Below are positions 1-64,000 of a stretch of DNA of 64,000 nucleotides, piece after piece. The stretch lies in the NCBI RefSeq assembly GCF_000719115.1, contig NZ_JOEA01000019.1, positions 1 through 64,000 on the forward strand, written 5' to 3'. A program made the translations under genes and the position numbers. This DNA is from Lentzea albidocapillata (lineage in GTDB: Bacteria; Actinomycetota; Actinomycetes; Mycobacteriales; Pseudonocardiaceae). Under the pieces are notes generated by a model, which was not told the DNA's origin, made no database searches, and was given only the letters and a program-made list of their open reading frames with translations. Within the stretch, counting starts at the first letter, position 1. Each line of letters begins with the position of its first letter.

Positions 1-48
1 GATGGTACTGCACTGGTTACGGTGTGGGAGAGTAGGTCGCCGCCGAAC
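1..48 (+). rRNA. rrf: 5S ribosomal RNA, 3' end only
   Basis: The first 48 bases match the conserved 3' part of actinobacterial 5S rRNA: a GATGGTACTGC block, then GTGGGAGAGTAGGTCGCCGC and a CGAAC end. The 5' two thirds lie outside the window. A strong terminator follows within 10 bases, as expected at the end of an rRNA operon, so 16S and 23S should lie immediately to the left. Confidence 0.9.
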
Positions 49-55
49 TTAATTT

Positions 56-100
56 GCCCTGCGGGTTGAGCGCCACAAGCGCTCCCCGCAGGGCTTTTTC
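56..100 (+). terminator. rRNA operon rho-independent terminator
   Basis: Two stacked perfect stems: 56-65 pairs with 85-94 (GCCCTGCGGG/CCCGCAGGGC) and 68-73 with 79-84 (GAGCGC/GCGCTC). The loop is CACAA, and the run CTTTTTC follows. This is a classic intrinsic terminator just after the 5S rRNA. Confidence 0.9.
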
Positions 101-242
101 ATGTCCGCGTGCATGTGGTCCTGTGTTCATTGAGCGGCTGTCCGGGTGATGAGACCCCGGCGAGCGGGTGACGTGGGTCAAGCTCGGGTTGTACCTCCCT
201 ACCGTGATCGTCATGAACGAGCAGTGGGTAGGGGAGGCACCT

Positions 243-377
243 TTGCGGTGGCGAGCGCGCAGGAGGCGGGGCAGGCACGCCCGCGAGCCCGCGCCGTCCT
301 CGCAGTCGATCCTGCCCGCAGTGCTCGGCGTCGTGCTGCTGGTGTGCCTGATCCTCCTCCTGCTGACTTACCTCTAG
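243..377 (+). CDS. Small single-pass membrane protein
   Basis: A 44-residue protein of unknown function. It has a very basic N-terminal part (RWRARRRRGRHAR), then one membrane segment near residues 23-43 (a Leu/Val run ending LILLLLTYL), suggesting a C-terminal membrane anchor with a cytosolic basic head. I chose the TTG at 243 because GGGGAGG sits 5 bases upstream. GTG at 249 is also possible, and ATG at 213 would add ten residues but has no ribosome binding site. I do not recognise a family. Confidence 0.4.
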   Translation: MRWRARRRRGRHAREPAPSSQSILPAVLGVVLLVCLILLLLTYL

Positions 378-379
378 TC

Positions 380-970
380 CTAGCGGGACTGCAGCGCGTC
401 GAGCGCCACGGCCTGAGCGATCACGAGCCGGCGGTCGACGCCAGGATCCTGGATCGAGACCAGGTAATGGTCGCGAAGCCAGGTCTTCTTGTCGACGCTG
501 AACACGGGCGTGCCGTTCTCCGTGACGAAGTCAAAGTGATACCGCATGGGGAACGGCGCATCTCCGATCACCGGGATCCACTGCCACAGCCGGCGGAAGC
601 CCGCGAGGAACTTGTTCCGCTCCGCTCCGGTCGCCTGACCCCAGCCCTGCTGCTCCAGGTGCCAGGTGGAGCGCAGCAGCGACTTCGCGAAGTTCTTGCG
701 GAACAACCCGATCGACCTGCCCTGCCCGTCCGTCACGTCGTAGCCGCCGCCCAGGTCGAGTACCTTGCGCGCGTTGAACTCGAACAGCACCTGGCTCTTC
801 GACGAGTCGGTGTAGATCGTGACCCGCTCCTTGATCTTGAGCCTCTTCTGCTCGGCGAAGCCGACCAGCTGGCCCGGTGCACCGTTGTCGTCGACGAACA
901 CCTCGTACCGGTTGACCATGAACGTGACCTTCTGGTGCACATGCAGGACGTGCACGTTCTGGAGACTCAC
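380..970 (-). CDS. LURP-one-related / scramblase-like protein
   Basis: A 196-residue protein resembling the LURP-one-related (tubby C-terminal-like) family: a beta-rich, lipid-scramblase-like fold with short repeats of the type VNRYEVFVDD, VLFEFNARKVLDLGGGYDVT and FSVDKKTWLRDHYLVS. No signal peptide or membrane helix is visible, so it is probably cytosolic or peripheral. It starts at a GTG that overlaps the TGA of the upstream MazG-like gene (GTGA), so the two are translationally coupled. Bacterial members have no well-defined function. The family call is from pattern recognition and is fairly good; the role is unknown. Confidence 0.7.
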   Translation of the reverse strand: MSLQNVHVLHVHQKVTFMVNRYEVFVDDNGAPGQLVGFAEQKRLKIKERVTIYTDSSKSQVLFEFNARKVLDLGGGYDVTDGQGRSIGLFRKNFAKSLLRSTWHLEQQGWGQATGAERNKFLAGFRRLWQWIPVIGDAPFPMRYHFDFVTENGTPVFSVDKKTWLRDHYLVSIQDPGVDRRLVIAQAVALDALQSR

Positions 971-1326
971 TGCTCACCCTTCTCGACTGGTACAGGGATC
1001 AGGCTTCCGGACGGGAACCGCCGCTCGTTGCGATCGATCTTGGCGAACGCGGCCTCGACGAGGTCGACACCGAGCTTGTCCGCCAGCCTGGTCAGGTAGT
1101 GCATCACGTCCGCGAGCTCGTCGCGGACGTTCCAGGCGAGTTCCGGGTCCTTCATCGCGTCCTGCGCCTCTTCGGGCGTCAGCCACTGGAAGAGGTCGGT
1201 GAGCTCGCCGACCTCCGCGGACAAGGCCATCACCAGGTTCTTGGGCGTGTGGTAGCTGTCCCAGTCGCGGGCAGCGGCGAACGCGCGCAAGGCGTCCCTC
1301 AGGTCCACGAGATCACGCTGACTCAT
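967..1326 (-). CDS. MazG-like nucleotide pyrophosphohydrolase
   Basis: A 119-residue all-alpha NTP pyrophosphatase of the MazG/dCTPase (RS21-C6) type, expected to hydrolyse non-canonical or excess dNTPs to the monophosphate. The metal-binding pattern is visible as EVGELTD near residues 38-44 and DELADVMHYL near residues 68-77. The N-terminal RDALRAFAAARDW and the tryptophan-rich DLFQWLTPEEA are typical. Length matches single-domain family members. It is the first gene of a two-gene unit with the LURP-one-like gene. Its biological substrate cannot be read from sequence. Confidence 0.8.
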   Translation of the reverse strand: MSQRDLVDLRDALRAFAAARDWDSYHTPKNLVMALSAEVGELTDLFQWLTPEEAQDAMKDPELAWNVRDELADVMHYLTRLADKLGVDLVEAAFAKIDRNERRFPSGSLIPVPVEKGEQ

Positions 1327-1414
1327 GCCCCACTAAGTACCACGTGGACGAACGAGCAAGGATGGCGGCTGTTCAGGCATGGATCGTCCGCGTCAACGTT
1401 GATTAGCTCTAGTC

Positions 1415-2215
1415 ATGTCAACATTGAGCGGAATCAACGCCTCGTCCATTCTCGTGCTCGGTGCCACCGGCAAGACCGGCCGCCGCGTCACCGACCTCCT
1501 CGGCTCCGCCGCACGCCCGGCGTCGCGGTCAGCGTCGACGAGGTTCGACTGGTCCGCGCCGGACACCTGGGAACCCGCAGTCGAGGGCACGACCGCCGGC
1601 TACGTCGTGCCACCGGAGAACCCCTTGCTGCTGGCCGACTTCGTGCGCGTCGCAGTGAAGGCCGGCGTCACCCGGCTCGTGCTGCTGTCGATGCGCGGCG
1701 CTCCCGGCGACGACCCGTTCGAGTCGGCGATCAAGGAGTCGGGTGTGGAGTGGACGATCCTGCGGCCCACGTGGTTCATGCAGAACTTCGACGAGGACAT
1801 GTTCGCCGCGCCCGTCCAGCAGGGTGAGCTCGCTGTGCCCGCCGGTCAGGGCGTCCACCCGTTCATCGACGTGGTGGACATCGCCGAGGTCGCGGTCGTC
1901 GCACTGACCCAGCCCGGTCACCACGGGCAGACCTACGAACTCAGCGGGCCCGAGGCGTTGTCGTTCGCCGAGATGCTGGCGCGGATCGCCGCGGTCACCG
2001 GAAACCCCATGCTGTACGCGGACATCGCGCCGGAGGCGTTCGCGGCTGCGATGCGCGGGCTCGGCTACCCGGACGAGATCGCGGATCTCGTCACGATGCT
2101 GCTCGTGCGCATCCGCACGGGAGAAGAGGCGCACCTGTCCGACGGCGTGCAGCGGGTTCTCGGCCGTGAGCCGCGGACGTTCGACGACTACTTGGGCAGC
2201 AGCAAGTTCGCCTGA
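1415..2215 (+). CDS. NmrA-family NAD(P)-binding protein
   Basis: A 266-residue atypical short-chain dehydrogenase. The dinucleotide-binding motif GATGKTGR is at residues 16-23 (ILVLGATGKTGR). A conserved central block, TILRPTWFMQNF, and the later YELSGPEALSF are typical of NmrA-like/ergot-alkaloid-cluster-like proteins. These either sense NAD(P) or reduce small substrates; which applies is not visible. It is monocistronic, and its last 28 bases overlap the convergent membrane gene at 2188-3105. Confidence 0.8.
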   Translation: MSTLSGINASSILVLGATGKTGRRVTDLLGSAARPASRSASTRFDWSAPDTWEPAVEGTTAGYVVPPENPLLLADFVRVAVKAGVTRLVLLSMRGAPGDDPFESAIKESGVEWTILRPTWFMQNFDEDMFAAPVQQGELAVPAGQGVHPFIDVVDIAEVAVVALTQPGHHGQTYELSGPEALSFAEMLARIAAVTGNPMLYADIAPEAFAAAMRGLGYPDEIADLVTMLLVRIRTGEEAHLSDGVQRVLGREPRTFDDYLGSSKFA

Positions 2216-3105
2216 AGGCCACGCGTGCCCTCATTGGTGATGACGGCTTCGCAGAGAGCGCGTCCCGTGCGGACGCGCCACTCCTGGGTCATGTCGCAGT
2301 AGCGAAGGCCCATCGCATACGTGAGTTGGCCGATGCACTCGCCTTCGAGGAGCACCTCCAGCGTGTGTTCACCGGTGTGAGACCCCTTAACAATTCTGCA
2401 GTCGCGGAGTTCGGCGATGACATGCACGGGAGTGCGGCCGTTGACCACACGATGCAGCACGTACTGGTGGGCGGGCTCGCCCATGACGGCGACCTGGTGT
2501 TCAGCCGGCAACGTCGGCGCCGTGCCGAGTGCCTCGTAGTCGAGCAGCAGCAAGCGCGGGGCGCCGAGATACAGGTGCACGCCATAGCGCTGGCCGCTCC
2601 CGATGATGCGGGCCGGGCACGAGCCGACCTCGCCGCGTTCGGCCAGGTCGAGCAGAAGAGACTGGTAGTCGGCTGCCTGCTCGCTGCGCAGGTAGCCGGC
2701 GGTGACCGCGGTGCCGTCGCCGCGCAGCAGGTCGACCCGTACCGCCGCGTGGTCGTGACGGCCGGCGGACTCCGGTACGAGCACCGCGGTCGCCAGGACG
2801 GACCTGTCGTCCCTGGGGTCGGACGCCGAGAGTCCGGCCACCTCCGCGATGGCGTCCTGGTGGTGCGCTTCGCCGACGATCGCGATGCGTCCGGCTGTCG
2901 ACAGGCGGCGAAGGCGTGAACGGGTGCGCGCCGGGACGATCTGATCAGCCGTGTTGTTCTTGGTGCCGATGAACATCAACGCGAACAGCGCGAGACCGAG
3001 GACGAAGCCCAGGGGGCCGAAAGCAACGGTCAGAACCAGCGCGAGCACGGCTACGGCGATCAGAACGGCGGCAGGCGAAGGCTCTGTACGTTGCTGCATC
3101 GTCAT
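2188..3105 (-). CDS. Membrane-anchored protein of unknown function
   Basis: A 305-residue protein with a hydrophobic N-terminal hairpin at about residues 12-46 (VLIAVAVLALVLTVAFGPLG, then LGLALFALMFIG) and a soluble C-terminal domain of about 250 residues. No catalytic motif is recognised in the soluble part. The start ATG at 3105 follows GTGAGG by 7 bases. Its 3' end overlaps the convergent NmrA-like gene by 28 bases. It looks like a real gene by third-position GC bias, with no family I can name. Confidence 0.6.
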   Translation of the reverse strand: MTMQQRTEPSPAAVLIAVAVLALVLTVAFGPLGFVLGLALFALMFIGTKNNTADQIVPARTRSRLRRLSTAGRIAIVGEAHHQDAIAEVAGLSASDPRDDRSVLATAVLVPESAGRHDHAAVRVDLLRGDGTAVTAGYLRSEQAADYQSLLLDLAERGEVGSCPARIIGSGQRYGVHLYLGAPRLLLLDYEALGTAPTLPAEHQVAVMGEPAHQYVLHRVVNGRTPVHVIAELRDCRIVKGSHTGEHTLEVLLEGECIGQLTYAMGLRYCDMTQEWRVRTGRALCEAVITNEGTRGLQANLLLPK

Positions 3106-3167
3106 GGGGCATCCTCACGACTCGGCTTCCCGTCACTCTCAGTGTCGGGGATGCCGGGCGATGTGTT

Positions 3168-3613
3168 TCACAGATCGCTCGTTTGGCCTAGCATGACGGG
3201 CTGAGTACTCCAGCCAGTGACCGATCTCTGTCGCGGATCGGGATCGTCCGCCAACGGTGAGTGAGGATTCTCCTCGGCGAGCTTCTCGACGTCGTCGACC
3301 GGCAGCAGCCACGGCCGAGCGCCGCACGTCGCCGGTGACCGGCCACGACACGACCTTCGCCGCGAGCCACACGAGCCACACGAGCCACACGAGCGACCAA
3401 TGGCGTCGCTACGGACAGCAAGGACTTCTCCCAGCCCGTCCCGGCGAGAAGGCCGCCGAAGGCGAGTGGCGCTGATGGCAGCAACGCGATGCACTGCTTG
3501 CCCGGCAGCGACCGCTGGAACAGGTGCGACGACAGCGTCAGGTACCCGAACGGCACGCCGACGTAGTTGATCAGGATCAGCGGCACGGCAACGAGATACC
3601 GCACGAACATCAT
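3168..3613 (-). pseudogene. Small membrane protein gene broken by two frameshifts
   Basis: It starts 18 bases after the XRE/ImmA-like gene, at an ATG preceded by GGGGCAG. The first frame gives a clear membrane protein start (MMFVRYLVAVPLILINYVGV, then FGGLLAGTGWEKSLLSV). Near 3390 the good coding signal moves to a second frame (AAKVVSWPVTGDVRRSAVA). Near 3315 it moves to a third (WLLPVDDVEKLAEENPHSPL) that ends at the stop at 3168. Codon third positions are GC-rich in each successive piece. Two single-base indels, or sequencing errors, would explain this. A 9-bp triplicate repeat (3364-3390) sits at the first break. No family is recognised. Confidence 0.55.
3364..3390. repeat. Tandem repeat, 3 x 9 bp
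   Basis: GAGCCACAC is repeated three times without change at 3364-3372, 3373-3381 and 3382-3390. It lies inside the broken membrane gene, near the first apparent frame change. The unit is a multiple of three, so copy-number change alone would not shift the frame. Confidence 0.9.
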
Positions 3614-3631
3614 GTGCTGCCCCAGGTCGGA

Positions 3632-4531
3632 TCAGTGGACCAGGGTAAGGCGTGCGCGTCCTCTCGGCCCTGGTTCTCCGCCACCCGGTAGTGCGGTCAG
3701 CACTAGCCCGAACACCAGGCCGTTCAGTTCTTCCAGGCCCAGGTTCAGTTCTTTGGCCACGTGCAACGGTGTCGTGCCGTTCTCGCGGAGAACCCTGAAC
3801 ACCTTCGTGAGCAGCTTGGAGGTCTCCCGGCGCGTCATGCCGCCCTGCACGAGGCTGTGGACGTTCGCCCACTTCGTGAACTGGTCCCTGCCCACGTGCC
3901 AGTGCCGGTGGTCGGTGCCGGGCAGTTGTCGCTGGGGCATCAGGAACTCGGCGGCGAACTCGTGCGGCTCGTCGTGCCCGAGGAGCACGGCGAGCTGGAC
4001 AGCCGCGTCGAACCGGGCCTGCTCCGGTGTCGCCGACGGGGTGAGGAACACGAACGGTGTTCCGTTGTGCCAGCAGGAAAAAGCCATCTGCCCGGTGCAG
4101 TCGACCGGCAGTGAGAACACCCGCACACCGTGGGACTCGAGCAGCTGCACCATGTTCGGCGCCGGCCCGGTGGCGAGCCGCCACACGTCACGCGTGCCCT
4201 GCGGCGAGGTGCGCGGCGCCGGCAGGTCGGGCTGGGGGAGCACGAACAGCCGGTCCAGCCACCCGTTGAACTCGATCGCGAGCTGCGCCGCCGCCGTCGC
4301 CTGCGCGTCGTGCGGCGCGTTCTGCGGCCGTGGCGGTTCCGGTGCCGTCAGGAACTCGGCCGGGAAACCGAGCGCACCCGCCAGCGATTCGACGGCGGCG
4401 GTCTTGGGCCTGCGCTGCCCACGCTCGTACTCGCCGATGGCCCGTGCCGGCACGCCCGACTTCCGCGCCAGCTCGGCCGCGGTGAGTCCGCGCCGGGTGC
4501 GGGCGAGCGTGAGTCGCGAGGGCGTGAGCAT
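3632..4531 (-). CDS. XRE-family regulator with ImmA/IrrE-like C-terminal domain
   Basis: A 299-residue protein. Residues ~5-60 are a Cro/C1-type helix-turn-helix (LARTRRGLTAAELARKSGVP, YERGQRRPKTAA). The rest resembles the ImmA/IrrE metallopeptidase domain, with its conserved HEFAAEFLMP element. The zinc-binding HExxH that should precede that element is absent: the region reads AAVQLAVLLGHDEP. The peptidase activity is therefore probably lost and the domain may act only as a sensor. Classical members cleave a repressor to release mobile-element or stress genes. It is followed 18 bases later by a frameshifted membrane gene, likely its operon partner. Confidence 0.75.
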   Translation of the reverse strand: MLTPSRLTLARTRRGLTAAELARKSGVPARAIGEYERGQRRPKTAAVESLAGALGFPAEFLTAPEPPRPQNAPHDAQATAAAQLAIEFNGWLDRLFVLPQPDLPAPRTSPQGTRDVWRLATGPAPNMVQLLESHGVRVFSLPVDCTGQMAFSCWHNGTPFVFLTPSATPEQARFDAAVQLAVLLGHDEPHEFAAEFLMPQRQLPGTDHRHWHVGRDQFTKWANVHSLVQGGMTRRETSKLLTKVFRVLRENGTTPLHVAKELNLGLEELNGLVFGLVLTALPGGGEPGPRGRARLTLVH

Positions 4532-4602
4532 GATCCGGTCATTGTCGCTGGTGGCGCGGCGGACTGCCAGGCGGGTCCTGGTGCACCGGCCGGATCAGCG
4601 TG

Positions 4603-4638
4603 GCTCGGCTGTTCGGCGTAGCTCGGCTGTTCGGCGTA
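4603..4638. repeat. Tandem repeat, 2 x 18 bp
   Basis: Two perfect copies of GCTCGGCTGTTCGGCGTA at 4603-4620 and 4621-4638, followed by a partial third copy starting GCTTCGG. It lies between the divergent XRE gene and the membrane gene at 4650, in the likely promoter region of both, and could be a regulator binding site or simple slippage. Confidence 0.85.
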
Positions 4639-4649
4639 GCTTCGGGGAC

Positions 4650-4940
4650 GTGGTGCGGAAGGATCATGACCTGTTGCGGGACTCGCTCGCGCGCAGCGCC
4701 TCTTTCGGGGCCTGGCTGCTCGGCCTGCTGTTCTTGGGGCTGTCGGTCGTCGGCCTGATGCGGTGGCCGCACTGGGTGTGGATGGCACCGATCATCTGCG
4801 CGGTGCTCGCACTGGCGGCCACCTACCGACTGCGTCTCCTGGGCGGGCCGATCCTGCTCGGCGTGCTGACCCTGGTGCTGCTGGCAGGCGCCGCCGCACT
4901 GACCCACGTCGCCGTCGGCGTCGCCCGGCCGATGTCCTAG
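4650..4940 (+). CDS. Small integral membrane protein
   Basis: A 96-residue protein with a short charged N-terminus (VVRKDHDLLRDSLARS) and three predicted membrane segments at about residues 22-38, 45-62 and 66-88. I recognise no catalytic residues. Adjacent GTG codons at 4650 and 4653 are both possible starts and neither has a strong ribosome binding site. It ends by overlapping the convergent gene at 4937. Function unknown. Confidence 0.5.
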   Translation: MVRKDHDLLRDSLARSASFGAWLLGLLFLGLSVVGLMRWPHWVWMAPIICAVLALAATYRLRLLGGPILLGVLTLVLLAGAAALTHVAVGVARPMS

Positions 4941-5569
4941 CGGCGGAGCGCGATCGGGAAGTCCACCTCCTCCGGACCGTCCACATTGGGCGCCTTGAGC
5001 TGCGGGAACTCCATCGGCGGCAACGGAATCCGATGTGCCCACCGCTCGATGATCTGGTTCTGCGGCGTCGGCTCCGGCTGCGACACCTCGCGCAACACCA
5101 CGAGCCGGTCTTCGAGCTGCAGTGGATACGTCACCAGGAACCACAACTTCAGCCCCTCGGTGCGCACGTTCTCGAACAGCGCGAACTGGTCGTGGTCGTT
5201 GTCCCGCATCATCGCCGCGAGGGCGGGCCCCTTCGCGTAGTCGCTGCGCAACGGAGCCTCCGGCGACCCCGTGCCCCTGTTGCCCTGCAACGTGCCGAGC
5301 AGCACCGGGCGCGACGGGTGCCGGATCAGCCCGGCGTTCCAGTGGTCGAGGCGCTGCCACCCCTCCGCCGCCAGCAACTGCCGCAGCGTGCCCACCCGGT
5401 GGATCCAGTCGAGCAGGCCCGGCGCGTTGGTCGGCCCGAACGGCGGCGAGGCGGCGCGCGCGTCGATGCCGGCGGCGATCGCCCGGTCCAGGATCGCGGT
5501 GCGCAGGCCCAGGTCGGCGAGCCTGTCGCCGGCGGTGGGGGTGAGCTTGCGGAAGGCGGCGTTGGTCAT
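4937..5569 (-). CDS. Conserved-looking protein of unknown function
   Basis: A 210-residue soluble protein with balanced composition and strong GC third-position bias throughout, so clearly coding. Features include an N-terminal helical part (LADLGLRTAILDRAIAAGID), a central segment HWNAGLIRHPSRPVLLGTLQ, and a Pro-rich C-terminus (IPLPPMEFPQLKAPNVDGPE). There is no signal peptide, membrane helix or known motif. It starts at ATG 5569 without an obvious Shine-Dalgarno, so it may be leaderless. I cannot assign a family. Confidence 0.6.
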   Translation of the reverse strand: MTNAAFRKLTPTAGDRLADLGLRTAILDRAIAAGIDARAASPPFGPTNAPGLLDWIHRVGTLRQLLAAEGWQRLDHWNAGLIRHPSRPVLLGTLQGNRGTGSPEAPLRSDYAKGPALAAMMRDNDHDQFALFENVRTEGLKLWFLVTYPLQLEDRLVVLREVSQPEPTPQNQIIERWAHRIPLPPMEFPQLKAPNVDGPEEVDFPIALRR

Positions 5570-5695
5570 GGGCCGACGGTAGCGACGGGGTCTGACATTT
5601 CCGGGAAACTGCTGGTCATGCGCTGCACTCGCCGCGTCGGCACAGCGCCGGAACTGGCGATCGGGCGAGCGCTGTACCAGCAGCCTTTCTCCCGG

Positions 5696-8326
5696 TCAGG
5701 CCGCCACCGGAGTGAGCTGGTGCAGCACGTCCTGCTCACCCAGCCGCTCGTGCGCCCACTCGGCCACCGCCGCGTCCTGCGCGAACAGGACGATCTGCCG
5801 GTCCGCGGACAGCTGCAGCAGCAGGTCCAGGACGGCGCGCGTGCGGGCGCCGTCTGCCTGCACGGTGACGTCGTCCAGCAGCAGTGGGCAGGATTCGGTG
5901 GCGAGGTGCTGGGCGAGGGCTACGCGCAGCAGTAGGTAGATCTGTTCTGCGGTGCCGAGGGACAGGCGTGAGGCCTGGTGCCACGACTCGGAGGCCGCGC
6001 ACACGCGCACGGTCAGAGTTGACGGGTCCACGGCGGCGTCCACGTAACGGCCGTCGGTCACCGTGGGCAGCCACGTTCGGAGTGTGTTCTCCAGGGCCGG
6101 TGCGATGGTGCTGTGCACCTTCTCGCGGGCCGCGGTCAGGTAGCGGGAGGCGAGGCCGATGGCTTCCACCTCGGCGGTGATCTCGGTGAGGACCGCTGTG
6201 GCGGCCTGCATGGCTTCTTCCGCGTCCGGGACGCTGGGCAGGGCGCGGGCCAGTTCGGCGACGGTGGCCGCGAGGGAGTCCGCGGCGTCGGCCAGGGCCG
6301 GGTCCACCGGGTCGCAGGCGGCGTAACGGGCGGCTGCTTCCAGCAGGGTGGCGTGGTGGGTCTGGGCGGCTGAGTGGGTGGTTTCCAGGTCGTCCAGGGT
6401 GCCCGCGGCGATCAGGGCCTGGAGTTCGGCCCACGCGTTGCGTTCGTCCTCGGCCTCGCGCAGCAGGCGGTCCCAGCCGCGTTGCCACTCGGCGATCGCG
6501 CGGAGGAGGTCCTCTGGGCGATCGCCGGTGCCGCCGATCGCGGTGACGGCTTCGCGCAGCAGGTTCAGGGCTCGGGTGTGTGCGGCGGTCGCCTCGGCGA
6601 CGGTGGCCTCGGCGAGGCGGCGGTCTGCCAGGGTTTGGGACAGCTGGGGGCGTTGGGCGGCCATCGACGCCTGGCGTGCGCGCACCTTGCAGTCGGTCTC
6701 GTAGTCCACCAGCAGGTCCGGCACGGTCATCGCGGCGTCGGTCTTGCCGCGTGCGGCGAGTTCCACGCGGATGGCTTTCTCGGTGCGGGCGACCTCGGAC
6801 ACCAGGTCGGCGTGTTCGGCCTCCCAGGCGGGGCGATTGGCCAGGCGCCACAACGTTTCACGGTCCGCGGGCACGCCCAGGGCCGCGCACTCGGCCGCCG
6901 CCTCGTCGTGCACGCGCGCGGCTTCCACGGCCACCGCGCGCTGTCCCTCGGCCTCGGCCATAGTGCGGTCCGCGCTGAACAACACGCTCCGCGCCTGGGT
7001 GGCGGTGGCCGCGCGTTCGGCGGCGAAGGTCACGGCGGTCTCGCGTGCACCGGCGTTGCCGCGGGACATCGCGCCACCGACACCGGCCACCAGCGCGGCG
7101 ACGAGGACACCGAGGGAGGCGAGTTGCTGGCCGGTCAGGAACAGCAGCAGGCCCACCAGGCTCGTGAGGCAGCTCAGGGCCAGCAAAGCGTTGCGCAGGA
7201 ACGGGTTCGGCACCGCGATCTCCTGCATGTGCGCCGTTGCCACGTCCGCCTCGACCTGGGTGCGGGCCGCGACGGCGGCTGCCTCGTCCTGGTACTGGCG
7301 GGCGTTGTCCACGTCGATCGACGCCGTGGTCAGGCGGCCACCGGCGGCCGGGTCCAGGCGCGTGGCGATGCCGCGCAGTACGGACGGTTCGGCGTTCGTC
7401 GGCGGTGACGGCCGGCGTTCGTGGTGCGCGGCGGCGACGGCGGACGCGGTCGCGTAGGCCGAGGCCACGACGCGGAGTTCGTCGTCCAGAGCGGTCTCGC
7501 CGACGGGAAAGTCCGGCAGGGCCGCGAGTTCGGCCTCGAGTGCCGCCGCGGACGGGCCCGGCAACACGCGCGGGGTCGGCGCGGCGCGCCACGCGGCCAG
7601 CGCGCGGTTGACCACGTGGGTCAGTTCCTCCTGCGCGGCGAGCCCGGACGGTGCCGAGTCGCCGAAGCGCTCCTGCAACTCGGCCAGCCGGTCCACCCTG
7701 GCGGAGATCGAGGCGAGCGACTCCGCGTGCTCCTGAACGGCCAGCCGGGCACGAGCGGCGGCGGCCAAACGGGCCTGCGCGCTCAGTTCCAGGTAACGGG
7801 TGTGCTCACGGCGAGCTGCGGCCAGATCGGTTTCGGCCTCGCGCAAGCGGTTCCGCGCGGCCCGCAACGCGTCCACGGGCGCGGTCAGCCGTTGCAACGC
7901 CTGTTCCACCGTGCCGTCCGTGCCTGCGGTGGCCGCTGCCCGGCGCAGGTGGTTCTGCAAGCCGTCCGCCGCGTCCAGCACGGTCAGCAGCTGTGCCTGG
8001 TCCACGCACGCGGTCGCGGCGAACGACATGCGGTCCAGCCCGACCCAGCGCGAGGCGTCCGGCGCCAGGTCGGCGTTGAGATCACGGTCCACCGAGACGA
8101 CCTCACCCGACTCCAGCGACACCGTGGCCGCCACCCGCCAGGACTCGCCGTGCCACGGACGGTGCCGCGCCGAGGGATCGCCGCACAAAGCCGCGCGGAT
8201 CGCGGCGTGCCATGACGACTTCGCGGACTCGTTCACGCCCGACACCACGGTGAGACCGGGCGCCAATGACAACGTGCGGTCGTGCAACGGCCCGAACGCG
8301 TGCGCGGTAACGGATTCGATCCTCAT
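5696..8326 (-). CDS. SbcC/YhaN-like AAA ATPase with a membrane segment
   Basis: An 876-residue SMC/Rad50-type ATPase. The P-loop at residues ~30-38 reads GVNESAKSS; the usual last glycine is alanine, which could weaken ATP binding. Long Ala/Arg/Glu-rich coiled coils fill the middle. At about residues 385-430 two adjacent hydrophobic segments (LLALSCLTSLVGLLLFLTG, LGVLVAALVAGVGG) interrupt the coil, as in Bacillus YhaN, so it may sit at the membrane. The C-terminal half has the signature LSLGTAEQIYLLLRVAL and Walker B CPLLLDDVTVQAD. It overlaps the nuclease gene by ATGA and is the last gene of a four-gene operon. Role in DNA end processing or defence is inferred. Confidence 0.8.
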   Translation of the reverse strand: MRIESVTAHAFGPLHDRTLSLAPGLTVVSGVNESAKSSWHAAIRAALCGDPSARHRPWHGESWRVAATVSLESGEVVSVDRDLNADLAPDASRWVGLDRMSFAATACVDQAQLLTVLDAADGLQNHLRRAAATAGTDGTVEQALQRLTAPVDALRAARNRLREAETDLAAARREHTRYLELSAQARLAAAARARLAVQEHAESLASISARVDRLAELQERFGDSAPSGLAAQEELTHVVNRALAAWRAAPTPRVLPGPSAAALEAELAALPDFPVGETALDDELRVVASAYATASAVAAAHHERRPSPPTNAEPSVLRGIATRLDPAAGGRLTTASIDVDNARQYQDEAAAVAARTQVEADVATAHMQEIAVPNPFLRNALLALSCLTSLVGLLLFLTGQQLASLGVLVAALVAGVGGAMSRGNAGARETAVTFAAERAATATQARSVLFSADRTMAEAEGQRAVAVEAARVHDEAAAECAALGVPADRETLWRLANRPAWEAEHADLVSEVARTEKAIRVELAARGKTDAAMTVPDLLVDYETDCKVRARQASMAAQRPQLSQTLADRRLAEATVAEATAAHTRALNLLREAVTAIGGTGDRPEDLLRAIAEWQRGWDRLLREAEDERNAWAELQALIAAGTLDDLETTHSAAQTHHATLLEAAARYAACDPVDPALADAADSLAATVAELARALPSVPDAEEAMQAATAVLTEITAEVEAIGLASRYLTAAREKVHSTIAPALENTLRTWLPTVTDGRYVDAAVDPSTLTVRVCAASESWHQASRLSLGTAEQIYLLLRVALAQHLATESCPLLLDDVTVQADGARTRAVLDLLLQLSADRQIVLFAQDAAVAEWAHERLGEQDVLHQLTPVAA

Positions 8327-9159
8327 CGTTCCTCCAACGCGCGCAGGCCGGCCGACAGCACGCGGCCGCGCAGTGCCACGTCCAAAGCAGGATCAGCGAG
8401 CACGTCGCGCACGAACTGACCACGCACGGTCCGTTCCGCGGCAACGGTGTCGAAGTCCAGCAACGGGAACGTCTTCTCGGAGTCCAGCCAGCCGAGCGAC
8501 CGCGACGCCGACACGTCGAACACCTCGCGCGACACCGAGCCGTCCTCGTGCACCGTGCACAGAACGGCCCCGCGCTCACCGGTCTCACCCGGAGTCAGCG
8601 GATCCGGGTTGCCGGGGAAGGTGTAGTCGGTGGCGTGCTCAGGGGTGTGCACGTGTCCGAGGAACGCGTGGTCCAGGCCGGTGATCGCGACGTCATCGGG
8701 CGCGGAACCGTGGCACAGGGCCAGGTTCACGCCGCTCCGGTTCACCGCGAACCCGTCCAGGACGTCCCGCGCCGGGCCGGGTCCGACGTTCGCGGCACCC
8801 CACAGCGTGATGCCGTCGGAGAGCTCCACGGGTGTCATCGACTCCGACGAGAACACGTGCACGTTCGGCGTCCAGTCCACCTGCTGGTAGACCGACTGCG
8901 GCCCGTACCAGTCGTCGTTGCCCGGCGCCAGGAACACCGGCACCGGGCAGTCGAACGACGACCGCAGGAACTCCGCCGTCGAAGGGGAGCAGCGATCGTG
9001 CTCGTACAGGTCGCCGGCGCAGAGCATCGCGTCCACACCGGATTCCTGGGCGAGGTCGACGATGTGGCCCAGCGTGTCACGCAGCGCTTGACGCCGCTCC
9101 GGGCCCGCGCTGGGAAAGCGCGTGTCCAGGTGCAGGTCCGCGAACAGCAGCAGTTTCAC
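8323..9159 (-). CDS. SbcD/YhaO-like metallophosphoesterase (DNA nuclease)
   Basis: A 278-residue calcineurin-like phosphoesterase of the Mre11/SbcD type. Metal-binding motifs are in order: FADLHLD near residue 6, CAGDLYEHD near residue 46, PGNDDWYG near residue 80, LCHGSAPDD and FLGHVHTPEH. Such subunits are 3'-5' exo- and endonucleases working with an SbcC-like ATPase, which follows with a 4-bp overlap. I chose GTG 9159 because GAGGG lies just upstream and the motif-bearing domain begins there; the longer upstream open frame is not coding-like. It is the third gene of the operon. Confidence 0.8.
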   Translation of the reverse strand: MKLLLFADLHLDTRFPSAGPERRQALRDTLGHIVDLAQESGVDAMLCAGDLYEHDRCSPSTAEFLRSSFDCPVPVFLAPGNDDWYGPQSVYQQVDWTPNVHVFSSESMTPVELSDGITLWGAANVGPGPARDVLDGFAVNRSGVNLALCHGSAPDDVAITGLDHAFLGHVHTPEHATDYTFPGNPDPLTPGETGERGAVLCTVHEDGSVSREVFDVSASRSLGWLDSEKTFPLLDFDTVAAERTVRGQFVRDVLADPALDVALRGRVLSAGLRALEER

Positions 9160-9167
9160 CAGTGCCC

Positions 9168-9554
9168 TCAGGTGAGGTCGATGTTGCCGGAAAGGGTCAG
9201 GGTCGGCCTGAGAGATGCCGCGACCGAGGCGGTGTCGGCGTGCCAGCCGGTCAGTTCCGCGACGGTCGGGGTCAGCTCGTAGCCGTGGTGCCGGATCGCG
9301 CGGCTCAGCGCGTGCCACAGCTGGGAGGCGTCGTGCGCCAGGTCGGCGTCCACATGGGACGGAAGACTGATCAGCAACGCGTGCACGGGCCGGTCGGTGT
9401 TCTCGGCGCCGCAGGCGCGGGCCACCGACCGTTCCACCGCGGTGCGCAGAAGCTCGGCACAGCAACGGATCCGCACTCCGTCGAGCTGGCCGGGGCGCGC
9501 CAGCAGGTTCGCCACGCAGGCCAGGCGGTCCTGGACCTCGGAGGGGAGGCTCAT
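9168..9554 (-). CDS. Small helical protein in SMC operon
   Basis: A 128-residue, largely helical protein with no signal peptide. A conserved-looking core is LWHALSRAIRHHGYELTPTV. Its ATG overlaps the stop of the large zinc-hook ATPase gene (ATGA), and the nuclease gene starts 8 bases after its stop, so it is embedded in the operon. By position it could be a third, bridging subunit between the two ATPase modules; that is inference. The R-x4-H-like pattern in its second half recalls HEPN proteins but is too weak to claim. Confidence 0.6.
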   Translation of the reverse strand: MSLPSEVQDRLACVANLLARPGQLDGVRIRCCAELLRTAVERSVARACGAENTDRPVHALLISLPSHVDADLAHDASQLWHALSRAIRHHGYELTPTVAELTGWHADTASVAASLRPTLTLSGNIDLT

Positions 9555-11953
9555 CGCTGCAGCCACCCCGCGAGCAGCTCGGTGTCGCGGATCAGCACGT
9601 CCAGATCTCCGCTCTCCCCGCCGATCCGGCACGCCAGCAACAGGTCCACCGCCCACGATCCGACGACCTCCTCCAGGTGGGGCAACAGCTTCGCGGGTTC
9701 CGCGAGGTCGTCGAGAACGGCCAGCGCGAGCTTCTGTCTGGTCGTCAGCGCGCATTCGAGCAGGCGCTCGACCTCGGCGTGCGGTACGCCGCGGCCGAGT
9801 CGTTCGCGGCGGAACCGGGCGTGCGACGCCGCTTCCAGGGCCGCCCGGCAGCACGACGCCACGAGCTCGGCCCGCAACGCGTCGGGCAGGTCCTCGTCGA
9901 CCCGCATCGCGCGGGCGTCGCCCAGGCAGCGGCCGACCGGGTCGTCGGACATCCGTACCTGCACGACGGAGTCCTCGCCGCGGCAGACATCCCAGACCGT
10001 CGCCGGCAGCCGCAGCCGCCGCAACGCCTCCACCAGCCGTTCGTCGTGCGTGAAGACCACGACCTGGCGGGTCAGCCCGACGTCGGCGAGCACCTGCGCG
10101 AGACCGTCCACCTTGGACGGGTCCATCGCCTGCACCGGGTCGTCGATCATCACGAACCGGAACGGGCTCTCGTCCACCAGTGCGCGCGGCAGGAACAACG
10201 CGAGCCCCAGCGAGTGCAGCTCGCCCTGGCTCATCACCGCGAGCGCCGAGTTCGAGACGCCGTCGACCGACACGTCCAGCTCGACGTTGCGGGTGCCACC
10301 GAGCCGCACCGCGCCCAGGTCGACGTTGCTCTGCTGGCGCAACCGCTGCCAGATCCGCTGCGACTCCTTGGCGAACGGCGCGATCCGCTCGGACCGCAGC
10401 GTGGCCGCGGTCTTGCGGATCCAGTTCTCCGCCTCCGTCACGCCGGCGAGCACCTCGGCGTCCGCAAGCGCTTGTTGCGCCAGCGAATGCCACTCGAACA
10501 ACGCGATCGCCATCGGCCGCCACACCAGGTCACGCCGGTCGATCTGCTCGCGCGCCACGGCCTTCAGCTGGTCCACGGCCTGGACGAGCTCCGCATACCG
10601 GCCGAACAACTCCTGGCGCAGCCGCACGGGGTCGTCGATCGAGACGCAGGCCTCCCACGCGTGCCAGGCCTGCAGCGCGATCGTCGTGTCGAGCACGCCC
10701 TGCGCCTCGGCCAGCACCTCGGGCACCGGCAGGCACAACGCCCGCGTGGCCGCGACGGCCACGTCCAGGCGGTCGGCGGCCTCGTGCAGTTCGGCGGCGG
10801 CCCTCGCGAGGTGCTCGGCGCGTTCCCTGGCCTTGCCGAGCCACATCCCGTCGAGCCGGCCGAGATCGCACACCGGGCACGTCTGGCTGCCGCCGGACTC
10901 CTGCAGCTGGATCGCGAGCCGCAGGATCTCGCTGCACCGCAACGAGTCCTGCGCGTTGGCCGTGGCCACCACGGTGACCGCGCCGAGCGCCAGGTCGAGC
11001 GTCTCGCGGACCCGGTCGATCTCGTCGTCGGGAGGCAGCGTCACGTCCATGATCTGGTGCAGCAGGTTCGTGCCGGTGCCGACGTCCGCGCCGAGCGCGA
11101 GGTCCGCGATGGCGTCGAGGTCGGGGGAGTCGCTGCCGAGCAGTGCGGCGGCGTGGCGGGCGCGTTCGTCTTGGGACGCCAGCAGCTCCGCGCGCACGCG
11201 TTCCCTCCGGTCGTGAGGGCGGGCGACGATCTCAGCGAGACGTTTGCGGTGCTCGGCCAGCGCTTGTTGCGCTTCGGTGATCGCTTCCAGGCCCAAGAGG
11301 CGGTGCATCGCCTCGTAGAGGTCCTCGGGTTGCGCGTCGAGAACGGTCCCCAGTTCGCTGTAGGGCAGGAACGGCCGGTAGGTCTCCAGCGCCTCGTGCC
11401 ACTTGCTGTCGTCGAACGGGCTGTTGTCCTGCGTCCACTCGCCCTGCGCCAGGTTGTCCTGCGGCGCCCACTGCCTTCGGATCGTCGTCCTGTCCGTCCT
11501 GGCGGCTTCGACGAGCTCCAGTTCGACGGCGGTGTCCCTCTGGTGCAGGTTGCGCCAGCCCAGCCGCCACACGTCGTGCCGTGCTCGGGTCCAGCGCGAG
11601 TTGTAGCCGGTCAGCGCCAGTTCGGCGGCCTCGGCGAAGCTCGACTTGCCCGAGCCGTTGCGTCCGGTGACGACGGTCAGTCCTGGACCCGGTGCCAGCG
11701 GCAGGCGTGCCTGGGGCCCGATGCCCCGGAAGCCGCGCACCCGGATCTCCGACACGAAGATCTCCTGGCCAGGGCCGTTCGTCCGCTCTCGCGGGGCCTC
11801 TTGCCGTGAGGGCACACCGGCGAGCGCGCGCTCCAGAGCCGCCTCCCCCCGGCACGCCGCCAGCACCAGTTCTGCCGCACGTGGGGTGAGATCGTCTTTG
11901 GCCAGTCGCCCGGCCATCAGTTCGAGTAACCCGGCTTCACCCGCCACGGTCAC
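9551..11953 (-). CDS. SMC/Rad50-like ATPase with zinc-hook motif
   Basis: An 800-residue protein from the GTG at 11953, which has GGAGG 4 bases upstream; an upstream GTG at 11998 would add 15 residues. Walker A is GRNGSGKSS (residues ~97-105). Coiled coils flank a CPVC motif at residues ~359-362, a Rad50-style zinc hook, although only one pair of cysteines per chain is expected and seen. The ABC signature is MSQGELHSLGLALF (~574) and Walker B FVMIDDPVQAMD (~599). A ~150-residue helical extension follows the ATPase core. It heads a four-gene operon with a second SMC-like ATPase and an SbcD-like nuclease, suggesting a DNA-structure sensor for repair or defence. Confidence 0.8.
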   Translation of the reverse strand: MTVAGEAGLLELMAGRLAKDDLTPRAAELVLAACRGEAALERALAGVPSRQEAPRERTNGPGQEIFVSEIRVRGFRGIGPQARLPLAPGPGLTVVTGRNGSGKSSFAEAAELALTGYNSRWTRARHDVWRLGWRNLHQRDTAVELELVEAARTDRTTIRRQWAPQDNLAQGEWTQDNSPFDDSKWHEALETYRPFLPYSELGTVLDAQPEDLYEAMHRLLGLEAITEAQQALAEHRKRLAEIVARPHDRRERVRAELLASQDERARHAAALLGSDSPDLDAIADLALGADVGTGTNLLHQIMDVTLPPDDEIDRVRETLDLALGAVTVVATANAQDSLRCSEILRLAIQLQESGGSQTCPVCDLGRLDGMWLGKARERAEHLARAAAELHEAADRLDVAVAATRALCLPVPEVLAEAQGVLDTTIALQAWHAWEACVSIDDPVRLRQELFGRYAELVQAVDQLKAVAREQIDRRDLVWRPMAIALFEWHSLAQQALADAEVLAGVTEAENWIRKTAATLRSERIAPFAKESQRIWQRLRQQSNVDLGAVRLGGTRNVELDVSVDGVSNSALAVMSQGELHSLGLALFLPRALVDESPFRFVMIDDPVQAMDPSKVDGLAQVLADVGLTRQVVVFTHDERLVEALRRLRLPATVWDVCRGEDSVVQVRMSDDPVGRCLGDARAMRVDEDLPDALRAELVASCCRAALEAASHARFRRERLGRGVPHAEVERLLECALTTRQKLALAVLDDLAEPAKLLPHLEEVVGSWAVDLLLACRIGGESGDLDVLIRDTELLAGWLQR

Positions 11954-12072
11954 ATTTCCTCCAGCTGCCACCACTCGATAGGGCGGCAACTTAGGCACGA
12001 AAGGGGACCTACTGGCGAGTACTCACACGATCGAGTGGTGTTACATAGGGTTACTAAAGTAGGTCGCCGTCG

Positions 12073-12429
12073 TTAAGGACCCCACACCTGGAGACCCCTG
12101 ATCACGAAGTAGGCGTCCGGCACGTAGGTGCCGTGCTTCGGATAGGTGGTGAACTCGGCCTCGGTCGAGCAGTTCTCGCGCTGGTAGACGGTCGCGTCCC
12201 TGCTCAGGCGGTTGGCGAAGGACTTGCCGGTCACGGTGAGGGTGATGCATTCGCCGGGGTTCGCCGATTCCACGTCGAGGCGCTGGACGGTTCCCGTGTA
12301 GTCCGCGCCCGACCAGACGCAGAACTCGCCCTTGTCGCAGGTCTTGTCACTCTGCGCTACGGCGATCCCACTGGAGGCGACCGCGCCCGCAGTGATCACC
12401 AGGGCGGCGATGATGCTCTTCGTCGACAT
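12073..12429 (-). CDS. Secreted peptidase inhibitor I36-like protein
   Basis: A 118-residue secreted protein. A signal peptide covers about residues 1-25 (IIAALVITAGAVASSGIAVA). The mature part has four cysteines and the pattern CDKGEFCVWSGADYTG, typical of the actinobacterial I36 (SMPI-like, gamma-crystallin-fold) family. Some members inhibit metalloproteases; many have no proven target. It is monocistronic with an upstream gap of about 40 bases to the DUF72 gene. Confidence 0.75.
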   Translation of the reverse strand: MSTKSIIAALVITAGAVASSGIAVAQSDKTCDKGEFCVWSGADYTGTVQRLDVESANPGECITLTVTGKSFANRLSRDATVYQRENCSTEAEFTTYPKHGTYVPDAYFVIRGLQVWGP

Positions 12430-12468
12430 GGGCGCACCTCCGTCCGGATGAGTGTGCGTCCGTTCGGC

Positions 12469-13278
12469 TCAATCGGCCAGACGATCTTGCAGCGCTTTGG
12501 CGTCGCGCGGCGCGTAGGCCTTCGCGTCGTTGTCGAAGTAGACGAACACGTCGCCCTGCTTCCGCCAGGCGCGAACCTTCTCCGCCCACTGGTCGAGGCC
12601 CTCGTCGGTGTAGCCGCTGACGTAGAGCTCGTCGTGGCCGTGCAACCGGACGTAGACGAAGTCGCTCGTCACCTCCTCGATCAACGGGTACTTGCCGGCA
12701 GCGTCCGCGACCACCAGCGCGATGTCGTGGCGCCGGAGCAGATCGACGAACTCCGGTGTGTTGTAGCTGTCGTGGCGCACTTCGAGGGCGTAGCGCATCG
12801 GCCGTTCGGCGTCCGTGGTGGTGTGGGCCGGGTCGACGCGATGGTCGTGGCGCTTCGCGACCTCCGCAGCCTCCGTGGTGGTGCGGGGCAGGCCCTCGAA
12901 GAAGCTCGTGAGCAGGTCCGCGTCGAACCGCAGCGTGGCCGGCAGCTGCCAGAGGATCGGACCGAGTTTCGGGCCCAGGGCGAGGACTCCGGACGCGAGG
13001 TAGTTCGCGAGGAGCTCGTTGCCGTCCTTGAGGCGTTTCATGTGCGTGATGAAACGGCTGCCCTTGACGGAGAACACGAAGTCGTCCGGTGTGTCGGCGG
13101 CCCACTTCTGGTAGCTGGACGGGCGTTGCAGCGAGTAGAAGGAGCCGTTGATCTCGACCGAACCGAACTGCTCGCTCAGGTAGGCCAGCTCGCGTTTCTG
13201 CGTGACGCCCTTGGGGTAGAACACGCCGCGCCAGGGTGAGTAGACCCACCCCGAAGTGCCGATCCTGACCTCGCCCAT
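12469..13278 (-). CDS. DUF72 (YecE-like) TIM-barrel protein
   Basis: A 269-residue protein with the DUF72 hallmarks: N-terminal IGTSGWVYSPWRGVFYP, the EINGSFYSLQ block, FVFSVKGSRFITH, GPILWQLPATLRFD and the C-terminal VYVRLHGHDELYVSGYTD. Length matches the family. The fold is a TIM-like barrel of unknown biochemistry. It starts 17 bases from the divergently transcribed N-acetyltransferase gene, so the two promoters must overlap the genes or the transcripts are leaderless. Confidence 0.9.
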   Translation of the reverse strand: MGEVRIGTSGWVYSPWRGVFYPKGVTQKRELAYLSEQFGSVEINGSFYSLQRPSSYQKWAADTPDDFVFSVKGSRFITHMKRLKDGNELLANYLASGVLALGPKLGPILWQLPATLRFDADLLTSFFEGLPRTTTEAAEVAKRHDHRVDPAHTTTDAERPMRYALEVRHDSYNTPEFVDLLRRHDIALVVADAAGKYPLIEEVTSDFVYVRLHGHDELYVSGYTDEGLDQWAEKVRAWRKQGDVFVYFDNDAKAYAPRDAKALQDRLAD

Positions 13279-13295
13279 GTGGTTATCGTGGCACG

Positions 13296-14030
13296 GTGGA
13301 CGACTACCTACAGCGCATCGGTGCCTCTCGCACGTCGTCGTTGGCAGAGCTGCACGAGCGGCACCTGCTGAGCGTCCCGTTCGAGAACCTCTACACGCAC
13401 ATGGACACCCGGATCGTGCTGGAGATCCCGTGGCTCCACGACAAGATCGTGACGCAACGGCGCGGCGGGTTCTGCTACGAGCTCAACGGACTGTTCGCGG
13501 AGTTGTTGCGGCACTTGGGACACAGCGTCGACCTGCTCGCGGCGCGCACGGTGGGCGAGGAACAGCGGCTCGGTCCGCCGTTCGACCACCTGGCGTTGCT
13601 CGTGGACGGCGCCTGGATCGCCGACGTCGGGTTCGGGGCGTTCACGTTGCACCCGCTCGACTGGAAGTCGCGCGAGGACCAGCACGATCCGTTCGGCGTG
13701 TTCCGGCTCGTGGACTCGGGTGACGACGTGGAGGTGCTGATGGACGGCAAGCCCTCCTACCGGCTCGAACGCCGGCCGCGCGACCTCGCCGAGTTCGTGC
13801 CGACCTGCTGGTGGCACCAGACCGCGCCGGAGTCGCACTTCCGCGCGGGGCCGATGGCGTCGCTCGCGATGCCCGCGGGGCGGATCACGGTGACGGACAA
13901 GAAGATCGTGGTGACGGAGAACGGCCGCAAGACCTCGACGGATGTCGAAGATCCCGCGGCCGCGTTCCTGGAACAGTTAGGACTTCACTTCCGGCAGAGC
14001 AACGCGTCCGGGGTCCTGCGCCAGTTGTAG
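13296..14030 (+). CDS. nat: Arylamine N-acetyltransferase
   Basis: A 244-residue NAT family enzyme that transfers acetyl from acetyl-CoA to arylamines or hydrazines through an acyl-cysteine intermediate. The catalytic Cys is in RGGFCYELN (about residue 60), His in FDHLALLVDG (about 98) and Asp in IADVGFGAF (about 113), the complete Cys-His-Asp triad. N-terminal SVPFENLYTH is also conserved. It starts at GTG 13296. Its last 46 bases overlap the convergent GH5 gene. Family certain, physiological substrate unknown. Confidence 0.92.
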   Translation: MDDYLQRIGASRTSSLAELHERHLLSVPFENLYTHMDTRIVLEIPWLHDKIVTQRRGGFCYELNGLFAELLRHLGHSVDLLAARTVGEEQRLGPPFDHLALLVDGAWIADVGFGAFTLHPLDWKSREDQHDPFGVFRLVDSGDDVEVLMDGKPSYRLERRPRDLAEFVPTCWWHQTAPESHFRAGPMASLAMPAGRITVTDKKIVVTENGRKTSTDVEDPAAAFLEQLGLHFRQSNASGVLRQL

Positions 14031-15703
14031 GCGACGCCGGCGATGTGCTCGTTCTGCGCGCACTGGCCCTTGTAGTGCCCGCTGGCCCAGTCGCCGCCCT
14101 GGTCCGGCCGGTTGTCGCCGCGGTCGAACCAGATGACGCGGCTGGTGGAGCCGGTCGCGACCGGAGCGCAGACCAGCGTGAAGTTCGCGTAGCCGACAGC
14201 CGCGTTGTTGTTCGGGCACTGGAGCTTCGTGTAGCCGGATGCCCAGTCGTTGGTCACGTGCTGCTCGTTGGTGACCCTGGTCGTGCCGCTCCACTGTGGA
14301 CCGCTGACGCACAGGCCGCGGTTGCCCGTGTGGCTGATGCCGACGAGCTTCTCGTTCTGCGGGCAGGATTCCTTGAGGAGCTGGTTCCACCGGGTCTCCT
14401 GCGGGATCTGCCCGGTGCGGCTCGGCGCGGTGACGAGGCGGTTCCACGCGCCGGCCCGCCAGTCGTCACCGTCGTTGACGCCCATGCGGTTGCCGGCCGC
14501 GTCCCAGTGCAGCAACGCCCATCCGTTGCCGCCCCGGTTGGTGTGGAAGCCGACCAGCGGCCAGTAGGCGAAGTCGGTGTCGTCGGCGATCAGCTGGTTC
14601 ACGAACCGCTCGAACCAGTCGCGCGCCTTGGGGTTGTTCTCCCCGCGGCCGCCGACGCCGAACTCGCTGATCCACAGCGGCGCGGTGAAGTGCTTCTGTG
14701 CCTCGGTGATGAAGAAGGCCTGGCGCTGCAGGACGTTGATGTGCTCCTGCGGCGAGAGGTCCTGGTAACGGGGATCGGTCGTCTCGCCGATTCCCGTGGC
14801 ACCGCTGTGGTTCGGCCCGGTGTAGCCGTAGAAGTGGGCCGAGTAGACGAGCTTGGCGGGATTGGCGAGCGTGTGGCTGAGGAAGCGCGCCGGCTCCAGC
14901 GTCGGCCGGCCGTGCGCGAAGCCGTCGACGGGGATGCCGGTCCAGTTGATGCCCTCGACGATGACGAGCAGGTCGGGCGCGGTCTGCTGGAGGCGGTCGG
15001 CGGCCTGCTGGGAGGCCTTGTGCCAGTCGTGGTCGTTGCCCCAGCCCCAGTTCGGGTCGTCCCAGACGTTGCGGCGCACCTCGTTGTAGAGATCCGCGCC
15101 GACCACGCGCTTGTTCGCCTTGTAGCGGCCGGCCATGAACGCCCAGTCGTTGATCCACTGGTCGGTGCTCTGGCTGGTGTTCCAACGCTCGTTGCCGTCG
15201 ACACCGCAGCACCACCGCGAGGTCGTGGTGTGGTTGTTGAGGATGACGGCGAGGTTGTTGCGGGTCAGTTCGGCCACGACCGCGTCGTAGACCTCGAGCG
15301 GCCGCTTTCCGTTGAGCTGCGCGTCCTTCAGGCCGCGGACGGGGTTGGTGTCCTTGAGCATCTGGTTGGAGAACGGCAGCCTGATGCTGTTGACGCCGAT
15401 CTCCTTGAAACCACTGATGATCGTGGCCATGGTCGCGCGGTCGAGGCCGAGCGGAACCTGGTCGGCCTTTTCGCCGGAGTGGTGGTTGGCGGGGTCGTTG
15501 ATGTCGCCGGAACCGGTGTAGGTGCCGCTCGCACCGTGCCAGTTCCCGGACTTGAGCTTGAAGCGGTCGCCGTGTGCGTCGACGATCCACCGGCCTCGGG
15601 TGCTGAGGGGGCCGGTCCAGGCCGCCTCCTCCGCGTGCGCTTGCACGGGAGCCACGAGACTCGCGGCCAGGAGCAGGGGAGCCAAGACGCGAATCGTTCT
15701 CAT
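13985..15703 (-). CDS. Secreted GH5 family glycoside hydrolase (cellulase-like)
   Basis: A 572-residue secreted enzyme. The start is ATG 15703, giving a signal peptide of ~25 residues (RVLAPLLLAASLVAPVQAHA). The GH5 catalytic domain spans ~26-430: acid/base Glu in VVGADLYNEVRRN and nucleophile Glu in APLWISEFGVGG, with RLPFSNQML and YSAHFYGYTG in between. The last ~130 residues hold three Cys-paired units of 40-45 residues (starting SCPQNEKLVGI, LQCPNNNAAVG and GQCAQNEHIAG), probably an accessory binding module. The predicted role is extracellular endo-acting plant polysaccharide hydrolysis. Confidence 0.88.
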   Translation of the reverse strand: MRTIRVLAPLLLAASLVAPVQAHAEEAAWTGPLSTRGRWIVDAHGDRFKLKSGNWHGASGTYTGSGDINDPANHHSGEKADQVPLGLDRATMATIISGFKEIGVNSIRLPFSNQMLKDTNPVRGLKDAQLNGKRPLEVYDAVVAELTRNNLAVILNNHTTTSRWCCGVDGNERWNTSQSTDQWINDWAFMAGRYKANKRVVGADLYNEVRRNVWDDPNWGWGNDHDWHKASQQAADRLQQTAPDLLVIVEGINWTGIPVDGFAHGRPTLEPARFLSHTLANPAKLVYSAHFYGYTGPNHSGATGIGETTDPRYQDLSPQEHINVLQRQAFFITEAQKHFTAPLWISEFGVGGRGENNPKARDWFERFVNQLIADDTDFAYWPLVGFHTNRGGNGWALLHWDAAGNRMGVNDGDDWRAGAWNRLVTAPSRTGQIPQETRWNQLLKESCPQNEKLVGISHTGNRGLCVSGPQWSGTTRVTNEQHVTNDWASGYTKLQCPNNNAAVGYANFTLVCAPVATGSTSRVIWFDRGDNRPDQGGDWASGHYKGQCAQNEHIAGVAYNWRRTPDALLCRK

Positions 15704-15764
15704 ATCTGAAGAGGCTAGTTGAGAACCCGGACCCTGCAAATGCTCGGTTCCGAGCGTAGCTACT

Positions 15765-15795
15765 CCGTAGCACTTTTCTGCATTTTGCGCTACGG
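15765..15795. promoter_or_regulatory. Inverted repeat, candidate antitoxin operator
   Basis: CCGTAGC at 15765-15771 and GCTACGG at 15789-15795 form a perfect 7-bp inverted repeat around a T-rich 17-base spacer, ending 7 bases before the antitoxin ATG. Phd/YefM antitoxins autoregulate by binding such palindromes, so this is the likely operator/promoter of the toxin-antitoxin pair. Confidence 0.5.
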
Positions 15796-15802
15796 TGGTG
15801 GC

Positions 15803-16090
15803 ATGCAGCAGCTCAAAGCCATCGGCCAGCGTGAGCTCCGCAACGACAACGCGGAGATCATGCGGCGCGTCGAGGCGGGTGAGAGCTTCGTCGTCACCCG
15901 CAACAACAAGCCCGTCGCGCAGCTCCTGCCGTACCGGGAGGACGCCGTGACCCGTCCGCCTCTGGGTGACGTTCAGGTGCTGTTCGGCACCCTGCCGCCG
16001 GTCGACGCGGACCGGTGGGAGGCCGACCGCCGCGCGGCCGACGAGGTGTTCGGCGTGGACGACCCGCTGGACGACCCGTGGCAGAGCTGA
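15803..16090 (+). CDS. Type II antitoxin, Phd/YefM family
   Basis: A 95-residue antitoxin. The N-terminal DNA-binding region shows the family pattern LKAIGQRELRNDNAEIMRRV followed by GESFVVTRNNKPVAQLLPY. The acidic, Trp-containing C-terminus (DDPLDDPWQS) is the toxin-binding part. I chose the internal ATG at 15803, where the domain begins. The upstream frame has no coding bias and contains an inverted-repeat operator. The toxin gene overlaps its 3' end by 13 bases. Confidence 0.88.
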   Translation: MQQLKAIGQRELRNDNAEIMRRVEAGESFVVTRNNKPVAQLLPYREDAVTRPPLGDVQVLFGTLPPVDADRWEADRRAADEVFGVDDPLDDPWQS

Positions 16091-16485
16091 GCTGTCTGCT
16101 CGACACCTGTGTGCTGATCAGGCTCGAGCGGGCGAATCTGGGTGAGTACGTGAACGCCCAGCCGTTCCTGAGTGCCGTGACGATCGCGGAGATCGCGTTC
16201 GGGCTCGACACCGAGGATCCGGTCGAGCGGTTCGCGCGCACGGAACGGTATTACGCGGCGCTGCAGACGTTCGAGGTGCTGCCGTTCGGTGTCGAGGAGG
16301 CCAAGGTCTACGGGCAGATGGCCTCGCTGGTGCGGCGCGCCGGCCGAAGCCCGCGCCCGAGGAGGATGGACCTGCAGATCGCGGCCACGGCGGCGGTCGC
16401 GGGCCTGCCGGTGCTGACGATGAACGTCAAGGACTTCAAGGACGTCGGGCGGCTCGTCGAGGTCGTGCCGATCCGTCAGGTCTGA
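16078..16485 (+). CDS. vapC: VapC-like PIN-domain toxin
   Basis: A 135-residue PIN ribonuclease. Acidic metal-binding residues are in SCLLDTCVLIRLE (Asp ~8), SAVTIAEIAFGLD (Glu ~38), RRMDLQIAATAAV (Asp ~99) and TMNVKDFKDV (Asp ~120). Active VapC toxins cleave tRNA or rRNA and are held inactive by the antitoxin encoded just upstream. The start is GTG 16078, inside the antitoxin gene, giving a 13-bp overlap. The final motif has Met-Asn where TRN is common, but the acidic residue is kept. Confidence 0.88.
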   Translation: MAELSCLLDTCVLIRLERANLGEYVNAQPFLSAVTIAEIAFGLDTEDPVERFARTERYYAALQTFEVLPFGVEEAKVYGQMASLVRRAGRSPRPRRMDLQIAATAAVAGLPVLTMNVKDFKDVGRLVEVVPIRQV

Positions 16486-16533
16486 GCACCCGTGGAGGAA
16501 TCAGCGCAGGCCGGCGACTCTAAGCTGGCTGCC

Positions 16534-17037
16534 ATGATTGCTGCGGGGTTCACCTGTTCGTGCTGCGGTGAGGTGCACGAAGGCCTTCCATTCGGTTACT
16601 CGATGGCCGCGCCCGTGTACTGGTCGCCGGACGTCGCCGAGAAGCCCGGCAGCTTCCTCTCGGGGGAGCAGTGCGTGATCGAGAACGAGCACTTCTTCGT
16701 GCGTGGCCGCATCGTCCTGCCGGTGCGCGACGCCGACGAGGACTTCGAATGGGGTGTGTGGGTCTCGATCTCGCCGGCGAACTTCGGCCGCATGATCGAC
16801 GTGTTCGAGGACCCCGCCCGTGTGAACGAGCCGCCCTACTTCGGCTGGCTGTCGACGATCCTGCCCGGCTACGAGCCCACGACGCTCAACCTCAAGATCA
16901 ACCTGCACACGCAGGAGGTCGGGGTGCGGCCGTTGGTCGAGGTCGAACCCACCGATCACCCGCTCGCCGTGGAACAGCGCGAGGGCATCACGGTCGCGCG
17001 GGTGCAGGAGTTCGCGGAGTTCGCTCTGCATCAGTGA
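16534..17037 (+). CDS. DUF2199 domain protein
   Basis: A 167-residue protein with the DUF2199 pattern: FTCSCCGEVHEGLPFGYS at the start (a possible CxxC metal site), ECVIENEHFFVRGRI-type block (CVIENEHFFVRGRIVLPV), WGVWVSIS and a C-terminal ITVARVQEFAEFAL. I preferred ATG 16534, which places the conserved FTCSCCG at the N-terminus as in the family, over the upstream GTG at 16492. The function of the family is unknown. It is 48 bases downstream of the toxin gene and may be separately transcribed. Confidence 0.85.
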   Translation: MIAAGFTCSCCGEVHEGLPFGYSMAAPVYWSPDVAEKPGSFLSGEQCVIENEHFFVRGRIVLPVRDADEDFEWGVWVSISPANFGRMIDVFEDPARVNEPPYFGWLSTILPGYEPTTLNLKINLHTQEVGVRPLVEVEPTDHPLAVEQREGITVARVQEFAEFALHQ

Positions 17038-17134
17038 GGAACGCACGCGCTGAGGATCGCGGGACACAGGAACATGACCTGATCGAAACATCCCAACGGC
17101 TAATGATCCCGCGATTCATCCCGATACGTGACAC

Positions 17135-17461
17135 ATGACTGTCACGGACATCGCGTCGTGGGGCACGGCGGACCACGTGCGAGCCGCGCTCGAACGTCAC
17201 CTCGAAGGCGCGCTGGTAGAAGTCCCCGGAGACGACGACGCACCCCGCTGGGCGTTCAGCGAGGCGTTGCGCAGGTCGTTGATGCTGCGCCAGACGCACC
17301 CGTTCGACACCGTCGCCATCGGGCTGCCGGACCTGCTTCGCTACCGGGAACTGGTGGCCGGCTCCGAGGTGACGCTGCGCGCGACGAACATCGACGCCTA
17401 CTTCATCCGCAAGGACGGGTCGGCCGAGCTCCACCAGCCGGTGATGGCGCCGGAGGCCTAG
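17135..17461 (+). CDS. Small protein of unknown function
   Basis: A 108-residue soluble protein. Visible features are DIASWGTADHVRAALERHLE, PRWAFSEALRRSLML and AYFIRKDGSAELHQPV. No signal peptide, helix or known motif is present. The ATG at 17135 lacks a clear ribosome binding site. A bidirectional hairpin terminator follows its stop. The frame has good GC third-position bias, better than the antisense frame. Unassigned. Confidence 0.55.
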   Translation: MTVTDIASWGTADHVRAALERHLEGALVEVPGDDDAPRWAFSEALRRSLMLRQTHPFDTVAIGLPDLLRYRELVAGSEVTLRATNIDAYFIRKDGSAELHQPVMAPEA

Positions 17462-17491
17462 GAACAGGCTTCCAGCGGTTTCAACGACAGA

Positions 17492-17522
17492 GGCGCCCTC
17501 CACCAGACAGGTGGAAGGCGCC
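17492..17522. terminator. Bidirectional hairpin terminator
   Basis: GGCGCCCTCCACC (17492-17504) pairs with GGTGGAAGGCGCC (17510-17522) with one mismatch, around a short AGACA loop. It lies between two convergent genes (stops at 17461 and 17540) and can serve both. Confidence 0.75.
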
Positions 17523-17539
17523 CCTGAAAGTTGCGGCGA

Positions 17540-19648
17540 TCAGGCGGGCACGGAGGCCACACCCGGTGCCAGGAAACGCTTACCGGTCACCTTCTCCGAG
17601 ATGCCGGTGCGGTCCAGGTACGGCGTGATGCCGCCCAGCCAGAACGGCCACCCGGCGCCCAGGAGCATGCACAGGTCGATGTCCTGCGCCTCCGCGACCA
17701 CGCCCTCGTCGAGCATGATCCGGATCTCCTCGGCCAGCGCCTCCAGCGCGCGGGTCTTGACCTCGTCACCCGTCAGCGGGGAGGAGCCGAACTCCCACAG
17801 CGCCTGGACCTCGGGGTCGACGGTCTGCGCGCCCGTGGAGTCCCACTGCCAGACCGCGCCCTTGCCGGCGGCGACGAACTTCTTCATGTTCTCCGACACC
17901 GAGAAACGGTCCGGGAACGCGCCGTGCATCGTCTCCGACACGTGCAGCGCGACGGCGGAACCGACGAGCTGCAGCAGGATCATCGGCGACATCGGCAGGC
18001 CGAGCGGCTCGGTGGCCTTGTCGGCGACCTCGAACGACGTGCCCTCGTCGACCGACTTGATGACCTCGCCCATGAAGCGGGTCAGCAGGCGGTTCACGAC
18101 GAACGCGGGCGCGTCCTTCACGAGCACCGAGGACTTCTTGAGCTGCTTGCCGATCGAGAACGCCGTGGCAAGCGTGGCGTCGTCGGTCTGCTCGGCGCGC
18201 ACGATCTCCAGCAGCGGCATGATCGCGACCGGGTTGAAGAAGTGGAAGCCCACGACCCGCTCGGGGTGCTTGAGCTTCGACGCCATGTCCGTGATGGACA
18301 GCGACGACGTGTTCGTGGCGAGGATCGCCTCGGCGGAGACGTGCTCCTCGACCTCGGCGAACACCTGCTGCTTCACGGCGAGGTCCTCGAACACGGCCTC
18401 GATCACGAAGTCGGCGTCGGAGAACGCGGACTTGTCGAGCGAGCCGGAGACCAGCGCCTTCAGCCGGTTCGCCTCGTCCGGCGAGATCCGCTTCTTGCCC
18501 GCCAGCTTGTCGATCTCGCTGTGGACGTAGCCGACGCCCTTGTCCACGCGCGCCTGGTCGATGTCGGTCAGCACGACCGGCACGTGCAGGCGGCGGATGA
18601 ACAGCAGCGCCATCTGCGAGGCCATCAGGCCCGCGCCGACGACACCGACCTTGGTGACCTTGCGCGCCAGCGACTTGTCCGGCGCACCGGCCGGACGCTT
18701 CGCGCGCTTCTGCACCAGGTTGAACGAGTACAGGCCCGCGCGCAGCTCGTCGCTCATGACGAGGTCCGCGAGGCCCTCGGTCTCGGCGGCGTAGCCCTTC
18801 TCCAGGTCGTTCTCGCGCGCCAGCTCCAGCAGTTCCAGAGCCTTCTGCGCACCCGGCGCCGCGCCCTTGGTCTTGCCGTGCACGATGCCCTTGGCGCGCG
18901 CGACGGCGGCGTCCCACGCGTCACCGCGGTCGATCTCCTTGCGGGGCACGGAGATCTCACCGCGCACGACGCCGGACAGCCACAGCAGCGACTGCTCCAG
19001 GTAGTCGGCGGAGTCGAACAGCACGTCCGCGATGCCCAGCGCGAGAGCATCCTTCGGCTTGAGCATCTTGTTCTGGTTCAACGCGTTCTCGAAGATCACC
19101 GTCACGGCGTCGTTGGCGCCGATCAGGTTCGGCAGCAGCTGCGTGCCGCCCCAGCCCGGGAACAGGCCCAGGAACACCTCGGGCAGCGCGATCGCGGCCG
19201 CGTTCGACGCCAGCGTGCGGTAGTGGCACGACAGCGCGAGCTCGAGCCCGCCGCCCATGACCGCGCCGTTGACGAAGGCGAAGGTCGGGATGTCCGAGTC
19301 GGTGAACTTCTTGAAGACCTCGTGGCCCAGCTGGCCGATCGTGACGCCCTGCGAGCGGTCCGTGGCCTGCTCGACGGCGGTCAGGTCCGCGCCGACGGCG
19401 AAGATGAACGGCTTGCCGGTCACCGCGATCGCGGCCGGGCCGGCGGCGTAGGCCTCGTCGAACGCCGCGCCGAGCGAGACGAGCGACTGCGGGCCGAACG
19501 TCGACGGGCGGGTGTGGTCCAGGCCGTTGTCGATCGTGATGAACGCGACCGGCTTGTCCAGGCCCGGCACCGAGATCAGACGAGTCTTGGCGTGGGTGAC
19601 GACCTCGTCGGGGAAGATCGCCTTTGCTTCCTCAAGGGAGATAGTCAC
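17540..19648 (-). CDS. fadB: Multifunctional enoyl-CoA hydratase / 3-hydroxyacyl-CoA dehydrogenase
   Basis: A 702-residue fatty-acid beta-oxidation protein. The N-terminal crotonase domain (~1-220) has the oxyanion motif GAVMGGGLELALSC and the catalytic region LPEVFLGLFPGWGGTQLLP. After a linker, the NAD-binding dehydrogenase domain begins at ~310 with KVGVVGAGLMASQMALLF and continues with GFHFFNPVAIMPLLE and a C-terminal 3HCDH domain. It hydrates enoyl-CoA and oxidises the 3-hydroxyacyl-CoA. GTG 19648 was chosen for AGGAG 7 bases upstream. It is 43 bases after the thiolase gene, forming a fadA-fadB operon. Confidence 0.93.
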   Translation of the reverse strand: MTISLEEAKAIFPDEVVTHAKTRLISVPGLDKPVAFITIDNGLDHTRPSTFGPQSLVSLGAAFDEAYAAGPAAIAVTGKPFIFAVGADLTAVEQATDRSQGVTIGQLGHEVFKKFTDSDIPTFAFVNGAVMGGGLELALSCHYRTLASNAAAIALPEVFLGLFPGWGGTQLLPNLIGANDAVTVIFENALNQNKMLKPKDALALGIADVLFDSADYLEQSLLWLSGVVRGEISVPRKEIDRGDAWDAAVARAKGIVHGKTKGAAPGAQKALELLELARENDLEKGYAAETEGLADLVMSDELRAGLYSFNLVQKRAKRPAGAPDKSLARKVTKVGVVGAGLMASQMALLFIRRLHVPVVLTDIDQARVDKGVGYVHSEIDKLAGKKRISPDEANRLKALVSGSLDKSAFSDADFVIEAVFEDLAVKQQVFAEVEEHVSAEAILATNTSSLSITDMASKLKHPERVVGFHFFNPVAIMPLLEIVRAEQTDDATLATAFSIGKQLKKSSVLVKDAPAFVVNRLLTRFMGEVIKSVDEGTSFEVADKATEPLGLPMSPMILLQLVGSAVALHVSETMHGAFPDRFSVSENMKKFVAAGKGAVWQWDSTGAQTVDPEVQALWEFGSSPLTGDEVKTRALEALAEEIRIMLDEGVVAEAQDIDLCMLLGAGWPFWLGGITPYLDRTGISEKVTGKRFLAPGVASVPA

Positions 19649-19691
19649 TTGCCACTCCTGTAAAGGTTCATCGAGGCGGGGGCGCTGATGG

Positions 19692-20921
19692 TCACTTGCC
19701 ACTCCGCTGTGCCGATTCCCAGTGGGGGTTCTCCCAGATAACCGTGCCACCCATGCCGATGCCGATGCACATGGTGGTGAGGCCGTAGCGCACGTCCGGA
19801 CGCTCGGCGAACTGACGCGACAGCTGCGTCATGAGGCGCACACCGCTCGAAGCCAGCGGGTGGCCGGTCGCGATCGCGCCGCCCCACTGGTTCACGCGGG
19901 CGTCGTCGTCGGCGATGCCGAAGTGGTCGAGGAATGCGAGCACCTGAATGGCGAACGCCTCGTTGACCTCGAACAGGCCGATGTCCTCAATGGACAGACC
20001 GGCGCGCTGGAGAGCCTTCTCGGTGGCGGGCACCGGGCCGATGCCCATGACCTCGGGCTCGACACCCAGGAAGGAGTAGCCGACCATCCGCATGCCGATG
20101 GGAAGGCCGAGTTCGCGCGCGGTCTCCTCCTCGGCGAGGATGCAGCCGGTCGCGCCGTCGTTCAGACCGGCCGCGTTGCCCGCGGTGATCCGGCCGTGCG
20201 GGCGGAACGGGGTCTTGAGCTTGCCCAGGTCCTCGACCGTGGTGCCCGGACGCGGCGGCTCGTCGGCCGTCGCGAGGCCCCAGCCGTTCTCGGCCGAACG
20301 GGTCGCGACGGGCACGAGTTCCGGCCCGATCTTGCCGTTCTTGATCGCGTCGGCGTACTTGGCCTGGGAAGCGGCCGCGTAGGCGTCGGTGCGGTCCTTG
20401 GTGATGTGCGGGAACCGGTCGTGCAGGTTCTCGGCGGTCTGGCCCATCACGAGCGCGCTGGTGTCGACGATCCGGTCCGACAGGAAGCGCGGGTTCGGGT
20501 CGACGCCCTCGCCCATCGGGTGGCGGCCCATGTGCTCGACACCGCCCGCGATGGCGACGTCGTAGGCGCCGAACGCGATGCCGCTGGCGGCCGTGGTCAC
20601 GGCGGTCATCGCGCCCGCGCACATGCGGTCGATCGAGTATCCGGGGACCGACTTCGGCAGGCCCGCGAGCAGTGCGGCGGTGCGGCCGAGCGTGAGGCCC
20701 TGGTCGCCGATCTGCGTGGTCGCGGCGATGGCGACCTCGTCGACCCGCTCCGGCGGCAGCTCGGGGTGCCTGCGCAGCAGCTCACGGATGACCTTCACGA
20801 TGAGGTCGTCGGCACGGGTCTCGGCGAAAATCCCCTTGGGGCCGGCCTTGCCGAACGGCGTGCGGACGCCGTCGACGAAGACCACGTTCCGAACCCGTGC
20901 CGGCGCTGCTGGTGCGGCCAC
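19692..20921 (-). CDS. fadA: Acetyl-CoA C-acyltransferase (thiolase)
   Basis: A 409-residue thiolase, the last enzyme of beta-oxidation, cleaving 3-ketoacyl-CoA with CoA. The acyl-binding Cys is in DRMCAGAMTAV (~residue 93), His in INEAFAIQV-type block (VNEAFAIQVLAF) and GGAIATGHPLASSG (~360), and the second Cys in LTTMCIGIGMGG near the C-terminus. N-terminal VDGVRTPFGKAG is typical. I chose GTG 20921, with GGAGGAG 5 bases upstream, rather than the GTG at 20957. It heads the fadAB operon. Confidence 0.94.
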   Translation of the reverse strand: MAAPAAPARVRNVVFVDGVRTPFGKAGPKGIFAETRADDLIVKVIRELLRRHPELPPERVDEVAIAATTQIGDQGLTLGRTAALLAGLPKSVPGYSIDRMCAGAMTAVTTAASGIAFGAYDVAIAGGVEHMGRHPMGEGVDPNPRFLSDRIVDTSALVMGQTAENLHDRFPHITKDRTDAYAAASQAKYADAIKNGKIGPELVPVATRSAENGWGLATADEPPRPGTTVEDLGKLKTPFRPHGRITAGNAAGLNDGATGCILAEEETARELGLPIGMRMVGYSFLGVEPEVMGIGPVPATEKALQRAGLSIEDIGLFEVNEAFAIQVLAFLDHFGIADDDARVNQWGGAIATGHPLASSGVRLMTQLSRQFAERPDVRYGLTTMCIGIGMGGTVIWENPHWESAQRSGK

Positions 20922-21013
20922 GGCGTCTCCTCCACTTGTGGTGACAACTCTGTCCACTGCCGGCCGGGCTGCGCGACATCCCTACCGGTCGGTAACGCCA
21001 ACTCTAACCCTAG

Positions 21014-21463
21014 TTACTGGTGAGTAACCACAGCGGCACCCCTGTTCGTTGTGTCACACACCTTGCGCACGATCAGGAACAGCGGCAACCCGACGGGGGC
21101 CAGCAGAATCGTGATCACCAGAACGGGTGCCATGACCAGCGGGTGGACGTCGAGCCGCCGCCCTTCGAGGTACATCCAGCGCCCGACGAACAGGTCCCAC
21201 GCGAGCATGTGCGCCCACACCAGCGCCGCGCCCGTCGGCGTGCTCATGAACTCGGCCAGCGCGCCGATCTCGGGCCTCGTGACCAGCGGCAGCAGCTCCG
21301 GCAGCACGGGGACCATCAGCACGATGTAGATCACGACCGGCGGCAGCACGATCAGGTAGGACTCGGCGATCCGCCGCGTCCACGACCACTTCGGCGCGAA
21401 GATCATGAGCGCCCAGAACGGCGCGATCAGCAGGAAAGTCAGGTCGAACAGGGTGGCGATCAT
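21014..21463 (-). CDS. ABA4-like membrane protein (DUF4281)
   Basis: A 149-residue integral membrane protein with about four helices. The family signature is visible as AHMLAWDLFVGRWMYLEGRR, preceded by LTFLLIAPFWALMIFAPKW. Plant ABA4 is needed for neoxanthin synthesis; bacterial homologues have no established role. Its ATG overlaps the stop of the upstream membrane gene (ATGA), so the two are coupled. The pair is divergent from a MerR regulator that probably controls it. Confidence 0.75.
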   Translation of the reverse strand: MIATLFDLTFLLIAPFWALMIFAPKWSWTRRIAESYLIVLPPVVIYIVLMVPVLPELLPLVTRPEIGALAEFMSTPTGAALVWAHMLAWDLFVGRWMYLEGRRLDVHPLVMAPVLVITILLAPVGLPLFLIVRKVCDTTNRGAAVVTHQ

Positions 21464-22341
21464 GCGTCCACGAGCTCCTTCTTCGGTGCGCGCGCCCACA
21501 CCACGCCGAGCGCGGTCGCGACGATGATCCCGGCGAGCGCGAGCAACGTCGTGCCGTCGGGCTGGAACAGGGGCTGGCCGCGCAACGCCTGCCAGGTCAC
21601 GAGCAGGAAGATGCCCAGGAACGACCCGCTGAGGACCCAGGCGAGCTTCGCGCTGGCGCGGTTGCCGAGAAGCGCGATGAGCACGGGCAACACCTGCAGC
21701 GCGTGCATGCCCACGAAATGCCCGACCCGCAGGTCGCCGTGCTCGGTGCTCCACCCGGTGATCGCCATGTAGGCGCCGCCGTCGGGCGCGCCGACCGTGT
21801 GCGAGCCGAGCGTGCCGCCGTCGAGGGCCTGGCCGGGCTTCGGCTGCGTCATCAGGAACCCGACGCCGAGCCCCAGGAACGAGATGACGAGCCCGAGCCG
21901 GATCGACCACGACAGGGCCTCGTTCTCGATCTTCGTGCGCCACAGCAGGATCGCGACGATCGCGTGCGTCACCCACAACACGACGATCGTCGAGCCCATG
22001 ATCGAGAACAACGCCGTGTCGAGCGGCGTCTCGAAGTTGAAGTGACTGCGCCTGCCACGCACGACCTGGCCGACGATGACGACCATCTCCAGCGCCCCGG
22101 CCGCCGCCAGAACGGTGCCGGCCCACCAGCCGACGCGCTGGAACCTCTTCAGGTACGTGAGCAGCCACGCCAGCGTGAACGCGTAGAGCGCCAGTGACAC
22201 GGCGAACTTGAACGGCTTGAGCCAGATCGGCGAACCGACCAGCATCCGGTCATCGACCAGCAGCCCGAGGAGCGAGACCGGAATCAGAAGCGCCATCGAC
22301 CAGCCGAACAGGACTAACGGCCGGTGCCACGTGCGAAGCAT
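21460..22341 (-). CDS. Seven- to eight-helix integral membrane protein
   Basis: A 293-residue polytopic membrane protein. Segments include LVLFGWSMALLIPVSLLGLL, PFKFAVSLALYAFTLAWLLT, VLAAAGALEMVVIVGQVV, MGSTIVVLWVTHAIVAILLW, LGLVISFLGLGVGFLM, FVGMHALQVLPVLIALLG and LALAGIIVATALGVVW. Conserved-looking polar residues (QVVRGRRSHFNF, RVGHFVGMHALQ) lie at membrane boundaries. I do not recognise a transport family. It is the first gene of a two-gene unit with the ABA4-like gene, facing the MerR gene across 61 bases. Confidence 0.65.
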   Translation of the reverse strand: MLRTWHRPLVLFGWSMALLIPVSLLGLLVDDRMLVGSPIWLKPFKFAVSLALYAFTLAWLLTYLKRFQRVGWWAGTVLAAAGALEMVVIVGQVVRGRRSHFNFETPLDTALFSIMGSTIVVLWVTHAIVAILLWRTKIENEALSWSIRLGLVISFLGLGVGFLMTQPKPGQALDGGTLGSHTVGAPDGGAYMAITGWSTEHGDLRVGHFVGMHALQVLPVLIALLGNRASAKLAWVLSGSFLGIFLLVTWQALRGQPLFQPDGTTLLALAGIIVATALGVVWARAPKKELVDA

Positions 22342-22358
22342 CTCTCTATACCCCCTGA

Positions 22359-22402
22359 ATGGATAGCGGCACTCTCTACTATCCGGAAGCTACACTATCC
22401 AT
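22359..22402. promoter_or_regulatory. Divergent promoter with repeated CTATCC boxes
   Basis: ATGGATAG at 22359-22366 and CTATCCAT at 22395-22402 form a perfect 8-bp inverted repeat, with another CTATCC at 22379-22384. The last box directly abuts the MerR gene's ATG. This 61-base region separates the MerR gene from the divergent membrane operon, so it probably holds both promoters and the regulator's binding sites. Confidence 0.5.
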
Positions 22403-23044
22403 ATGCGTGTTGGCGAGCTCTCCAAGAGAAGCGGCGTCGCGGTGCCGACGATCAAGTACTACCTGCGTGAGGGACTGCTGCCCGCCGGCGTGCTGACCAG
22501 CCCGAACCAGGCCCACTACGACGACGAGCACCTGCGCCGGCTCCGCCTGGTGCGTGCACTGATCGACGTGGGTGGCCTGTCCATCGCCTCCGTACGCGAC
22601 GTGCTCGCGGCCATCGACACCCGCGACGAGTCGCTGCACAACAAGCTCGGCGCCGTCCAGGAGGCCATCAGTCAGCCGGGCACGGTCGAGCTCGACCCGC
22701 TGGCGATCGCGGACGTCCAGGCGTTCTTCGCGAGGCACGGCGAGACGGAGTGTGCCGACGTCACCCAGTCCAATGTGACCCACATGCTCGCGGCCGCCCT
22801 GTCCTCGGGCCGCTCGATCGGTCACGACCAGATCCGCGACCTCCTCGACCCCTACCTGGAGGGGCTGAAGATCATCGCTCAGGCTGACCTCGAGTACGTC
22901 GTCCGGCACACGTCGCCCGACGACGTCATCGAGTCGATGGTCGTCGGCACCCTCATCGGTGACACCGTCCTCAAGGCCTTGCGGCGGCTCGCGCATGCTC
23001 AGGTGTCGCGCGACATGATCGGCGACGGCCCGGCTCAGAACTGA
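22403..23044 (+). CDS. MerR-family transcriptional regulator
   Basis: A 213-residue regulator. The MerR winged helix is at residues 1-70: MRVGELSKRSGVAVPTIKYY, REGLLPAG, NQAHYDDEHLRRLRLVRAL, followed by the dimerisation helix. The C-terminal ~120 residues are a helical sensing domain without conserved cysteines, so a metal-sensing role is unlikely. Divergent orientation and shared inverted repeats suggest it controls the membrane/ABA4-like pair and itself. Its stop codon lies inside an AT-rich palindrome (23037-23069). Confidence 0.88.
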   Translation: MRVGELSKRSGVAVPTIKYYLREGLLPAGVLTSPNQAHYDDEHLRRLRLVRALIDVGGLSIASVRDVLAAIDTRDESLHNKLGAVQEAISQPGTVELDPLAIADVQAFFARHGETECADVTQSNVTHMLAAALSSGRSIGHDQIRDLLDPYLEGLKIIAQADLEYVVRHTSPDDVIESMVVGTLIGDTVLKALRRLAHAQVSRDMIGDGPAQN

Positions 23045-23069
23045 TATATCGGAGCAATATATTAGTTCT
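23037..23069. repeat. AT-rich palindrome A at gene end
   Basis: AGAACTGATATATC (23037-23050) and AATATATTAGTTCT (23056-23069) form a near-perfect inverted repeat spanning the MerR stop codon. It is one of four ACTGATATATC palindromes seen only between 23.0 and 25.9 kb. It could act as a terminator. Confidence 0.75.
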
Positions 23070-23074
23070 TGGGT

Positions 23075-23137
23075 CCGTGACCTGCTGGTTAGCAATGACT
23101 CTTTGGACTTCGTCCGCAAAAGACTCGTTGCAAAGGG
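23075..23137 (+). repeat. Short repeat element with hairpin, copy A
   Basis: A GTGACCTGCT block followed by GCAATGACTCTTT (23092-23104), the loop-forming GGACTTCGTCC and an imperfect complementary arm ending near 23131, then AAAGGG. It shares most bases with copy B at 23781-23841, and its reverse complement matches copy C. The remaining bases to the HIT gene (to 23258) show nothing recognisable. Confidence 0.75.
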
Positions 23138-23258
23138 TAGGGCTGGCGAAGTTTCGATCGACCTGTGCGAGAGAGCGGGGGTCCAGCCGGACACGTCCTG
23201 GCGCAGCGAGTGATTCCGCGGTGGCGAGACACTGGCAACGGCCGGGTAAAGCTGGATC

Positions 23259-23747
23259 ATGACCACTCGCGTGCCCTGGGACTCCGACCGCTACCTGGCG
23301 CTCGCCCGCCGGGCGTGCTTCATCTGCGAACTCCTCGTCGGCAACCCGGACTACCCGCACCATGTCGCCTACCGTGACGGCACCGCGATCGTCTTCGCGA
23401 GCAAGTTCCCCTCGGTGGCCGGCCACTTCCTGGTGGCGCCGGTCGACCACCGCGAGCACGCCATCGCCGACTTCACGCCCGACGAGTACGCGGCGATCCA
23501 ACGCGTCGTGCACCGAGCGGGCACCGCCCTGAGCTCGTTGCTGCCCGTTGAACGGCTCTACGTCCTGTCGCTCGGCAGCCAGCAGGTCAACCGGCACGTG
23601 CACTGGCACCTCGCGCCGTTGCCGCCGGGTGTGCCTTACGAAGATCAGCAGATCGCCGTCTTCGAGGCTTCGCGCGGCATTTTCGACGTGCCCGACGACG
23701 AGGTCGCCGACCTTGCCCAGCGGCTCGGCGAGCGCATGATTAACTGA
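23259..23747 (+). CDS. HIT-family protein
   Basis: A 162-residue histidine-triad protein. The catalytic motif is NRHVHWHLAPLP (HxHxH with the nucleophilic middle His) at about residues 111-122. The N-terminal FICELLVGNP is a CxxC-lacking variant, and FVASKFPSVAGH-type block (IVFASKFPSVAGHFLVAPV) precedes the motif. HIT proteins hydrolyse nucleotide-phosphoramidates or adenylylated intermediates. Its stop codon lies inside a 36-bp perfect palindrome. It is monocistronic. Confidence 0.88.
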   Translation: MTTRVPWDSDRYLALARRACFICELLVGNPDYPHHVAYRDGTAIVFASKFPSVAGHFLVAPVDHREHAIADFTPDEYAAIQRVVHRAGTALSSLLPVERLYVLSLGSQQVNRHVHWHLAPLPPGVPYEDQQIAVFEASRGIFDVPDDEVADLAQRLGERMIN

Positions 23748-23773
23748 TATATCGGCCGATATATCAGTTAATC
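23738..23773. repeat. Perfect 36-bp palindrome B
   Basis: GATTAACTGATATATCGG (23738-23755) is followed directly by its exact reverse complement (23756-23773). It spans the HIT gene stop codon. The core is far more AT-rich than the surrounding ~70% GC DNA. Confidence 0.9.
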
Positions 23774-23780
23774 GCCTACT

Positions 23781-23841
23781 GTGACCTGCTTCTTTGCAAT
23801 GACTCTTTGGACTTCGTCCGCAAAAGAGTCATTGCAAAGGG
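23781..23841 (+). repeat. Short repeat element with hairpin, copy B
   Basis: GTGACCTGCT then CTTTGCAATGACTCTTT (23792-23808) pairs perfectly with AAAGAGTCATTGCAAAG (23823-23839). The loop contains a small GGAC-TTC-GTCC hairpin. It sits between the convergent HIT and GNAT genes and probably also acts as a terminator. Confidence 0.85.
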
Positions 23842-23846
23842 TGGGA

Positions 23847-24335
23847 TCAGGGGAGGCGGAGACGCCAGCGGGTCTCGCCGTCGTGGACCTCGTCGGTGGC
23901 GGTGAGGCCGGCGGACGTGGCTACAGCGGCGGACGCGTGGTGGTCGGGGTGGACGTGCGCGATCACGGTGCGGACCGGCTGGGTGGCCAGCCAGGTGACG
24001 AGGCCTTGGGCTGCTTCGCGGGCGATGCCGCGGCGCTGCCACCGCGTGCCGACGATCCACGCGATTTCGGCCGACCCTTCGGCTTGAGCGATCGTCGCTT
24101 GGACCGTGCCGGTCAGGCGGTCCTCGTCGCGGAGCCGGATCACCCAGTTCAGCCACCGCACCGCAGGGTCGGGCGAGCCTGCGGCCAATCGCCGGTACCT
24201 GGCGAGCAGCGCTTCCGGGGAGAGCGGAGTGCCGCCGGTGAACGCGTGCAGCGCCGGGTCCGCCAGCATCTCGGCCATCTCGGCGGCGTGCTCGGTTTGC
24301 AGCGGGAGCAGGTCGAGGCGGGCGGTGCTGATCAT
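23847..24335 (-). CDS. GNAT-family N-acetyltransferase
   Basis: A 162-residue acetyltransferase. It opens with ISTARLDLLPLQTEHAAEMA, has the strand AEIAWIVGTRWQRRGIAREA (acetyl-CoA-binding motif A, Q/RxxGxA-type) and a C-terminal VHPDHHASAAVATSAGL that matches the family's asparagine/serine region. RimJ/RimL-like substrates (ribosomal proteins or small amines) are possible, but the target is not visible. It is transcribed on its own; repeat copy C lies just upstream of its start and repeat B just downstream. Confidence 0.85.
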   Translation of the reverse strand: MISTARLDLLPLQTEHAAEMAEMLADPALHAFTGGTPLSPEALLARYRRLAAGSPDPAVRWLNWVIRLRDEDRLTGTVQATIAQAEGSAEIAWIVGTRWQRRGIAREAAQGLVTWLATQPVRTVIAHVHPDHHASAAVATSAGLTATDEVHDGETRWRLRLP

Positions 24336-24342
24336 CGTGGGT

Positions 24343-24435
24343 TGCCCCTTGCAATGGGTCGTTTGCGGACAAAGTCCAAAGGGTCATTGCTAAGGGGCAG
24401 GTCAGCATAGGGACGGCGGAGCGATATATCAGTTA
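24343..24435 (-). repeat. Composite repeat, copy C (inverted orientation)
   Basis: TGCCCCTTGCAATG (24343-24356) pairs with CATTGCTAAGGGGCA (24385-24399) around TTTGCGGACAAAGTCC. Then comes GCAGGTCAG and a half palindrome CGATATATCAGTTATT that contains the TetR stop codon. It is the reverse complement of the copy A/B arrangement (palindrome, GTGACCTGC, hairpin), in the order expected for an inverted copy. Confidence 0.75.
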
Positions 24436-25026
24436 TTGGTGCTGGTGGCGGTGCAGGAAGGCTGCTGCCAGGTCGTCGGTGAAGGTGCGGGGGACGGGGG
24501 CGCCGGTGACCAGGACGCGGTAGTAGATCGGGCCTACGAGGTGGTCGAGTGCTGTCTCGACGTCGAGGCCGGCGGGGAGTTCGCCGCGTTCGATCGCGCG
24601 CTGCAGGGGGAGGCGGTCGCGGTCGCGTTGGTGGCTCAGGTGATCGTCGCGCAGGCGGGCGGCTAGTTGTGGGTCGTGCTGGGCCTGGCCTGTCAGGGCG
24701 CGGAAGACCGCGCCTGGGTCCGAGGTGGTGAGGAACTCGGCCAGGGTTGCCAGGTGCGCGCGGATGTCTGTGCCCAGGTCGCCGGTGTCCTGCGGAGTGA
24801 GGTGTTCGGCCATGTCCTCGGTGAACGCCTCCAGCAGCACGTCGACCTTGGACGGCCACCAGCGGTAGATCGTCTGTTTGGCTACGCCGGCGCGTGCGGC
24901 TATGCCTTCGATCGTCACGCCGGCGAATCCTCGTTCGGCCAGCAAATCGTCGGCGGCTTCCAGGACCGCCTGCCTGGCTTCCTCGCTGCGGCCGTGCCGG
25001 TTTCCGCGATGTGTGGTGCTCTTCAT
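24433..25026 (-). CDS. TetR-family regulator
   Basis: A 197-residue TetR repressor. The DNA-binding domain shows ARQAVLEAADDLLAERGFAG, TIEGIAARAGVAKQTIYRWW and SKVDVLLEAF. The C-terminal domain is of the common TetR_C_33-like kind (FLTTSDPGAVFRALTGQA, DRDRLPLQRAIERGELPAG). ATG 25026 was chosen, with GGAGG 5 bases upstream. It is divergent from the O-methyltransferase gene, with a palindromic operator between them, and likely represses that gene and itself. Confidence 0.88.
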   Translation of the reverse strand: MKSTTHRGNRHGRSEEARQAVLEAADDLLAERGFAGVTIEGIAARAGVAKQTIYRWWPSKVDVLLEAFTEDMAEHLTPQDTGDLGTDIRAHLATLAEFLTTSDPGAVFRALTGQAQHDPQLAARLRDDHLSHQRDRDRLPLQRAIERGELPAGLDVETALDHLVGPIYYRVLVTGAPVPRTFTDDLAAAFLHRHQHQ

Positions 25027-25064
25027 CGCCACCTCCAGGAGGCGTACTTTAGTCAGGGCTAGGC

Positions 25065-25084
25065 TAGACGCGACGTTGCGTCTA
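25065..25084. promoter_or_regulatory. Candidate TetR operator
   Basis: TAGACGCGACGTTGCGTCTA is a 20-bp inverted repeat with perfect 7-bp arms (TAGACGC/GCGTCTA). It lies in the 69-base gap between the divergent TetR and O-methyltransferase genes and ends 11 bases before the latter's ATG. Confidence 0.65.
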
Positions 25085-25095
25085 CTGTGGCGGGC

Positions 25096-25737
25096 ATGGC
25101 GATCACTTTGCATGAGACGCGGGTTCGTTTGGTGCTTGATCGGCTCTTCGGTGCCGCTGGAGCGGATGACGGCTTCGTTGCGCCGTGGGATTTAGTGCGC
25201 ACGGGTAGTGCGCAGGAACGCGCCGATGCGTTGGCCGGGGTTTACATGCCTATCTCGGCCAGCGGCGGGGAGCTTCTCTATGGGCTGGTGCGGTCCGGCA
25301 GGCCGGAGACCGTCGTCGAGTTCGGCACGTCGTTCGGGATCTCGACGCTCTACCTGGCGGCGGCTGTCGCGGACAACGGGTACGGGCACGTTTACGGGAC
25401 GGAGATGTCCTCGGGGAAGGTCGCCGCGGCGCGGAAGAACCTCGACGAGGCGGGGCTCGGTGCGGTCGTGACGATCCTGCCCGGCGACGCTCGTCGCACG
25501 TTGGCGGATCTTGCGGGGCCGATCGGGCTGGTGCTGCTCGACGGGTGGAAGGAGCTGTGCCTGCCGGTGTTGCGGGATCTGGAGCCGCGGCTCGCGAGCG
25601 GTGCGCTCGTCGTCGCTGACGACATCGACCAGGACTCGATGGCCGGCTACCTCGAGTATGTGCGCGATCCGGCGAACGGGTACGTCAGCGTCGCGTTTCC
25701 CGTCGAGGACGGCATGGAGATCAGTTGCCGGGCCTGA
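25096..25737 (+). CDS. SAM-dependent O-methyltransferase
   Basis: A 213-residue class I methyltransferase resembling caffeoyl-CoA-type/YrrM O-methyltransferases. SAM-binding motif I is TVVEFGTSFGISTLYLAAA (about residues 72-90), the acidic residue ending strand 2 is in VYGTEMSSGKVAAARKN, and IGLVLLDGWKELCLPVL and LVVADDIDQDS follow. The substrate is unknown. ATG 25096 was preferred to GTG 25087, which almost touches the operator. No strong ribosome binding site is present. It is presumably controlled by the adjacent TetR. Confidence 0.85.
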   Translation: MAITLHETRVRLVLDRLFGAAGADDGFVAPWDLVRTGSAQERADALAGVYMPISASGGELLYGLVRSGRPETVVEFGTSFGISTLYLAAAVADNGYGHVYGTEMSSGKVAAARKNLDEAGLGAVVTILPGDARRTLADLAGPIGLVLLDGWKELCLPVLRDLEPRLASGALVVADDIDQDSMAGYLEYVRDPANGYVSVAFPVEDGMEISCRA

Positions 25738-25823
25738 GTAGTTCGGGGCGTGACGACGGCACTCGACGATGCACCCGGTTTGACCAGGCGTGGGGAATGT
25801 CGAGGCCGTCGTCAACGCACGGC

Positions 25824-25850
25824 CTAGCTGATATATCGGATATCAGTTAG
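25824..25850. repeat. AT-rich palindrome D
   Basis: CTAGCTGATAT and ATATCAGTTAG flank an ATCGG centre, giving an imperfect inverted repeat with the same CTGATATATCGG core as palindromes A-C. It lies between the convergent methyltransferase and RNase D genes. No hairpin element accompanies it. Confidence 0.7.
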
Positions 25851-25869
25851 AGGGTGCCAATGGACGGCC

Positions 25870-27159
25870 TCAGTCGGACGGCGTGGGTGCTGTCGCTGCC
25901 AGCGCCTTGGTGAGGGCTTCCAGCGTGAGGTCGATCTGCCACGACCTGGCCCCTCCGTCGCGCAGCACGGTGGCCACGGATTCGGGGGAGAGGTCGGCCG
26001 GTGGTTGCCAGCAGGTGCGGCGCACGAGGTCGGGCAGCAGCAGGTTCTCCACCGGGAGGGTGTTCGCCTCGGCGATGGTCGCCAGCGCCGCTCGGGTCGC
26101 GGCCAGGCGGGCCGCGGCGTCCGGGTCCTTGTCCGCCCAGCGGTTGGGCGGGGGCGGGCCGTCGTGCTGGCCTGCGGGCTCGGGGAGCTCGGACTTCGCC
26201 AGAGCGCCTGCCTTGCGCAGGGCGTTCATCCAGACGCCGGACATGCGGCGCTGGGATCGGCCGCGGAAGACCGGCAGGGCGAGCAGTTCGGCCTCGTTGG
26301 CCGGGTTGCGGGCGGCCGCCTCCATGAGTGCGGAGTCCGGGAGGACTCGGCCCGGGGCGATGTCGCGTTCGCGGGCCACGGTGTCGCGGGCTTCCCACAG
26401 CGAACGCACGAGGGCCAGCTGCCGCTGGTTGCGCACGCGGTGGATACCCGACGTGCGCCGCCAGGGGTCGGTGCGGGGGCGCGGCAATGGCGCCATCCGC
26501 ACCGCCTCGAACTCTTCGAGCGCCCAGGCGAGTTTGCCCTGGCTCTGCAGCTCGGCTTCGAGAACGTCGCGCAGCTGCACGAGCAGCTCCACGTCGAGAG
26601 CGGCGTACGTCAGCCAATCGGCAGGAAGGGGCCGGCGCGACCAGTCGGCCGCGCCATGCCCCTTCTCGAGCCTGTAACCAAGTAGCCGTTCCACCAGCGT
26701 GCCCAGTGCGACACGATCGAACCCAGCCAGCCTGCCCGCCAGCTCGGTGTCGAACAGCACGTCGGGTCGTAGCCCGAGTTCGGCGAGGCACGGCAGGTCC
26801 TGAGACGCCGCGTGCAACACCCACTCAGTGCCATCTAGCGCCTGCACCAGTGGGTCTAGCCGTCCGCCAAGGGCGATCGGGTCGACCAACCAGGTGCCGG
26901 CGCCTTCCCGGCGCAGTTGCACCAGATAGGCACGCTGTGAGTAGCGGTAGCCCGAGGCTCGCTCGGTGTCCACCGCGACCGGGCCCTTCGCCCCGGCGAG
27001 CGCGTCAGCGGCTCGCCGGAGCGCAGCTGGATCGGCGACCACGGGCGGGACCCCATCAGCAGGTTCCGTCAGCGGTACCGGTTCTGGTCCGGTTGGTGCG
27101 GTTGGCTCGTCGGCGGGTACATCCACGGGGGATGACCCTACGACGATCGCACCACTCAC
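25870..27159 (-). CDS. rnd: Ribonuclease D
   Basis: A 429-residue 3'-5' exoribonuclease with a DEDD exonuclease domain followed by an HRDC domain. Metal-binding acidic residues are in VAVDTERASGYRYSQRAYLV (Asp, Glu), DVLFDTELAGRLAGF (Asp) and LTYAALDVELLVQLRDVLE (Asp, with the Tyr of the DEDDy type). The HRDC region begins near RNQRQLALVRSLWEARDTVA. The N-terminal 45 residues are Pro/Glu-rich and disordered. Expected in tRNA 3' maturation and RNA quality control. DUF3000 and hemE nearby is a common actinobacterial neighbourhood. Confidence 0.92.
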   Translation of the reverse strand: MSGAIVVGSSPVDVPADEPTAPTGPEPVPLTEPADGVPPVVADPAALRRAADALAGAKGPVAVDTERASGYRYSQRAYLVQLRREGAGTWLVDPIALGGRLDPLVQALDGTEWVLHAASQDLPCLAELGLRPDVLFDTELAGRLAGFDRVALGTLVERLLGYRLEKGHGAADWSRRPLPADWLTYAALDVELLVQLRDVLEAELQSQGKLAWALEEFEAVRMAPLPRPRTDPWRRTSGIHRVRNQRQLALVRSLWEARDTVARERDIAPGRVLPDSALMEAAARNPANEAELLALPVFRGRSQRRMSGVWMNALRKAGALAKSELPEPAGQHDGPPPPNRWADKDPDAAARLAATRAALATIAEANTLPVENLLLPDLVRRTCWQPPADLSPESVATVLRDGGARSWQIDLTLEALTKALAATAPTPSD

Positions 27160-27196
27160 AGGTGTTCTCGGCCGGTTCAGTGCTTCAAACCGGTAT

Positions 27197-27913
27197 CTAA
27201 CGGATCACGCCGGCACGCATTGCCAGCGCGACCATCTGAGCGCGATCCCCGGTGCCCAGCTTCCGGCCGATCCGCGACAGGTGAGACTTCACCGTCAACG
27301 CGGACAAGCTCAGAGCCTCGCCGATTTCCTTGTTGCTCTGGCCATCGGCGACCAGCTGGAGCACCTCGACCTCACGCGCGGAGAGTTCCCGCGGCGTGTT
27401 GTCCGTGCCTGGCACCCGAGTACCCGCTGCGAGTACTGGTGCCACGCTCGGATCTGCGTAAACGCCACCATCGAGAACCCTGCGCACCCCGTCGGTGACC
27501 ACCATCGGAGAGGCGGACTTCAGGAGGTACGCCTGGGCGCCCGCCTGGAAGGCCGACCTGACCGCGTAGGGGTCGTCGGAGGATGCGAGGACCACGATGC
27601 GGGGCCAGCCCTGGGCACGGAGTTCCGTGACCAGGTCGATGCCGGTGCCATCCGGCAGACCCAGATCGAGGATCGCGAGGTCGCATGGTCCGGTAGCGAG
27701 TGCCCGCGCCCGAGCCTCCGCCACCGAAGCGGCCTCATGAACTGTGCCGGCTCCCATTTGTGTGAGCCGGGCTGATATCGCCTCCCTCAGCAGTGGGTGG
27801 TCGTCGACCACCAGCACTGAAAAAAGCTCTTCCCGCGGGTGCGGGACCATGTTCGCCGGCAACGAGCCGGCTGGCGTGGTACGAACGGCCTGACCTAAGC
27901 CGACGGCAGCCAC
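27197..27913 (-). CDS. NarL/LuxR-type response regulator
   Basis: A 238-residue two-component regulator. The receiver domain begins at ~34: VLVVDDHPLLREAISARL, phospho-acceptor Asp in LAILDLGLPDGTG, Lys in YLLKSASPMVV. The C-terminal LuxR helix-turn-helix is LSAREVEVLQLVADGQSNKE to LTVKSHLSRIGRKLGTGDRA. GTG 27913 has GGGAGG 7 bases upstream, so I rejected the longer frame start at 28030. No kinase gene lies nearby, so its partner is elsewhere. Confidence 0.87.
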   Translation of the reverse strand: MAAVGLGQAVRTTPAGSLPANMVPHPREELFSVLVVDDHPLLREAISARLTQMGAGTVHEAASVAEARARALATGPCDLAILDLGLPDGTGIDLVTELRAQGWPRIVVLASSDDPYAVRSAFQAGAQAYLLKSASPMVVTDGVRRVLDGGVYADPSVAPVLAAGTRVPGTDNTPRELSAREVEVLQLVADGQSNKEIGEALSLSALTVKSHLSRIGRKLGTGDRAQMVALAMRAGVIR

Positions 27914-28074
27914 GTCACTACCTCCCTGGAGTCGGTCGTGCCCCCCGACCGGCACCGGAGACTTTCGTCCAATCAGCCGCGCCACTGATCGACCGAAAGT
28001 GGTGTCGTCTGGGGCAGCGTAGCCGCCCATGCGGGTCTACGGGACGATCAATCGGGTATCTATCCCTATTGAGT

Positions 28075-28100
28075 TGTGACAGATGGCCCCATGTGTCACA
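28075..28100. promoter_or_regulatory. Inverted repeat upstream of dipeptidase
   Basis: TGTGACA (28075-28081) and TGTCACA (28094-28100) form a perfect 7-bp inverted repeat with a 12-base spacer. It lies in the 255-base gap between the divergent response regulator and dipeptidase genes. The rest of the gap shows nothing further to me. A regulator binding site is plausible; the spacing does not match the CRP/GlxR consensus. Confidence 0.4.
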
Positions 28101-28168
28101 CGATTGGATGACAACTAGATAGGGGGTGTAACGCGAGCCCCTCTCAGAACGACATCTTGGAGTTGGTT

Positions 28169-29317
28169 GTGCCTAGCAGTTCTGGTCTCGAACGAGCGCG
28201 GGCGTTGCTGCAGCGTGTCCCCCTCGTCGACGGCCACAACGACCTGCCGTGGGCTTTGCGCGAGTTCGGTGACGGAACGGGCGAGGACGTCTACACGACC
28301 GCCGCGAAGATCGATCTCACCGAACGTCATCCCAGCCTGCACACGGACCTCGTGAAAATGCGCGAGGGCGGCCTGGGGATGCAGTTCTGGTCCGTCTGGA
28401 TTCCCGGCCGGCTGGCGGGCGACGGAGCGGTGACCGCCGTGCTGGAGCAGGTCGAGCTGGTCTACGAGCTGGCCGGACGATACTCCGATCACCTGGGCAT
28501 CGCGACGACCGCCGCCGAAGCCGAAGAAGTTTTCGCCTCCGGGCGTGTCGCCTCCCTCCTCGGGGCCGAGGGCGGACACTCCATCAACTCTTCACTCGGT
28601 GTCCTTCGCGCCTTGCGCCGCCTGGGCGTCCGCTACATGACGCTGACCCACAACGACAACACCCCGTGGGCCGACAGCGCGACTGACCAGCCAGAACACG
28701 ATGGCCTCACCGAGTTCGGCCGCGACGTCGTGCGCGAGATGAACCGGATCGGCATGCTCGTCGACCTGAGCCACGTCGCGCCCAGCACGATGCATGCCGC
28801 GCTCGACACGAGCGTCAAGCCCGTCATCTTCAGTCACTCGTCGTGCCGTCAGGTCGCGGACCACCCGCGCAACATCCCGGACGACGTGCTGGTCAAGTTG
28901 AAGGCAAATGGCGGTGTGGCCATGATCACATTCGTGCCGGACTTCGTCTCACCTCGTGTCGCTGAATGGGACGCAGCCCTTCGTGAGGCCATGACGGCCG
29001 CCGGCGCGAACCACGCCGACATGGGGGAGCGCAAGGCGTTCGCCGAGAAGTGGGGCGTCGAGCACCCGAAGCCGGTCGCCACGCTCGACGACGTCGTCCT
29101 GCACCTCGACCACGCCCGTGAGGTCGTCGGCGTCGACCACCTGGGTATCGGCGGCGACTACGACGGTGTCCAGGCACTGCCGCGGGGCCTCGAGGACGTG
29201 TCGACCTACCCGAGTCTCTTCGGCGCGCTGCTCGACAAGGGTTGGTCCGAGGACGACTGCGCGAAGCTCGCCGGCGCGAACGTCCTGCGTGTCCTGCGCG
29301 AGGCCGACCAGCCCTAA
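28169..29317 (+). CDS. Membrane dipeptidase family (M19) peptidase
   Basis: A 382-residue renal-dipeptidase-like metallopeptidase. Zinc ligands are in VDGHNDLPWALR (HxD), a bridging Glu in LLGAEGGHSINSSL, His residues in VDLSHVAPSTMH and VIFSHSSCRQVADHPRNIPD, and Asp in LGIGGDYDGVQ. It hydrolyses dipeptides, often including D-amino acid ones. The GTG at 28169 follows GGAG by 6 bases; a TTG at 28157 is less likely. No signal peptide is seen, so it is cytosolic. Confidence 0.92.
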   Translation: MPSSSGLERARALLQRVPLVDGHNDLPWALREFGDGTGEDVYTTAAKIDLTERHPSLHTDLVKMREGGLGMQFWSVWIPGRLAGDGAVTAVLEQVELVYELAGRYSDHLGIATTAAEAEEVFASGRVASLLGAEGGHSINSSLGVLRALRRLGVRYMTLTHNDNTPWADSATDQPEHDGLTEFGRDVVREMNRIGMLVDLSHVAPSTMHAALDTSVKPVIFSHSSCRQVADHPRNIPDDVLVKLKANGGVAMITFVPDFVSPRVAEWDAALREAMTAAGANHADMGERKAFAEKWGVEHPKPVATLDDVVLHLDHAREVVGVDHLGIGGDYDGVQALPRGLEDVSTYPSLFGALLDKGWSEDDCAKLAGANVLRVLREADQP

Positions 29318-29324
29318 TAAGGGT

Positions 29325-29867
29325 CTAGCGCTGCCCGAAGAGGGTGACGCCGACCGGCGGCAGCCCCACGGCCGTCGCCATCAGCTCGTAGAACGCGGTG
29401 CCGTGCTCGGCGAGTTCTCCGTCGAGCGCGGTCCACGACGCGCGCAGCTCCAGATCATCGGTGCGCGCGGGACCCGCTATGTCGCCGAACCGGGCCGACG
29501 ACGTCTGCGTCACGGTCCCGCCCAGCGCGGTGAACCCGGCGCCGGACTGCTCCAGCGCCTCGGTCAGCCACGACCACCCGACCTCGGGCAGCAGGGGATC
29601 GGACGCCAGCTCGTGGTCCAGCTCGACACGCACGTACGCCACGACGCGAAGGACACCGCCCCACGCCTCGTCGCCGTCCGGATCGTGCAGCAGCACGAGC
29701 CTTCCGGTCGACAGTTCGTCCGACGGGCCGGTGACCTCAGCCGTCAGCGCGTACGCCCACGGAGCGAGCCGCTGCGGCGGGCGAACTTCGGTGAGTTCGA
29801 TCTCGGGCCTGTGGCGAACCGACTTGAGCGTCCCCACCGCCCGGCGGAAGATTTCCGGCTCGGTCAC
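29325..29867 (-). CDS. DUF3000 domain protein
   Basis: A 180-residue actinobacterial protein matching DUF3000: it opens EPEIFRRAVGTLKSVRHRPE, then ELTEVRPPQRLAPWAYALTA, GRLVLLHDPDGDEAWGGVLR and the C-terminal ALDGELAEHGTAFYELMATA. GTG 29867 gives the usual N-terminus. Function unknown; the family is typically found beside hemE and rnd, as here. It is convergent with the dipeptidase gene (7-base gap) and divergent from hemE. Confidence 0.88.
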   Translation of the reverse strand: MTEPEIFRRAVGTLKSVRHRPEIELTEVRPPQRLAPWAYALTAEVTGPSDELSTGRLVLLHDPDGDEAWGGVLRVVAYVRVELDHELASDPLLPEVGWSWLTEALEQSGAGFTALGGTVTQTSSARFGDIAGPARTDDLELRASWTALDGELAEHGTAFYELMATAVGLPPVGVTLFGQR

Positions 29868-29939
29868 ACAACTGACTGTATGCCTCGCAATCCGGCCGGG
29901 TGATGGCGGCACGCCGAGACGTGGGACCATGAAACAGAT

Positions 29940-30974
29940 ATGAGCACTCAAGTTCCCCTCCTTGTGGCCGCAAGTGGCGGCACCCCGTCGCACACCCCTG
30001 TCTGGTTCATGAGGCAGGCGGGACGGTCGCTGCCCGAGTACCGGGCGCTCCGCCAGGGCACCGTGATGCTCGACGCGTGCATGGACCCGGAGATGGTCTG
30101 CGAGATCACCATGCAGCCCGTCCGGCGGCACGGTGTCGACGGCGCGATCCTCTTCTCCGACATCGTCGTGCCGCTCAAGGCCGCCGGTGTCGACCTCGAC
30201 ATCGTCGCGGGCACCGGTCCCGTCGTCGCGAACCCGGTCAGGACGCTCGAGGACGTGAAGGCTCTTCCCGAGCTGCACGCCGAGCAGGTCCAGCCGGTCG
30301 CGGACGCGATCGGGTTGCTGCTCAAGGAACTCCCGCAGGAAGTCGCCCTGATCGGGTTCGCGGGAGCGCCGTTCACGCTGGCCTCGTACCTCGTCGAGGG
30401 CGGGCCGAGCAAGAACCACGAGCGCACCAAGGCACTCATGCACGGCAACCCGGAGCTGTGGCACGCACTGCTCGCCAAGATCGCCGACGTCACGACGGCG
30501 TTCCTGCACGCGCAGCTCGACGCGGGTGTCCAGGCGGTCCAGCTGTTCGACTCGTGGGCGGGCGCGCTGTCCGAGCGCGACTACCGCGAGTTCGTCCTGC
30601 CGCACTCGAAGCGCGTCCTGGAGACGATCGGCACCGTCCCGCGGATCCACTTCGGCGTCGGCACCGGCGAGCTGCTGCCCGCGATGCGCGAGGCCGGCGC
30701 GGACGTCGTCGGCGTCGACTGGCGCATTCCCCTGGACGTCGCCGTGCGGCGCCTTGAGCAGGCGAACCCCGAGCTGCCGAAGCCGGTCGTGCAGGGCAAC
30801 CTCGACCCGGCGCTGTTCTTCGCGGGCTTCGAGGCCGTCGAACGCGAGGTGCGCCGCATCCACGCCGAGGGCAAGGCCGCCGCGGGCCACATCTTCAACC
30901 TCGGCCACGGCGTGCTGCCCGACACCGATCCGGAGATCATCACCCGGACCGTCGAACTGATCCACAGCTTGTAA
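29940..30974 (+). CDS. hemE: Uroporphyrinogen decarboxylase
   Basis: A 344-residue enzyme that decarboxylates uroporphyrinogen III to coproporphyrinogen III. Signatures are [20 protein letters not shown] (substrate-binding Arg residues), [15 protein letters not shown] (catalytic Asp), [17 protein letters not shown] and [14 protein letters not shown]. It shares TAATG with the next gene, so the pathway enzymes are translationally coupled. Confidence 0.97.
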
Positions 30975-32401
30975 TGCACGGAAGAGCGCCACACGTCGCA
31001 GTCGTCGGGGGAGGCATCTCCGGTCTCGCCGCCGCACACCGGTTGAGGATGCTGCTCGGCCCTGCCGCGAGGATCACGGTGATCGAGCAGTCCGACCGGC
31101 TCGGCGGCAAGCTGCGCACGACCGAACTCGCGGGCGTGCGGTTCGACGTGGGCGCGGAGGCGTTCCTGCACCGCAAGCCCGAGGCGCAGGAGCTGATCAA
31201 CGAGGTCGGGCTCGCCGACCACGTCGTGCACCCGACGGCCGCGAAGGCGAGCGTGCACGCGGCCGGGCGCACGCACCAACTGCCCGCGCACACGTTCATG
31301 GGCGTTCCGGCGAGCGTCGAGACGGTGCGGCACATGCTGTCGTCCGAGGGCGCGCTGCGGGTCGAGATGGAACCGACGCTGCCACCGATCGAGCTCAGAG
31401 GCGGCGACGTGGCCGTCGGCACGCTGATGAAGGACAGGTTCGGTTCGGAGGTCGCGGACCGCCTGGTCGGCCCGTTGCTGGGCGGCGTCTACGCGGGCCG
31501 CGCCGAGGAGCTCGGCCTGCGCGCCACGATGCCGCAGATCGCCACGCTGCTGGACAAGGGCGTCGGCTCACTGCTCGCGGCCGCCGCGATGATGATGCCC
31601 GCGCCACCGCAGCCCCGTGCCGCCCGCCCGCCGGTGTTCGCCAGCCTCTGCAACGGCGTGTCGTCGCTCGTCGACCGGCTCGCCGAGGTCGCGAAGCCCG
31701 AGGTCAGGCTCGGGTTACCGGTCCGCGTGCTGTCGTGGCTCGGCGCCGGCTGGCGCCTCGAGATCGGCTCGGCCGCGACCCCGGAGTACCTGGAGTGCGA
31801 CGGCGTCGTGCTCGCGGTCCCGGCTCCGTCCGCGCGCAAGCTGCTGCACGAGATCGCCCCGCAGGTGTCCGCCGCGTACGGCAAGGTCGAGGTCGCCTCG
31901 ATGGCCGTGGTCGCGCTGGCGCTGCCGCCGGGCACCGAACTGCCGCAGCGCTCCGGCACCCTGATCGCGGAGGGGGAGCGGTACTCCGACCGCATCACCC
32001 CGTTCACCGCCAAGGCCTTCACGTTCTCCAGCCGCAAGTGGTCGCACTACGGCGAACCGGTCATCCTGCGCGGTTCGGTCGGACGGCACGGCGAGACGGC
32101 GCTCCTGCAGCGCAGCGACGCCGACCTCGTCAAGGCCGTGCGCAACGACCTGCACGAGCTGACGGGGATCAAGGCCGCGCCGATCGACTACGTGGTGCAG
32201 CGCTGGGGTGGCGGGCTGCCGCAGTACGGCGTCGGTCACGTCGACCTGGTGGACACCATCGAACGCGGCATCGCCGACGTGCCGGGCCTCGCCGTCGCGG
32301 GCGCCACCCTGCACGGAGTGGGTGTGCCCGCCTGCATCGCCACCGCCGACGCGGCCGCCGCCCGTGTCGCAGCACACCTGCTGGGCCGCGTTCGCCGCTG
32401 A
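30974..32401 (+). CDS. hemY: Coproporphyrinogen III / protoporphyrinogen oxidase (HemY type)
   Basis: A 475-residue FAD-dependent oxidase. The dinucleotide motif is [18 protein letters not shown] (residues ~8-25), followed by the FAD-binding region [10 protein letters not shown] and FDVGAEAFL. The C-terminal [20 protein letters not shown] completes the FAD site. In Gram-positive bacteria this enzyme (CgoX) oxidises coproporphyrinogen III to coproporphyrin III. The neighbouring chlorite-dismutase-like gene supports that pathway here. It overlaps hemE by one base. Confidence 0.94.
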
Positions 32402-32424
32402 GGGGCCCGTGCCAAGATGGACGT

Positions 32425-33117
32425 ATGGCGCGCCTCAACTACAACGAGCTCAACGACACCATCCGCTACACGATGTGGTCGGTGTTCCGGGTCGAACCCG
32501 GCAAGCTGCCGGACGACCGTTCGGCCGCTGCCAGCGAGACCCAGAACTACCTGGACGCGTTGGAGGGCAAGGGCGTCGTCGTGCGCGGCGTCTACGACGT
32601 GGCCGGTCTGCGCGCCGACGCGGACTTCATGATCTGGTGGCACGCCGAGGAGATCGAGCAGGTGCAGGCCGCCTACACGGGCTTCCGCCGCACCCCGCTG
32701 GGCAAGGTCTCCACGCCGGTCTGGTCGCAGGTCGCCCTGCACCGCCCCGCGGAGTTCAACCGCAGCCACATCCCCGCGTTCCTCGCGGGTGAAGAGGCGC
32801 GCAAGTACATCTGCGTCTACCCGTTCGTGCGGTCCTACGAGTGGTACCTGCTGCCGGAGGAGGACCGCCGCAAGATGCTGGCGGACCACGGCAAGGAAGC
32901 CCGTGACTACCCGGACGTGCGCGCGAACACCGTCGCGTCGTTCGCTCTCGGCGACTACGAGTGGCTGCTCGCGTTCGAGGCCGACGAACTGCACCGCATC
33001 GTCGACCTCATGCGGCACCTGCGCGGCACCGAGGCGCGGCTGCACGTGCGAGAGGAAATCCCCTTCTACACGGGCACCCGCGTCCCGGCCGCCGAGCTCG
33101 TGCTCAACCTGCCCTGA
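32425..33117 (+). CDS. chdC: Coproheme decarboxylase (HemQ)
   Basis: A 230-residue chlorite-dismutase-family protein. Actinobacterial ChdC turns Fe-coproporphyrin III into heme b using hydrogen peroxide. Signatures are [36 protein letters not shown] (catalytic Tyr region), [19 protein letters not shown] (proximal heme His) and [20 protein letters not shown]. It is 23 bases after the oxidase gene. With hemE and hemY it makes three consecutive late heme enzymes; ferrochelatase is not in the window. Confidence 0.94.
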
Positions 33118-33123
33118 TCTACA

Positions 33124-33140
33124 TGACCGCTACGCGGTCA
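33124..33140. terminator. Small hairpin between convergent genes
   Basis: TGACCGC (33124-33130) pairs with GCGGTCA (33134-33140) around TAC. It lies between the chdC stop and the peptidase stop. No T-run follows, so it is a weak terminator candidate. Confidence 0.4.
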
Positions 33141-36100
33141 CTCGATAAGCGCGGATCACCGTCAGCTCAACGGTTCCACCCTTGGCGTCCGTCGCGGTGG
33201 CCTTCAACGAAGTCCACTGCGCGTTCGCCGGGTTGTAGACCAACGCGTTGTTGCCGACCACGCCCGCACGGCGCCACGATTTGCCGTCGTCGTGCGAGTA
33301 CTGGACTCCGGTGATGCGCACCTTGCCCGCGTCACCCTGTGTCTGGGTGAGCAGTCCGATGCGCTGCAACGTGCCCGCGGGCACCGCGCCGTTGGCGTCG
33401 AGCTTCGGTTCGAACCTCACCACCGACAACGGCGGCGCGTCGATCTTGCCCTCGGTGCCCTGGGACTTGAAGGTCCACACCGCGGACACCTTGGTGCTGA
33501 ACTCGAACTGCGAGCTCCGGTCGACGCTCATCTCGGCGCGGAAGTCGGCCTGCGGCAGCGGCACGTTGAACACTCCGCCCGGCGTGGTGGTCTCGCCGAG
33601 CAGGACACCGTCGCGGTACAACGCGGTCCTGGCGCTGTCCACAGTGGACGTGCCGTCGCCGTGGGTGCCGTCGCTCGTCAGCGGCACGCCGACGTAGAAC
33701 TGCGTGCCGTACCGCTCGACGAACCCGTACTGCGACTCGGGCAGACCCGGCGAGAACACCGGCCGGACTTCGCGCTCCTGGTAGGTCTTGCCCGCCTTGT
33801 ACGTGCGGAGCGCCGAGGTGATGCGTTCCTGCGCGCCGTTGGCGTGCCGCGTCATGATCGCGGACTGCCAGCGCATGTCCTCGGTCGTCACGTAGTCGAC
33901 CGCGGTCGCGCCCGGCGCCACCGGGTACAGCGCGGTGCCGCCGCCCAAACCCTGTGGGGACAACGGCAACTCGCCCTTCGACGCCTGGCTGTTCGGCTTC
34001 TGGCCGCCGATGGTGGACTCGACCTTGGCCAGGTCCTTCCTGGCGGGCGCCTTGACGAGGCCGACGGGGAGGCCACCGGGAACCGGGTAGGCGAGCCGGT
34101 AGAACGTGTGCGGGTCGGCCGTGGTGTTGGCCTGCAGCATCGCGAGCGACGACAGGTCGCCGGGCGGCAGCGGTCCGCCGGCCTGAGCGATCCCGACACC
34201 CTCGAACCCGCCGAACACGAGCATGGTGCCCTGCAGGCGGCTCTGGCCGTCGACCGCGCGGCGGAACGCGATGATCCCGAGCGTGAAGTCACCGGTCTCC
34301 TCCGGCGCCTTCACCGACACGGGCTGGGCCAGGCGGGCGTCCTGCTTGACCGTCACGTCGCCGGTCAGCTTCACGGTGGGCTGGTAGAGCAGGTCCATGC
34401 CCCGCTCGCTGTTGTACAGCGTCGTGTCGAGGAAGTACGTGCCCTTGGGCAGGCGGATCTTCACGTCGCCCGTACCGGCGACCGGCTTGAACGTGTTGTT
34501 GTCCAGGCCGACCAGGAACGTGAACGAGGTCCCCGGATCCTGCCCGTCGCGACCGATCATGTCGATCGTGAGGGTGTAGCTCTCCACCTCGCGGTCGATG
34601 CCGACGAGCGTGCGGACGGTGTGCGAACCGGACGTGGCGACGACCTCGCCCGCGTACGCGGCGTCCTGGGTGCCGGCGCGCGAGTCACCGGTGACGTTGA
34701 CCGACGCGGTGCCCTTGGCCGGCACGGTGACCTTCGTGGCGCCCAGCGTGAACATGCCCGCCGGGGCACTGCCCTTGAACGCGAGGTCGAGCGTGATCGC
34801 CGCGTCCGTCGGGTTGGTGTAGGTGATCGCCTTGGTCACCGGCTTGTCGTCACCGTGCGGCCACTCGTGCAGGCCGAGGTTGACGGCGACGTCGCCGGTC
34901 AGCACCTGCTCGATCGCCTTGGCCACGTCGATGCGCCCGGCGCCCTGGTCGAACGCGCTGACGCCCTCGGCAGGCTTGGCCGTGGTCGCGAGCGCCGACT
35001 TGAGCTGCGCCGGCGTCCACTCCGGGTGCTGCTGTTTGAGCAACGCCGCCGCACCCGCCACGTGCGGGGTCGCCATGGACGTGCCGCTGGCTGCGAAGTG
35101 GTCCGCAGAACCGGCCTTGGCGGCGACGATGTCGACGCCCGGTGCGGTCACCTCGGGCTTGAGCCCGCTGTCTCCGACGCGAGGGCCCTTGCTGGAGAAC
35201 GGGGCGATCTTGTCGTCGCGGTCGACGGCGCCGACCGACAGCGCGGCCTCCGCCGTGCTGGGCGAGCTCACCGAGCCGGGCGAACCCGAGTTGCCCGCCG
35301 CGACGACGAACAGCGTGCCGTACTGGGCCGTCAGGTCGTTGACGGCCTGCTCCAGCGGGTCGACCTCGGGGGTGTCGCCACCGCCGAGGCTCATGTTGAC
35401 GACCTGGGCACCCTGCTCCGCCGCCCAGCGCATGCCGTCGAGGATCCAGGACTCCTGGCAGCCGAACTCGACGCAGACCTTCGCGTCGATGAGCTGCGCG
35501 CCCGGTGCGACGCCGCCGTACTTCGCGTCGTGGCTCGCGACCGTCGACCCGACGTGCGTGCCGTGGCCGACGTTGTCGGTGGTGTCGGGGTCGGACGTGA
35601 AGTTCTTCTCCGCGATCTGCTGACCGGCGAGGTCCGGGTGCTTCTCGTCGACACCGGTGTCGACGATCGCGACCTTGATCCCCTTGCCGGTGATGCCCTT
35701 CTGGTGGGCGGCCGGCGCGCCGATCTGGGCGACGCTGCGGTCGAGGCTCGGCTTGCGGATGCCGTCGAGCCAGACCTTGTCACCGGTCGCGGCCTCGGCC
35801 TTGAGCGCCGTCCAGTCGTTCGAGGACCGGGCACCGAGTCTCGCCCGGCCGTCCACGATCAACGGCATGCGGTCGCGGTAGCCGAACTCCAGCAACGTGG
35901 TGACGTCGAACAGTCTGCTGTCGAGCCGGCCCGCCGCCAGGGGCTCGAACGCGTCCTTCGGCACGACCATCGTGTGACCGTCCGCGGTGCGGGCGGTCTT
36001 GAAGGCCATGTTCCCGCGGCCCTCTCCGGGCTGGATCGCGACGACCTGCCTGTCGTGTCCCAGCAGGACCTTGTCGCCCGTGACGAGGGTGACCTCGTCG

Positions 36101-36213
36101 GCGGTCCTCTGCGGGGCGTTGCCCGCTGGTGGAGCGGCCGCGGCTGTGGCGGCCGGTGCCACGGTCAGGGCGAGCGCCGTGACGGCGCCCAGCACTTTGG
36201 ATTTTCCGCGCAT
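33130..36213 (-). CDS. Large secreted subtilisin-like serine protease (S8)
   Basis: A 1027-residue secreted protease. The signal peptide is at 1-27 (VLGAVTALALTVAPAATAAA), with a propeptide to about 155. The catalytic triad is Asp in KVAIVDTGVDEKHPD, His in NVGHGTHVGSTVASHD and Ser in AASGTSMATPHVAGAAALLK, with oxyanion Asn in FVVAAGNSGSPGS. The remaining ~580 residues are beta-rich repeats typical of large actinobacterial subtilases. One cysteine pair sits near KVCVEFGCQESW. Likely an extracellular scavenging protease. It is monocistronic. Confidence 0.93.
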   Translation of the reverse strand: MRGKSKVLGAVTALALTVAPAATAAAAPPAGNAPQRTADEVTLVTGDKVLLGHDRQVVAIQPGEGRGNMAFKTARTADGHTMVVPKDAFEPLAAGRLDSRLFDVTTLLEFGYRDRMPLIVDGRARLGARSSNDWTALKAEAATGDKVWLDGIRKPSLDRSVAQIGAPAAHQKGITGKGIKVAIVDTGVDEKHPDLAGQQIAEKNFTSDPDTTDNVGHGTHVGSTVASHDAKYGGVAPGAQLIDAKVCVEFGCQESWILDGMRWAAEQGAQVVNMSLGGGDTPEVDPLEQAVNDLTAQYGTLFVVAAGNSGSPGSVSSPSTAEAALSVGAVDRDDKIAPFSSKGPRVGDSGLKPEVTAPGVDIVAAKAGSADHFAASGTSMATPHVAGAAALLKQQHPEWTPAQLKSALATTAKPAEGVSAFDQGAGRIDVAKAIEQVLTGDVAVNLGLHEWPHGDDKPVTKAITYTNPTDAAITLDLAFKGSAPAGMFTLGATKVTVPAKGTASVNVTGDSRAGTQDAAYAGEVVATSGSHTVRTLVGIDREVESYTLTIDMIGRDGQDPGTSFTFLVGLDNNTFKPVAGTGDVKIRLPKGTYFLDTTLYNSERGMDLLYQPTVKLTGDVTVKQDARLAQPVSVKAPEETGDFTLGIIAFRRAVDGQSRLQGTMLVFGGFEGVGIAQAGGPLPPGDLSSLAMLQANTTADPHTFYRLAYPVPGGLPVGLVKAPARKDLAKVESTIGGQKPNSQASKGELPLSPQGLGGGTALYPVAPGATAVDYVTTEDMRWQSAIMTRHANGAQERITSALRTYKAGKTYQEREVRPVFSPGLPESQYGFVERYGTQFYVGVPLTSDGTHGDGTSTVDSARTALYRDGVLLGETTTPGGVFNVPLPQADFRAEMSVDRSSQFEFSTKVSAVWTFKSQGTEGKIDAPPLSVVRFEPKLDANGAVPAGTLQRIGLLTQTQGDAGKVRITGVQYSHDDGKSWRRAGVVGNNALVYNPANAQWTSLKATATDAKGGTVELTVIRAYRVTA

Positions 36214-36353
36214 TCGAATCCCCTCATGGTTCGAATTCTGCGCGCTGTGGTCCGCGCAGGCCGGAAGGCCTTTCGCGGCAAAACGAAAGCAATGCGAAAA
36301 GGTCCCCCAACCCTTTCGAACGTATCGATGGTGCTGGGGGTCACACAGGGCCG

Positions 36354-36376
36354 AACGGGGGATTCTGGCCCCCGTT
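36354..36376. terminator. Terminator of the MNIO operon
   Basis: AACGGGGG (36354-36361) pairs perfectly with CCCCCGTT (36369-36376) around ATTCTGG, 11 bases past the stop of the last operon gene (36388). The T-run lies on the plus strand side, so the hairpin may work best as a general block. The rest of the 174-base gap to the protease start shows nothing else clear. Confidence 0.65.
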
Positions 36377-36387
36377 TTGCTCGCCCG

Positions 36388-36759
36388 TCAGTTCGACTGC
36401 CAGAACTTCCAGCGTGCCTTGCGCTTTTCTGACAGTTCGCCGGAGGCGCGGCACCATTCCGCGAACGCTGCTGCATCCTCGCGCGCGCGAGAGCCCGCAC
36501 GACGTGGATGTTCGGCGGCGTAGGCGTCGAAGAGCGACCGGAACCGGTCGCCGAGCTCGTCGGCGACCGCGGGTCCCAGCATCCGCACGATGCCGCGCCG
36601 TTTCGACAACAAGGCGCGGCGTTCGACGCCGAGGCGTTGTTCGTCGAATCCCGCCGGTGCCGGTCCGTTCGCGAGCAATGCATTTAGCAGCTCGGCCTGC
36701 TGGGCGGCAAGCCTTTCGCGTGCGGACGAAAGGCTGTTCTCGTTCACGATTTCAGTCAC
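36388..36759 (-). CDS. Small helical partner of the DUF692 enzyme
   Basis: A 123-residue, charged, helical, cytosolic protein (LSSARERLAAQQAELLNALL, RRALLSKRRGIVRMLGPAVA, AFAEWCRASGELSEKRKARW). Its ATG lies inside the DUF692 gene, an 8-bp overlap, which argues for a shared complex. DUF692 enzymes usually need a small partner that binds the substrate peptide (MbnC- or DUF2063-like). This protein occupies that position but I see no clear homology to those. Role inferred from context only. Confidence 0.65.
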   Translation of the reverse strand: MTEIVNENSLSSARERLAAQQAELLNALLANGPAPAGFDEQRLGVERRALLSKRRGIVRMLGPAVADELGDRFRSLFDAYAAEHPRRAGSRAREDAAAFAEWCRASGELSEKRKARWKFWQSN

Positions 36760-37570
36760 GATGTTTGTCCACGACCGCGCGGATCGCGGCCAGTTCGCCC
36801 GCGATTTCGGTGTCGGACGGGTAGTTGTCGTCCCGTTCCAGCAGAACGCCCGGCGGGGCGACGCGCGAGCACAGTTCGTCCAGCACTTCCAGGACTTCCG
36901 GCAGAACCGCGTGCGCGTGCGTGTCGTGGTAGATGTCGCCGTGCTGCTCGCCGCCGGCCACGTGCACGTACGCCAGGCGCTCCAGCGGGATCTCGTCGAG
37001 GAACCGCTCCGGGTCCGTGCCGATGTTGCGGGCGTTCGCGTAGAGGTTCGCGACGTCCACGAGCAGCCAGCAGTCCGTGCGCTCGACGAGCTCGGCCAGG
37101 AACTGGCCTTCGGACAGCTCGCCGTCCGGCCACTCCAGCAGCGCCGCGACGTTCTCCAGCGCGAGCGGCACGGGCAGGTTCCGCTGCGCCAGCTTCACGT
37201 TCGCGACGAGCACGTCGAGCGCGTCCCTGGTGCGCGGCACCGGCATCAGGTGGCCGGAGTCGAGCCCGCCCGCCCGCACGAAGCACACGTGGTCGCTGAC
37301 CATCGGCGCGCCGACCGCCTCGGCGACGGCGCCCAGGTGCTCGACCCGGTGGAGATCGACCTGGTCGGCGCTGCCCAGCGACAGCGACACCGCGTGGGGG
37401 AGCACCGGGACGCCACGCTCCAGCAGCAGCGTCACCGACTCCGGCAGGTGTCCGATGTGGAGGTTCTCCGCTACGACCTCGACGAAGTCCACGCCGGGCA
37501 ACCGTTCCACGGTCAGGTCGATCTCCGAACGCCAGCCGATGCCGACGCCCAGGTCCTTGATGCCCGCCAT
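36752..37570 (-). CDS. DUF692 multinuclear non-heme iron oxidative enzyme (MNIO)
   Basis: A 272-residue TIM-barrel protein of the DUF692/MbnB family. Characterised members use two or three irons and oxygen to modify cysteines or other residues of peptides. Candidate ligands visible are H59 (LPHAVSLSLG), H94 (VSDHVCF), E139/N140 (LALENVA), D172 and N175 (LLVDVANLYANARN), H203 (YVHVAGGEQH), H210 and H218/H220 (YHDTHAHAV). Its ATG overlaps the stop of a Cys-rich-tail membrane gene (TGATG) and its end overlaps the partner gene. Three Cys-rich neighbours are the obvious substrates (inference). Confidence 0.85.
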   Translation of the reverse strand: MAGIKDLGVGIGWRSEIDLTVERLPGVDFVEVVAENLHIGHLPESVTLLLERGVPVLPHAVSLSLGSADQVDLHRVEHLGAVAEAVGAPMVSDHVCFVRAGGLDSGHLMPVPRTRDALDVLVANVKLAQRNLPVPLALENVAALLEWPDGELSEGQFLAELVERTDCWLLVDVANLYANARNIGTDPERFLDEIPLERLAYVHVAGGEQHGDIYHDTHAHAVLPEVLEVLDELCSRVAPPGVLLERDDNYPSDTEIAGELAAIRAVVDKHRD

Positions 37571-38343
37571 CAGTCGCCTCCACCTCCGCCGCCGCCACAA
37601 CTGCTGCCGCCACCACTGCAGCTACTGCTGCTGCCCGACGAACAACTGCTGCCACCACAACCGCTGCTGCCACACCCGCTGCCGCAGCCGGCCGCGCTCG
37701 TGGCGCCTCTGTTTCCGGCCTTCCTCTTCCTCTTGCGTGGCAGCATCTTGACCACGCTCTGCGGCAGCCCGAAGAGCTCGCCGGCGCTCTGATTGCCGAT
37801 CCTGCCGCGGAAACCCTCCAATGCCACCGCGAGAACCCTGTCGCTCGCGGTCACGTCCTTCAACGCGGCCCGGCCCGCCCTGGTGAGCGGTTTCGCGCCA
37901 TACGTCCAATATGCGACCCCCAGGAACCCTGCCGCGCCGAAGAGGGTCCACGGCTCCAGGAAGGCGGCCAGGCTCAGGACGGCGCCGATCGCGAGGAAGA
38001 CCCACCACGCCGCGAGCCGGGGACGGGGATCGCGGGTCAGCCCGCGTGCCCGCAGCTGCTGGTGCAGCGTCCGCATCTCCGCGCTTTTCGCGGCGTTCCG
38101 CACGACCGCGTCGAACCGGACCGCCTTGCGCAGGTTGACGAGAATGAACGTCTCGACCGCGGTCGAGGCGCCCAGCTCGGTCTGGTGCACGGCGGACACG
38201 AGCCCGTCGCGCGACACCCGCACCAGATCGGCGTCGAGCAGCCTGGCCAGCGCGGTCTCCGCCGCCCGGCCGGGTCCTGCCACCAGGTAGCCGATCTGCT
38301 CCGGGGGCAACCGCGTTCCGCGTGCTGTCGTCGATGTCGCCAT
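37570..38343 (-). CDS. TIGR04222-like membrane protein with Cys/Gly/Ser tail (copy 1)
   Basis: A 257-residue protein. Residues ~10-110 form the conserved cytosolic domain (EQIGYLVAGPGRAAETALAR, LVRVSRDGLVSAVHQ). Two membrane segments lie at ~130-170 (WWVFLAIGAVLSLAAFLEPW, FGAAGFLGVAYWTY). After a basic KRKRK stretch comes a ~44-residue low-complexity tail with six cysteines spaced by Gly/Ser, ending SSCGGGGGGGD. The architecture matches the NCBIfam family TIGR04222 ('near uncomplex'). Stop and start overlap the MNIO gene (TGATG). The tail is the likely target of oxidative modification, an inference from coupling. Confidence 0.75.
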   Translation of the reverse strand: MATSTTARGTRLPPEQIGYLVAGPGRAAETALARLLDADLVRVSRDGLVSAVHQTELGASTAVETFILVNLRKAVRFDAVVRNAAKSAEMRTLHQQLRARGLTRDPRPRLAAWWVFLAIGAVLSLAAFLEPWTLFGAAGFLGVAYWTYGAKPLTRAGRAALKDVTASDRVLAVALEGFRGRIGNQSAGELFGLPQSVVKMLPRKRKRKAGNRGATSAAGCGSGCGSSGCGGSSCSSGSSSSCSGGGSSCGGGGGGGD

Positions 38344-39188
38344 CAGTCGCCTTCTCCTCCGCCGCCGCAGCTGCCACCGCTGCAACTCGAACCGCTCGAA
38401 CTACTGCAACCTCAACTGCTGGAACTGCTGCAGCTACTACTGCTGCTACTGCTACAACTCGAGCTGCTGCTGCTGCTGGAACAACTGCTACTGGAACTGC
38501 TGCAACTGCTCGAACTGTTGCTCGAACAACTCGACGTTCCGCCGCAACTGTGGTGGTTCCAGTCGTACGAGCTGCAACTGGCGGCGACGTACGAAGTGGA
38601 CGACGTCGAGCGCTGCTTGCCCCGGCGCAGGCCGAACAACGCCACGGCGCCCGCACTGCTGTCCGGATTCCTCAGCGCGTACGTCAACACGGTCTTGCCG
38701 TTCCTCGTGAGCCTGCCCGGCTTGCGCAGCAGGATCACGACCAGCACCAGCAGTGCCGTCAGCAGGAACAGCCACGGGTCGACGATGACGGCGACGAACA
38801 TCGAGACGAAGGCCAGCAGGAACACCACCAGCCGCAACGCCGCCCTGCCGCCGCCTGGCCTGCCGAACTCGCGGTGCACCATTCCGCGGGCGACGAGGCT
38901 CGCCTGGAACGCGGCCATCTCGTGACTGGCCATCGCGACCTGCACGACCTGGTTGATCGGGCGGGCGGTGCCCTGCAGTCCCGCGAGGACGTACGCCTCC
39001 AGCGGGGTTGTGGCGCCGTAACCGTTCTGGTGGACGGCGGTCACGAGTCCCTCGCGGGAGACGCGCACGAGACCGCCGTCCAGCAGCCGGGCGAGAACGG
39101 CCTCCGCCGCCCTGCCCGGTCCCCCTGCCAGGAACCCGATCTCCTCCGCGGACCACGTGGTCCGGTGCGGTGCCGAAGACTCGGACAT
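38343..39188 (-). CDS. TIGR04222-like membrane protein with Cys/Ser tail (copy 2), in-frame TGA
   Basis: A 281-codon gene counted through an internal TGA. The domain matches copy 1 (EEIGFLAGGPGRAAEAVLAR, LVRVSREGLVTAVHQNGY), with membrane segments near 122-160 (LVVFLLAFVSMFVAVIVDPW). The tail is almost pure Ser with regular Cys. At 38412-38414 the frame meets TGA, but the same frame then continues GCSSSSGSSCSGGSCGGGG and EGD to a TGA at 38343, forming TGATG with copy 1, exactly like the copy 1/MNIO junction. So the true end is probably 38343. The TGA may be a nonsense mutation, a sequencing error, readthrough or recoding. ATG 39188 has GGGGAG upstream. Confidence 0.65.
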
Positions 39189-39277
39189 CAGCACTCCCCT
39201 CACTGGTGTCAGTGCATCTTCGACGTGAGATCTACCCCTGGGTTCCTGTTGTTACCTGAATAGGACCGAACGACCGA

Positions 39278-40171
39278 TCAGCCGCCGCCACCACCACCGC
39301 AGCCGCCGCCCCCGCCCCCGCAGCTGCTTCCGCTTGAACACGAAGAAGAACCGGCTGAACACGTGCTGTGGCTGCTGCCGCCGCTGTAGCCGCCGGAACC
39401 GGAGGAGGCGAGCAACGAGGTGCGCACCGCCAGATCCGGGTAGACGACGAGACCGCCGAAGAGGACCGCGCCGGCCGCGCCCGCGTACACGACCTCGTCC
39501 ACGCTTCCCGCGGCACTGGTGCTCGTGCGGCGAGCGTCGTCGAGGACGCGGTCGCCCTTGCGGGTGCGGATGTGCCTGTCGCGCCGGGTCAGGCGCAGCG
39601 TCAGGATCAGCAGGCCGGTGAGGACGAGCTGCACCATGAGCCAGCCGATGTTCGCGCCGATCGCGAGGCCGTTCACCCAGCGTGCGAACCCGATCACGAT
39701 CAGCACCCACAACGCGATGGATCCCTTGCGCAGCGCGCTTTTCGCGACGGCCGGGTTGACGACGAGGCCCATGGCCTCGAGGCGCTGCCCGATGGCCGTG
39801 ACCGCGCCGTCCTCGGCGACGGCGGGGATCATGAGGTTGACCGTGCGGTTGGTGTAGCGCTGGCAGTCGGTGACGACGGCGCGGTCCACCGGGTTGAGCG
39901 ACCGCGTGGTGGACGTGACCTGAACGGTGCCGCGCCGTGAAGTCCTGAGCTCACCCGCGGTGAGCAGTCGCGCGACGGCCGTCTCGACCACGCGCCTTGG
40001 ACCGCCCGCAAGATATGCGAGCTCGTCCATGTCGAGGGAGCGCACGGGCTGGGTGCTGTGACCCGCCCGCACGCGTACCCGGACGACGATCGCGACCAGC
40101 ACGGCCAGTGCCAGCCCGATCCAGTACAGCTGAAGGAACTCCGGTCCTGACAATCCCCAAGGCCTTGGCAT
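39278..40171 (-). CDS. TIGR04222-like membrane protein with Cys/Gly tail (copy 3)
   Basis: A 297-residue paralogue with an extra N-terminal membrane helix (LQLYWIGLALAVLVAIVV) before the conserved domain (DELAYLAGGPRRVVETAVAR, GELRTSRRGTVQVTS). Two more membrane segments are at ~160-205 (IALWVLIVIGFARWVNGLAI, WLMVQLVLTGLLILTLRL). The tail has four cysteines in Ser/Gly sequence and ends in CGGGGG. ATG 40171 follows GGGGGTGG at good spacing; a GTG at 40180 overlaps that site. About 90 bases separate it from copy 2. Likely first large gene of the MNIO operon. Confidence 0.72.
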   Translation of the reverse strand: MPRPWGLSGPEFLQLYWIGLALAVLVAIVVRVRVRAGHSTQPVRSLDMDELAYLAGGPRRVVETAVARLLTAGELRTSRRGTVQVTSTTRSLNPVDRAVVTDCQRYTNRTVNLMIPAVAEDGAVTAIGQRLEAMGLVVNPAVAKSALRKGSIALWVLIVIGFARWVNGLAIGANIGWLMVQLVLTGLLILTLRLTRRDRHIRTRKGDRVLDDARRTSTSAAGSVDEVVYAGAAGAVLFGGLVVYPDLAVRTSLLASSGSGGYSGGSSHSTCSAGSSSCSSGSSCGGGGGGCGGGGGG

Positions 40172-40300
40172 TCGACCCACCCCCTGACTGCCCCGAAAGT
40201 GCTTCGGTGAGTCAATGGTGTGGTCCGCGCCACAGCCTCACAAGGCTTGTTGACGAAGCCTTAGGGTTGCCCGCCTTCTGCCCCCGTTTTCTGCTTATGG

Positions 40301-40375
40301 CTAGCTGGACGAGCCGCCATCGACTCCGCCGGAGCCTTCGCCGTCAGTGCCACGCAGGGCGATGCGGAAGATCAT
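40301..40375 (-). CDS. 24-codon ORF with strong ribosome binding site
   Basis: A 24-residue ORF, too short for usual gene calling. The start ATG at 40375 is preceded by GGGAGG with 4 bases spacing, among the best Shine-Dalgarno sites in the window. The peptide begins MIFRIALRGTDGEG and ends in a Gly/Ser run. It lies 129 bases upstream of copy 3 on the same strand, so it could be a leader peptide or a small operon member. It has no cysteine. The remaining bases of the 247-base gap (40181-40427) hold no other signal I can support. Confidence 0.4.
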   Translation of the reverse strand: MIFRIALRGTDGEGSGGVDGGSSS

Positions 40376-40427
40376 GGTGCCTCCCAGGTCCGTCCGGTTC
40401 CTTGGTGACCGGACTGGGCTCAGTCTC

Positions 40428-40850
40428 CTATTCGGACGGAACGAGTTTCAAGGAGACGGAGTTGATGCAGTACCGCTGGTCCGTCGGCGTGGGGTACCCC
40501 TCGCCCTCGAAAACATGCCCGAGGTGGCTGTGACACGTGGCGCAGAGCACCTCCACGCGTTTCATGCCGAGGGCGCGGTCTTCACGCAGGATGACCGCTT
40601 CGCCGGCCAGCGGTGAGAAGAACGACGGCCAACCGCAGTGCGAGTCGAACTTGGTGTCACTGCGGAAGAGTTCGGCCCCGCAGGCACGGCACTCGTAGAG
40701 GCCCTCGGTCTTGGTCTCGGTGTACTCGCCGGTCCATGGACGTTCGGTGCCCGCCTGCCGCAGCACCGCGAACTCGGCGGGGTTGAGCTGGGCGCGCCAT
40801 TCCTCTTCGGAACGCACGACTTTGGGGGTGGCGCCGACAACAGGTTCCAT
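40428..40850 (-). CDS. msrB: Peptide-methionine (R)-S-oxide reductase
   Basis: A 140-residue MsrB, which reduces methionine-R-sulfoxide in proteins. The zinc site is formed by CRACG (about residue 55) and CATCHSHLGHVF (about residue 104), the substrate pocket by DTKFDSHCGWPSFF, and the catalytic Cys is in QRYCINSVSLK near the C-terminus. Length is normal. Monocistronic, with a hairpin upstream. Confidence 0.96.
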   Translation of the reverse strand: MEPVVGATPKVVRSEEEWRAQLNPAEFAVLRQAGTERPWTGEYTETKTEGLYECRACGAELFRSDTKFDSHCGWPSFFSPLAGEAVILREDRALGMKRVEVLCATCHSHLGHVFEGEGYPTPTDQRYCINSVSLKLVPSE

Positions 40851-40887
40851 GTCTCTTTATAACTCCGGCCTGCCCTCAGGGCTTCCC

Positions 40888-40911
40888 GGCGCCGCTGTGG
40901 GGTGCGGCGCC
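40888..40911. terminator. Strong GC hairpin
   Basis: GGCGCCGC (40888-40895) pairs perfectly with GCGGCGCC (40904-40911). It lies between the stop of the membrane gene (40963) and the msrB start, in position to terminate the former. Confidence 0.55.
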
Positions 40912-40962
40912 GTAAGGCCCCGTTAAGGTCTCGTTCTCGTTTGTGACCAGAAGATGTTCGGC

Positions 40963-41253
40963 TCAGAAGATGACGGCGATGATGTCGCCGAGTGCGAACC
41001 AGATCGTGAGGAGCACGCCCAGCAGGATGAGCCCGACGACGATGACGGCGACGAGCCGCTGGTGGCCCGTCGTGCGGTTCGCCGAGTCCGCGAAGTCCTG
41101 CACGCCTTCCAGGTAACCCTCGACGGTGAAGCCCGGGCGTTGCCGCTGCATCTTGTCGAGATGGTCGGCGAACGCCTTCGTCTCGGGGTCGTGTGGGTCG
41201 AGACCGATCAGTTCCTCCTGGAACTTCTCGTCCTCGTCCTTCGAATCGCCCAT
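40963..41253 (-). CDS. Small C-terminally anchored membrane protein
   Basis: A 96-residue protein. The first ~65 residues are acidic and hydrophilic (GDSKDEDEKFQEELIGLDPH), with a helical HLDKMQRQRPGFTVEGYLEG. One membrane helix fills the C-terminus (LVAVIVVGLILLGVLLTIWF). It resembles small actinobacterial membrane proteins of unknown role. A hairpin overlaps its translation start region. Confidence 0.6.
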   Translation of the reverse strand: MGDSKDEDEKFQEELIGLDPHDPETKAFADHLDKMQRQRPGFTVEGYLEGVQDFADSANRTTGHQRLVAVIVVGLILLGVLLTIWFALGDIIAVIF

Positions 41254-41256
41254 AAA

Positions 41257-41276
41257 CCCCAGCTTAGTGGCTGGGG
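41257..41276 (-). terminator. Hairpin after asparaginase gene
   Basis: CCCCAGC (41257-41263) pairs with GCTGGGG (41270-41276). Read on the minus strand it is followed by TTTAT. It lies 33 bases past the asparaginase stop and right before the ATG of the next gene, so it may terminate one transcript or mask the next start. Confidence 0.5.
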
Positions 41277-41308
41277 CGTGGGATTCGAGCCTGGCGGGCG
41301 GCCGGGCG

Positions 41309-42262
41309 TCAACTCGCCAGCGCGAGCGACGGCCGGACCGCGCCGACCGCGCGGCCGTGCCCGAGAACCGGCACCGTGGCGAGGTCCTCGACCTTGCCGA
41401 CGTCGACCCCGAGTCGCCTGAGCACCGCGACGATGACGACCGCGCGGGCGCGCGACGAACCGTCCGCGATCTTGAGCGCCACCCCCTCGCCGGTGGGCAG
41501 GCCGACCGCGTAGACGCCCTCGGCGCCGTCCTTGGCGATGACGCCGGGCAGGGCGCCCATGAGCACGGTGACGTCGCGGCCGGTGCCGCCGACCCACTGC
41601 GGGTTGGTGTTCATGGCGGTGGCGACGCGGTGTTCGAGGGTGCCCTCGGGAGCGCGGGCGAGGCGGCCGAACGCGCGGGCGAGGCCGGTGAGGCTGATGG
41701 CGAAGATCGGGGCGCCGCAGCCGTCCACGCCGACCTCGGTGACGGGCTCGCCGGCCACGTCCTCGATCGTGAGCCGGGTCGCGACCTGCAACGGGTGCGC
41801 CGGGTCCAGGTAGTCGCGGGTGGACCAGCCGTTGGCGACGCAGGTGGCGAGCATGGCGGCGTGCTTGCCGGAGCAGTTCATGTACTTCGGAGCGGGCGCG
41901 AGGCCCTGCGCGAGGTGCTGGGCGCGTGCCTGCTCGCCGAGCGGGAGGTCGGGGGTGCACTGCAGGGCGTCCTCGCCGAGACCGGCCGAGGCCAGGATCC
42001 GCAGGGCGCCGGCGATGTGGAAGTCCTCGCCCGAGTGCGAGGCGCAGGCCAGGGCGAGCAACGCGCCGTCGAGGTCGAGGCCGCTGCGCAGCATCGCGAG
42101 GGCCTGGAGCGGCTTGTTCGACGAACGCGGGAACGCGACGTCGCCGGGGCGGCCGATGGAGAGGACCGCGTCACCGGAGACGTCGGTGGCGACGACGGTG
42201 CCGTGGTGCACCGATTCGAGGAAGTCGCCCCGCCAGACCTCAGCCACTACTTCGTGTGCCAT
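41309..42262 (-). CDS. L-asparaginase II-like protein
   Basis: A 317-residue protein of the bacterial asparaginase II family related to plant-pathogen/Rhizobium thermolabile enzymes. Signatures are VWRGDFLESVHHGTVVATD, VAFPRSSNKPLQALAML (nucleophile Ser region), ACASHSGEDFHI, YMNCSGKHAAMLATC and VGVDGCGAPIFAISL. It would hydrolyse asparagine to aspartate and ammonia. ATG 42262 with GGAGGGG upstream was chosen. It is divergent from a GntR regulator that shares a perfect palindrome in the gap. Confidence 0.85.
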   Translation of the reverse strand: MAHEVVAEVWRGDFLESVHHGTVVATDVSGDAVLSIGRPGDVAFPRSSNKPLQALAMLRSGLDLDGALLALACASHSGEDFHIAGALRILASAGLGEDALQCTPDLPLGEQARAQHLAQGLAPAPKYMNCSGKHAAMLATCVANGWSTRDYLDPAHPLQVATRLTIEDVAGEPVTEVGVDGCGAPIFAISLTGLARAFGRLARAPEGTLEHRVATAMNTNPQWVGGTGRDVTVLMGALPGVIAKDGAEGVYAVGLPTGEGVALKIADGSSRARAVVIVAVLRRLGVDVGKVEDLATVPVLGHGRAVGAVRPSLALAS

Positions 42263-42292
42263 GTCGCCCCTCCAGCCTCTGAGTAAAACTGC

Positions 42293-42308
42293 CAACTGTC
42301 GACAGTTG
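42293..42308. promoter_or_regulatory. Perfect palindrome, candidate GntR operator
   Basis: CAACTGTCGACAGTTG is a perfect 16-bp palindrome in the 103-base gap between the asparaginase gene and the divergent GntR gene, well placed to control both. Confidence 0.6.
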
Positions 42309-42365
42309 ACACGTTCGCTAGTTTAGCGGGAGGACGGCCGGTGCCGTCCAGATCAGGAGACGAAG

Positions 42366-43019
42366 GTGACACCTCCGGCGCCACTGCACCTCAGCCTGGC
42401 CGGGCAGGCCGTGGACGTGCTGCGCGAGCAGGTGCTCATTGGGGAGATCCCTCCGGGCTCGCGGGTCAACGAGGTCGAGGTGGCGCAGAAGCTCGGCATC
42501 AGCCGCGGGCCGTTGCGCGAGGCGATCCGGCACCTGGCCTCCGAAGGGCTGCTGACGCTGGTCCCGCACCGCGGCGCGTTCGTGCCCGATGCCAGCCCCG
42601 AGGACGTCAGGGCGTTGTTCGAGCTGCGCACCGCGCTGGAGTGCGCGGCCGCGGAGCTGGCGGCGTCGCGGCGGACCGACGTCGATCTCGTGCGGTTGCA
42701 GGAAGTGTGCGCGGAGAGCCGGCGCAACTACAAGGCCGGGCAGCCATTCCCGTACCGGCTGGATCTCGCGTTCCACCAGACGTTGATCGAGGCCGCCCGC
42801 AGTCCGTACATCGCCGAGCAGGTGCGGCTCGTGCAGCAACGAGTGGTGCTGCTGCGCAGTGCGCTGGACGACGACCCGCCACACCAGCACGCGTCGATGG
42901 ACGACCACGACGAACTCGTCCGGGCGATCGCGGACGGGGACGCGGCCACGGCGTCGACGGTGATGCGTCGGCACCTTTCCCGCGTGTGTGCGCAGATGCT
43001 CACGAGCTTGACCCACTAA
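42366..43019 (+). CDS. GntR-family regulator (FadR/FCD subfamily)
   Basis: A 217-residue regulator. The winged helix shows VLREQVLIGEIPPGSRVNEV, AQKLGISRGPLREAIRHLAS and GLLTLVPHRGAFVPDASPED. The C-terminal all-helical FCD domain has the metal/ligand His residues in LDLAFHQTLIEAA and DDHDELVRAI and MRRHLSRV. GTG 42366 with AGGAG upstream. Probably senses a carboxylate or amino acid and controls the divergent asparaginase gene. Confidence 0.88.
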   Translation: MTPPAPLHLSLAGQAVDVLREQVLIGEIPPGSRVNEVEVAQKLGISRGPLREAIRHLASEGLLTLVPHRGAFVPDASPEDVRALFELRTALECAAAELAASRRTDVDLVRLQEVCAESRRNYKAGQPFPYRLDLAFHQTLIEAARSPYIAEQVRLVQQRVVLLRSALDDDPPHQHASMDDHDELVRAIADGDAATASTVMRRHLSRVCAQMLTSLTH

Positions 43020-43029
43020 CTTCGGTGAC

Positions 43030-45285
43030 ATGACGTTCGGCGCCCGGCTGCTGTGGCACCGCAAGAACGCCGGGCTCAGCCAGGAAGAGCTCAGCGAGCG
43101 GTCCGGGGTGAGCGTCCGCGCGATCAGCGACATGGAACGCGGCCGCGCCCGTTCCCCGCAGCGCCGCACCACCGAGGCCCTGATCGACGCGCTGGACCTG
43201 GACGAACACGACCAGGCCGAACTGCGCCGGCTCGCCAGGACCGGCCGGGTCGCGCTCTCCGGCCCGGTCTGGTCACTCCCGATGTACGTGGCGGACCTCG
43301 TCGGCCGTGACGCCGAACTGGACGCCATCGCCCGCATGCCCAACGGGCTCGTGGTGCTGCATGGGGCTGCGGGCACCGGTAAGACGAGCCTCGCTGTGAG
43401 GGCCGCCCATCTGTTGGAGGGCAGCTTTCCGGACGGTCAGCTGCTCATCGACCTGGAGGGCTCCGCACAACCCCTCCAGCGGTTGCTCAAAGACCTCGGG
43501 GTGCCCGCCGAACACGTGCCGGAGGACGTGCACGGCCAGACGCGGCTCTACCGGTCGTTGCTCGCGGGCAAACGCCTGCTGCTCGTGCTCGACGGTGCGA
43601 GCACGGAGGAAGAGGTCCGCACACTGAGGGCGGATCCGGGCTGCCTCACGATCGTCACGTCCCGGCACAGGCTCGCCAGGCTGGCGGGCGCGACGTGGAT
43701 CCGGCTCGGCGGGCTCACCGAAACGTGCGCCGTCGAGCTGCTCGCGTCGATCATCGGCGCGCACCGCGTCGAGGCCGATCCCGGGACCGCGCGGGAACTC
43801 GTCCGGCTCTGCGGGACGTCGCCGCTCGCGCTCCGGATCGCGGGCAACCGGCTCGCCAGCCGTCCGCGCTGGCCTCTCGGTCACCTCGTGGAGCAGATCG
43901 AGGAACGCCGCCTGGCCGCGCTCACCGCGGGAGACCTGGACGTACGCGGCGCGTTCGAGGTGTCGCTCGCGCACCTGCCGGAGACCGCGCGGCTGGTGTT
44001 CCGGCGGCTCGGGCTGCTCGTCGGCACCCACGTCGGCCCGGAGCTCGCGGCCGAACTGGCCGGCATCACCGCCGGCGAGGCCGAACAGGCGCTGGAGGAC
44101 CTCACCGACGTCAGCCTCCTCGACCCCGACGACCACGGTTACGCGATCCACGGCCTCGTGCGGACGTTCGCCACCGGCCTGGTCGATGCCACCGACGACG
44201 ACGCGGACCGCAGGATGCTCGCCTGGCTCCTGGAGACCACGGTGGCCGCCGGAGTCCTCTTCGGACAGACGGGCGACGCCCGGCGGGTGAGTCCGCGGCG
44301 CAGGGCCTTCCCCGACGTCGCCACGGGACGGCGCTGGCTGGACGAGCACCGCGACCTGCTGCCCGAGATCGTCGAACGGGCGCGGGCCAGGGGTCTGCAC
44401 GAGGACGTGACCCGCGCGGTGATCGCCGTCTCGCACTACGCGGCCATCGAACCGGGCCTGGTCTGGGAACGCGTCTACCGCCTCGCCCTGGCCTCCGCGC
44501 GCGAGCCGTGGCAGGAGATCGTCGTGCGCGGTCAGCTCGGCTGGGCGCTGTTCGACGTCGCGCACCGGCCGGGACCGGCACTGGAGGTGCTGACCGGCGC
44601 GGCCCGGATCGCCGCGGAGTCGGGGGAGACCGGGCACCTCGGCTGGGTGTGGCTGATCGCGTCGGCCTCGCACTGCGGGCTCGGGCAGTTCGACGAGGCC
44701 GAACGGGTGTGCCTCAAGGCGATCGACTCGATGCACGAGCCGATGGACGAGCACTACGCACGGTCCGTGCTCGGCGTGCTGTGGCGGCTGATGAACCGCC
44801 CTATCGCAGCCGTGACGGCCCACGAAGAAGTAGCGAAGGAACAACGCGCCTACGCCAACACCATCTATGAACTCTCCGCATTGGGCCGCACGCTCGGATG
44901 GCTCGGCCTCGCGCTGATAGACGTCGACAGGCCGGACGACGCCGTCGAGGCACTCACCGAGGCCGAGGCCGTCTACAAGCGCGCTCAGATGGCGTCCTGG
45001 CTCGCCACGACCCTGTGGCACCGCGGCCTCGCCCACCGCGCCGCAGGCCGCCTCGCCGAGTCGGACGCGGACCTGGACCGGGCGCTCGCCGGGTTCCGCG
45101 CGCTGGGCGACGGTGTGGGGGAGATCGAGATCCTGCGGGAACTCGCGGACAACGCGGAGTCACGGGGTGACCACAGCGCGTGGCAGCGTCATCTGCGAGA
45201 CTCGCTCGCGGCGTGCGAACGGTGGGACACGGACGCGACGCGCGAGATCGCCGCCGAGATGCGGAAGTCCTTGTCCGGAGGGTGA
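43030..45285 (+). CDS. XRE-NB-ARC-TPR STAND regulator, copy 1
   Basis: A 751-residue signal-transduction ATPase. Residues 1-75 are an XRE helix-turn-helix (LLWHRKNAGLSQEELSERSG, ISDMERGRARSPQRRT). An NB-ARC domain follows: VVLHGAAGTGKTSLAVRAAH (P-loop, ~112), LLLVLDGASTEEEVRTL (Walker B) and LTIVTSRHRLARLAG (sensor). The C-terminal ~300 residues are TPR-like helical repeats (GWVWLIASASHCGLGQFDEA). Such proteins are ligand-activated transcription factors in actinomycetes. It begins 10 bases after the GntR gene and is followed by a paralogue 4 bases after its stop. Confidence 0.85.
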   Translation: MTFGARLLWHRKNAGLSQEELSERSGVSVRAISDMERGRARSPQRRTTEALIDALDLDEHDQAELRRLARTGRVALSGPVWSLPMYVADLVGRDAELDAIARMPNGLVVLHGAAGTGKTSLAVRAAHLLEGSFPDGQLLIDLEGSAQPLQRLLKDLGVPAEHVPEDVHGQTRLYRSLLAGKRLLLVLDGASTEEEVRTLRADPGCLTIVTSRHRLARLAGATWIRLGGLTETCAVELLASIIGAHRVEADPGTARELVRLCGTSPLALRIAGNRLASRPRWPLGHLVEQIEERRLAALTAGDLDVRGAFEVSLAHLPETARLVFRRLGLLVGTHVGPELAAELAGITAGEAEQALEDLTDVSLLDPDDHGYAIHGLVRTFATGLVDATDDDADRRMLAWLLETTVAAGVLFGQTGDARRVSPRRRAFPDVATGRRWLDEHRDLLPEIVERARARGLHEDVTRAVIAVSHYAAIEPGLVWERVYRLALASAREPWQEIVVRGQLGWALFDVAHRPGPALEVLTGAARIAAESGETGHLGWVWLIASASHCGLGQFDEAERVCLKAIDSMHEPMDEHYARSVLGVLWRLMNRPIAAVTAHEEVAKEQRAYANTIYELSALGRTLGWLGLALIDVDRPDDAVEALTEAEAVYKRAQMASWLATTLWHRGLAHRAAGRLAESDADLDRALAGFRALGDGVGEIEILRELADNAESRGDHSAWQRHLRDSLAACERWDTDATREIAAEMRKSLSGG

Positions 45286-45289
45286 GGGA

Positions 45290-47593
45290 ATGCGGGCGAC
45301 CACCTTCAGCGAGTTCCTGCGCTTCTACCGGCGCCGCAGGGGACTCACCCAGGAGGACCTCGCCGCCCGCACCGGCCTGGGCGTCCGCACGCTGAGCGAC
45401 CTCGAACGCGGCCGCGTGCACACCCCGCAGGCCCAGACGGTCGACCTGCTGGTGAGCGGGCTGGGTCTGCGGAACGAAGAGGCTGAAGGGTTCGTGGCGC
45501 TCGCACGGTCGTCAGAGGCATCGCAACCACGTCCCGAACGCACAGACTGCACGCCACCCGCCGCCGAGACGCTCATCGGCCGTGAAACCGAGCAGCAGCA
45601 GATAGCCGACTACATCAGCCGTGCGGCGACGTCGTCCGTGCTGGACGTCGTGGTCGTGCACGGACCTCCCGGCGTGGGGAAGACCTCTCTCGCGGTGGAC
45701 ACGGCGCACCGGTTCGCCGGTCGGTTCACCGACGGCTGCCTGCACCTCGACCTGCGCGGCATGGACCCGTCGCCGCTGTCTGCGGAACGGGCCATCGCGC
45801 GGCTGCTGCGGGCGTTCGGTGTGCCGGACGCCAAGATGCCGTCCGATCCGAACGACAGCCTGCGTCTCTACCGCTCGCTGCTGCGCGAACGGACCGTGCT
45901 GCTCGTGCTCGACAACGCCGCGAACGAGGCCCAGGTCCGGCCGCTGCTCGCCGTCAGTCCCGGCTCGCTCGTGCTCGTGACCAGCCGCAACGTGCTGGCG
46001 GGCCTGAACAGCCGCGCGCGGGTCGACCTCGGTCCGCTGAGGCACGACGGCGCCGTCGCACTGCTCGCCGCGACTGCCGGAGCCGGTCGGACCGCCGACC
46101 TGGAGTCGGCGGACCGGGTCGCGACGCTGTGCGGCGGGGTGCCGCTGGCGCTCGCCATCGCGGGCCGCACCACGTCGTCGTTGCGGCACCTCGCCGACCA
46201 GCTCTCCGACGAACGCGAACGGCTCGGCGTGCTCGCGACCGGCGACGTCCAGGTCCGTACCGCCTTCGAGCTGTCCTACCGTCTGCTCGCACCCGAGGTG
46301 GCGACCCTTTTCCGTCGGCTCGCGCTGATCCACGGCCCGGACACGTCCGTCGAACTCGCCGCCGTGGCGGCCGGAACCGACGACGCCGAGACATTGCTGG
46401 AGGAACTCGTGGACGCGAGTCTTCTCCGCGCGGGCGTTCCCGGCCGGTACTCGTTCCACGACCTGATCCGCGACTACGCGCGCGAGCGGCTGCACAGCGA
46501 CGAACCCGACGTGGAGACACACCGCCTGCGCACGCGCGACTGGCTGCTGGCCACCGCAACGAGTCACGCGTCGGCGTTCGTGCCGGACGACCAGGGCGCG
46601 GCCGAGCTGGCGGGCGCGGACCGCTGGCTGTCCAGGGAGCGCGCGAACTGGCGTGGCGCGTACCGCGAGGCGGTCGCCGACGGCGCTCATGAGCAGGTGC
46701 TGGCGCTGGCGAGGTCGATGCACTGGTACTCGGACCACCGCGGCACGGGCGAGCTGTGGCTGGAGGTCTACACGGCGGGCGTCGGCGCGGCGGCGGCACT
46801 GGGCGAAGAGGAGCAGCGGGCCCAGCAGCTCAACTTCGTGTGCTGGGTCTACATCGCGCGGCACACGAACATCACGATGGCCAAGCGGTGGCACCACGAG
46901 GCGTTGCGGGCGGCGCGGGAGTGCGGCTCGCTGACGGAGAGGGCCTGGGCGCACTACTACCGGGCGGGCATCGCGAACCGCGAGGGCAGCCAGGCGGACG
47001 GCGTCGTCCATGCCAGGCAGGCCGCCGAGCTGTTCCGGGAGGCGGGCCGGCCGATGGACGTGGTGTTCGCGCTGTCGTACTCGGGTGTTCTGCTGCAACG
47101 ACAGGGCCGATTCGACGAGGCCGTCGAAACGCACAGGGCGTGCGTCGAGCAGGAACGCGCGTTGCGAGCGGACCAGCGTGGCGTGGCGCTGGAGAACGCC
47201 GCCCAGCTGACGCTCCGCCTGGCGGACGCACTCGTCGAAGCCGGCGAGCACGACGAGGCGCTGAGCGTGGTGGCACGCGCCGAGGAACTCCTCGGACGAG
47301 GTGCGGCGAACCTGCTGTCGATGGTCAGGCACACCCGTGGCCGTGTGCTGGCCGCCGCCGGACGGTTCGCCGAGGCACGGGACCAGCTGGCCGGAGCGGT
47401 GGAGTCGCTGTCCGACCCGGAGCTCAAGGTGGCCGTGCTGATGGAGATCGCCGGGCTCTGCGACCGCGTCGGCGACCACGACGCCGCCGTCCGGCACCGG
47501 GTGCGGGCGCTGGCCGAGAGCGAGGGCTACGAGTCGCCCGGCATGACGAGGCTGCAGCACGATCTCGCGGAAGTGCTCGGCCTCTCAGCGTAG
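45290..47593 (+). CDS. XRE-NB-ARC-TPR STAND regulator, copy 2
   Basis: A 767-residue paralogue of the preceding gene. XRE domain: FSEFLRFYRRRRGLTQEDLA, LSDLERGRVHTPQAQT. NB-ARC: VVVHGPPGVGKTSLAVDTAH, VLLVLDNAANEAQVRPLLAV, LVLVTSRNVLAGL, and GGVPLALAIAGRT (GxP motif). TPR region: GSLTERAWAHYYRAGIANRE, YSGVLLQRQGRFDEAVETHR. ATG 45290 with GGAGGG upstream. Only 4 bases separate it from copy 1, so the two are one operon from tandem duplication. The end overlaps the convergent SsgA-like gene by 9 bases. Confidence 0.85.
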   Translation: MRATTFSEFLRFYRRRRGLTQEDLAARTGLGVRTLSDLERGRVHTPQAQTVDLLVSGLGLRNEEAEGFVALARSSEASQPRPERTDCTPPAAETLIGRETEQQQIADYISRAATSSVLDVVVVHGPPGVGKTSLAVDTAHRFAGRFTDGCLHLDLRGMDPSPLSAERAIARLLRAFGVPDAKMPSDPNDSLRLYRSLLRERTVLLVLDNAANEAQVRPLLAVSPGSLVLVTSRNVLAGLNSRARVDLGPLRHDGAVALLAATAGAGRTADLESADRVATLCGGVPLALAIAGRTTSSLRHLADQLSDERERLGVLATGDVQVRTAFELSYRLLAPEVATLFRRLALIHGPDTSVELAAVAAGTDDAETLLEELVDASLLRAGVPGRYSFHDLIRDYARERLHSDEPDVETHRLRTRDWLLATATSHASAFVPDDQGAAELAGADRWLSRERANWRGAYREAVADGAHEQVLALARSMHWYSDHRGTGELWLEVYTAGVGAAAALGEEEQRAQQLNFVCWVYIARHTNITMAKRWHHEALRAARECGSLTERAWAHYYRAGIANREGSQADGVVHARQAAELFREAGRPMDVVFALSYSGVLLQRQGRFDEAVETHRACVEQERALRADQRGVALENAAQLTLRLADALVEAGEHDEALSVVARAEELLGRGAANLLSMVRHTRGRVLAAAGRFAEARDQLAGAVESLSDPELKVAVLMEIAGLCDRVGDHDAAVRHRVRALAESEGYESPGMTRLQHDLAEVLGLSA

Positions 47594-47968
47594 GACGGTG
47601 CTCAGGAACGCGTCGGCGTCGAACCGTTCCGTGCCGCGCGGCACCAGCCGGTCGGTGGCGTCGAGGAACTTGCGCAGCGTGCCCGCCGGCACCTGGAAGA
47701 CCGTCATGTGCCGGTCGGAGACGAGCTCCAGCACCAGCACCCGGCTCGAATGCGGCCGCAACCGCACGTCGCCGTCACCCGCTCTCCTGCTCATGCCCTC
47801 GGCGAGCACGTCCCTGCCCACGACCCACGTGGTGGCCGAGCCGCCCGCGCGGAACCGCATCGTCACCGCGAACGGGTCTTCCGACCGGTAGAGCAGCTCG
47901 GTCTCGACCGGCGCGGTGGAGCCGTTCGGCAGGACGAAGTCGAAGACGGTGCGTGACGCGACCCGCAT
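47585..47968 (-). CDS. SsgA-like sporulation/cell-division protein
   Basis: A 127-residue SALP. The family pattern is seen as ETELLYRSEDPFAVTMRF, WVVGRDVLAEGMSRRAGDGD, VRLRPHSSRVLVLELVS and AGTLRKFLDATDRLVPRG. SALPs control septation and sporulation in morphologically complex actinomycetes, so this gene is evidence that the host differentiates. ATG 47968 has AAGGAG 5 bases upstream. It is surrounded by regulators. Confidence 0.9.
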   Translation of the reverse strand: MRVASRTVFDFVLPNGSTAPVETELLYRSEDPFAVTMRFRAGGSATTWVVGRDVLAEGMSRRAGDGDVRLRPHSSRVLVLELVSDRHMTVFQVPAGTLRKFLDATDRLVPRGTERFDADAFLSTVLR

Positions 47969-48190
47969 CGGCACTCCTTGTGGTGTTCGTGAGGGGTACA
48001 CAGGGAATCACGTAATGGGCAACGAATTGGTTCAAGAGGCGCCGTTGTCATTACCAATTGATTGGTCGAATGGTTTCGCGTTCTCGGCGGGTGCTTCGAC
48101 GCCCGATGTTGTGCGAAGGGGCAGACCTGCGGAACTTCTGCCGGTGCTTCTGCATGGTCCTGAGGGACGGCCCGCGATTTGCTGGTTGAC

Positions 48191-50134
48191 ATGGTCGCCC
48201 CACTTAGCCCCGGTCACGTGGGCACCGCCGTGCGCAGGGCGGGTGGCCTGCTCGTCGGACGTGGGCGGGAGATCGCCGTCCTGACGGAGGCGCTGAGCGG
48301 TGGCGCTCGCTCGTGCGTTGTGCATGGTGCAACTGGTATGGGTAAAAGCGCATTGCTGTCCGTTGCTTCTTCAATCGCGGTGCGCAGCGGATTGCGGCCG
48401 GTTCGCGGATTGCGGGCGTTGAGCGGGGTCGACAGCCACACGGTGCTGGTGGTCGACGACGCCGAGCGGCTGTGCGCGGAGGAGGCCGACCGGCTGGCCC
48501 GATTCCGGGGCGCGGTGCTGCTCGCGGGCGACTGCGATCCGGACGTGCTGGCGGTCGTGGACGCCGTGCGGGTGCCGTTGCGGCCGATCGACGGCGAGGC
48601 GGTCGCGGAGATGATCCGGCGGCGGTTCGACGCCGAGGTCACGCCGGAGCTGGCCGCGTTGTGCCTGGAGTACAGCGGCGGGGCTCCCGGCGTGCTGAGC
48701 GACGTCCTGGACGTGGTCACGGACCTGTCCTCGTTGCGCGCCATGCTTCCCGGCCTGCGGCTGCCGCGCCTGCTGCGGGCCGTGCGCCGGAGCTGGGAGG
48801 TGCTGGACGCCGACGCGGTCGCGGTCGCCCGTGCGCTGGCTGTGCTGGGCAGCGCGCCTCTCGACGTGGTGTGCGAGGTCGCCGGAATGGGGTCGTTCCG
48901 CACCTTGGCCGCGTTCGAACGCCTGGTCGACGCGCGTCTCGCCGTCGACGAGCCGATGCGCGTCCAGTCGCCCGCGCTGAGCCATGCGATCCGGCACGAG
49001 ATGACTCCCGAGTCGCGCGAGTCCCTGCACCGCGCCGCTGCCGAGGCCCTGCATCGGCGATGCGATCCGCCGGTCGCCGTCGCCGAGCACGTGGTGGCGT
49101 GCGCGGAACCCGTCGGGGCGCCGTGGGTGGCGCCGGTGCTGCACGGGGCGGCGCGGCTGCACCAGGCGGCCGGGCGGCCGGAGCAGGCGGTGAGGTGCCT
49201 GCGCGCCGCTCTACGGGAGCCGTCGGACGGCGAGATCGCGGAGCACGTGGCCGTGGCGATGGCGGAACTCCACCTGCGGTGCGGTATCGCACCTCGAGCC
49301 GACGAACTCGCCCGGCAGCGGCCCGCCGCGGGGGAGTGGTTCGACGCGGTGGTGCTCGACTGGCAGTGCGACGAGGACCTGCTCGGCCACTCGGCCGCGC
49401 CCATCGTGCCGGAGGATCCCGAACGGGTCCTGCGGGACCTCCCGGAGAACGGGCCGCGAATCGTTCCGCTCGCTCTCGCCGGACTCGGTCTGCTGCGCCG
49501 GGGTTCCGAACGGATGGTGCTGGATCTCGCGCCACAGCTGCGAGGCCGGCTCGTCGGCGCGGAACGGGACTGGCTGACCGCGCTGGAGATGTGGGCTCAT
49601 CGCGCCGGCGGCGACCATGCCGAGGTCTCCCGGCTGATGCGCGAACTCGCCCAGGCGTCACCGTTGCGGGGCTGCGTGGCGCTGGGGGCGGCGGCGTTCG
49701 TCGCGTCCTGTGTGGACGCGGGCCGCCCTGGCGAGGCGCGGGAGATGTTGGTGCGGCTCGGTTACACGGGAACGCTACCGCCGGTCTGGACGTGCACGCT
49801 GTTGCTGCACCAGCGCGCCCGCATGCATCTCGCGCTCGGAGCAGCCCGTGCCGCGCTGGCCGACGCCGAACGCGCCGGGGCGGCCGAGCTGGCGGACCAG
49901 GCGCGGGCGGCGCTGGGCCGGGAGCACCGGGCACCGCGCGGGGCGGCGTGGGACAGGCTGACGCCGCACGAGTCGCGAATAGTCTTGCTGGTGCTGGAAG
50001 GCGAGACGAATCGGTCGATCGCGGCGCGGTTCAGCGTCACGCAGCGGGCGGTCGAGCTGCACCTCACCCGCGTCTACCGCAAGGTCGGCATCAGCAGGCG
50101 AGTACAGCTCTCCTCCGTCTTCGGATCTGCCTAG
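48191..50134 (+). CDS. LuxR-family ATPase (LAL-type) regulator
   Basis: A 647-residue large ATP-binding LuxR protein. P-loop: SCVVHGATGMGKSALLSVA (about residue 40). Walker B: TVLVVDDAERLC. The long helical middle is TPR-like. The C-terminal LuxR helix-turn-helix is LTPHESRIVLLVLEGETNRS followed by VTQRAVELHLTRVYRKVGIS. LALs activate pathway-specific genes. It is shorter than the usual ~900 residues. ATG 48191 was chosen; TTG 48179 is possible. The 220-base upstream gap has an AT-richer patch near 48050-48065 (ATTACCAATTGATTGG) that may hold its promoter. Confidence 0.8.
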   Translation: MVAPLSPGHVGTAVRRAGGLLVGRGREIAVLTEALSGGARSCVVHGATGMGKSALLSVASSIAVRSGLRPVRGLRALSGVDSHTVLVVDDAERLCAEEADRLARFRGAVLLAGDCDPDVLAVVDAVRVPLRPIDGEAVAEMIRRRFDAEVTPELAALCLEYSGGAPGVLSDVLDVVTDLSSLRAMLPGLRLPRLLRAVRRSWEVLDADAVAVARALAVLGSAPLDVVCEVAGMGSFRTLAAFERLVDARLAVDEPMRVQSPALSHAIRHEMTPESRESLHRAAAEALHRRCDPPVAVAEHVVACAEPVGAPWVAPVLHGAARLHQAAGRPEQAVRCLRAALREPSDGEIAEHVAVAMAELHLRCGIAPRADELARQRPAAGEWFDAVVLDWQCDEDLLGHSAAPIVPEDPERVLRDLPENGPRIVPLALAGLGLLRRGSERMVLDLAPQLRGRLVGAERDWLTALEMWAHRAGGDHAEVSRLMRELAQASPLRGCVALGAAAFVASCVDAGRPGEAREMLVRLGYTGTLPPVWTCTLLLHQRARMHLALGAARAALADAERAGAAELADQARAALGREHRAPRGAAWDRLTPHESRIVLLVLEGETNRSIAARFSVTQRAVELHLTRVYRKVGISRRVQLSSVFGSA

Positions 50135-50691
50135 AGCAAACCCGAACGCAGCGCCCACGCCACCGCGTGCACCCGGTTGCGTAGCCCGAACCGTTCCAGC
50201 AGCTGGTGCAGCGCGTACTTCACGGTCCGCTCCGAGCAGAACAGCTGCGCGGCGACCTCCGCGATCGTCGCGCCGTCAGCCAGCAGCTTCAGCAGCTGCA
50301 GGTCGCGGTCGTTCAACACCGGCGAGCGGTCCTGCACCGCATGGCCGCCGAGGAGCAGCTTGATCAGCCGTTCGGCGTTGACATCCGCCCGCCGCAACGG
50401 AACCGCCAGCCCGGCCTGGGCCGCGATCGACGGGGTGAGGTCGTGCACTCGGGCCGCGATCACGACGATCTTGGGCGAGCCGCAGGCCCTCAGCCGTGCG
50501 GCCTGTTGCGCGCACAGCTCGTTCACCAGGGCCAGCAGCACGTGCGCGTCCGAGCGCTCTTGGACCACCCGCACGCGCGGTGAGTTCTTCAACAGGTGCG
50601 TCACGCCGGCCGCGCTGATCAGGTCACGGGACTCCACCGCCACGCGCACCGGTTCGATTCCGGAGTCCACGGTTGCCAGGGCACTACTCAT
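50131..50691 (-). CDS. LuxR-type regulator with degenerate receiver domain
   Basis: A 186-residue regulator. The C-terminal helix-turn-helix is clear (LNDRDLQLLKLLADGATIAE, LFCSERTVKYALHQLLERFG). The N-terminal ~115 residues have receiver-like order (VRVAVESRDLISAAGVTHLL, PKIVVIAARVHDLTP, GLAVPLRRADV) but lack the phospho-acceptor Asp and the Asp pair, so it cannot be a normal two-component receiver. ATG 50691 gives the compact form; the longer frame is not coding-like. It converges on the LAL gene with a 4-bp overlap. Confidence 0.72.
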   Translation of the reverse strand: MSSALATVDSGIEPVRVAVESRDLISAAGVTHLLKNSPRVRVVQERSDAHVLLALVNELCAQQAARLRACGSPKIVVIAARVHDLTPSIAAQAGLAVPLRRADVNAERLIKLLLGGHAVQDRSPVLNDRDLQLLKLLADGATIAEVAAQLFCSERTVKYALHQLLERFGLRNRVHAVAWALRSGLL

Positions 50692-50710
50692 GACACGATC
50701 GTGCGAGCTT

Positions 50711-51433
50711 TCAGCGGCTGTCCACTTCGGAAAACCGAACCGATCCGAGCAGAACCTGCCGGTCGTTCGCGAACGTGCGGAACTCGCCGGTCGGCCAGCG
50801 CTCGATCCGGAGCTCGTCACCGGGCGTCACGGGCGCGGTGAACCGGGCGTGCAGCTCGGTGAAGTCCAGGCCGCGCACGGTGATCCCGAGCGTGCACAGG
50901 CCGTGCAGGATGGGTTTCGCGAACCCGGCCCGGCGCGCGAACCCGGCGTCGTGGTGCATCGGGTTCACGTCACCGGTCTCGCGGTACCGCAGGGCCTGGT
51001 CCTCCGTCGTCTGGAAGAAGCCGACCTCGGGAGCGGTGCCGGGGACGGCGAACTCGCGCGTCTCACCACGTTCGCCGCCGAAACCGCCTTCGCCCTTGAG
51101 GAAACAGGACGACCGCGTGCTCGCGTAGCCGGACTCCCAGGTGCTGACGACGAGAGCGCCCGATCCCTTGTCATAGATGTCGGTGACGGTCTTCGTGACG
51201 ACCGTGGAACCGTGCGCCGGGAGCCTCCCGTGCAGCCACAACGACTGCTCGGCGTGCAGGACCTGGGTCATGTCGGCGCCGGTCAGGCCTAGTTGCGGGC
51301 CGCCGTGCTGCAGCAACGGGATGGCGAACGCGGGGGAGTAGCCGCCGACCGCCGCCGCGTACACCCCGGCGTCGCCGGCCGACCAGGTGCGGACCTGTCG
51401 TTCGACGACGCCGAGGATGTCGTGGCTGAGCAT
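50711..51433 (-). CDS. MaoC-family dehydratase (hot-dog fold)
   Basis: A 240-residue double hot-dog protein resembling R-specific enoyl-CoA hydratase 2. The active-site region is YRETGDVNPMHHDAGFARRA (Asp and His of the hydratase motif), then GFAKPILHGLCTLGI. The N-terminal half lacks these residues, as is usual. It hydrates trans-2-enoyl-CoA. It lies 15 bases downstream of an acyl-CoA dehydrogenase gene, consistent with a small beta-oxidation operon under the TetR at 53815. Confidence 0.85.
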   Translation of the reverse strand: MLSHDILGVVERQVRTWSAGDAGVYAAAVGGYSPAFAIPLLQHGGPQLGLTGADMTQVLHAEQSLWLHGRLPAHGSTVVTKTVTDIYDKGSGALVVSTWESGYASTRSSCFLKGEGGFGGERGETREFAVPGTAPEVGFFQTTEDQALRYRETGDVNPMHHDAGFARRAGFAKPILHGLCTLGITVRGLDFTELHARFTAPVTPGDELRIERWPTGEFRTFANDRQVLLGSVRFSEVDSR

Positions 51434-51448
51434 CACCCCAACATAGGG

Positions 51449-52618
51449 CTACCCGAGCGTGCCGCGGATGTTCGCGTGGCCCTTGAGCAGGTTGCGGGCG
51501 ATCGTGCGGCGCTGGATCTCGTCGGTGCCCTCGTAGATGCGCAGCAGCCGCAGTTCGCGGTACCAGCGCTCGATCGGCAGCTCACGGGTGTAGCCCATGC
51601 CGCCGTGGATCTGGAGCACGCGGTCGACGATCTCGTTGGCCTTGATGCCGCCGTAGAGCTTCGCGATCGACTGCGCCTGCCGCGAGTCCTGCTTCTGGTC
51701 GACGAGCCACGCGGCGTGCAGCACGAGCCAGCGCAGTGCCTCGATCTCGACCGCGGAGTCGGCGATCATCCACTGGATGGCCTGGTAGTCGGCGATGGGC
51801 TGGCCGAACGTGACGCGGTTCTTGGCCTGCTCGATCGCCATCTCGACCAGCCGCTCGACGCTGCCGAGCGCGCGGGCGGGCAGCAGGTAGCGGCCCTGGC
51901 CGATCCACTGCATCGCGAGGTGGAAGCCCTTGCCGACCTCACCGAGGACGTTCTCCTCGGGCACGCGGACGTTGTCGAACACGAGCGCCGCCGGGCCCCA
52001 CTGGCCCATCGTGGGGATGGGCTCGGACTTCCAGCCCATGTCGCGGTCGACGAGGAAGCACGTGACGCCGCCGTCGGCGCCCTTCTCCTTGTCCGTCACG
52101 GCGAACACCATGACGAAGTCGGCCTCATTGCCCTGGGTGATGAACGTCTTCTCGCCGTTGATCACCCACTCGTTGCCGTCCTTGACAGCGGACGTGCGGA
52201 TGGCCTTGGCGTCACTGCCGGCACCGGGTTCGGTGATCGCGAAGCACGACACGCGTTCGCCGGAGATCGTCGGCAGCAGGTAGCGCTGCTTCTGCTCCTC
52301 GTTGCCGTGGAACAGGATGTTGTCCGCGTAACCGCCGAAGCGGAACGGGACGAAACTGCGGCCCAGTTCGGCTTCGAGGAGCGCGGTCATCACGGCGCCG
52401 AGGCCCATGCCACCGAACTCCTGCGGCGTGAGGACACCGAAGAACCCGGCCTGCTTGGCCTTGTCCTGCAGTTCCTTCAGCTCGTCCCGCGTGAGACCCG
52501 GCTGGCCCGCGCGTTCGCGGCGCAGCACCTCGGGCTCCAGCGGGATGATCTCCTTGCGCACGAAGGTCCGCACCCAGTCGCGGATCTCCTTCTGCTCCTC
52601 GTCGAGCGTGAAGTCCAT
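51449..52618 (-). CDS. Acyl-CoA dehydrogenase
   Basis: A 389-residue FAD-dependent acyl-CoA dehydrogenase. Family features: CFAITEPGAGSDAKAIRTSA (FAD/substrate loop), WVINGEKTFITQGNEADFVM, and the catalytic Glu in LRIYEGTDEIQRRTIARNLL. N-terminal DFTLDEEQKEIRDWVRTFV is typical. It makes the trans-2 double bond of acyl-CoA and passes electrons to ETF. It follows a second acyl-CoA dehydrogenase by 10 bases and precedes a MaoC gene, forming one operon. Confidence 0.93.
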   Translation of the reverse strand: MDFTLDEEQKEIRDWVRTFVRKEIIPLEPEVLRRERAGQPGLTRDELKELQDKAKQAGFFGVLTPQEFGGMGLGAVMTALLEAELGRSFVPFRFGGYADNILFHGNEEQKQRYLLPTISGERVSCFAITEPGAGSDAKAIRTSAVKDGNEWVINGEKTFITQGNEADFVMVFAVTDKEKGADGGVTCFLVDRDMGWKSEPIPTMGQWGPAALVFDNVRVPEENVLGEVGKGFHLAMQWIGQGRYLLPARALGSVERLVEMAIEQAKNRVTFGQPIADYQAIQWMIADSAVEIEALRWLVLHAAWLVDQKQDSRQAQSIAKLYGGIKANEIVDRVLQIHGGMGYTRELPIERWYRELRLLRIYEGTDEIQRRTIARNLLKGHANIRGTLG

Positions 52619-52628
52619 TTCTTTCCTT

Positions 52629-53774
52629 TCAGGCGAACGCGTTGATGCCCGTCAGCGCGCGACCGATGAGCAGTTTCTGGATCTGGCTGGTGCCCTCGTA
52701 AAGGGTGGTGACACGGGCGTCCCGCAGGTACTTGCCCACCGGGTACTCGTCGATGTAGCCGTAGCCGCCGAAGACCTGGATGGCGTTGTTGGCGACCTTG
52801 ACCGCCGCCTCGCTGGCGAAGAGCTTGGCCATGCTCGCCTCGGTGCGGAACGGCTCGCCGCGGTCGGCCAGGTCGGCGACCCGCCACGTCAGGAGACGGG
52901 CGGCGTCGGTCTCCACGGCCATGTCCGCGAGCAGTTCCTGGACGAGTTGGAAGCCCGCGATGGGCTTGCCGAACTGCTCGCGTTGCTTGGCGTACTCCAG
53001 CGCGGCTTCCAGCGCGCCCCGCGCGGCACCGACACAGCCCGCCGCGACGGACATGCGGCCCTTGTCGAGCGAGCCCATCGCGAGCTTGAAGCCCTCGGTG
53101 CTGAGCAGGGCGTCCTCCGGCACGTCGACGTCGTCGAGGGTGATCTCGGCGGTGGCCTGGCCGCGCATGCCGAGCTTGCCCTTGATCTCGGTGGCCGTGA
53201 AGCCCTTCGAGTCGGTGGGGACCAGGAAGGCGCTGATGCCCTTCGGTCCCGGTCCGCCGGTGCGGGCGAACACGAGGGCGACGTCGGCCCACGTGCCGTT
53301 GGTGATGAAGACCTTGCGGCCGTTGATCCGGTAGCCGTCGTCCGTCCTGGTGGCCTTGGTGACGAGGCTGCCCGCGTCGCTGCCGGTGCCGGGCTCGGTG
53401 AGCGCGAAGCAGCCGAGTTGGGTTCCTGTGGTGAGGCCGGGCAGCCAGCGTTGTTTCTGCTCCTCGGTGCCGTGCCGGGCGATCGACTTCGCGACCAGGC
53501 CGAGCGAGACGGAGATGATGCCCCGGACCGCGCTGTCGCCGCGGGCGATCTCTTCGAGGACCAGGCAGTAGGCGAGGTTGTCGCCGCCGGAGCCGCCGTA
53601 GCGCTCGTCGATCCCGAGCCCCAGGAACCCGACCTCGCCGAGCGCGGGGACCAGCTCCCGGTCGATCGCCTCGTCGCGGTCCCAGCGCGTGGCATGGGGC
53701 ACGATGCGTTCGTCGGTGAACCGCCGGGCCAGCTCCCTGAGCTGCCGGTGTTCGTCCGAAAGCGTTAGATCCAC
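52629..53774 (-). CDS. Acyl-CoA dehydrogenase
   Basis: A 381-residue paralogue of the next gene. Signatures are CFALTEPGTGSDAGSLVTKA, RINGRKVFITNGTWADVALV, IQVFGGYGYIDEYPVGKYLR and catalytic Glu in VTTLYEGTSQIQKLLIGRAL. It heads the operon and starts 40 bases from the divergent TetR gene, with a clear operator between. Two different dehydrogenases suggest chain-length or branched substrates; specificity is not readable. Confidence 0.93.
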   Translation of the reverse strand: MDLTLSDEHRQLRELARRFTDERIVPHATRWDRDEAIDRELVPALGEVGFLGLGIDERYGGSGGDNLAYCLVLEEIARGDSAVRGIISVSLGLVAKSIARHGTEEQKQRWLPGLTTGTQLGCFALTEPGTGSDAGSLVTKATRTDDGYRINGRKVFITNGTWADVALVFARTGGPGPKGISAFLVPTDSKGFTATEIKGKLGMRGQATAEITLDDVDVPEDALLSTEGFKLAMGSLDKGRMSVAAGCVGAARGALEAALEYAKQREQFGKPIAGFQLVQELLADMAVETDAARLLTWRVADLADRGEPFRTEASMAKLFASEAAVKVANNAIQVFGGYGYIDEYPVGKYLRDARVTTLYEGTSQIQKLLIGRALTGINAFA

Positions 53775-53787
53775 AGACCCTCCCGAC

Positions 53788-53808
53788 TAACCGAACAGTG
53801 TTAGGTTA
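53788..53808. promoter_or_regulatory. TetR operator in divergent promoter
   Basis: A 21-bp inverted repeat: TAACC at 53788-53792 mirrors GGTTA at 53804-53808, and inner ACA/TGT pairs surround a central G. It lies between the acyl-CoA dehydrogenase start (53774) and the TetR ATG (53815), in the ideal place to repress both. Confidence 0.7.
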
Positions 53809-53814
53809 ACTCAC

Positions 53815-54414
53815 ATGCCCCGGCCGAGCACCCCTCTGCTGAGCCCCGGCCGCATCCGGTCGGTGGCCCTGGCCATCATCGATCGTGACGGCCTCGACGG
53901 CCTGTCCATGCGCAAGCTCGCTGCCGAGCTGGGCGTGCAGGCCGCGTCGCTGTACGGGCACGTCCGCACCAAGGACCAGCTGCTCAACGACATCGCCTCG
54001 TCCATCCTGTCGACCGTCGACGTCTCGGGCTTCACGGTCGACTGGCGCGAGGGCCTGATCCGGTGCGCGCGTTCCTACCGTGCGGCGTTGTCGTCGCACC
54101 CGAACATCGTTCCTTTTCTGGCGTACGGCCCGGCCGGCCGCGAGGAGTCACTCCAGCGCCTCGACCTGCTGCACGGCGCCCTGGTCGATGCCGGCTGGTC
54201 ACGCCGCGAGGCCACGATGATCGCCGCTGGCCTGATGTACATCGTGTTCGGCTCGGCCCTGAGCTCGTTCTCCAGCGGGTTCTCGTCCGATCCCGCGGAC
54301 TACACCGACCGCTACCCGCACCTCGACCGCGCCCACCTGCTGCCGGGCGTCGCCCGCGAACTCGACCGCGACAGCTTCGAGCTGGCGCTCGCGGCGTTCG
54401 TGCGCGGCCTTTAG
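53815..54414 (+). CDS. TetR-family regulator (TetR_C-type)
   Basis: A 199-residue TetR protein. DNA-binding part: RIRSVALAIIDRDGLDGLSM, KLAAELGVQAASLYGHVRTK (tetracycline-repressor-like helix 3). The C-terminal domain resembles TetR class C domains (GLIRCARSYRAALSSHPNIV, AGLMYIVFGSALSSF). Likely an acyl-CoA-responsive repressor of the divergent dehydrogenase/MaoC operon, judged by the shared operator; the ligand is inference. Confidence 0.88.
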   Translation: MPRPSTPLLSPGRIRSVALAIIDRDGLDGLSMRKLAAELGVQAASLYGHVRTKDQLLNDIASSILSTVDVSGFTVDWREGLIRCARSYRAALSSHPNIVPFLAYGPAGREESLQRLDLLHGALVDAGWSRREATMIAAGLMYIVFGSALSSFSSGFSSDPADYTDRYPHLDRAHLLPGVARELDRDSFELALAAFVRGL

Positions 54415-54423
54415 TGTTCTGCC

Positions 54424-55425
54424 GTGGCTTCCAAGGCGATCGAGCTCGAGGTCGGTGACCAGCTGGTGCGGGTGTCCAACCCGGACAAGCCGTACTTCCC
54501 CGCGCGGGGCATCACCAAGCGGCAGGTGGTCGAGTACTACCGCACGGTGGCGCCGGTCCTGCTGCGGGTGCTGCGCGACCGTCCCGTCGTGCTGAAGCGC
54601 TACGTGGACGGCGTCGAGGGCGAGGCGTTCTACCAGAAGCGCGTGCCCAAGGGCGCTCCCGGCTACGTCGAGACCGTGCAGGTGAAGTTCCCGTCCGGCC
54701 GCCCCGCCGACGAGATCTGCCCGACCTCCGAAGCCGTGATCGTCTGGGCCGCGAACCTCGGCACGTTCGACTTCCATCCGTGGCCGGTGCGCCGTGCCGA
54801 CGTCGACCACCCGGACGAACTGCGCATCGACCTGGACCCGCAGCCGGGCACCGACTTCTCCGACGCCGCTCGCGTCGCCCTGGTGCTGCGCGAGGTGCTG
54901 GCCGACGCGGGTCTGGTCGGGTATCCCAAGACCTCGGGCGGCCGCGGCATCCACGTCGCCGTGCGGATCCGGCCGGAGTGGGACTTCATCGACGTCCGGC
55001 ATGCCGTGATTGCCCTGGCCCGCGAGGTCGAGAAGCGCGCCCCAACGCTGGCGACTTCGGCCTGGTGGAAGGAAGAACGCGGCGAGCGCGTCTTCATCGA
55101 CTTCAACCAGGCCGCCCGTGACCGCACGATCGCCTCCGCCTGGTCGGTGCGCGGAACGCCGCGCGCCACGGTCTCGACGCCGGTGCTGTGGGACGAGTTG
55201 TCCACTGTGGACCCTGACGACTTCGACGTGCTGACCGTGCCGAAGTACCTGGAGGAGCGCGGCGACCTGCACGCCGGTCTGGACTCCGAGGCGTTCGGCA
55301 TCGAGACGCTGCTGGAGTGGTACGCGGCCGATCCGCGCGGGGAGATGCCGTACCCGCCGGACTACCCGAAGATGCCGGGCGAGCCGTTGAGGGTTCAGCC
55401 TTCCCGTGCCCGCAAGCAGGAGTGA
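54424..55425 (+). CDS. LigD-type primase-polymerase domain protein
   Basis: A 333-residue stand-alone polymerase domain of the bacterial NHEJ ligase LigD (AEP/PrimPol superfamily). Key motifs are LRIDLDPQPGTDFSDA (catalytic Asp pair), KTSGGRGIHVAVRI (nucleotide-binding Ser/His) and RTIASAWSVRGTPRATVSTP, with a third Asp in FDVL. It adds nucleotides, often ribonucleotides, at DNA ends. GTG 54424 is the start. A separate ATP-dependent ligase is encoded at 59349. No Ku gene lies in the window. Confidence 0.9.
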   Translation: MASKAIELEVGDQLVRVSNPDKPYFPARGITKRQVVEYYRTVAPVLLRVLRDRPVVLKRYVDGVEGEAFYQKRVPKGAPGYVETVQVKFPSGRPADEICPTSEAVIVWAANLGTFDFHPWPVRRADVDHPDELRIDLDPQPGTDFSDAARVALVLREVLADAGLVGYPKTSGGRGIHVAVRIRPEWDFIDVRHAVIALAREVEKRAPTLATSAWWKEERGERVFIDFNQAARDRTIASAWSVRGTPRATVSTPVLWDELSTVDPDDFDVLTVPKYLEERGDLHAGLDSEAFGIETLLEWYAADPRGEMPYPPDYPKMPGEPLRVQPSRARKQE

Positions 55426-55498
55426 GCCAACCGGCTGTATCGGGAACGGATCCAGTGGGCGACCTCGTAGACTGAACCGAACGCGAGAGGAGGTCGCC

Positions 55499-55717
55499 AT
55501 GTCCCAGCCTTATGTCGTGCGGTACGTCGGCGGTCCCCTCGACGGCAGGGTCGACTCACTGCCGTCCACGCCCGAGGATCCGAAGCAGACCGTGACGTAC
55601 GTGCATCTGCACGGCGGGCCCAAGATCGTGCACGTGTACGACCTGTCGTACGCGGTCGAGTACGGGTGCGAGTACCGGCTGCGAGCCGAAGAGGTCGAGA
55701 ACGCCGAAGAAGCCTGA
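55499..55717 (+). CDS. Small protein of unknown function
   Basis: A 72-residue soluble protein (YVVRYVGGPLDGRVDSLPST, TVTYVHLHGGPKIVHVYDLS, ending in an acidic EEVENAEEA). The opening RYVGGPLDG pattern is common in small phage- and actinobacterial proteins of unknown function. ATG 55499 has a strong GAGGAGG 6 bases upstream, so translation is well supported. Monocistronic. Confidence 0.7.
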   Translation: MSQPYVVRYVGGPLDGRVDSLPSTPEDPKQTVTYVHLHGGPKIVHVYDLSYAVEYGCEYRLRAEEVENAEEA

Positions 55718-55833
55718 GAGCGCTCTCGCGCCTTGCTTCGCCCGTTGGTGATCTTGTTGCCGACCCTGTGCTCAGAAATGTCAGGGGTGTAGGGCATGCT
55801 GGGGCACAGGTGTTCGAACGGGGAGGCAGCGCG

Positions 55834-56523
55834 ATGGCGAAGAAGAGCGGGCTGTCGGCGGAGGACGTCGTCGACCTGCGGTCGCAGTTGGACGAAGGCA
55901 GTCAGCCGATGGTGTGGTTCACAGCGGCCGCGGTCGGCATGGAGGAGGGCAGGTCGGCGAAGCTGCTGGCCGTCACCGACCCTCCGGAGGGTGATTTCAT
56001 CCAGGTCCGGCCCACCGGCTCGAAGGACGAGATGTCCTTCTCCCCGGCCGAGTTGACGCTGGAGAAGCCGCCGCCGCGCAAGAAGCCGGCGACCCCGCCT
56101 CCGGCGCCGGTGGAGCCGCCGCGGGAGACTGAGGTCATTCACCCCTACGTCCCGGAGGCGCCGGTGAAACCCGCGGCCCCCAAGCCGAAACCCGCACCCG
56201 CTCCCGCCGAGCAGGCGCCCGCGAAGCCTGCCGCGCGCAAGCAGTCCGCGAAGAGCTCCTTCCCCGAGGTCACGATCACGCTGGTGACGACGGGCGAGGG
56301 CGAGTGGGCCGTGGAGGTGCTGCAGGGCACCCGCAGGACGGTCCGGCCGACGCCGGTGCCGCCCGCGCAGGTGGCTCAGGCCGCGAAGCTGCTGACGCCC
56401 GAGGTCGCCGAGATCGTCGAGGGCGTGCTGAACGCGGCGCGTGCTCAGCAGCTCGCCCGGGTGGAGCAACTGCGGGCCGAACTGGAGGCAGCCCAGAAGG
56501 CCCTGGACGACCTGGGCGCGTAG
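55834..56523 (+). CDS. DUF6319-like protein with Pro/Ala/Lys linker
   Basis: A 229-residue protein in three parts: an N-terminal domain (LSAEDVVDLRSQLDEGSQPM, VGMEEGRSAKLLAVTDPPEG, FIQVRPTGSKDEMSFSPAEL), a disordered Pro/Ala/Lys linker (~80-145), and a C-terminal helical domain (PEVTITLVTTGEGEWAVEVL, AQQLARVEQLRAELEAAQKA). The pattern resembles DUF6319 proteins; this is from memory and only moderately sure. No function is known. ATG 55834 follows GGGGAGG. Confidence 0.65.
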   Translation: MAKKSGLSAEDVVDLRSQLDEGSQPMVWFTAAAVGMEEGRSAKLLAVTDPPEGDFIQVRPTGSKDEMSFSPAELTLEKPPPRKKPATPPPAPVEPPRETEVIHPYVPEAPVKPAAPKPKPAPAPAEQAPAKPAARKQSAKSSFPEVTITLVTTGEGEWAVEVLQGTRRTVRPTPVPPAQVAQAAKLLTPEVAEIVEGVLNAARAQQLARVEQLRAELEAAQKALDDLGA

Positions 56524-56661
56524 CGCGATCACGTGCTGCGACGCCCCGGTGGTTGTCCGCACGCGTTCGGGTGAGAGGGGTTCCCAGGGCTGGTGGCGGG
56601 GCGGACCGTGAGGTGCGCGGATATCCCGCGCAGGTCCGGCTTGGAGGACGGGGAGGCCCTG

Positions 56662-56727
56662 ATGGGTACGTGTGGGTGCTGTTCCGGGTGCACGGGGCCC
56701 GGCTGCGGCTGCTGTTCGGGCTGCTGA
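56662..56727 (+). CDS. 21-residue cysteine-rich peptide (metallothionein-like or RiPP precursor)
   Basis: A 22-codon ORF that is too short for normal gene finders. ATG 56662 has GGGAGG 5 bases upstream, an ideal ribosome binding site. The peptide opens MGT and then carries the seven-residue unit CGCCSGC twice, separated by TGPG, for eight cysteines in 21 residues. A strong hairpin terminator follows 15 bases after the stop. The duplicated CxCCxxC pattern suggests metal binding. A frame offset by two is also GC-rich but has no well-placed start. No family recognised. Confidence 0.5.
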   Translation: MGTCGCCSGCTGPGCGCCSGC

Positions 56728-56742
56728 CACGAAGATTCGCGC

Positions 56743-56781
56743 GGGGAGCTGTTCGCGTCGTGGTCACGCGAACGGCTCCCC
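56743..56781 (+). terminator. Strong hairpin after the Cys-rich ORF
   Basis: A 16-bp stem, GGGGAGCTGTTCGCGT (56743-56758) with ACGCGAACGGCTCCCC (56766-56781) and one mismatch, loop CGTGGTC. There is no T-run. The rest of the gap from 56524 to 56867 holds only a partial palindrome near 56617-56633 (GCGCGGATATCCCGCGC). Confidence 0.65.
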
Positions 56782-56867
56782 CTCTGCGTTGGTACAGCAG
56801 TGATGCGGGGGTGCGACGAGATCTTTGCGTTGTGGTTGAGCGAATGCGCCCTGTCCGGGCGGTCTGA

Positions 56868-58412
56868 TCAGGGCGGGCAGACGGTGCCGTTCGACGGCAC
56901 CTTCGCGTCGATCAGGTAGTCGCGCACCGCCGTGGTCGCGCACCCCGACAGGGTGAGCGCGCCATGTCCGCTGCCCTGCCACCCGATCAACGACGACCCG
57001 GGCAGCCGTTGCGCCGTGTGCTCGGTGCCGGGCGCGGGCGTGGAGAGGTCGTTGGCCGTGCTCAGGACCACGATCGGCGGCGCGCTCTTCAGGGCGTCCA
57101 CCCTCTCGGCCTTGGGCGGCGGGAACGGGTTGCAGTGCAACAACATGCGGGCGAACACGGCGCCGAACATCGCGTGCTTCGACTGCCAGTCGGCGGTGAG
57201 GGCCTTCACCCGATCCGGTGGGATGCGGGTGGCGGTGTCGTTGCAGCCGATGATCAGGCCCGCGTCGAACCGCGGCGGGTTCTCGTCCAGGTCGTTGACC
57301 AGCGGTTCGAGCAGGGCGAACAGGCCCGTGCTGTCGCCGGCGCGGGCCTTCACCACGGCGTCGGCGAGCGCGGGCCAGCGGGCTCGGTCGGTCAGGCCCG
57401 CCAGGATCGCGTTCAGGGCCGAACCGGGGGTCAGGTCGACGTACTCGCCGCGCACGCGGCCGGTTCGCAGCTGGGTCAGGAGTGCCGTGACGTCCTCGCG
57501 GGGGTTCGCGAGAGCGCAGCCTCGCGTCTTGCAGTCGCGGGCGAACGCGTCGAACGTCGCCTCCGCCGCGACGGCACGGGACTCGAGGACGCCCACCTGG
57601 TCGAGCGCCGGGTCCGGGGCGCCGTCGAGGACGGTGCGGCCGATGCGGTTCGGGTAGCGCTGGGCGTAGGTCGTGACGACGCGCGAGCCCTCGCCCAGGC
57701 CGATGGCGTTGAGGCGGTCGGTGCCCAGGTAGTCACGCAGACGTTCGAGGTCGGCGGCGGCGCGCCACGAGTCGAATGCGGTCAGCCGGCCTTCGAGGTC
57801 GAGCACGCACTCCTGCGACGCCTCGCCCGCGGCGACCACGAGGTTCGACTGCTCGGTCTCGGCCGGGTCGTACTCGACGAGCTGTGCGCGCGTGGACTGC
57901 GGAATGCACGACAGACCGTCCGAACGGCCCGTGCCACGCCGGTCCATGCCGATGATCGTGTACGTGCTGAGGATGTCCTTCGGCAACGCCGCCGCGAGCC
58001 GCGCGGCCTTCAGCGTGCCGGGCTCGCCGCCGGGGTCGTTGACTACGACCAGCGCGCTCTTGCCGGTGCCGACGCGCGTCAACGCGATGCCGATCGTGCC
58101 GCGGCCGGGGCGTCCCGGCGGGTCGAGCACGGTGGTCATGCGCGCGCATTCGTACTTCTGGTCGCCCTGCGGGGCGTCGGCGCCGAAGCGGTCCTTCATC
58201 TGCTCGTTGCACGGTGACCACGGCAGCGAGTCCGTCTTGTACTCGCCCAGCGGGGGCACTGGCTGCGGCCCGGCGAGCGTGCTCTGGTCGACGGGCTGGT
58301 CGCCCTCGCCCTTGACCGCGATCACCGGCCTGTTCGAGGGCCCCGCGCTGCACGCCGTCAGCACGCTCACTGCCAGTAGGGCCAAGGCAGCGCGACGCAC
58401 AGATTTCCTCAC
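56868..58412 (-). CDS. Lipoprotein alpha/beta-hydrolase (TAP-like), nucleophile apparently missing
   Basis: A 514-residue exported protein with a lipobox, VLTACSAG (Cys21). It resembles tripeptidyl aminopeptidase/SCO-type exported alpha/beta-hydrolases: IGMDRRGTGRSDGL (oxyanion region), RTVLDGAPDP, catalytic Asp in VLSTANDLSTPAPGTEHTAQ, and His in WQGSGHGALTLSGC with the final Cys-containing region. The nucleophile elbow, normally GxSYG, reads IGLGEGSRVV here, so the Ser is replaced by Gly. The protein may be inactive or use a different residue. Surface lipoprotein, substrate unknown. Confidence 0.8.
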   Translation of the reverse strand: MRKSVRRAALALLAVSVLTACSAGPSNRPVIAVKGEGDQPVDQSTLAGPQPVPPLGEYKTDSLPWSPCNEQMKDRFGADAPQGDQKYECARMTTVLDPPGRPGRGTIGIALTRVGTGKSALVVVNDPGGEPGTLKAARLAAALPKDILSTYTIIGMDRRGTGRSDGLSCIPQSTRAQLVEYDPAETEQSNLVVAAGEASQECVLDLEGRLTAFDSWRAAADLERLRDYLGTDRLNAIGLGEGSRVVTTYAQRYPNRIGRTVLDGAPDPALDQVGVLESRAVAAEATFDAFARDCKTRGCALANPREDVTALLTQLRTGRVRGEYVDLTPGSALNAILAGLTDRARWPALADAVVKARAGDSTGLFALLEPLVNDLDENPPRFDAGLIIGCNDTATRIPPDRVKALTADWQSKHAMFGAVFARMLLHCNPFPPPKAERVDALKSAPPIVVLSTANDLSTPAPGTEHTAQRLPGSSLIGWQGSGHGALTLSGCATTAVRDYLIDAKVPSNGTVCPP

Positions 58413-58482
58413 TCTCGTTCACACTCCGGGAAGCTGAGCCTCGCACGGCACAGGTGAGAATCCAGTGAGTCAGGATGGGTGC

Positions 58483-59352
58483 ATGGCTCACGCTGATCGG
58501 CTTCCCGCCGCTCGTCTCATGGGCGGCATCCCGCCGACGGCGCTCGTGCTCCTCGGCATCGTCAGCGTGCAGGTCGGCGCCGCGTTCGCGAAGCAGCTGT
58601 TCACGGTCGCGGGTTCGGCGGGCACGGTGACGTTGCGCCTGGTCATGGCCGCACTGGTGCTGGTCGTGATCTGGCGCCCGTCCATCAGGCTCGACCGCCG
58701 CACGCTCGTCACCGTCGCCACCTACGGCGCGGTGCTCGCGGCGATGAACCTCTGCTTCTACGCGGCGCTCGACCGCATCCCGCTCGGCGCGGCCGTCACG
58801 ATCGAGTTCCTCGGGCCGCTCGCGGTGGCCGTCGCGGGCTCACGTCGCTGGATCGACGGCGTGTGGGTGTTGCTCGCGGCCGCCGGCGTGGTGCTGCTCA
58901 CAGGCGTGCAGGGCGGTCTGTTGTGGACGGGCGTGCTGTTCGCACTGGCCGCGGGCGCGTGCTGGGCGGCGTACATCCTGGTGACGGCCAAGCTCGGCAG
59001 CCAGACGACGGACGGCAAGGGCCTAGCGCTCGCGATGGTGGTCGGGGCGGTGATCGCGCTGCCGTTCGGCGTCGGCTCGGCCGGCACGGCGATGCTCGAC
59101 CCGGTGGTGCTCGCGGCGGGGTTCGCGGTCGCGCTGATGTCGTCGGTGATCCCGTACTCGCTGGAGCTGGAGGCGTTGCGCCGCATGCCGCCTCGCGTGT
59201 TCGGGATCCTGATGTCGATGGAACCGGCGGTCGCCGCGGTCGCGGGCCTGGTGCTGCTCGGCGAGCACCTCAAGGCGGCACAGTGGGCCGCCGTCTGCTG
59301 CGTCGTGATCGCGTCGATCGGTGCGACGCGATCGGCCAGGCCGGACATCTAA
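58483..59352 (+). CDS. EamA/DMT-family transporter
   Basis: A 289-residue ten-helix inner-membrane permease of the drug/metabolite transporter superfamily (RhtA/YddG-like). Two EamA repeats are seen: TALVLLGIVSVQVGAAFAKQ to AAAGVVLLTGVQGGLL, then VLFALAAGACWAAYILVTAK to AVCCVVIASIG. It includes PLGAAVTIEFLGPLAVAV and RVFGILMSMEPAVAAVAGLV, typical of RhtA-like amino acid exporters. Start ATG 58483 with AGGATGG upstream is preferred over GTG 58465. Its stop overlaps the convergent ligase gene by 4 bases. Confidence 0.88.
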   Translation: MAHADRLPAARLMGGIPPTALVLLGIVSVQVGAAFAKQLFTVAGSAGTVTLRLVMAALVLVVIWRPSIRLDRRTLVTVATYGAVLAAMNLCFYAALDRIPLGAAVTIEFLGPLAVAVAGSRRWIDGVWVLLAAAGVVLLTGVQGGLLWTGVLFALAAGACWAAYILVTAKLGSQTTDGKGLALAMVVGAVIALPFGVGSAGTAMLDPVVLAAGFAVALMSSVIPYSLELEALRRMPPRVFGILMSMEPAVAAVAGLVLLGEHLKAAQWAAVCCVVIASIGATRSARPDI

Positions 59353-60410
59353 CGGGCCCGGAGCTCACCCTTCAACACCGACGCCACGTCGTAACGGGCC
59401 GGGATCTCCAGCTGGTCGTAGCGGCACGACAACGGCTCGCGGTCCGGCCGCCACCGCGCGAACTGGCCGTTGTGCCGCAACCGCACCGGATGCTCGCCCT
59501 CGGTCTGCGTGTAGTGGATCTCCAGCACCCGCTCGGGACGCAGTGCCACGTACTCGGCCTGCTTGCCGCGCCACCGGTTGATCTCGCCGGGGATCCGCTG
59601 GCCCGGAACGGGATTCGCCCATGGGTGATCTCCCGTGGTGATCAACGGTGCCAGCTCCGTCGCGAGCTCCCGGCGTTCGGCGGCCTTGAACGAACCGCAG
59701 ACGCCGATGTGGTGCAGCAGGTCGTCCGAGTCGTAGACACCGAGCAGCAACGAGCCGACCGCCGTGCCGGGCTCGGTGTCCTTGTGCCAGCGCAACCCGG
59801 CGAGCACGACGTCGGCGGTGCGGGCGTGCTTCACCTTGATCATCGAACGCTTGCCCGGCGTGTACGGGCCGTCCGACGGCTTGCCCATCACGCCGTCCAG
59901 CCCGGCGCCCTCGAACAGCGTGAACCACTGCCGCGCCGTCTCGACGGACGTCGTCGCGGGCGTCACGTTCAGCCCCGGCAGCTTCAGCAACGCCTCGCGC
60001 CGCGCGATCGTCGGTGACTCCAGCAGCACCTCGGACCCCAGCGCGAGCAGGTCGAAGGCGACGAACGTGGCCGGCGTCGACTCCGCCAGCATCGTCACCC
60101 GCGAGGCGGCCGGGTGGATGCGCTCGGACAACGCGTCGAAGTCCAGCTCGTCGTTCTTCGCGACCACCAGTTCGCCGTCGACGACCACCCGGTCCGGCAG
60201 CACGTCCAGCATCGAGGCGACGACCTCGGGGAAGTAGCGGTTGAGCGGCTTGCCGCTGCGCGACTGCAGCAGCACCTCGTCACCGGAGCGGAACACCACG
60301 CAGCGGAACCCGTCCCACTTCGGTTCGAAGAACAGGTTCGCGTCGTCCGGGATCCCGTCCACCGCGGTGGCGAGCATCGGCTGCAGCGGCGGTGTCAGCG
60401 GTAGGTCCAC
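59349..60410 (-). CDS. ATP-dependent DNA ligase (LigC/LigD ligase-domain type)
   Basis: A 353-residue ligase with the covalent-lysine motif EPKWDGFRCVVF (about residue 33), VVVDGELVV, FVAFDLLAL, GLDGVMGKPS and the OB-fold C-terminal part (GSLLLGVYDSDDLLHHIGVC, PERVLEIHYTQTEG). It seals DNA nicks using ATP. GTG 60410 gives the family-typical N-terminus (DLPLTPPLQPMLA). It pairs functionally with the separate LigD-type polymerase at 54424. An IS200/IS605 left end lies about 30 bases upstream of its start. Confidence 0.9.
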   Translation of the reverse strand: MDLPLTPPLQPMLATAVDGIPDDANLFFEPKWDGFRCVVFRSGDEVLLQSRSGKPLNRYFPEVVASMLDVLPDRVVVDGELVVAKNDELDFDALSERIHPAASRVTMLAESTPATFVAFDLLALGSEVLLESPTIARREALLKLPGLNVTPATTSVETARQWFTLFEGAGLDGVMGKPSDGPYTPGKRSMIKVKHARTADVVLAGLRWHKDTEPGTAVGSLLLGVYDSDDLLHHIGVCGSFKAAERRELATELAPLITTGDHPWANPVPGQRIPGEINRWRGKQAEYVALRPERVLEIHYTQTEGEHPVRLRHNGQFARWRPDREPLSCRYDQLEIPARYDVASVLKGELRAR

Positions 60411-60511
60411 GCGCACATCCTGCCTCTTCAGCAATCTAATCGCAGGACCTCCGGCTCTTTAGGGCCGGGAAGAATGCGATCTATAGGGCCGCAGCGCCCT
60501 GGCGCCGCGAT

Positions 60512-60695
60512 TCAAGTTAGGCGTCGCTGGTTCTCGATGTACTGCTTGATGATCTCCAGTGGGCTCCGCCGCAGGAGGCGCGAAATAGAAGGGTGATCAG
60601 CAGTGTTTGCCCTGCAGGTAGCGGTGAACGTGGTCGGTTTCGCGGTTGAACTCGCGCAGCTCTCCGCCGAAGTCGAAACACGTCGCGCGTGTGGG
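60512..60695 (-). pseudogene. tnpA remnant (Y1/HUH transposase), frameshifted
   Basis: Only the last part of an IS200-type TnpA survives, spread over three frames. One frame has CFDFGGELREFNRETDHVHR with the HUH-like DHVH. Another continues as SPFYFA, another as ASCGGAHW, and the last has PLEIIKQYIENQRRLT ending at the stop at 60512, containing the conserved tyrosine helix. In intact enzymes these form one run. The N-terminal half is missing. The element therefore cannot supply its own transposase. Confidence 0.7.
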
Positions 60696-60774
60696 CTTGG
60701 ATGGCGCTACGACCCCTGCGAATGTCCGGTTTCGGCCCCTTTGATGTGACCCGGGCCGCTGTACGGTCTCCTTT

Positions 60775-61929
60775 GTGAAGGTCGTTGTGCAGGTGAAGCT
60801 GCTGGTGGAGGCCGTGCAGGTGTCCGCGTTGGCGGCGACTTTGCATGGCTGCAACGAGTCCGCGGGCTGGGTGTCGCGGATCGCGTTCGAGCACGGGGTG
60901 TTCCGTGAGTACGCGTTGCGCAAGCACACCTACGCGGAGTTGAAGGCTCGCGGTCTGGGCGCGCAGGCAGCCCAGCACGTGATCAAGAAAGTCGCGGACG
61001 CCTACGCCGCGCTGCACGCGACCATCCGGGCCGGGAACCTGGGCAAGGCTGGCTCGAAGCGCCGGGTGAAGGCCGAGTCGAAACCGATCGTGTTCCGGCC
61101 GGATGCGGCGCAGCCGTTCGACGACCGGTGCCTGTCGTGGAACCACGACGCGGGCACGGTGTCGATCTGGACCACGGCGGGCCGGATGAAGGACGTGCGG
61201 TTCGCGGGTTCTTCAGACCAGCTCAAGACCCTGCGTGAGTACCGCAAGGGCGAGAGTGATCTGGTGTGCCGCGACGGCGTGTGGTTGCTGATCGCGACCT
61301 GCGAGATACCCGAGGAGCCACTGTTCGAGCCGGTCGACTGGCTCGGCGTGGACCGGGGCATCGTGAACCTCGCGACCACCAGCGACGCGGACAACTTCCA
61401 GGGCCGCGGGCTGGACCGCTACCGACGCTGGCACGCCCGCGTCCGCACCGAGTTGCAGGCCAGAGCAACGAAGTCGGCGACCCGGCGGCTGAAGAAACGA
61501 GCGCGTCGCGAGCGGCGGCACTCGACGCACGTCAACCACAGGATCGCCAAGCAGTTGGTGGCTGTTGCCGAACGCACCGGTCGGGGGATCGCGCTCGAAG
61601 ACCTGAGCGGTATCCGCGACCGGGTCACGGTTGCCCGGCACCAGCGAGCCACCCACAGCTGCTGGCCGTTCCATCAGCTCGAAGCACACGTCCGCTACAA
61701 AGCCCGCCGCGCCGGCGTGCCCGTGCTTGTCGTGGACGCGCACTACACCTCGCAGATGTGCCCGCGTTGCAAGCACACGTCTCGTTCCAACCGTCCCGCC
61801 AGGGACACCTTCCGCTGTCGCCGGTGCGGTCTCGCTGGACCCGCCGACGTCGTCGCCGCCGTGAACGTCCGAAACCGGGCACGGTCGGCGTGGGTACACG
61901 TCAACGCACCCGAACCCGCCGCCGCATAG
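60775..61929 (+). CDS. tnpB: TnpB, RNA-guided nuclease of an IS605-type element
   Basis: A 384-residue OrfB/TnpB protein. RuvC-like catalytic residues are Asp in DWLGVDRGIVNLAT (~190), Glu in GRGIALEDLSGIRDR (~268) and Asp in CGLAGPADVVAAVNVRNRAR (~355). The zinc-finger cysteines are CPRCKH and CRRCG. Arginine-rich helices (RLKKRARRERRHSTHVNHRI) sit between. All catalytic positions look intact, unlike the partner tnpA. TnpB proteins cut DNA guided by an RNA from the element's right end and help keep the element in place. GTG 60775 has only a weak ribosome binding site. Confidence 0.85.
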   Translation: MKVVVQVKLLVEAVQVSALAATLHGCNESAGWVSRIAFEHGVFREYALRKHTYAELKARGLGAQAAQHVIKKVADAYAALHATIRAGNLGKAGSKRRVKAESKPIVFRPDAAQPFDDRCLSWNHDAGTVSIWTTAGRMKDVRFAGSSDQLKTLREYRKGESDLVCRDGVWLLIATCEIPEEPLFEPVDWLGVDRGIVNLATTSDADNFQGRGLDRYRRWHARVRTELQARATKSATRRLKKRARRERRHSTHVNHRIAKQLVAVAERTGRGIALEDLSGIRDRVTVARHQRATHSCWPFHQLEAHVRYKARRAGVPVLVVDAHYTSQMCPRCKHTSRSNRPARDTFRCRRCGLAGPADVVAAVNVRNRARSAWVHVNAPEPAAA

Positions 61930-62035
61930 GCGACGGGTTGATGCGGCCCGCACGCCACATCCAGTGGCGCACGGAGAACGCGACTCGGTTTGAAGGCCCG
62001 AGCACCACGCTCGGCCTTCAGGGCCGAGAAGTTGA
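61880..62035 (+). ncRNA. Candidate omega (guide) RNA at the element's right end
   Basis: In IS605-type elements the 3' part of tnpB and the right end are transcribed as the guide RNA. Here this segment runs from the tnpB 3' end through two hairpins, one near 61991-62017 and one at 62011-62027. The guide would be the ~16-20 bases just outside the right end, starting near 62033-62036. This is placed by family knowledge, not by direct evidence of expression. Confidence 0.35.
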
Positions 62036-62719
62036 CCTGGAATTGCGCCGCTGGTACCGCAGCAACAGCACGTCGTCCGCGCGCAGCACCGACGTCAGCG
62101 CGAGGTCGACGGGCGGGATCACCGGACCGTGCGCGATCCGCGACGCGTCGCCCACCGCGAGCAGGGGTGCCACCGTCAGGTTCAGCGCGTCCACCAGACC
62201 GGCGGCCACCATCGACCCGAACAACCGCGGCCCGCCCTCGAGGTCGATCCGGTGCAGTCCCCGTGCCGCGAGTGCGGCGACCGCGACGCCCAGGTCCACC
62301 TCGGTCTCCCCGGCGATGACCACGTCGGCGGGCAGCGTGGGCATCCGGGCGGCCTCGGTGGTGATCACGATCGGCGGCACGGCGGTGTCGGTGAACAGCG
62401 GCAGGTCCGGCGTCAGCGACCCGCGGGCCGTCACGACGGCGATCGGCAACGGCCTGGCGCGCCTCGCACCCCGGTACCCCTCGGCCAGCACGGTCGCCGA
62501 GCCGACCAGCACGACGTCGGCGAGTTCGCGCCCGAGCAGGTAGATCCGCCGGTCCGCGGGCGAGCCCAGCCCGGCGGACCGGCCGTCGACCGACACCGCG
62601 CCGTCCACGCTGGAGACGAAGTTCGCGGTCACCCAGGTGCGGCCGGAGGGATACCCGTACAGCGACTCGAGGGCTGTGTCGGTCATCTCAACGCCCGGTG
62701 AGGGCCACAACATCTCCAC
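62018..62719 (-). CDS. Pyrimidine reductase family protein (RibD C-terminal-like)
   Basis: A 233-residue reductase of the RibD_C (dihydrofolate-reductase-like) family: TWVTANFVSSVDGAVSVDGR, DVVLVGSATVLAEGYRGAR, VITTEAAR, IDLEGGPRLFGSMVAAGLVD and VLRADDVLLLRYQRR. It may act on riboflavin-type pyrimidines or similar compounds. The last eight residues (NSRSTSRP) and the stop are encoded by the inserted IS right end, so the native C-terminus has been replaced. GTG 62719 gives the family-like start; ATG 62713 and 62686 are alternatives. Confidence 0.82.
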   Translation of the reverse strand: MEMLWPSPGVEMTDTALESLYGYPSGRTWVTANFVSSVDGAVSVDGRSAGLGSPADRRIYLLGRELADVVLVGSATVLAEGYRGARRARPLPIAVVTARGSLTPDLPLFTDTAVPPIVITTEAARMPTLPADVVIAGETEVDLGVAVAALAARGLHRIDLEGGPRLFGSMVAAGLVDALNLTVAPLLAVGDASRIAHGPVIPPVDLALTSVLRADDVLLLRYQRRNSRSTSRP

Positions 62720-62752
62720 CGAGCCATCCCATCACGCCATTAAGGTGCGGGC

Positions 62753-63745
62753 ATGCGCTTGTCCGACCGGGATCCCCAGATCGGTGCCGACGAACTGATC
62801 GAGGGCCTGGTCCCCCCACCGAGGTTCGGCTCGGTCAGCTTCGACACCTACATTCCGAACCCGGACGAGCCCTCGCAGGCCGCCGCGGTCGAGGCGGGCC
62901 GCCTGTTCGCCGCACGGGTCAGCGTCCGCCGCAAGAAGTGGTCGCTGTTCGGGTCCAGGGACGAGGACGAGGGCAAGCTCGGTCTCTACCTCGACGGCGG
63001 CTTCGGCGTCGGCAAGACCCACCTGCTCGCCTCGCTCTGGCACGCCGTGCCCGGCCCGAAGGCGTACGGCACGTTCGTCGAGCTGACGAACATGGTCGGC
63101 GTCCTGACGTTCCCCGAGGCCGTGAAGCGGCTGTCGGGCCACAAGCTGCTCGCCATCGACGAGTTCGAGCTCGACGACCCCGGCGACACGATGCTCGTCA
63201 CGCGCCTGATCAAGGAACTGATCGCGGCCGGCGTGCACGTCGCGGCGACCTCGAACACGCTGCCGGACAAGCTCGGCGAGGGCCGGTTCGCCGCCGCCGA
63301 CTTCCTGCGCGAGATCCAGTCGATGTCCTCGAAGTTCGACGTCGTGCGCGTCGACGGCCCCGACTACCGTCACCGCGGCCTGCCGGAAGCGCCGTCACCG
63401 ATGTCAGACACTGATTTGATCGTTAGAGCCTCTAACACCGAGGGCTCGACGCTCGACGACTTCGACGACCTCTGCAAGGCGCTCGCCCGCATCCACCCGT
63501 CGAAGTACGGGCGGTTGCTCGACGGCGTCACCGCGGTGCATCTGAAGGACGTCAAGGCCGCGCCCGACCAGAGCGTCGGGCTGAGGCTCGTGGCGTTCGG
63601 CGACCGGCTCTACGACCGCGACATCCCGGTGGCGGTCTCGGGGCAGCCGCTCTCGGAGCTGTTCACCGAGGAGATGCTGCGCGGCGGCTACCGCAAGAAG
63701 TACCTGCGGGCTGTCAGCCGATTGGTCGCGCTTTCTCGGGTTTGA
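62753..63745 (+). CDS. zapE: Cell division protein ZapE (AFG1-like ATPase)
   Basis: A 330-residue AAA-type ATPase. Walker A: YLDGGFGVGKTHLLASLW (about residue 79). Walker B: HKLLAIDEFELDDPGDTMLV. Then ATSNTLPDKLGEGRFAAADF (sensor) and VDGPDYRHRG. It matches the actinobacterial ZapE family; E. coli ZapE acts at the division septum. ATG 62753 has no strong ribosome binding site. It is divergent from the reductase with a 33-base gap. Confidence 0.9.
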   Translation: MRLSDRDPQIGADELIEGLVPPPRFGSVSFDTYIPNPDEPSQAAAVEAGRLFAARVSVRRKKWSLFGSRDEDEGKLGLYLDGGFGVGKTHLLASLWHAVPGPKAYGTFVELTNMVGVLTFPEAVKRLSGHKLLAIDEFELDDPGDTMLVTRLIKELIAAGVHVAATSNTLPDKLGEGRFAAADFLREIQSMSSKFDVVRVDGPDYRHRGLPEAPSPMSDTDLIVRASNTEGSTLDDFDDLCKALARIHPSKYGRLLDGVTAVHLKDVKAAPDQSVGLRLVAFGDRLYDRDIPVAVSGQPLSELFTEEMLRGGYRKKYLRAVSRLVALSRV

Positions 63746-63817
63746 CTCCGGCGGCGTTCGAGTATCCACTGGGTGACGGGCGGAATGATGACGTCCCGAC
63801 GTCCTCCGGAGGCACTG

Positions 63818-64000
63818 ATGCTGAGTGAAGCCGAACGCCGCTCGCTCGAGGAGATCGAACAGCGGCTGCTCGCGGACGAGCCGAGACTCGCCCGCACGAT
63901 GAACCGCCAGGTGCGTCCCTGGTTGTTCTACTCCCTCGTGTTCGTCTTCGGCGGTCTCACGGTGCTGCTGACGGTGATCGGCGCGTTCGGCGCAGCCTTC
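63818..64000 (+). CDS. DUF3040 membrane protein, 3' end outside window
   Basis: The first 61 codons of a DUF3040-type protein: LSEAERRSLEEIEQRLLADE, PRLARTMNRQ, then the start of a membrane helix (WLFYSLVFVFGGLTVLLTVI). ATG 63818 has GGAGG 5 bases upstream. DUF3040 proteins are small actinobacterial membrane proteins of unknown role. Truncated by the window end. Confidence 0.85.
   Translation, partial: MLSEAERRSLEEIEQRLLADEPRLARTMNRQVRPWLFYSLVFVFGGLTVLLTVIGAFGAAF

Follow-up and report, generated by a model that had tools for sequence, protein, structure and literature searches.

The five-gene operon analysed here lies in a 64-kb window (the whole stretch of DNA that was studied) from Lentzea, a soil actinomycete. 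It probably encodes a TIGR04222-MNIO-PME2 protein-modification system, in which Cys residues of protein tails would be oxidised in the cytosol to give membrane-tethered metal-ligand tails; this reading was drawn from sequence comparisons. The system is already known, its architecture being that of the TIGR04222-MNIO-PME-type 2 clusters, mostly from Actinomycetota, that are presented as holding probable protein substrates in the available text of Antoine et al., 2025 (PMC12452194). Members of the same three gene families are adjacent in the operon. The initial annotation had considered the operon unlike described MNIO RiPP pathways, a view that was abandoned because the available text describes an architecture without a short precursor and with a short PME-type 2 partner. 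One of the partners modelled there, 115 aa long, comes from Saccharothrix NRRL B-16314, a strain whose locus is L092 in the present dataset. More than 3,500 TIGR04222 proteins were collected there at <90% identity, their modification and role being left for investigation; they would form a large putative group of MNIO substrates. Arrays of three to five tail genes, the single frame of Streptomyces, predicted cytosolic tails and the tie between Cys and MNIO do not appear in the available text. The additions made here to the published system are co-occurrence, single frames, the suggested cytosolic position of the tails, one-helix Cys-tail proteins and, weakly, a likeness to GOLPH3/Vps74.

Gene organization

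The five genes were confirmed by coordinates and profiles (Table 1). As initially annotated, a DUF692 gene, a small overlapping partner gene and three tailed membrane proteins lie on one strand, in the order T1, T2, T3 in tandem, then MNIO, then the partner. T1, T2 and T3 all scored above the TIGR04222 cut-off of 43 bits and contain transmembrane (TM) segments and a low-complexity tail.

Table 1. Features of the operon and of its upstream regions
Feature	Position	Strand	Evidence
T1, TIGR04222 membrane protein, 297 aa	39278..40171	-	TIGR04222 130.9 bits; AF2 model; hydrophobic segments, Cys positions
T2, TIGR04222 protein, 258 aa, TM hairpin, Ser-rich tail, 7 Cys	38412..39188	-	TIGR04222 72.1 bits
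T3, TIGR04222 protein, 257 aa, TM hairpin, Gly/Ser tail, 6 Cys	37570..38343	-	TIGR04222 67.9 bits
MNIO (DUF692 / MbnB_TglH_ChrH) enzyme, 272 aa	36752..37570	-	PF05114 279.4 bits; iron-ligand residues conserved
Partner (PME-type 2 like / SCO6045-like C-terminal domain), 123 aa, GTG start	36388..36759	-	
Relic of deleted tail gene, last 22 codons and two stop bases	38344..38411	-	Identity to L048, L049
Candidate ECF-sigma-like promoter GGAAC-N16-CGTC, upstream of T2	39222..39246	-	Predicted; conservation
Inverted repeat AAGGCTT-N7-AAGCCTT, possible operator/promoter, upstream of T1	40242..40262	-	Predicted
Conserved 24-aa sORF upstream of T1	40301-40375		Coding-like: pS 0.31, pN 0.023

TGATG overlaps had been annotated at two junctions and an 8-bp overlap at a third. 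The TGATG between T3 and MNIO and the 8-bp overlap between MNIO and the partner (36752-36759) were found, and the TGATG assigned to T2/T3 was not a junction, since T2 stops at a TGA (38412-38414) 68 bases ahead of T3. The TGATG at 38341-38345 is the leftover of a lost tail gene, whose 3' end makes up the 22 codons that follow the T2 stop in the T2 frame. Together with the first 30 bases of T3, this relic aligns at 91% identity over 101 columns with the part of locus L048 where an extra copy ends and the next gene begins (85% over 98 columns in L049). Selenocysteine at the in-frame TGA of T2 was ruled out by comparison with relatives. That this TGA is a selenocysteine codon or the mark of a broken gene is hardly credible: it does lie in frame within a Cys-rich tail, and the genome encodes a tRNA-Sec (77.8 bits), with a SelB-like match under the SelB cut-off about 1.3 kb from it, but 21 of 22 other T2 genes have their stop codon (TGA, TAG or TAA) at the equivalent position (the remaining one, in L050, is fused to a later tail end), and the codons beyond the TGA match the final part of a separate tail gene in L048.

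MNIO, partner and TIGR04222 genes were present in all 24 genomes of the genus examined. The complete loci of the genus carried three to five TIGR04222 copies; the array thus varies in size, and the triplication is one of its states. Cys, Ser and Gly made up 90% of 77 tails in the genus. The T1 tail block SSCSSGSSCGGGG was identical in 19/22 T1 genes with a synonymous pS of 0.49; its pN is biased low because the block was chosen by amino-acid sequence.

The MNIO enzyme and its partner

The MNIO score was far over the PF05114 gathering cut-off (25). Iron ligands were placed by alignment with TglH (ligand set His71, His107, Glu151, Asp184, Asn187, His216, Asp229, His231, Glu258) at H95, E140, D173, N176, H204, D217, H219 and E246, the numbering starting one residue before the start Met; the placement of H60, the counterpart of TglH His71, comes from the 3bww alignment alone. 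All nine positions were invariant in a 12-sequence alignment. Among models of known systems, the enzyme scored best with BufB of the bufferins (BufABC; 197.5 bits, under the cut-off of 310) and second best with HvfB of the oxazolins (HvfABC; 166.8 bits, cut-off 360). Both systems have Cys-rich substrates, as would be the case here, where the substrate would however be a membrane protein. Methanobactin biosynthesis (MbnABC) also pairs an enzyme with a partner, but the MbnB score (54.4) was far under 325, and no short Cys-bearing precursor peptide was found here.

The partner has the traits of PME-type 2: a DUF2063-like fold, no DUF2063 signature and a gene placed after MNIO. Its DUF2063 score of 19.6 bits, under the 27.2 cut-off, sets it apart from PME-type 1, to which the bufferin partner belongs. 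The best match of its model was MbnC. Solved-structure searches with the partner alignment gave no MNIO partner among the matches; those obtained with the T and partner alignments were of tail composition or winged-helix type (CRP, MarR), plus one ChaB. SCO6045 is 3.0-fold up under H2O2 in S. coelicolor, according to the available part of PMC4991794, where the same list includes cysteine genes.

Linkage and co-occurrence of MNIO and Cys tails

Among the 80 nearest MNIO loci, chosen by similarity, the partner was present in 79 and a T gene with at least two Cys in the last 90 aa in 73. MNIO and partner were in a single frame in 23, all Streptomyces. Co-occurrence in other genomes had been set beforehand by the initial annotation as a test of its proposal. 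It was found across the class: 20 of 108 genomes contained both MNIO and TIGR04222 (20 of the 25 with MNIO), 5 MNIO only, 11 TIGR04222 only and 72 neither (one-sided p=8e-10, a value that ignores shared ancestry). In 17 of the 20 the two genes were 3 kb or less apart. A Cys tail was found in 15 of these 20 genomes vs 1 of the 11 with TIGR04222 only (two-sided p=6e-4, again ignoring shared ancestry); the 31 T-bearing genomes are few and related. The one MNIO-less genome with a Cys tail was G374, in which MNIO was not found.

The proposal that the membrane-tethered tails are likely substrates of MNIO and its small partner gains support from this linkage and co-occurrence, from the 10/11 MNIO-less TIGR04222 genomes without a Cys tail and from the single frames. 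The tight linkage, the overlapping genes and the same 10/11 also speak against the tails being unmodified metal-binding or disulfide-forming low-complexity segments whose linkage to MNIO is incidental; this is improbable, even though TIGR04222 proteins do occur without MNIO and the Gly/Asp tails that they bear in some MNIO-less genomes suggest an MNIO-independent tail role.

Some loci departed from the pattern. In 5 of the 20 genomes with both genes, all of one genus (g90), a single-frame MNIO-partner gene is beside a T gene without a Cys tail, and no other Cys tail was found in these five genomes. Five MNIO genomes had no TIGR04222 protein over the cut-off, one of which (G373) has a minimal Cys-tail protein. 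The Cys tails are thus a candidate substrate, not an established sole one. At two MNIO loci without adjoining TIGR04222, proteins of 88 and 90 aa, encoded 33 and 521 bp downstream of MNIO, combine a single TM helix and a basic stretch with a Cys tail of the same kind; the 88-aa protein belongs to L247. A Cys-rich-tail pattern search of 17 loci (15 with MNIO), which overlooked the internal Cys cluster of G347, gave three matches, two of which (L247, L254) adjoin MNIO. The third (L252), 4 kb off on the opposite strand, was taken as unrelated.

Topology of the tails and proposed mechanism

Tails were placed by the positive-inside rule. Of 137 hairpins, 131 were oriented tail-in, with a mean K+R of 3.6, 0.6 and 3.8 before, in and after the hairpin; the method was crude and found no hairpin in 50/187 T proteins. 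These charges suggest that the Cys tails lie in the cytoplasm, contrary to the periplasmic placement given, from predicted TM-segment topology, in the available text of PMC12452194. The 'surface-active' tails of the initial annotation found no support, the tails looking cytosolic by charge.

Exported tails, modified by MNIO and facing the cell wall like bufferins, are the published reading and seem to us rather unlikely. Besides the published topology, T1 is in their favour: it has three predicted TM helices, a possible fourth (hydrophobic segment 227-245) and a tail with 4 Cys, which would be outside if this segment spans the membrane. In the AF2 model of T1 (pLDDT 83.9), however, this segment is split into two short helices (224-228 and 232-239). 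Two further points argue against export: in T2 and T3 the single short hairpin is flanked on either outer side by positive charge, and in the minimal one-helix proteins the basic stretch is on the tail side.

In the cytosolic reading, MNIO and the 123-aa partner would oxidise Cys in the C-terminal tails of T1 to T3. For T2 and T3 at least, enzyme and tail would meet at the cytoplasmic face of the membrane, with the folded core and TM hairpin acting as a permanent anchor in place of a cleaved leader. This would yield a group of multi-site ligands tethered to the membrane, whose likeliest metal would be a soft one, for instance copper, and which may have a role in oxidative-stress defence. Capacity would scale with tandem copies bearing variable tails. 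If the tails are in the cytosol and the product remains bound to the membrane, whole proteins are modified in place and no peptide is secreted. This would change where the product is sought and which stress is tested. Because tail Cys is coupled to MNIO, the question of the substrate can be tested through comparison and in actinomycetes that grow in culture.

Core fold of the TIGR04222 proteins

The TIGR04222 core matched GPP34 (PF05719) and DUF2207_C (PF20990) weakly (E 1.1 in Foldseek; probabilities of 87 and 70 in hhalign). Profiles were built from 28/30 GPP34 loci and 21/23 DUF2207_C loci, two being dropped from each. In fold and profile the core may weakly resemble GOLPH3/Vps74; the TM hairpin and low-complexity tail set the TIGR04222 proteins apart. 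Comparison of the DUF2207_C and GPP34 profiles gave no similarity (probability 0.1), which weakens the idea of TIGR04222, GPP34 and DUF2207_C as one family. Solved-structure searches with the T alignment returned no GOLPH3 and no strong match for the core. In S. coelicolor, a link between wall-deficient cells and SCO4440, a GPP34 protein, is described in the available part of PMC12402492; GOLPH3, Golgi and SCO6045 are not mentioned in the available text of PMC12452194.

A fuller picture, which we put forward tentatively and hold to be somewhat doubtful, is that GOLPH3-like anchors with a TM hairpin carry uncleaved cytosolic Cys tails, oxidised at multiple sites by a cytosolic MNIO-partner pair to form a membrane-bound metal sponge inside the cell. 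The tail would be a portable unit, found also on a one-helix anchor beside MNIO, with Asp replacing Cys in some enzyme-less lineages.

Elements upstream of T1 and T2

MNIO could act on another substrate, for which the 24-aa sORF is a candidate, the tails being scaffold, sensor or membrane recruiter; we give this only a small chance. The sORF is coding-like and was found in 11/120 family genomes, always between msrB and T1, and some MNIO-partner loci are without Cys-tailed genes. On the other hand, no sORF-like sequence was present in 20 msrB-T gaps examined in other loci, the sORF copies examined were without Cys bar one, and tail Cys tracks MNIO. At the DNA level, a pattern for the sORF core matched 160 of 298 genomes of the order and was too unspecific to be of use.

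The GGAAC-N16-CGTC sequence is a putative ECF-sigma-like promoter. With 9 occurrences of the pattern in the window, a match by itself is weak and only conservation counts: both halves were kept in 22 aligned T1-T2 intergenic regions. The inverted repeat was largely kept in 23 aligned msrB-T1 regions, with a variable right arm.

Co-occurrence of Cys tails and MNIO

Clusters of this kind have been published (Antoine et al., 2025; PMC12452194), and the Lentzea locus is one more member. Co-occurrence was measured in 108 genomes of the class, drawn without bias. The iron enzyme MNIO (DUF692) was found in 25, TIGR04222 over the cut-off in 31 and both in 20 (one-sided Fisher p = 8e-10; shared ancestry is ignored, which overstates independence). 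In 17 of these 20 the TIGR04222 (T) and MNIO genes were less than 3 kb apart, the exceptions being genomes G347, G387 and G395. Beside gene content, linkage and conserved ligands, a coupling of Cys tails with MNIO was observed. A Cys tail, defined as at least three Cys within the last 70–80 aa, was present in 15/20 genomes with both genes versus 1/11 with T only (two-sided p = 6e-4, 31 genomes; independence is again overstated by shared ancestry). The five both-gene genomes without a Cys tail all belong to genus g90 and have MNIO and partner in one frame; G348, another g90 genome, does have a Cys tail. In G347, the frame runs on past the Cys cluster. In the single T-only genome with a Cys tail (G374), the T gene adjoins the end of a contig. 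Of the T-only tails, those of G349, G361, G397 and G413 finish with a GGGDGGGD-like sequence and the rest are mixed.

The best 80 MNIO loci listed from genome_contigs, a non-random sample ranked by similarity and including 11 from Lentzea, were scanned with HMMs made from the genus proteins. All but L130, which stops some 0.5 kb past MNIO, contain the partner (79); 74 have a T gene, and in 73 a T gene has at least two Cys in its last 90 aa. Of the six loci lacking T, truncation upstream (L091, L115) or downstream (L130) accounts for three; it does not account for L131, L133 and L153, of which L153 has only about 2.4 kb of downstream sequence. MNIO and partner form one open frame in 23 loci, all from Streptomyces, and where Streptomyces loci have a T gene it is located 3′ rather than 5′ of MNIO/partner.

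Two Cys-rich ORFs adjoin MNIO genes that have no adjacent TIGR04222 gene: the second MNIO of G395 (L247) and that of G373 (L254). With a plausible start they encode 88 and 90 aa and lie 33 and 521 bp 3′ of MNIO, respectively. In each protein a single hydrophobic helix is followed by basic residues (RLLRATVYGRRPSRRRW; FNRTARRSSHGRRRAGW) and then by a Gly-rich Cys tail, which the charge pattern puts on the predicted inner side. These two cases suggest that anchor plus tail may be the unit accompanying MNIO, and both proteins are possible minimal substrate candidates.

Membrane topology and proposed mechanism

A simple hydropathy rule gave a transmembrane hairpin in 137 of 187 T proteins. The charge pattern placed both ends inside in 131 hairpins and was ambiguous or out in six. 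Fewer than two segments were found in 32 proteins, 28 of them T3-type genus genes with a low-scoring second helix, and 18 had no hairpin. In T2 and T3 of the window, DP and EP turns are flanked by positive charge. The side of the T1 tail is less certain because T1 may have a fourth segment. The tails would be modified by the MNIO system, probably in the cytosol, and may have a metal role. The consulted sections of PMC12452194 place the tails of their examples in the periplasm; absent from them are the per-genome Cys/MNIO coupling, the predicted cytosolic topology, MNIO and partner in a single frame, the minimal tails on one helix and a core with weak similarity to GOLPH3.

Operon layout and conservation in the genus

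The initial annotation had described TGATG overlaps at two junctions and an 8-bp overlap at a third. The TGATG was confirmed for T3/MNIO and the 8-bp overlap for MNIO/partner. The other TGATG is no T2/T3 junction: the T2 stop (TGA) lies 68 bp earlier. The 22 codons between this stop and T3 represent the 3′ end of a further tail gene, which L048 has intact (91% identity over 101 columns, including the first 30 bases of T3), and in L050 the T2 tail continues directly into a late tail end. From these observations, the array seems to lose copies through recombination within tails. A tRNA-Sec is present in the genome, with a SelB-like match nearby; selenocysteine at the T2 TGA was nevertheless rejected, because 21 of the 22 other T2 genes read terminate at the equivalent site with TGA, TAG or TAA; the exception is L050.

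Coordinates of the operon and related features
Feature	Sequence	Position	Strand	Description
T1	window	40171-39278	minus	TIGR04222 protein, first gene 5′ to 3′
T2	window	39188-38412	minus	TIGR04222 protein, second gene
T3	window	38343-37570	minus	TIGR04222 protein, third gene
MNIO	window	37570-36752	minus	PF05114, fourth gene
Partner	window	36759-36388	minus	last of the five genes
Second TGATG	window	38341-38345		
msrB	window	40428-40850	minus	methionine sulfoxide reductase
24-aa ORF	window	40301-40375	minus	unannotated
Peptidase	window	33130-36213	minus	subtilisin-like, secreted, 1027 aa
Minimal-tail ORF	L247	4379-4645		operon orientation
Minimal-tail ORF	L254	5199-5471	reverse	operon orientation
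T paralogue	L069	4573-5373		Cys-free tail end
Interrupted MNIO	L070 (G011)	4056-4867		operon orientation
Interrupted T1	L054 (G015)	2324-3201		operon orientation
Fourth T protein	L072	C15:102713-103336		Cys tail; coordinates of own genome

MNIO was present in 24/24 genus genomes examined, and each of the 24 loci also contains the partner and TIGR04222 genes. TIGR04222 genes numbered three in 16 loci, four in six, five in one and two in one, which is truncated by the end of its contig. L069 has three, one of them lacking a Cys tail. Paralogues with a Cys-free, acidic, aromatic tail end were seen beside Cys-tailed copies in this locus, and such ends also occur, again beside Cys-tailed copies, in the middle T genes of L088–L090, L092, L093 and L095. 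Two frames are interrupted in draft genomes, by sequencing error or decay. The fourth TIGR04222 protein (L072), which has a Cys tail, is encoded off the contig of the MNIO operon and might be modified in trans by the single MNIO of that genome.

Cys, Ser and Gly account for 90% of residues in 77 genus tails. Ser codons come from both families (AGY 1067, TCN 473), a mix that speaks against simple slippage of a triplet. The T1 block SSCSSGSSCGGGG was picked by amino-acid sequence, and its only fair measures are its exact presence in 19 of 22 T1 genes and its pS of 0.49, compared with 0.22 for the MNIO gene (20 sequences).

Neighbouring genes

An msrB gene is located upstream of the operon in 23/24 genus loci, the remaining one being the locus cut by a contig end, and in many Pseudonocardiaceae loci. 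A link with oxidative stress is possible. In PMC4991794, SCO6045 was up-regulated 3.0-fold in wild-type S. coelicolor after 0.15 mM H2O2; the table of induced genes in which it appears also contains cysteine and sulfonate genes, and this set was deregulated in a mutant of the HbpS-SenS-SenR system. SCO6045 is probably the MNIO-partner protein, judging by the name of its domain and by the single frames seen in Streptomyces.

A 24-aa ORF (MIFRIALRGTDGEGSGGVDGGSSS) with a Shine-Dalgarno sequence lies between msrB and T1. Its core was found in 23/24 genus loci (pS 0.31, pN 0.023; copies found by sequence) and the ORF in 11/120 family genomes, always between msrB and T1. It gave no Pfam or NCBIfam match. 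The peptidase, named by eye, lies just 3′ of the partner, and many of the first 60 loci, among them Lentzea, Umezawaea, Saccharothrix and Actinokineospora, have a relative downstream.
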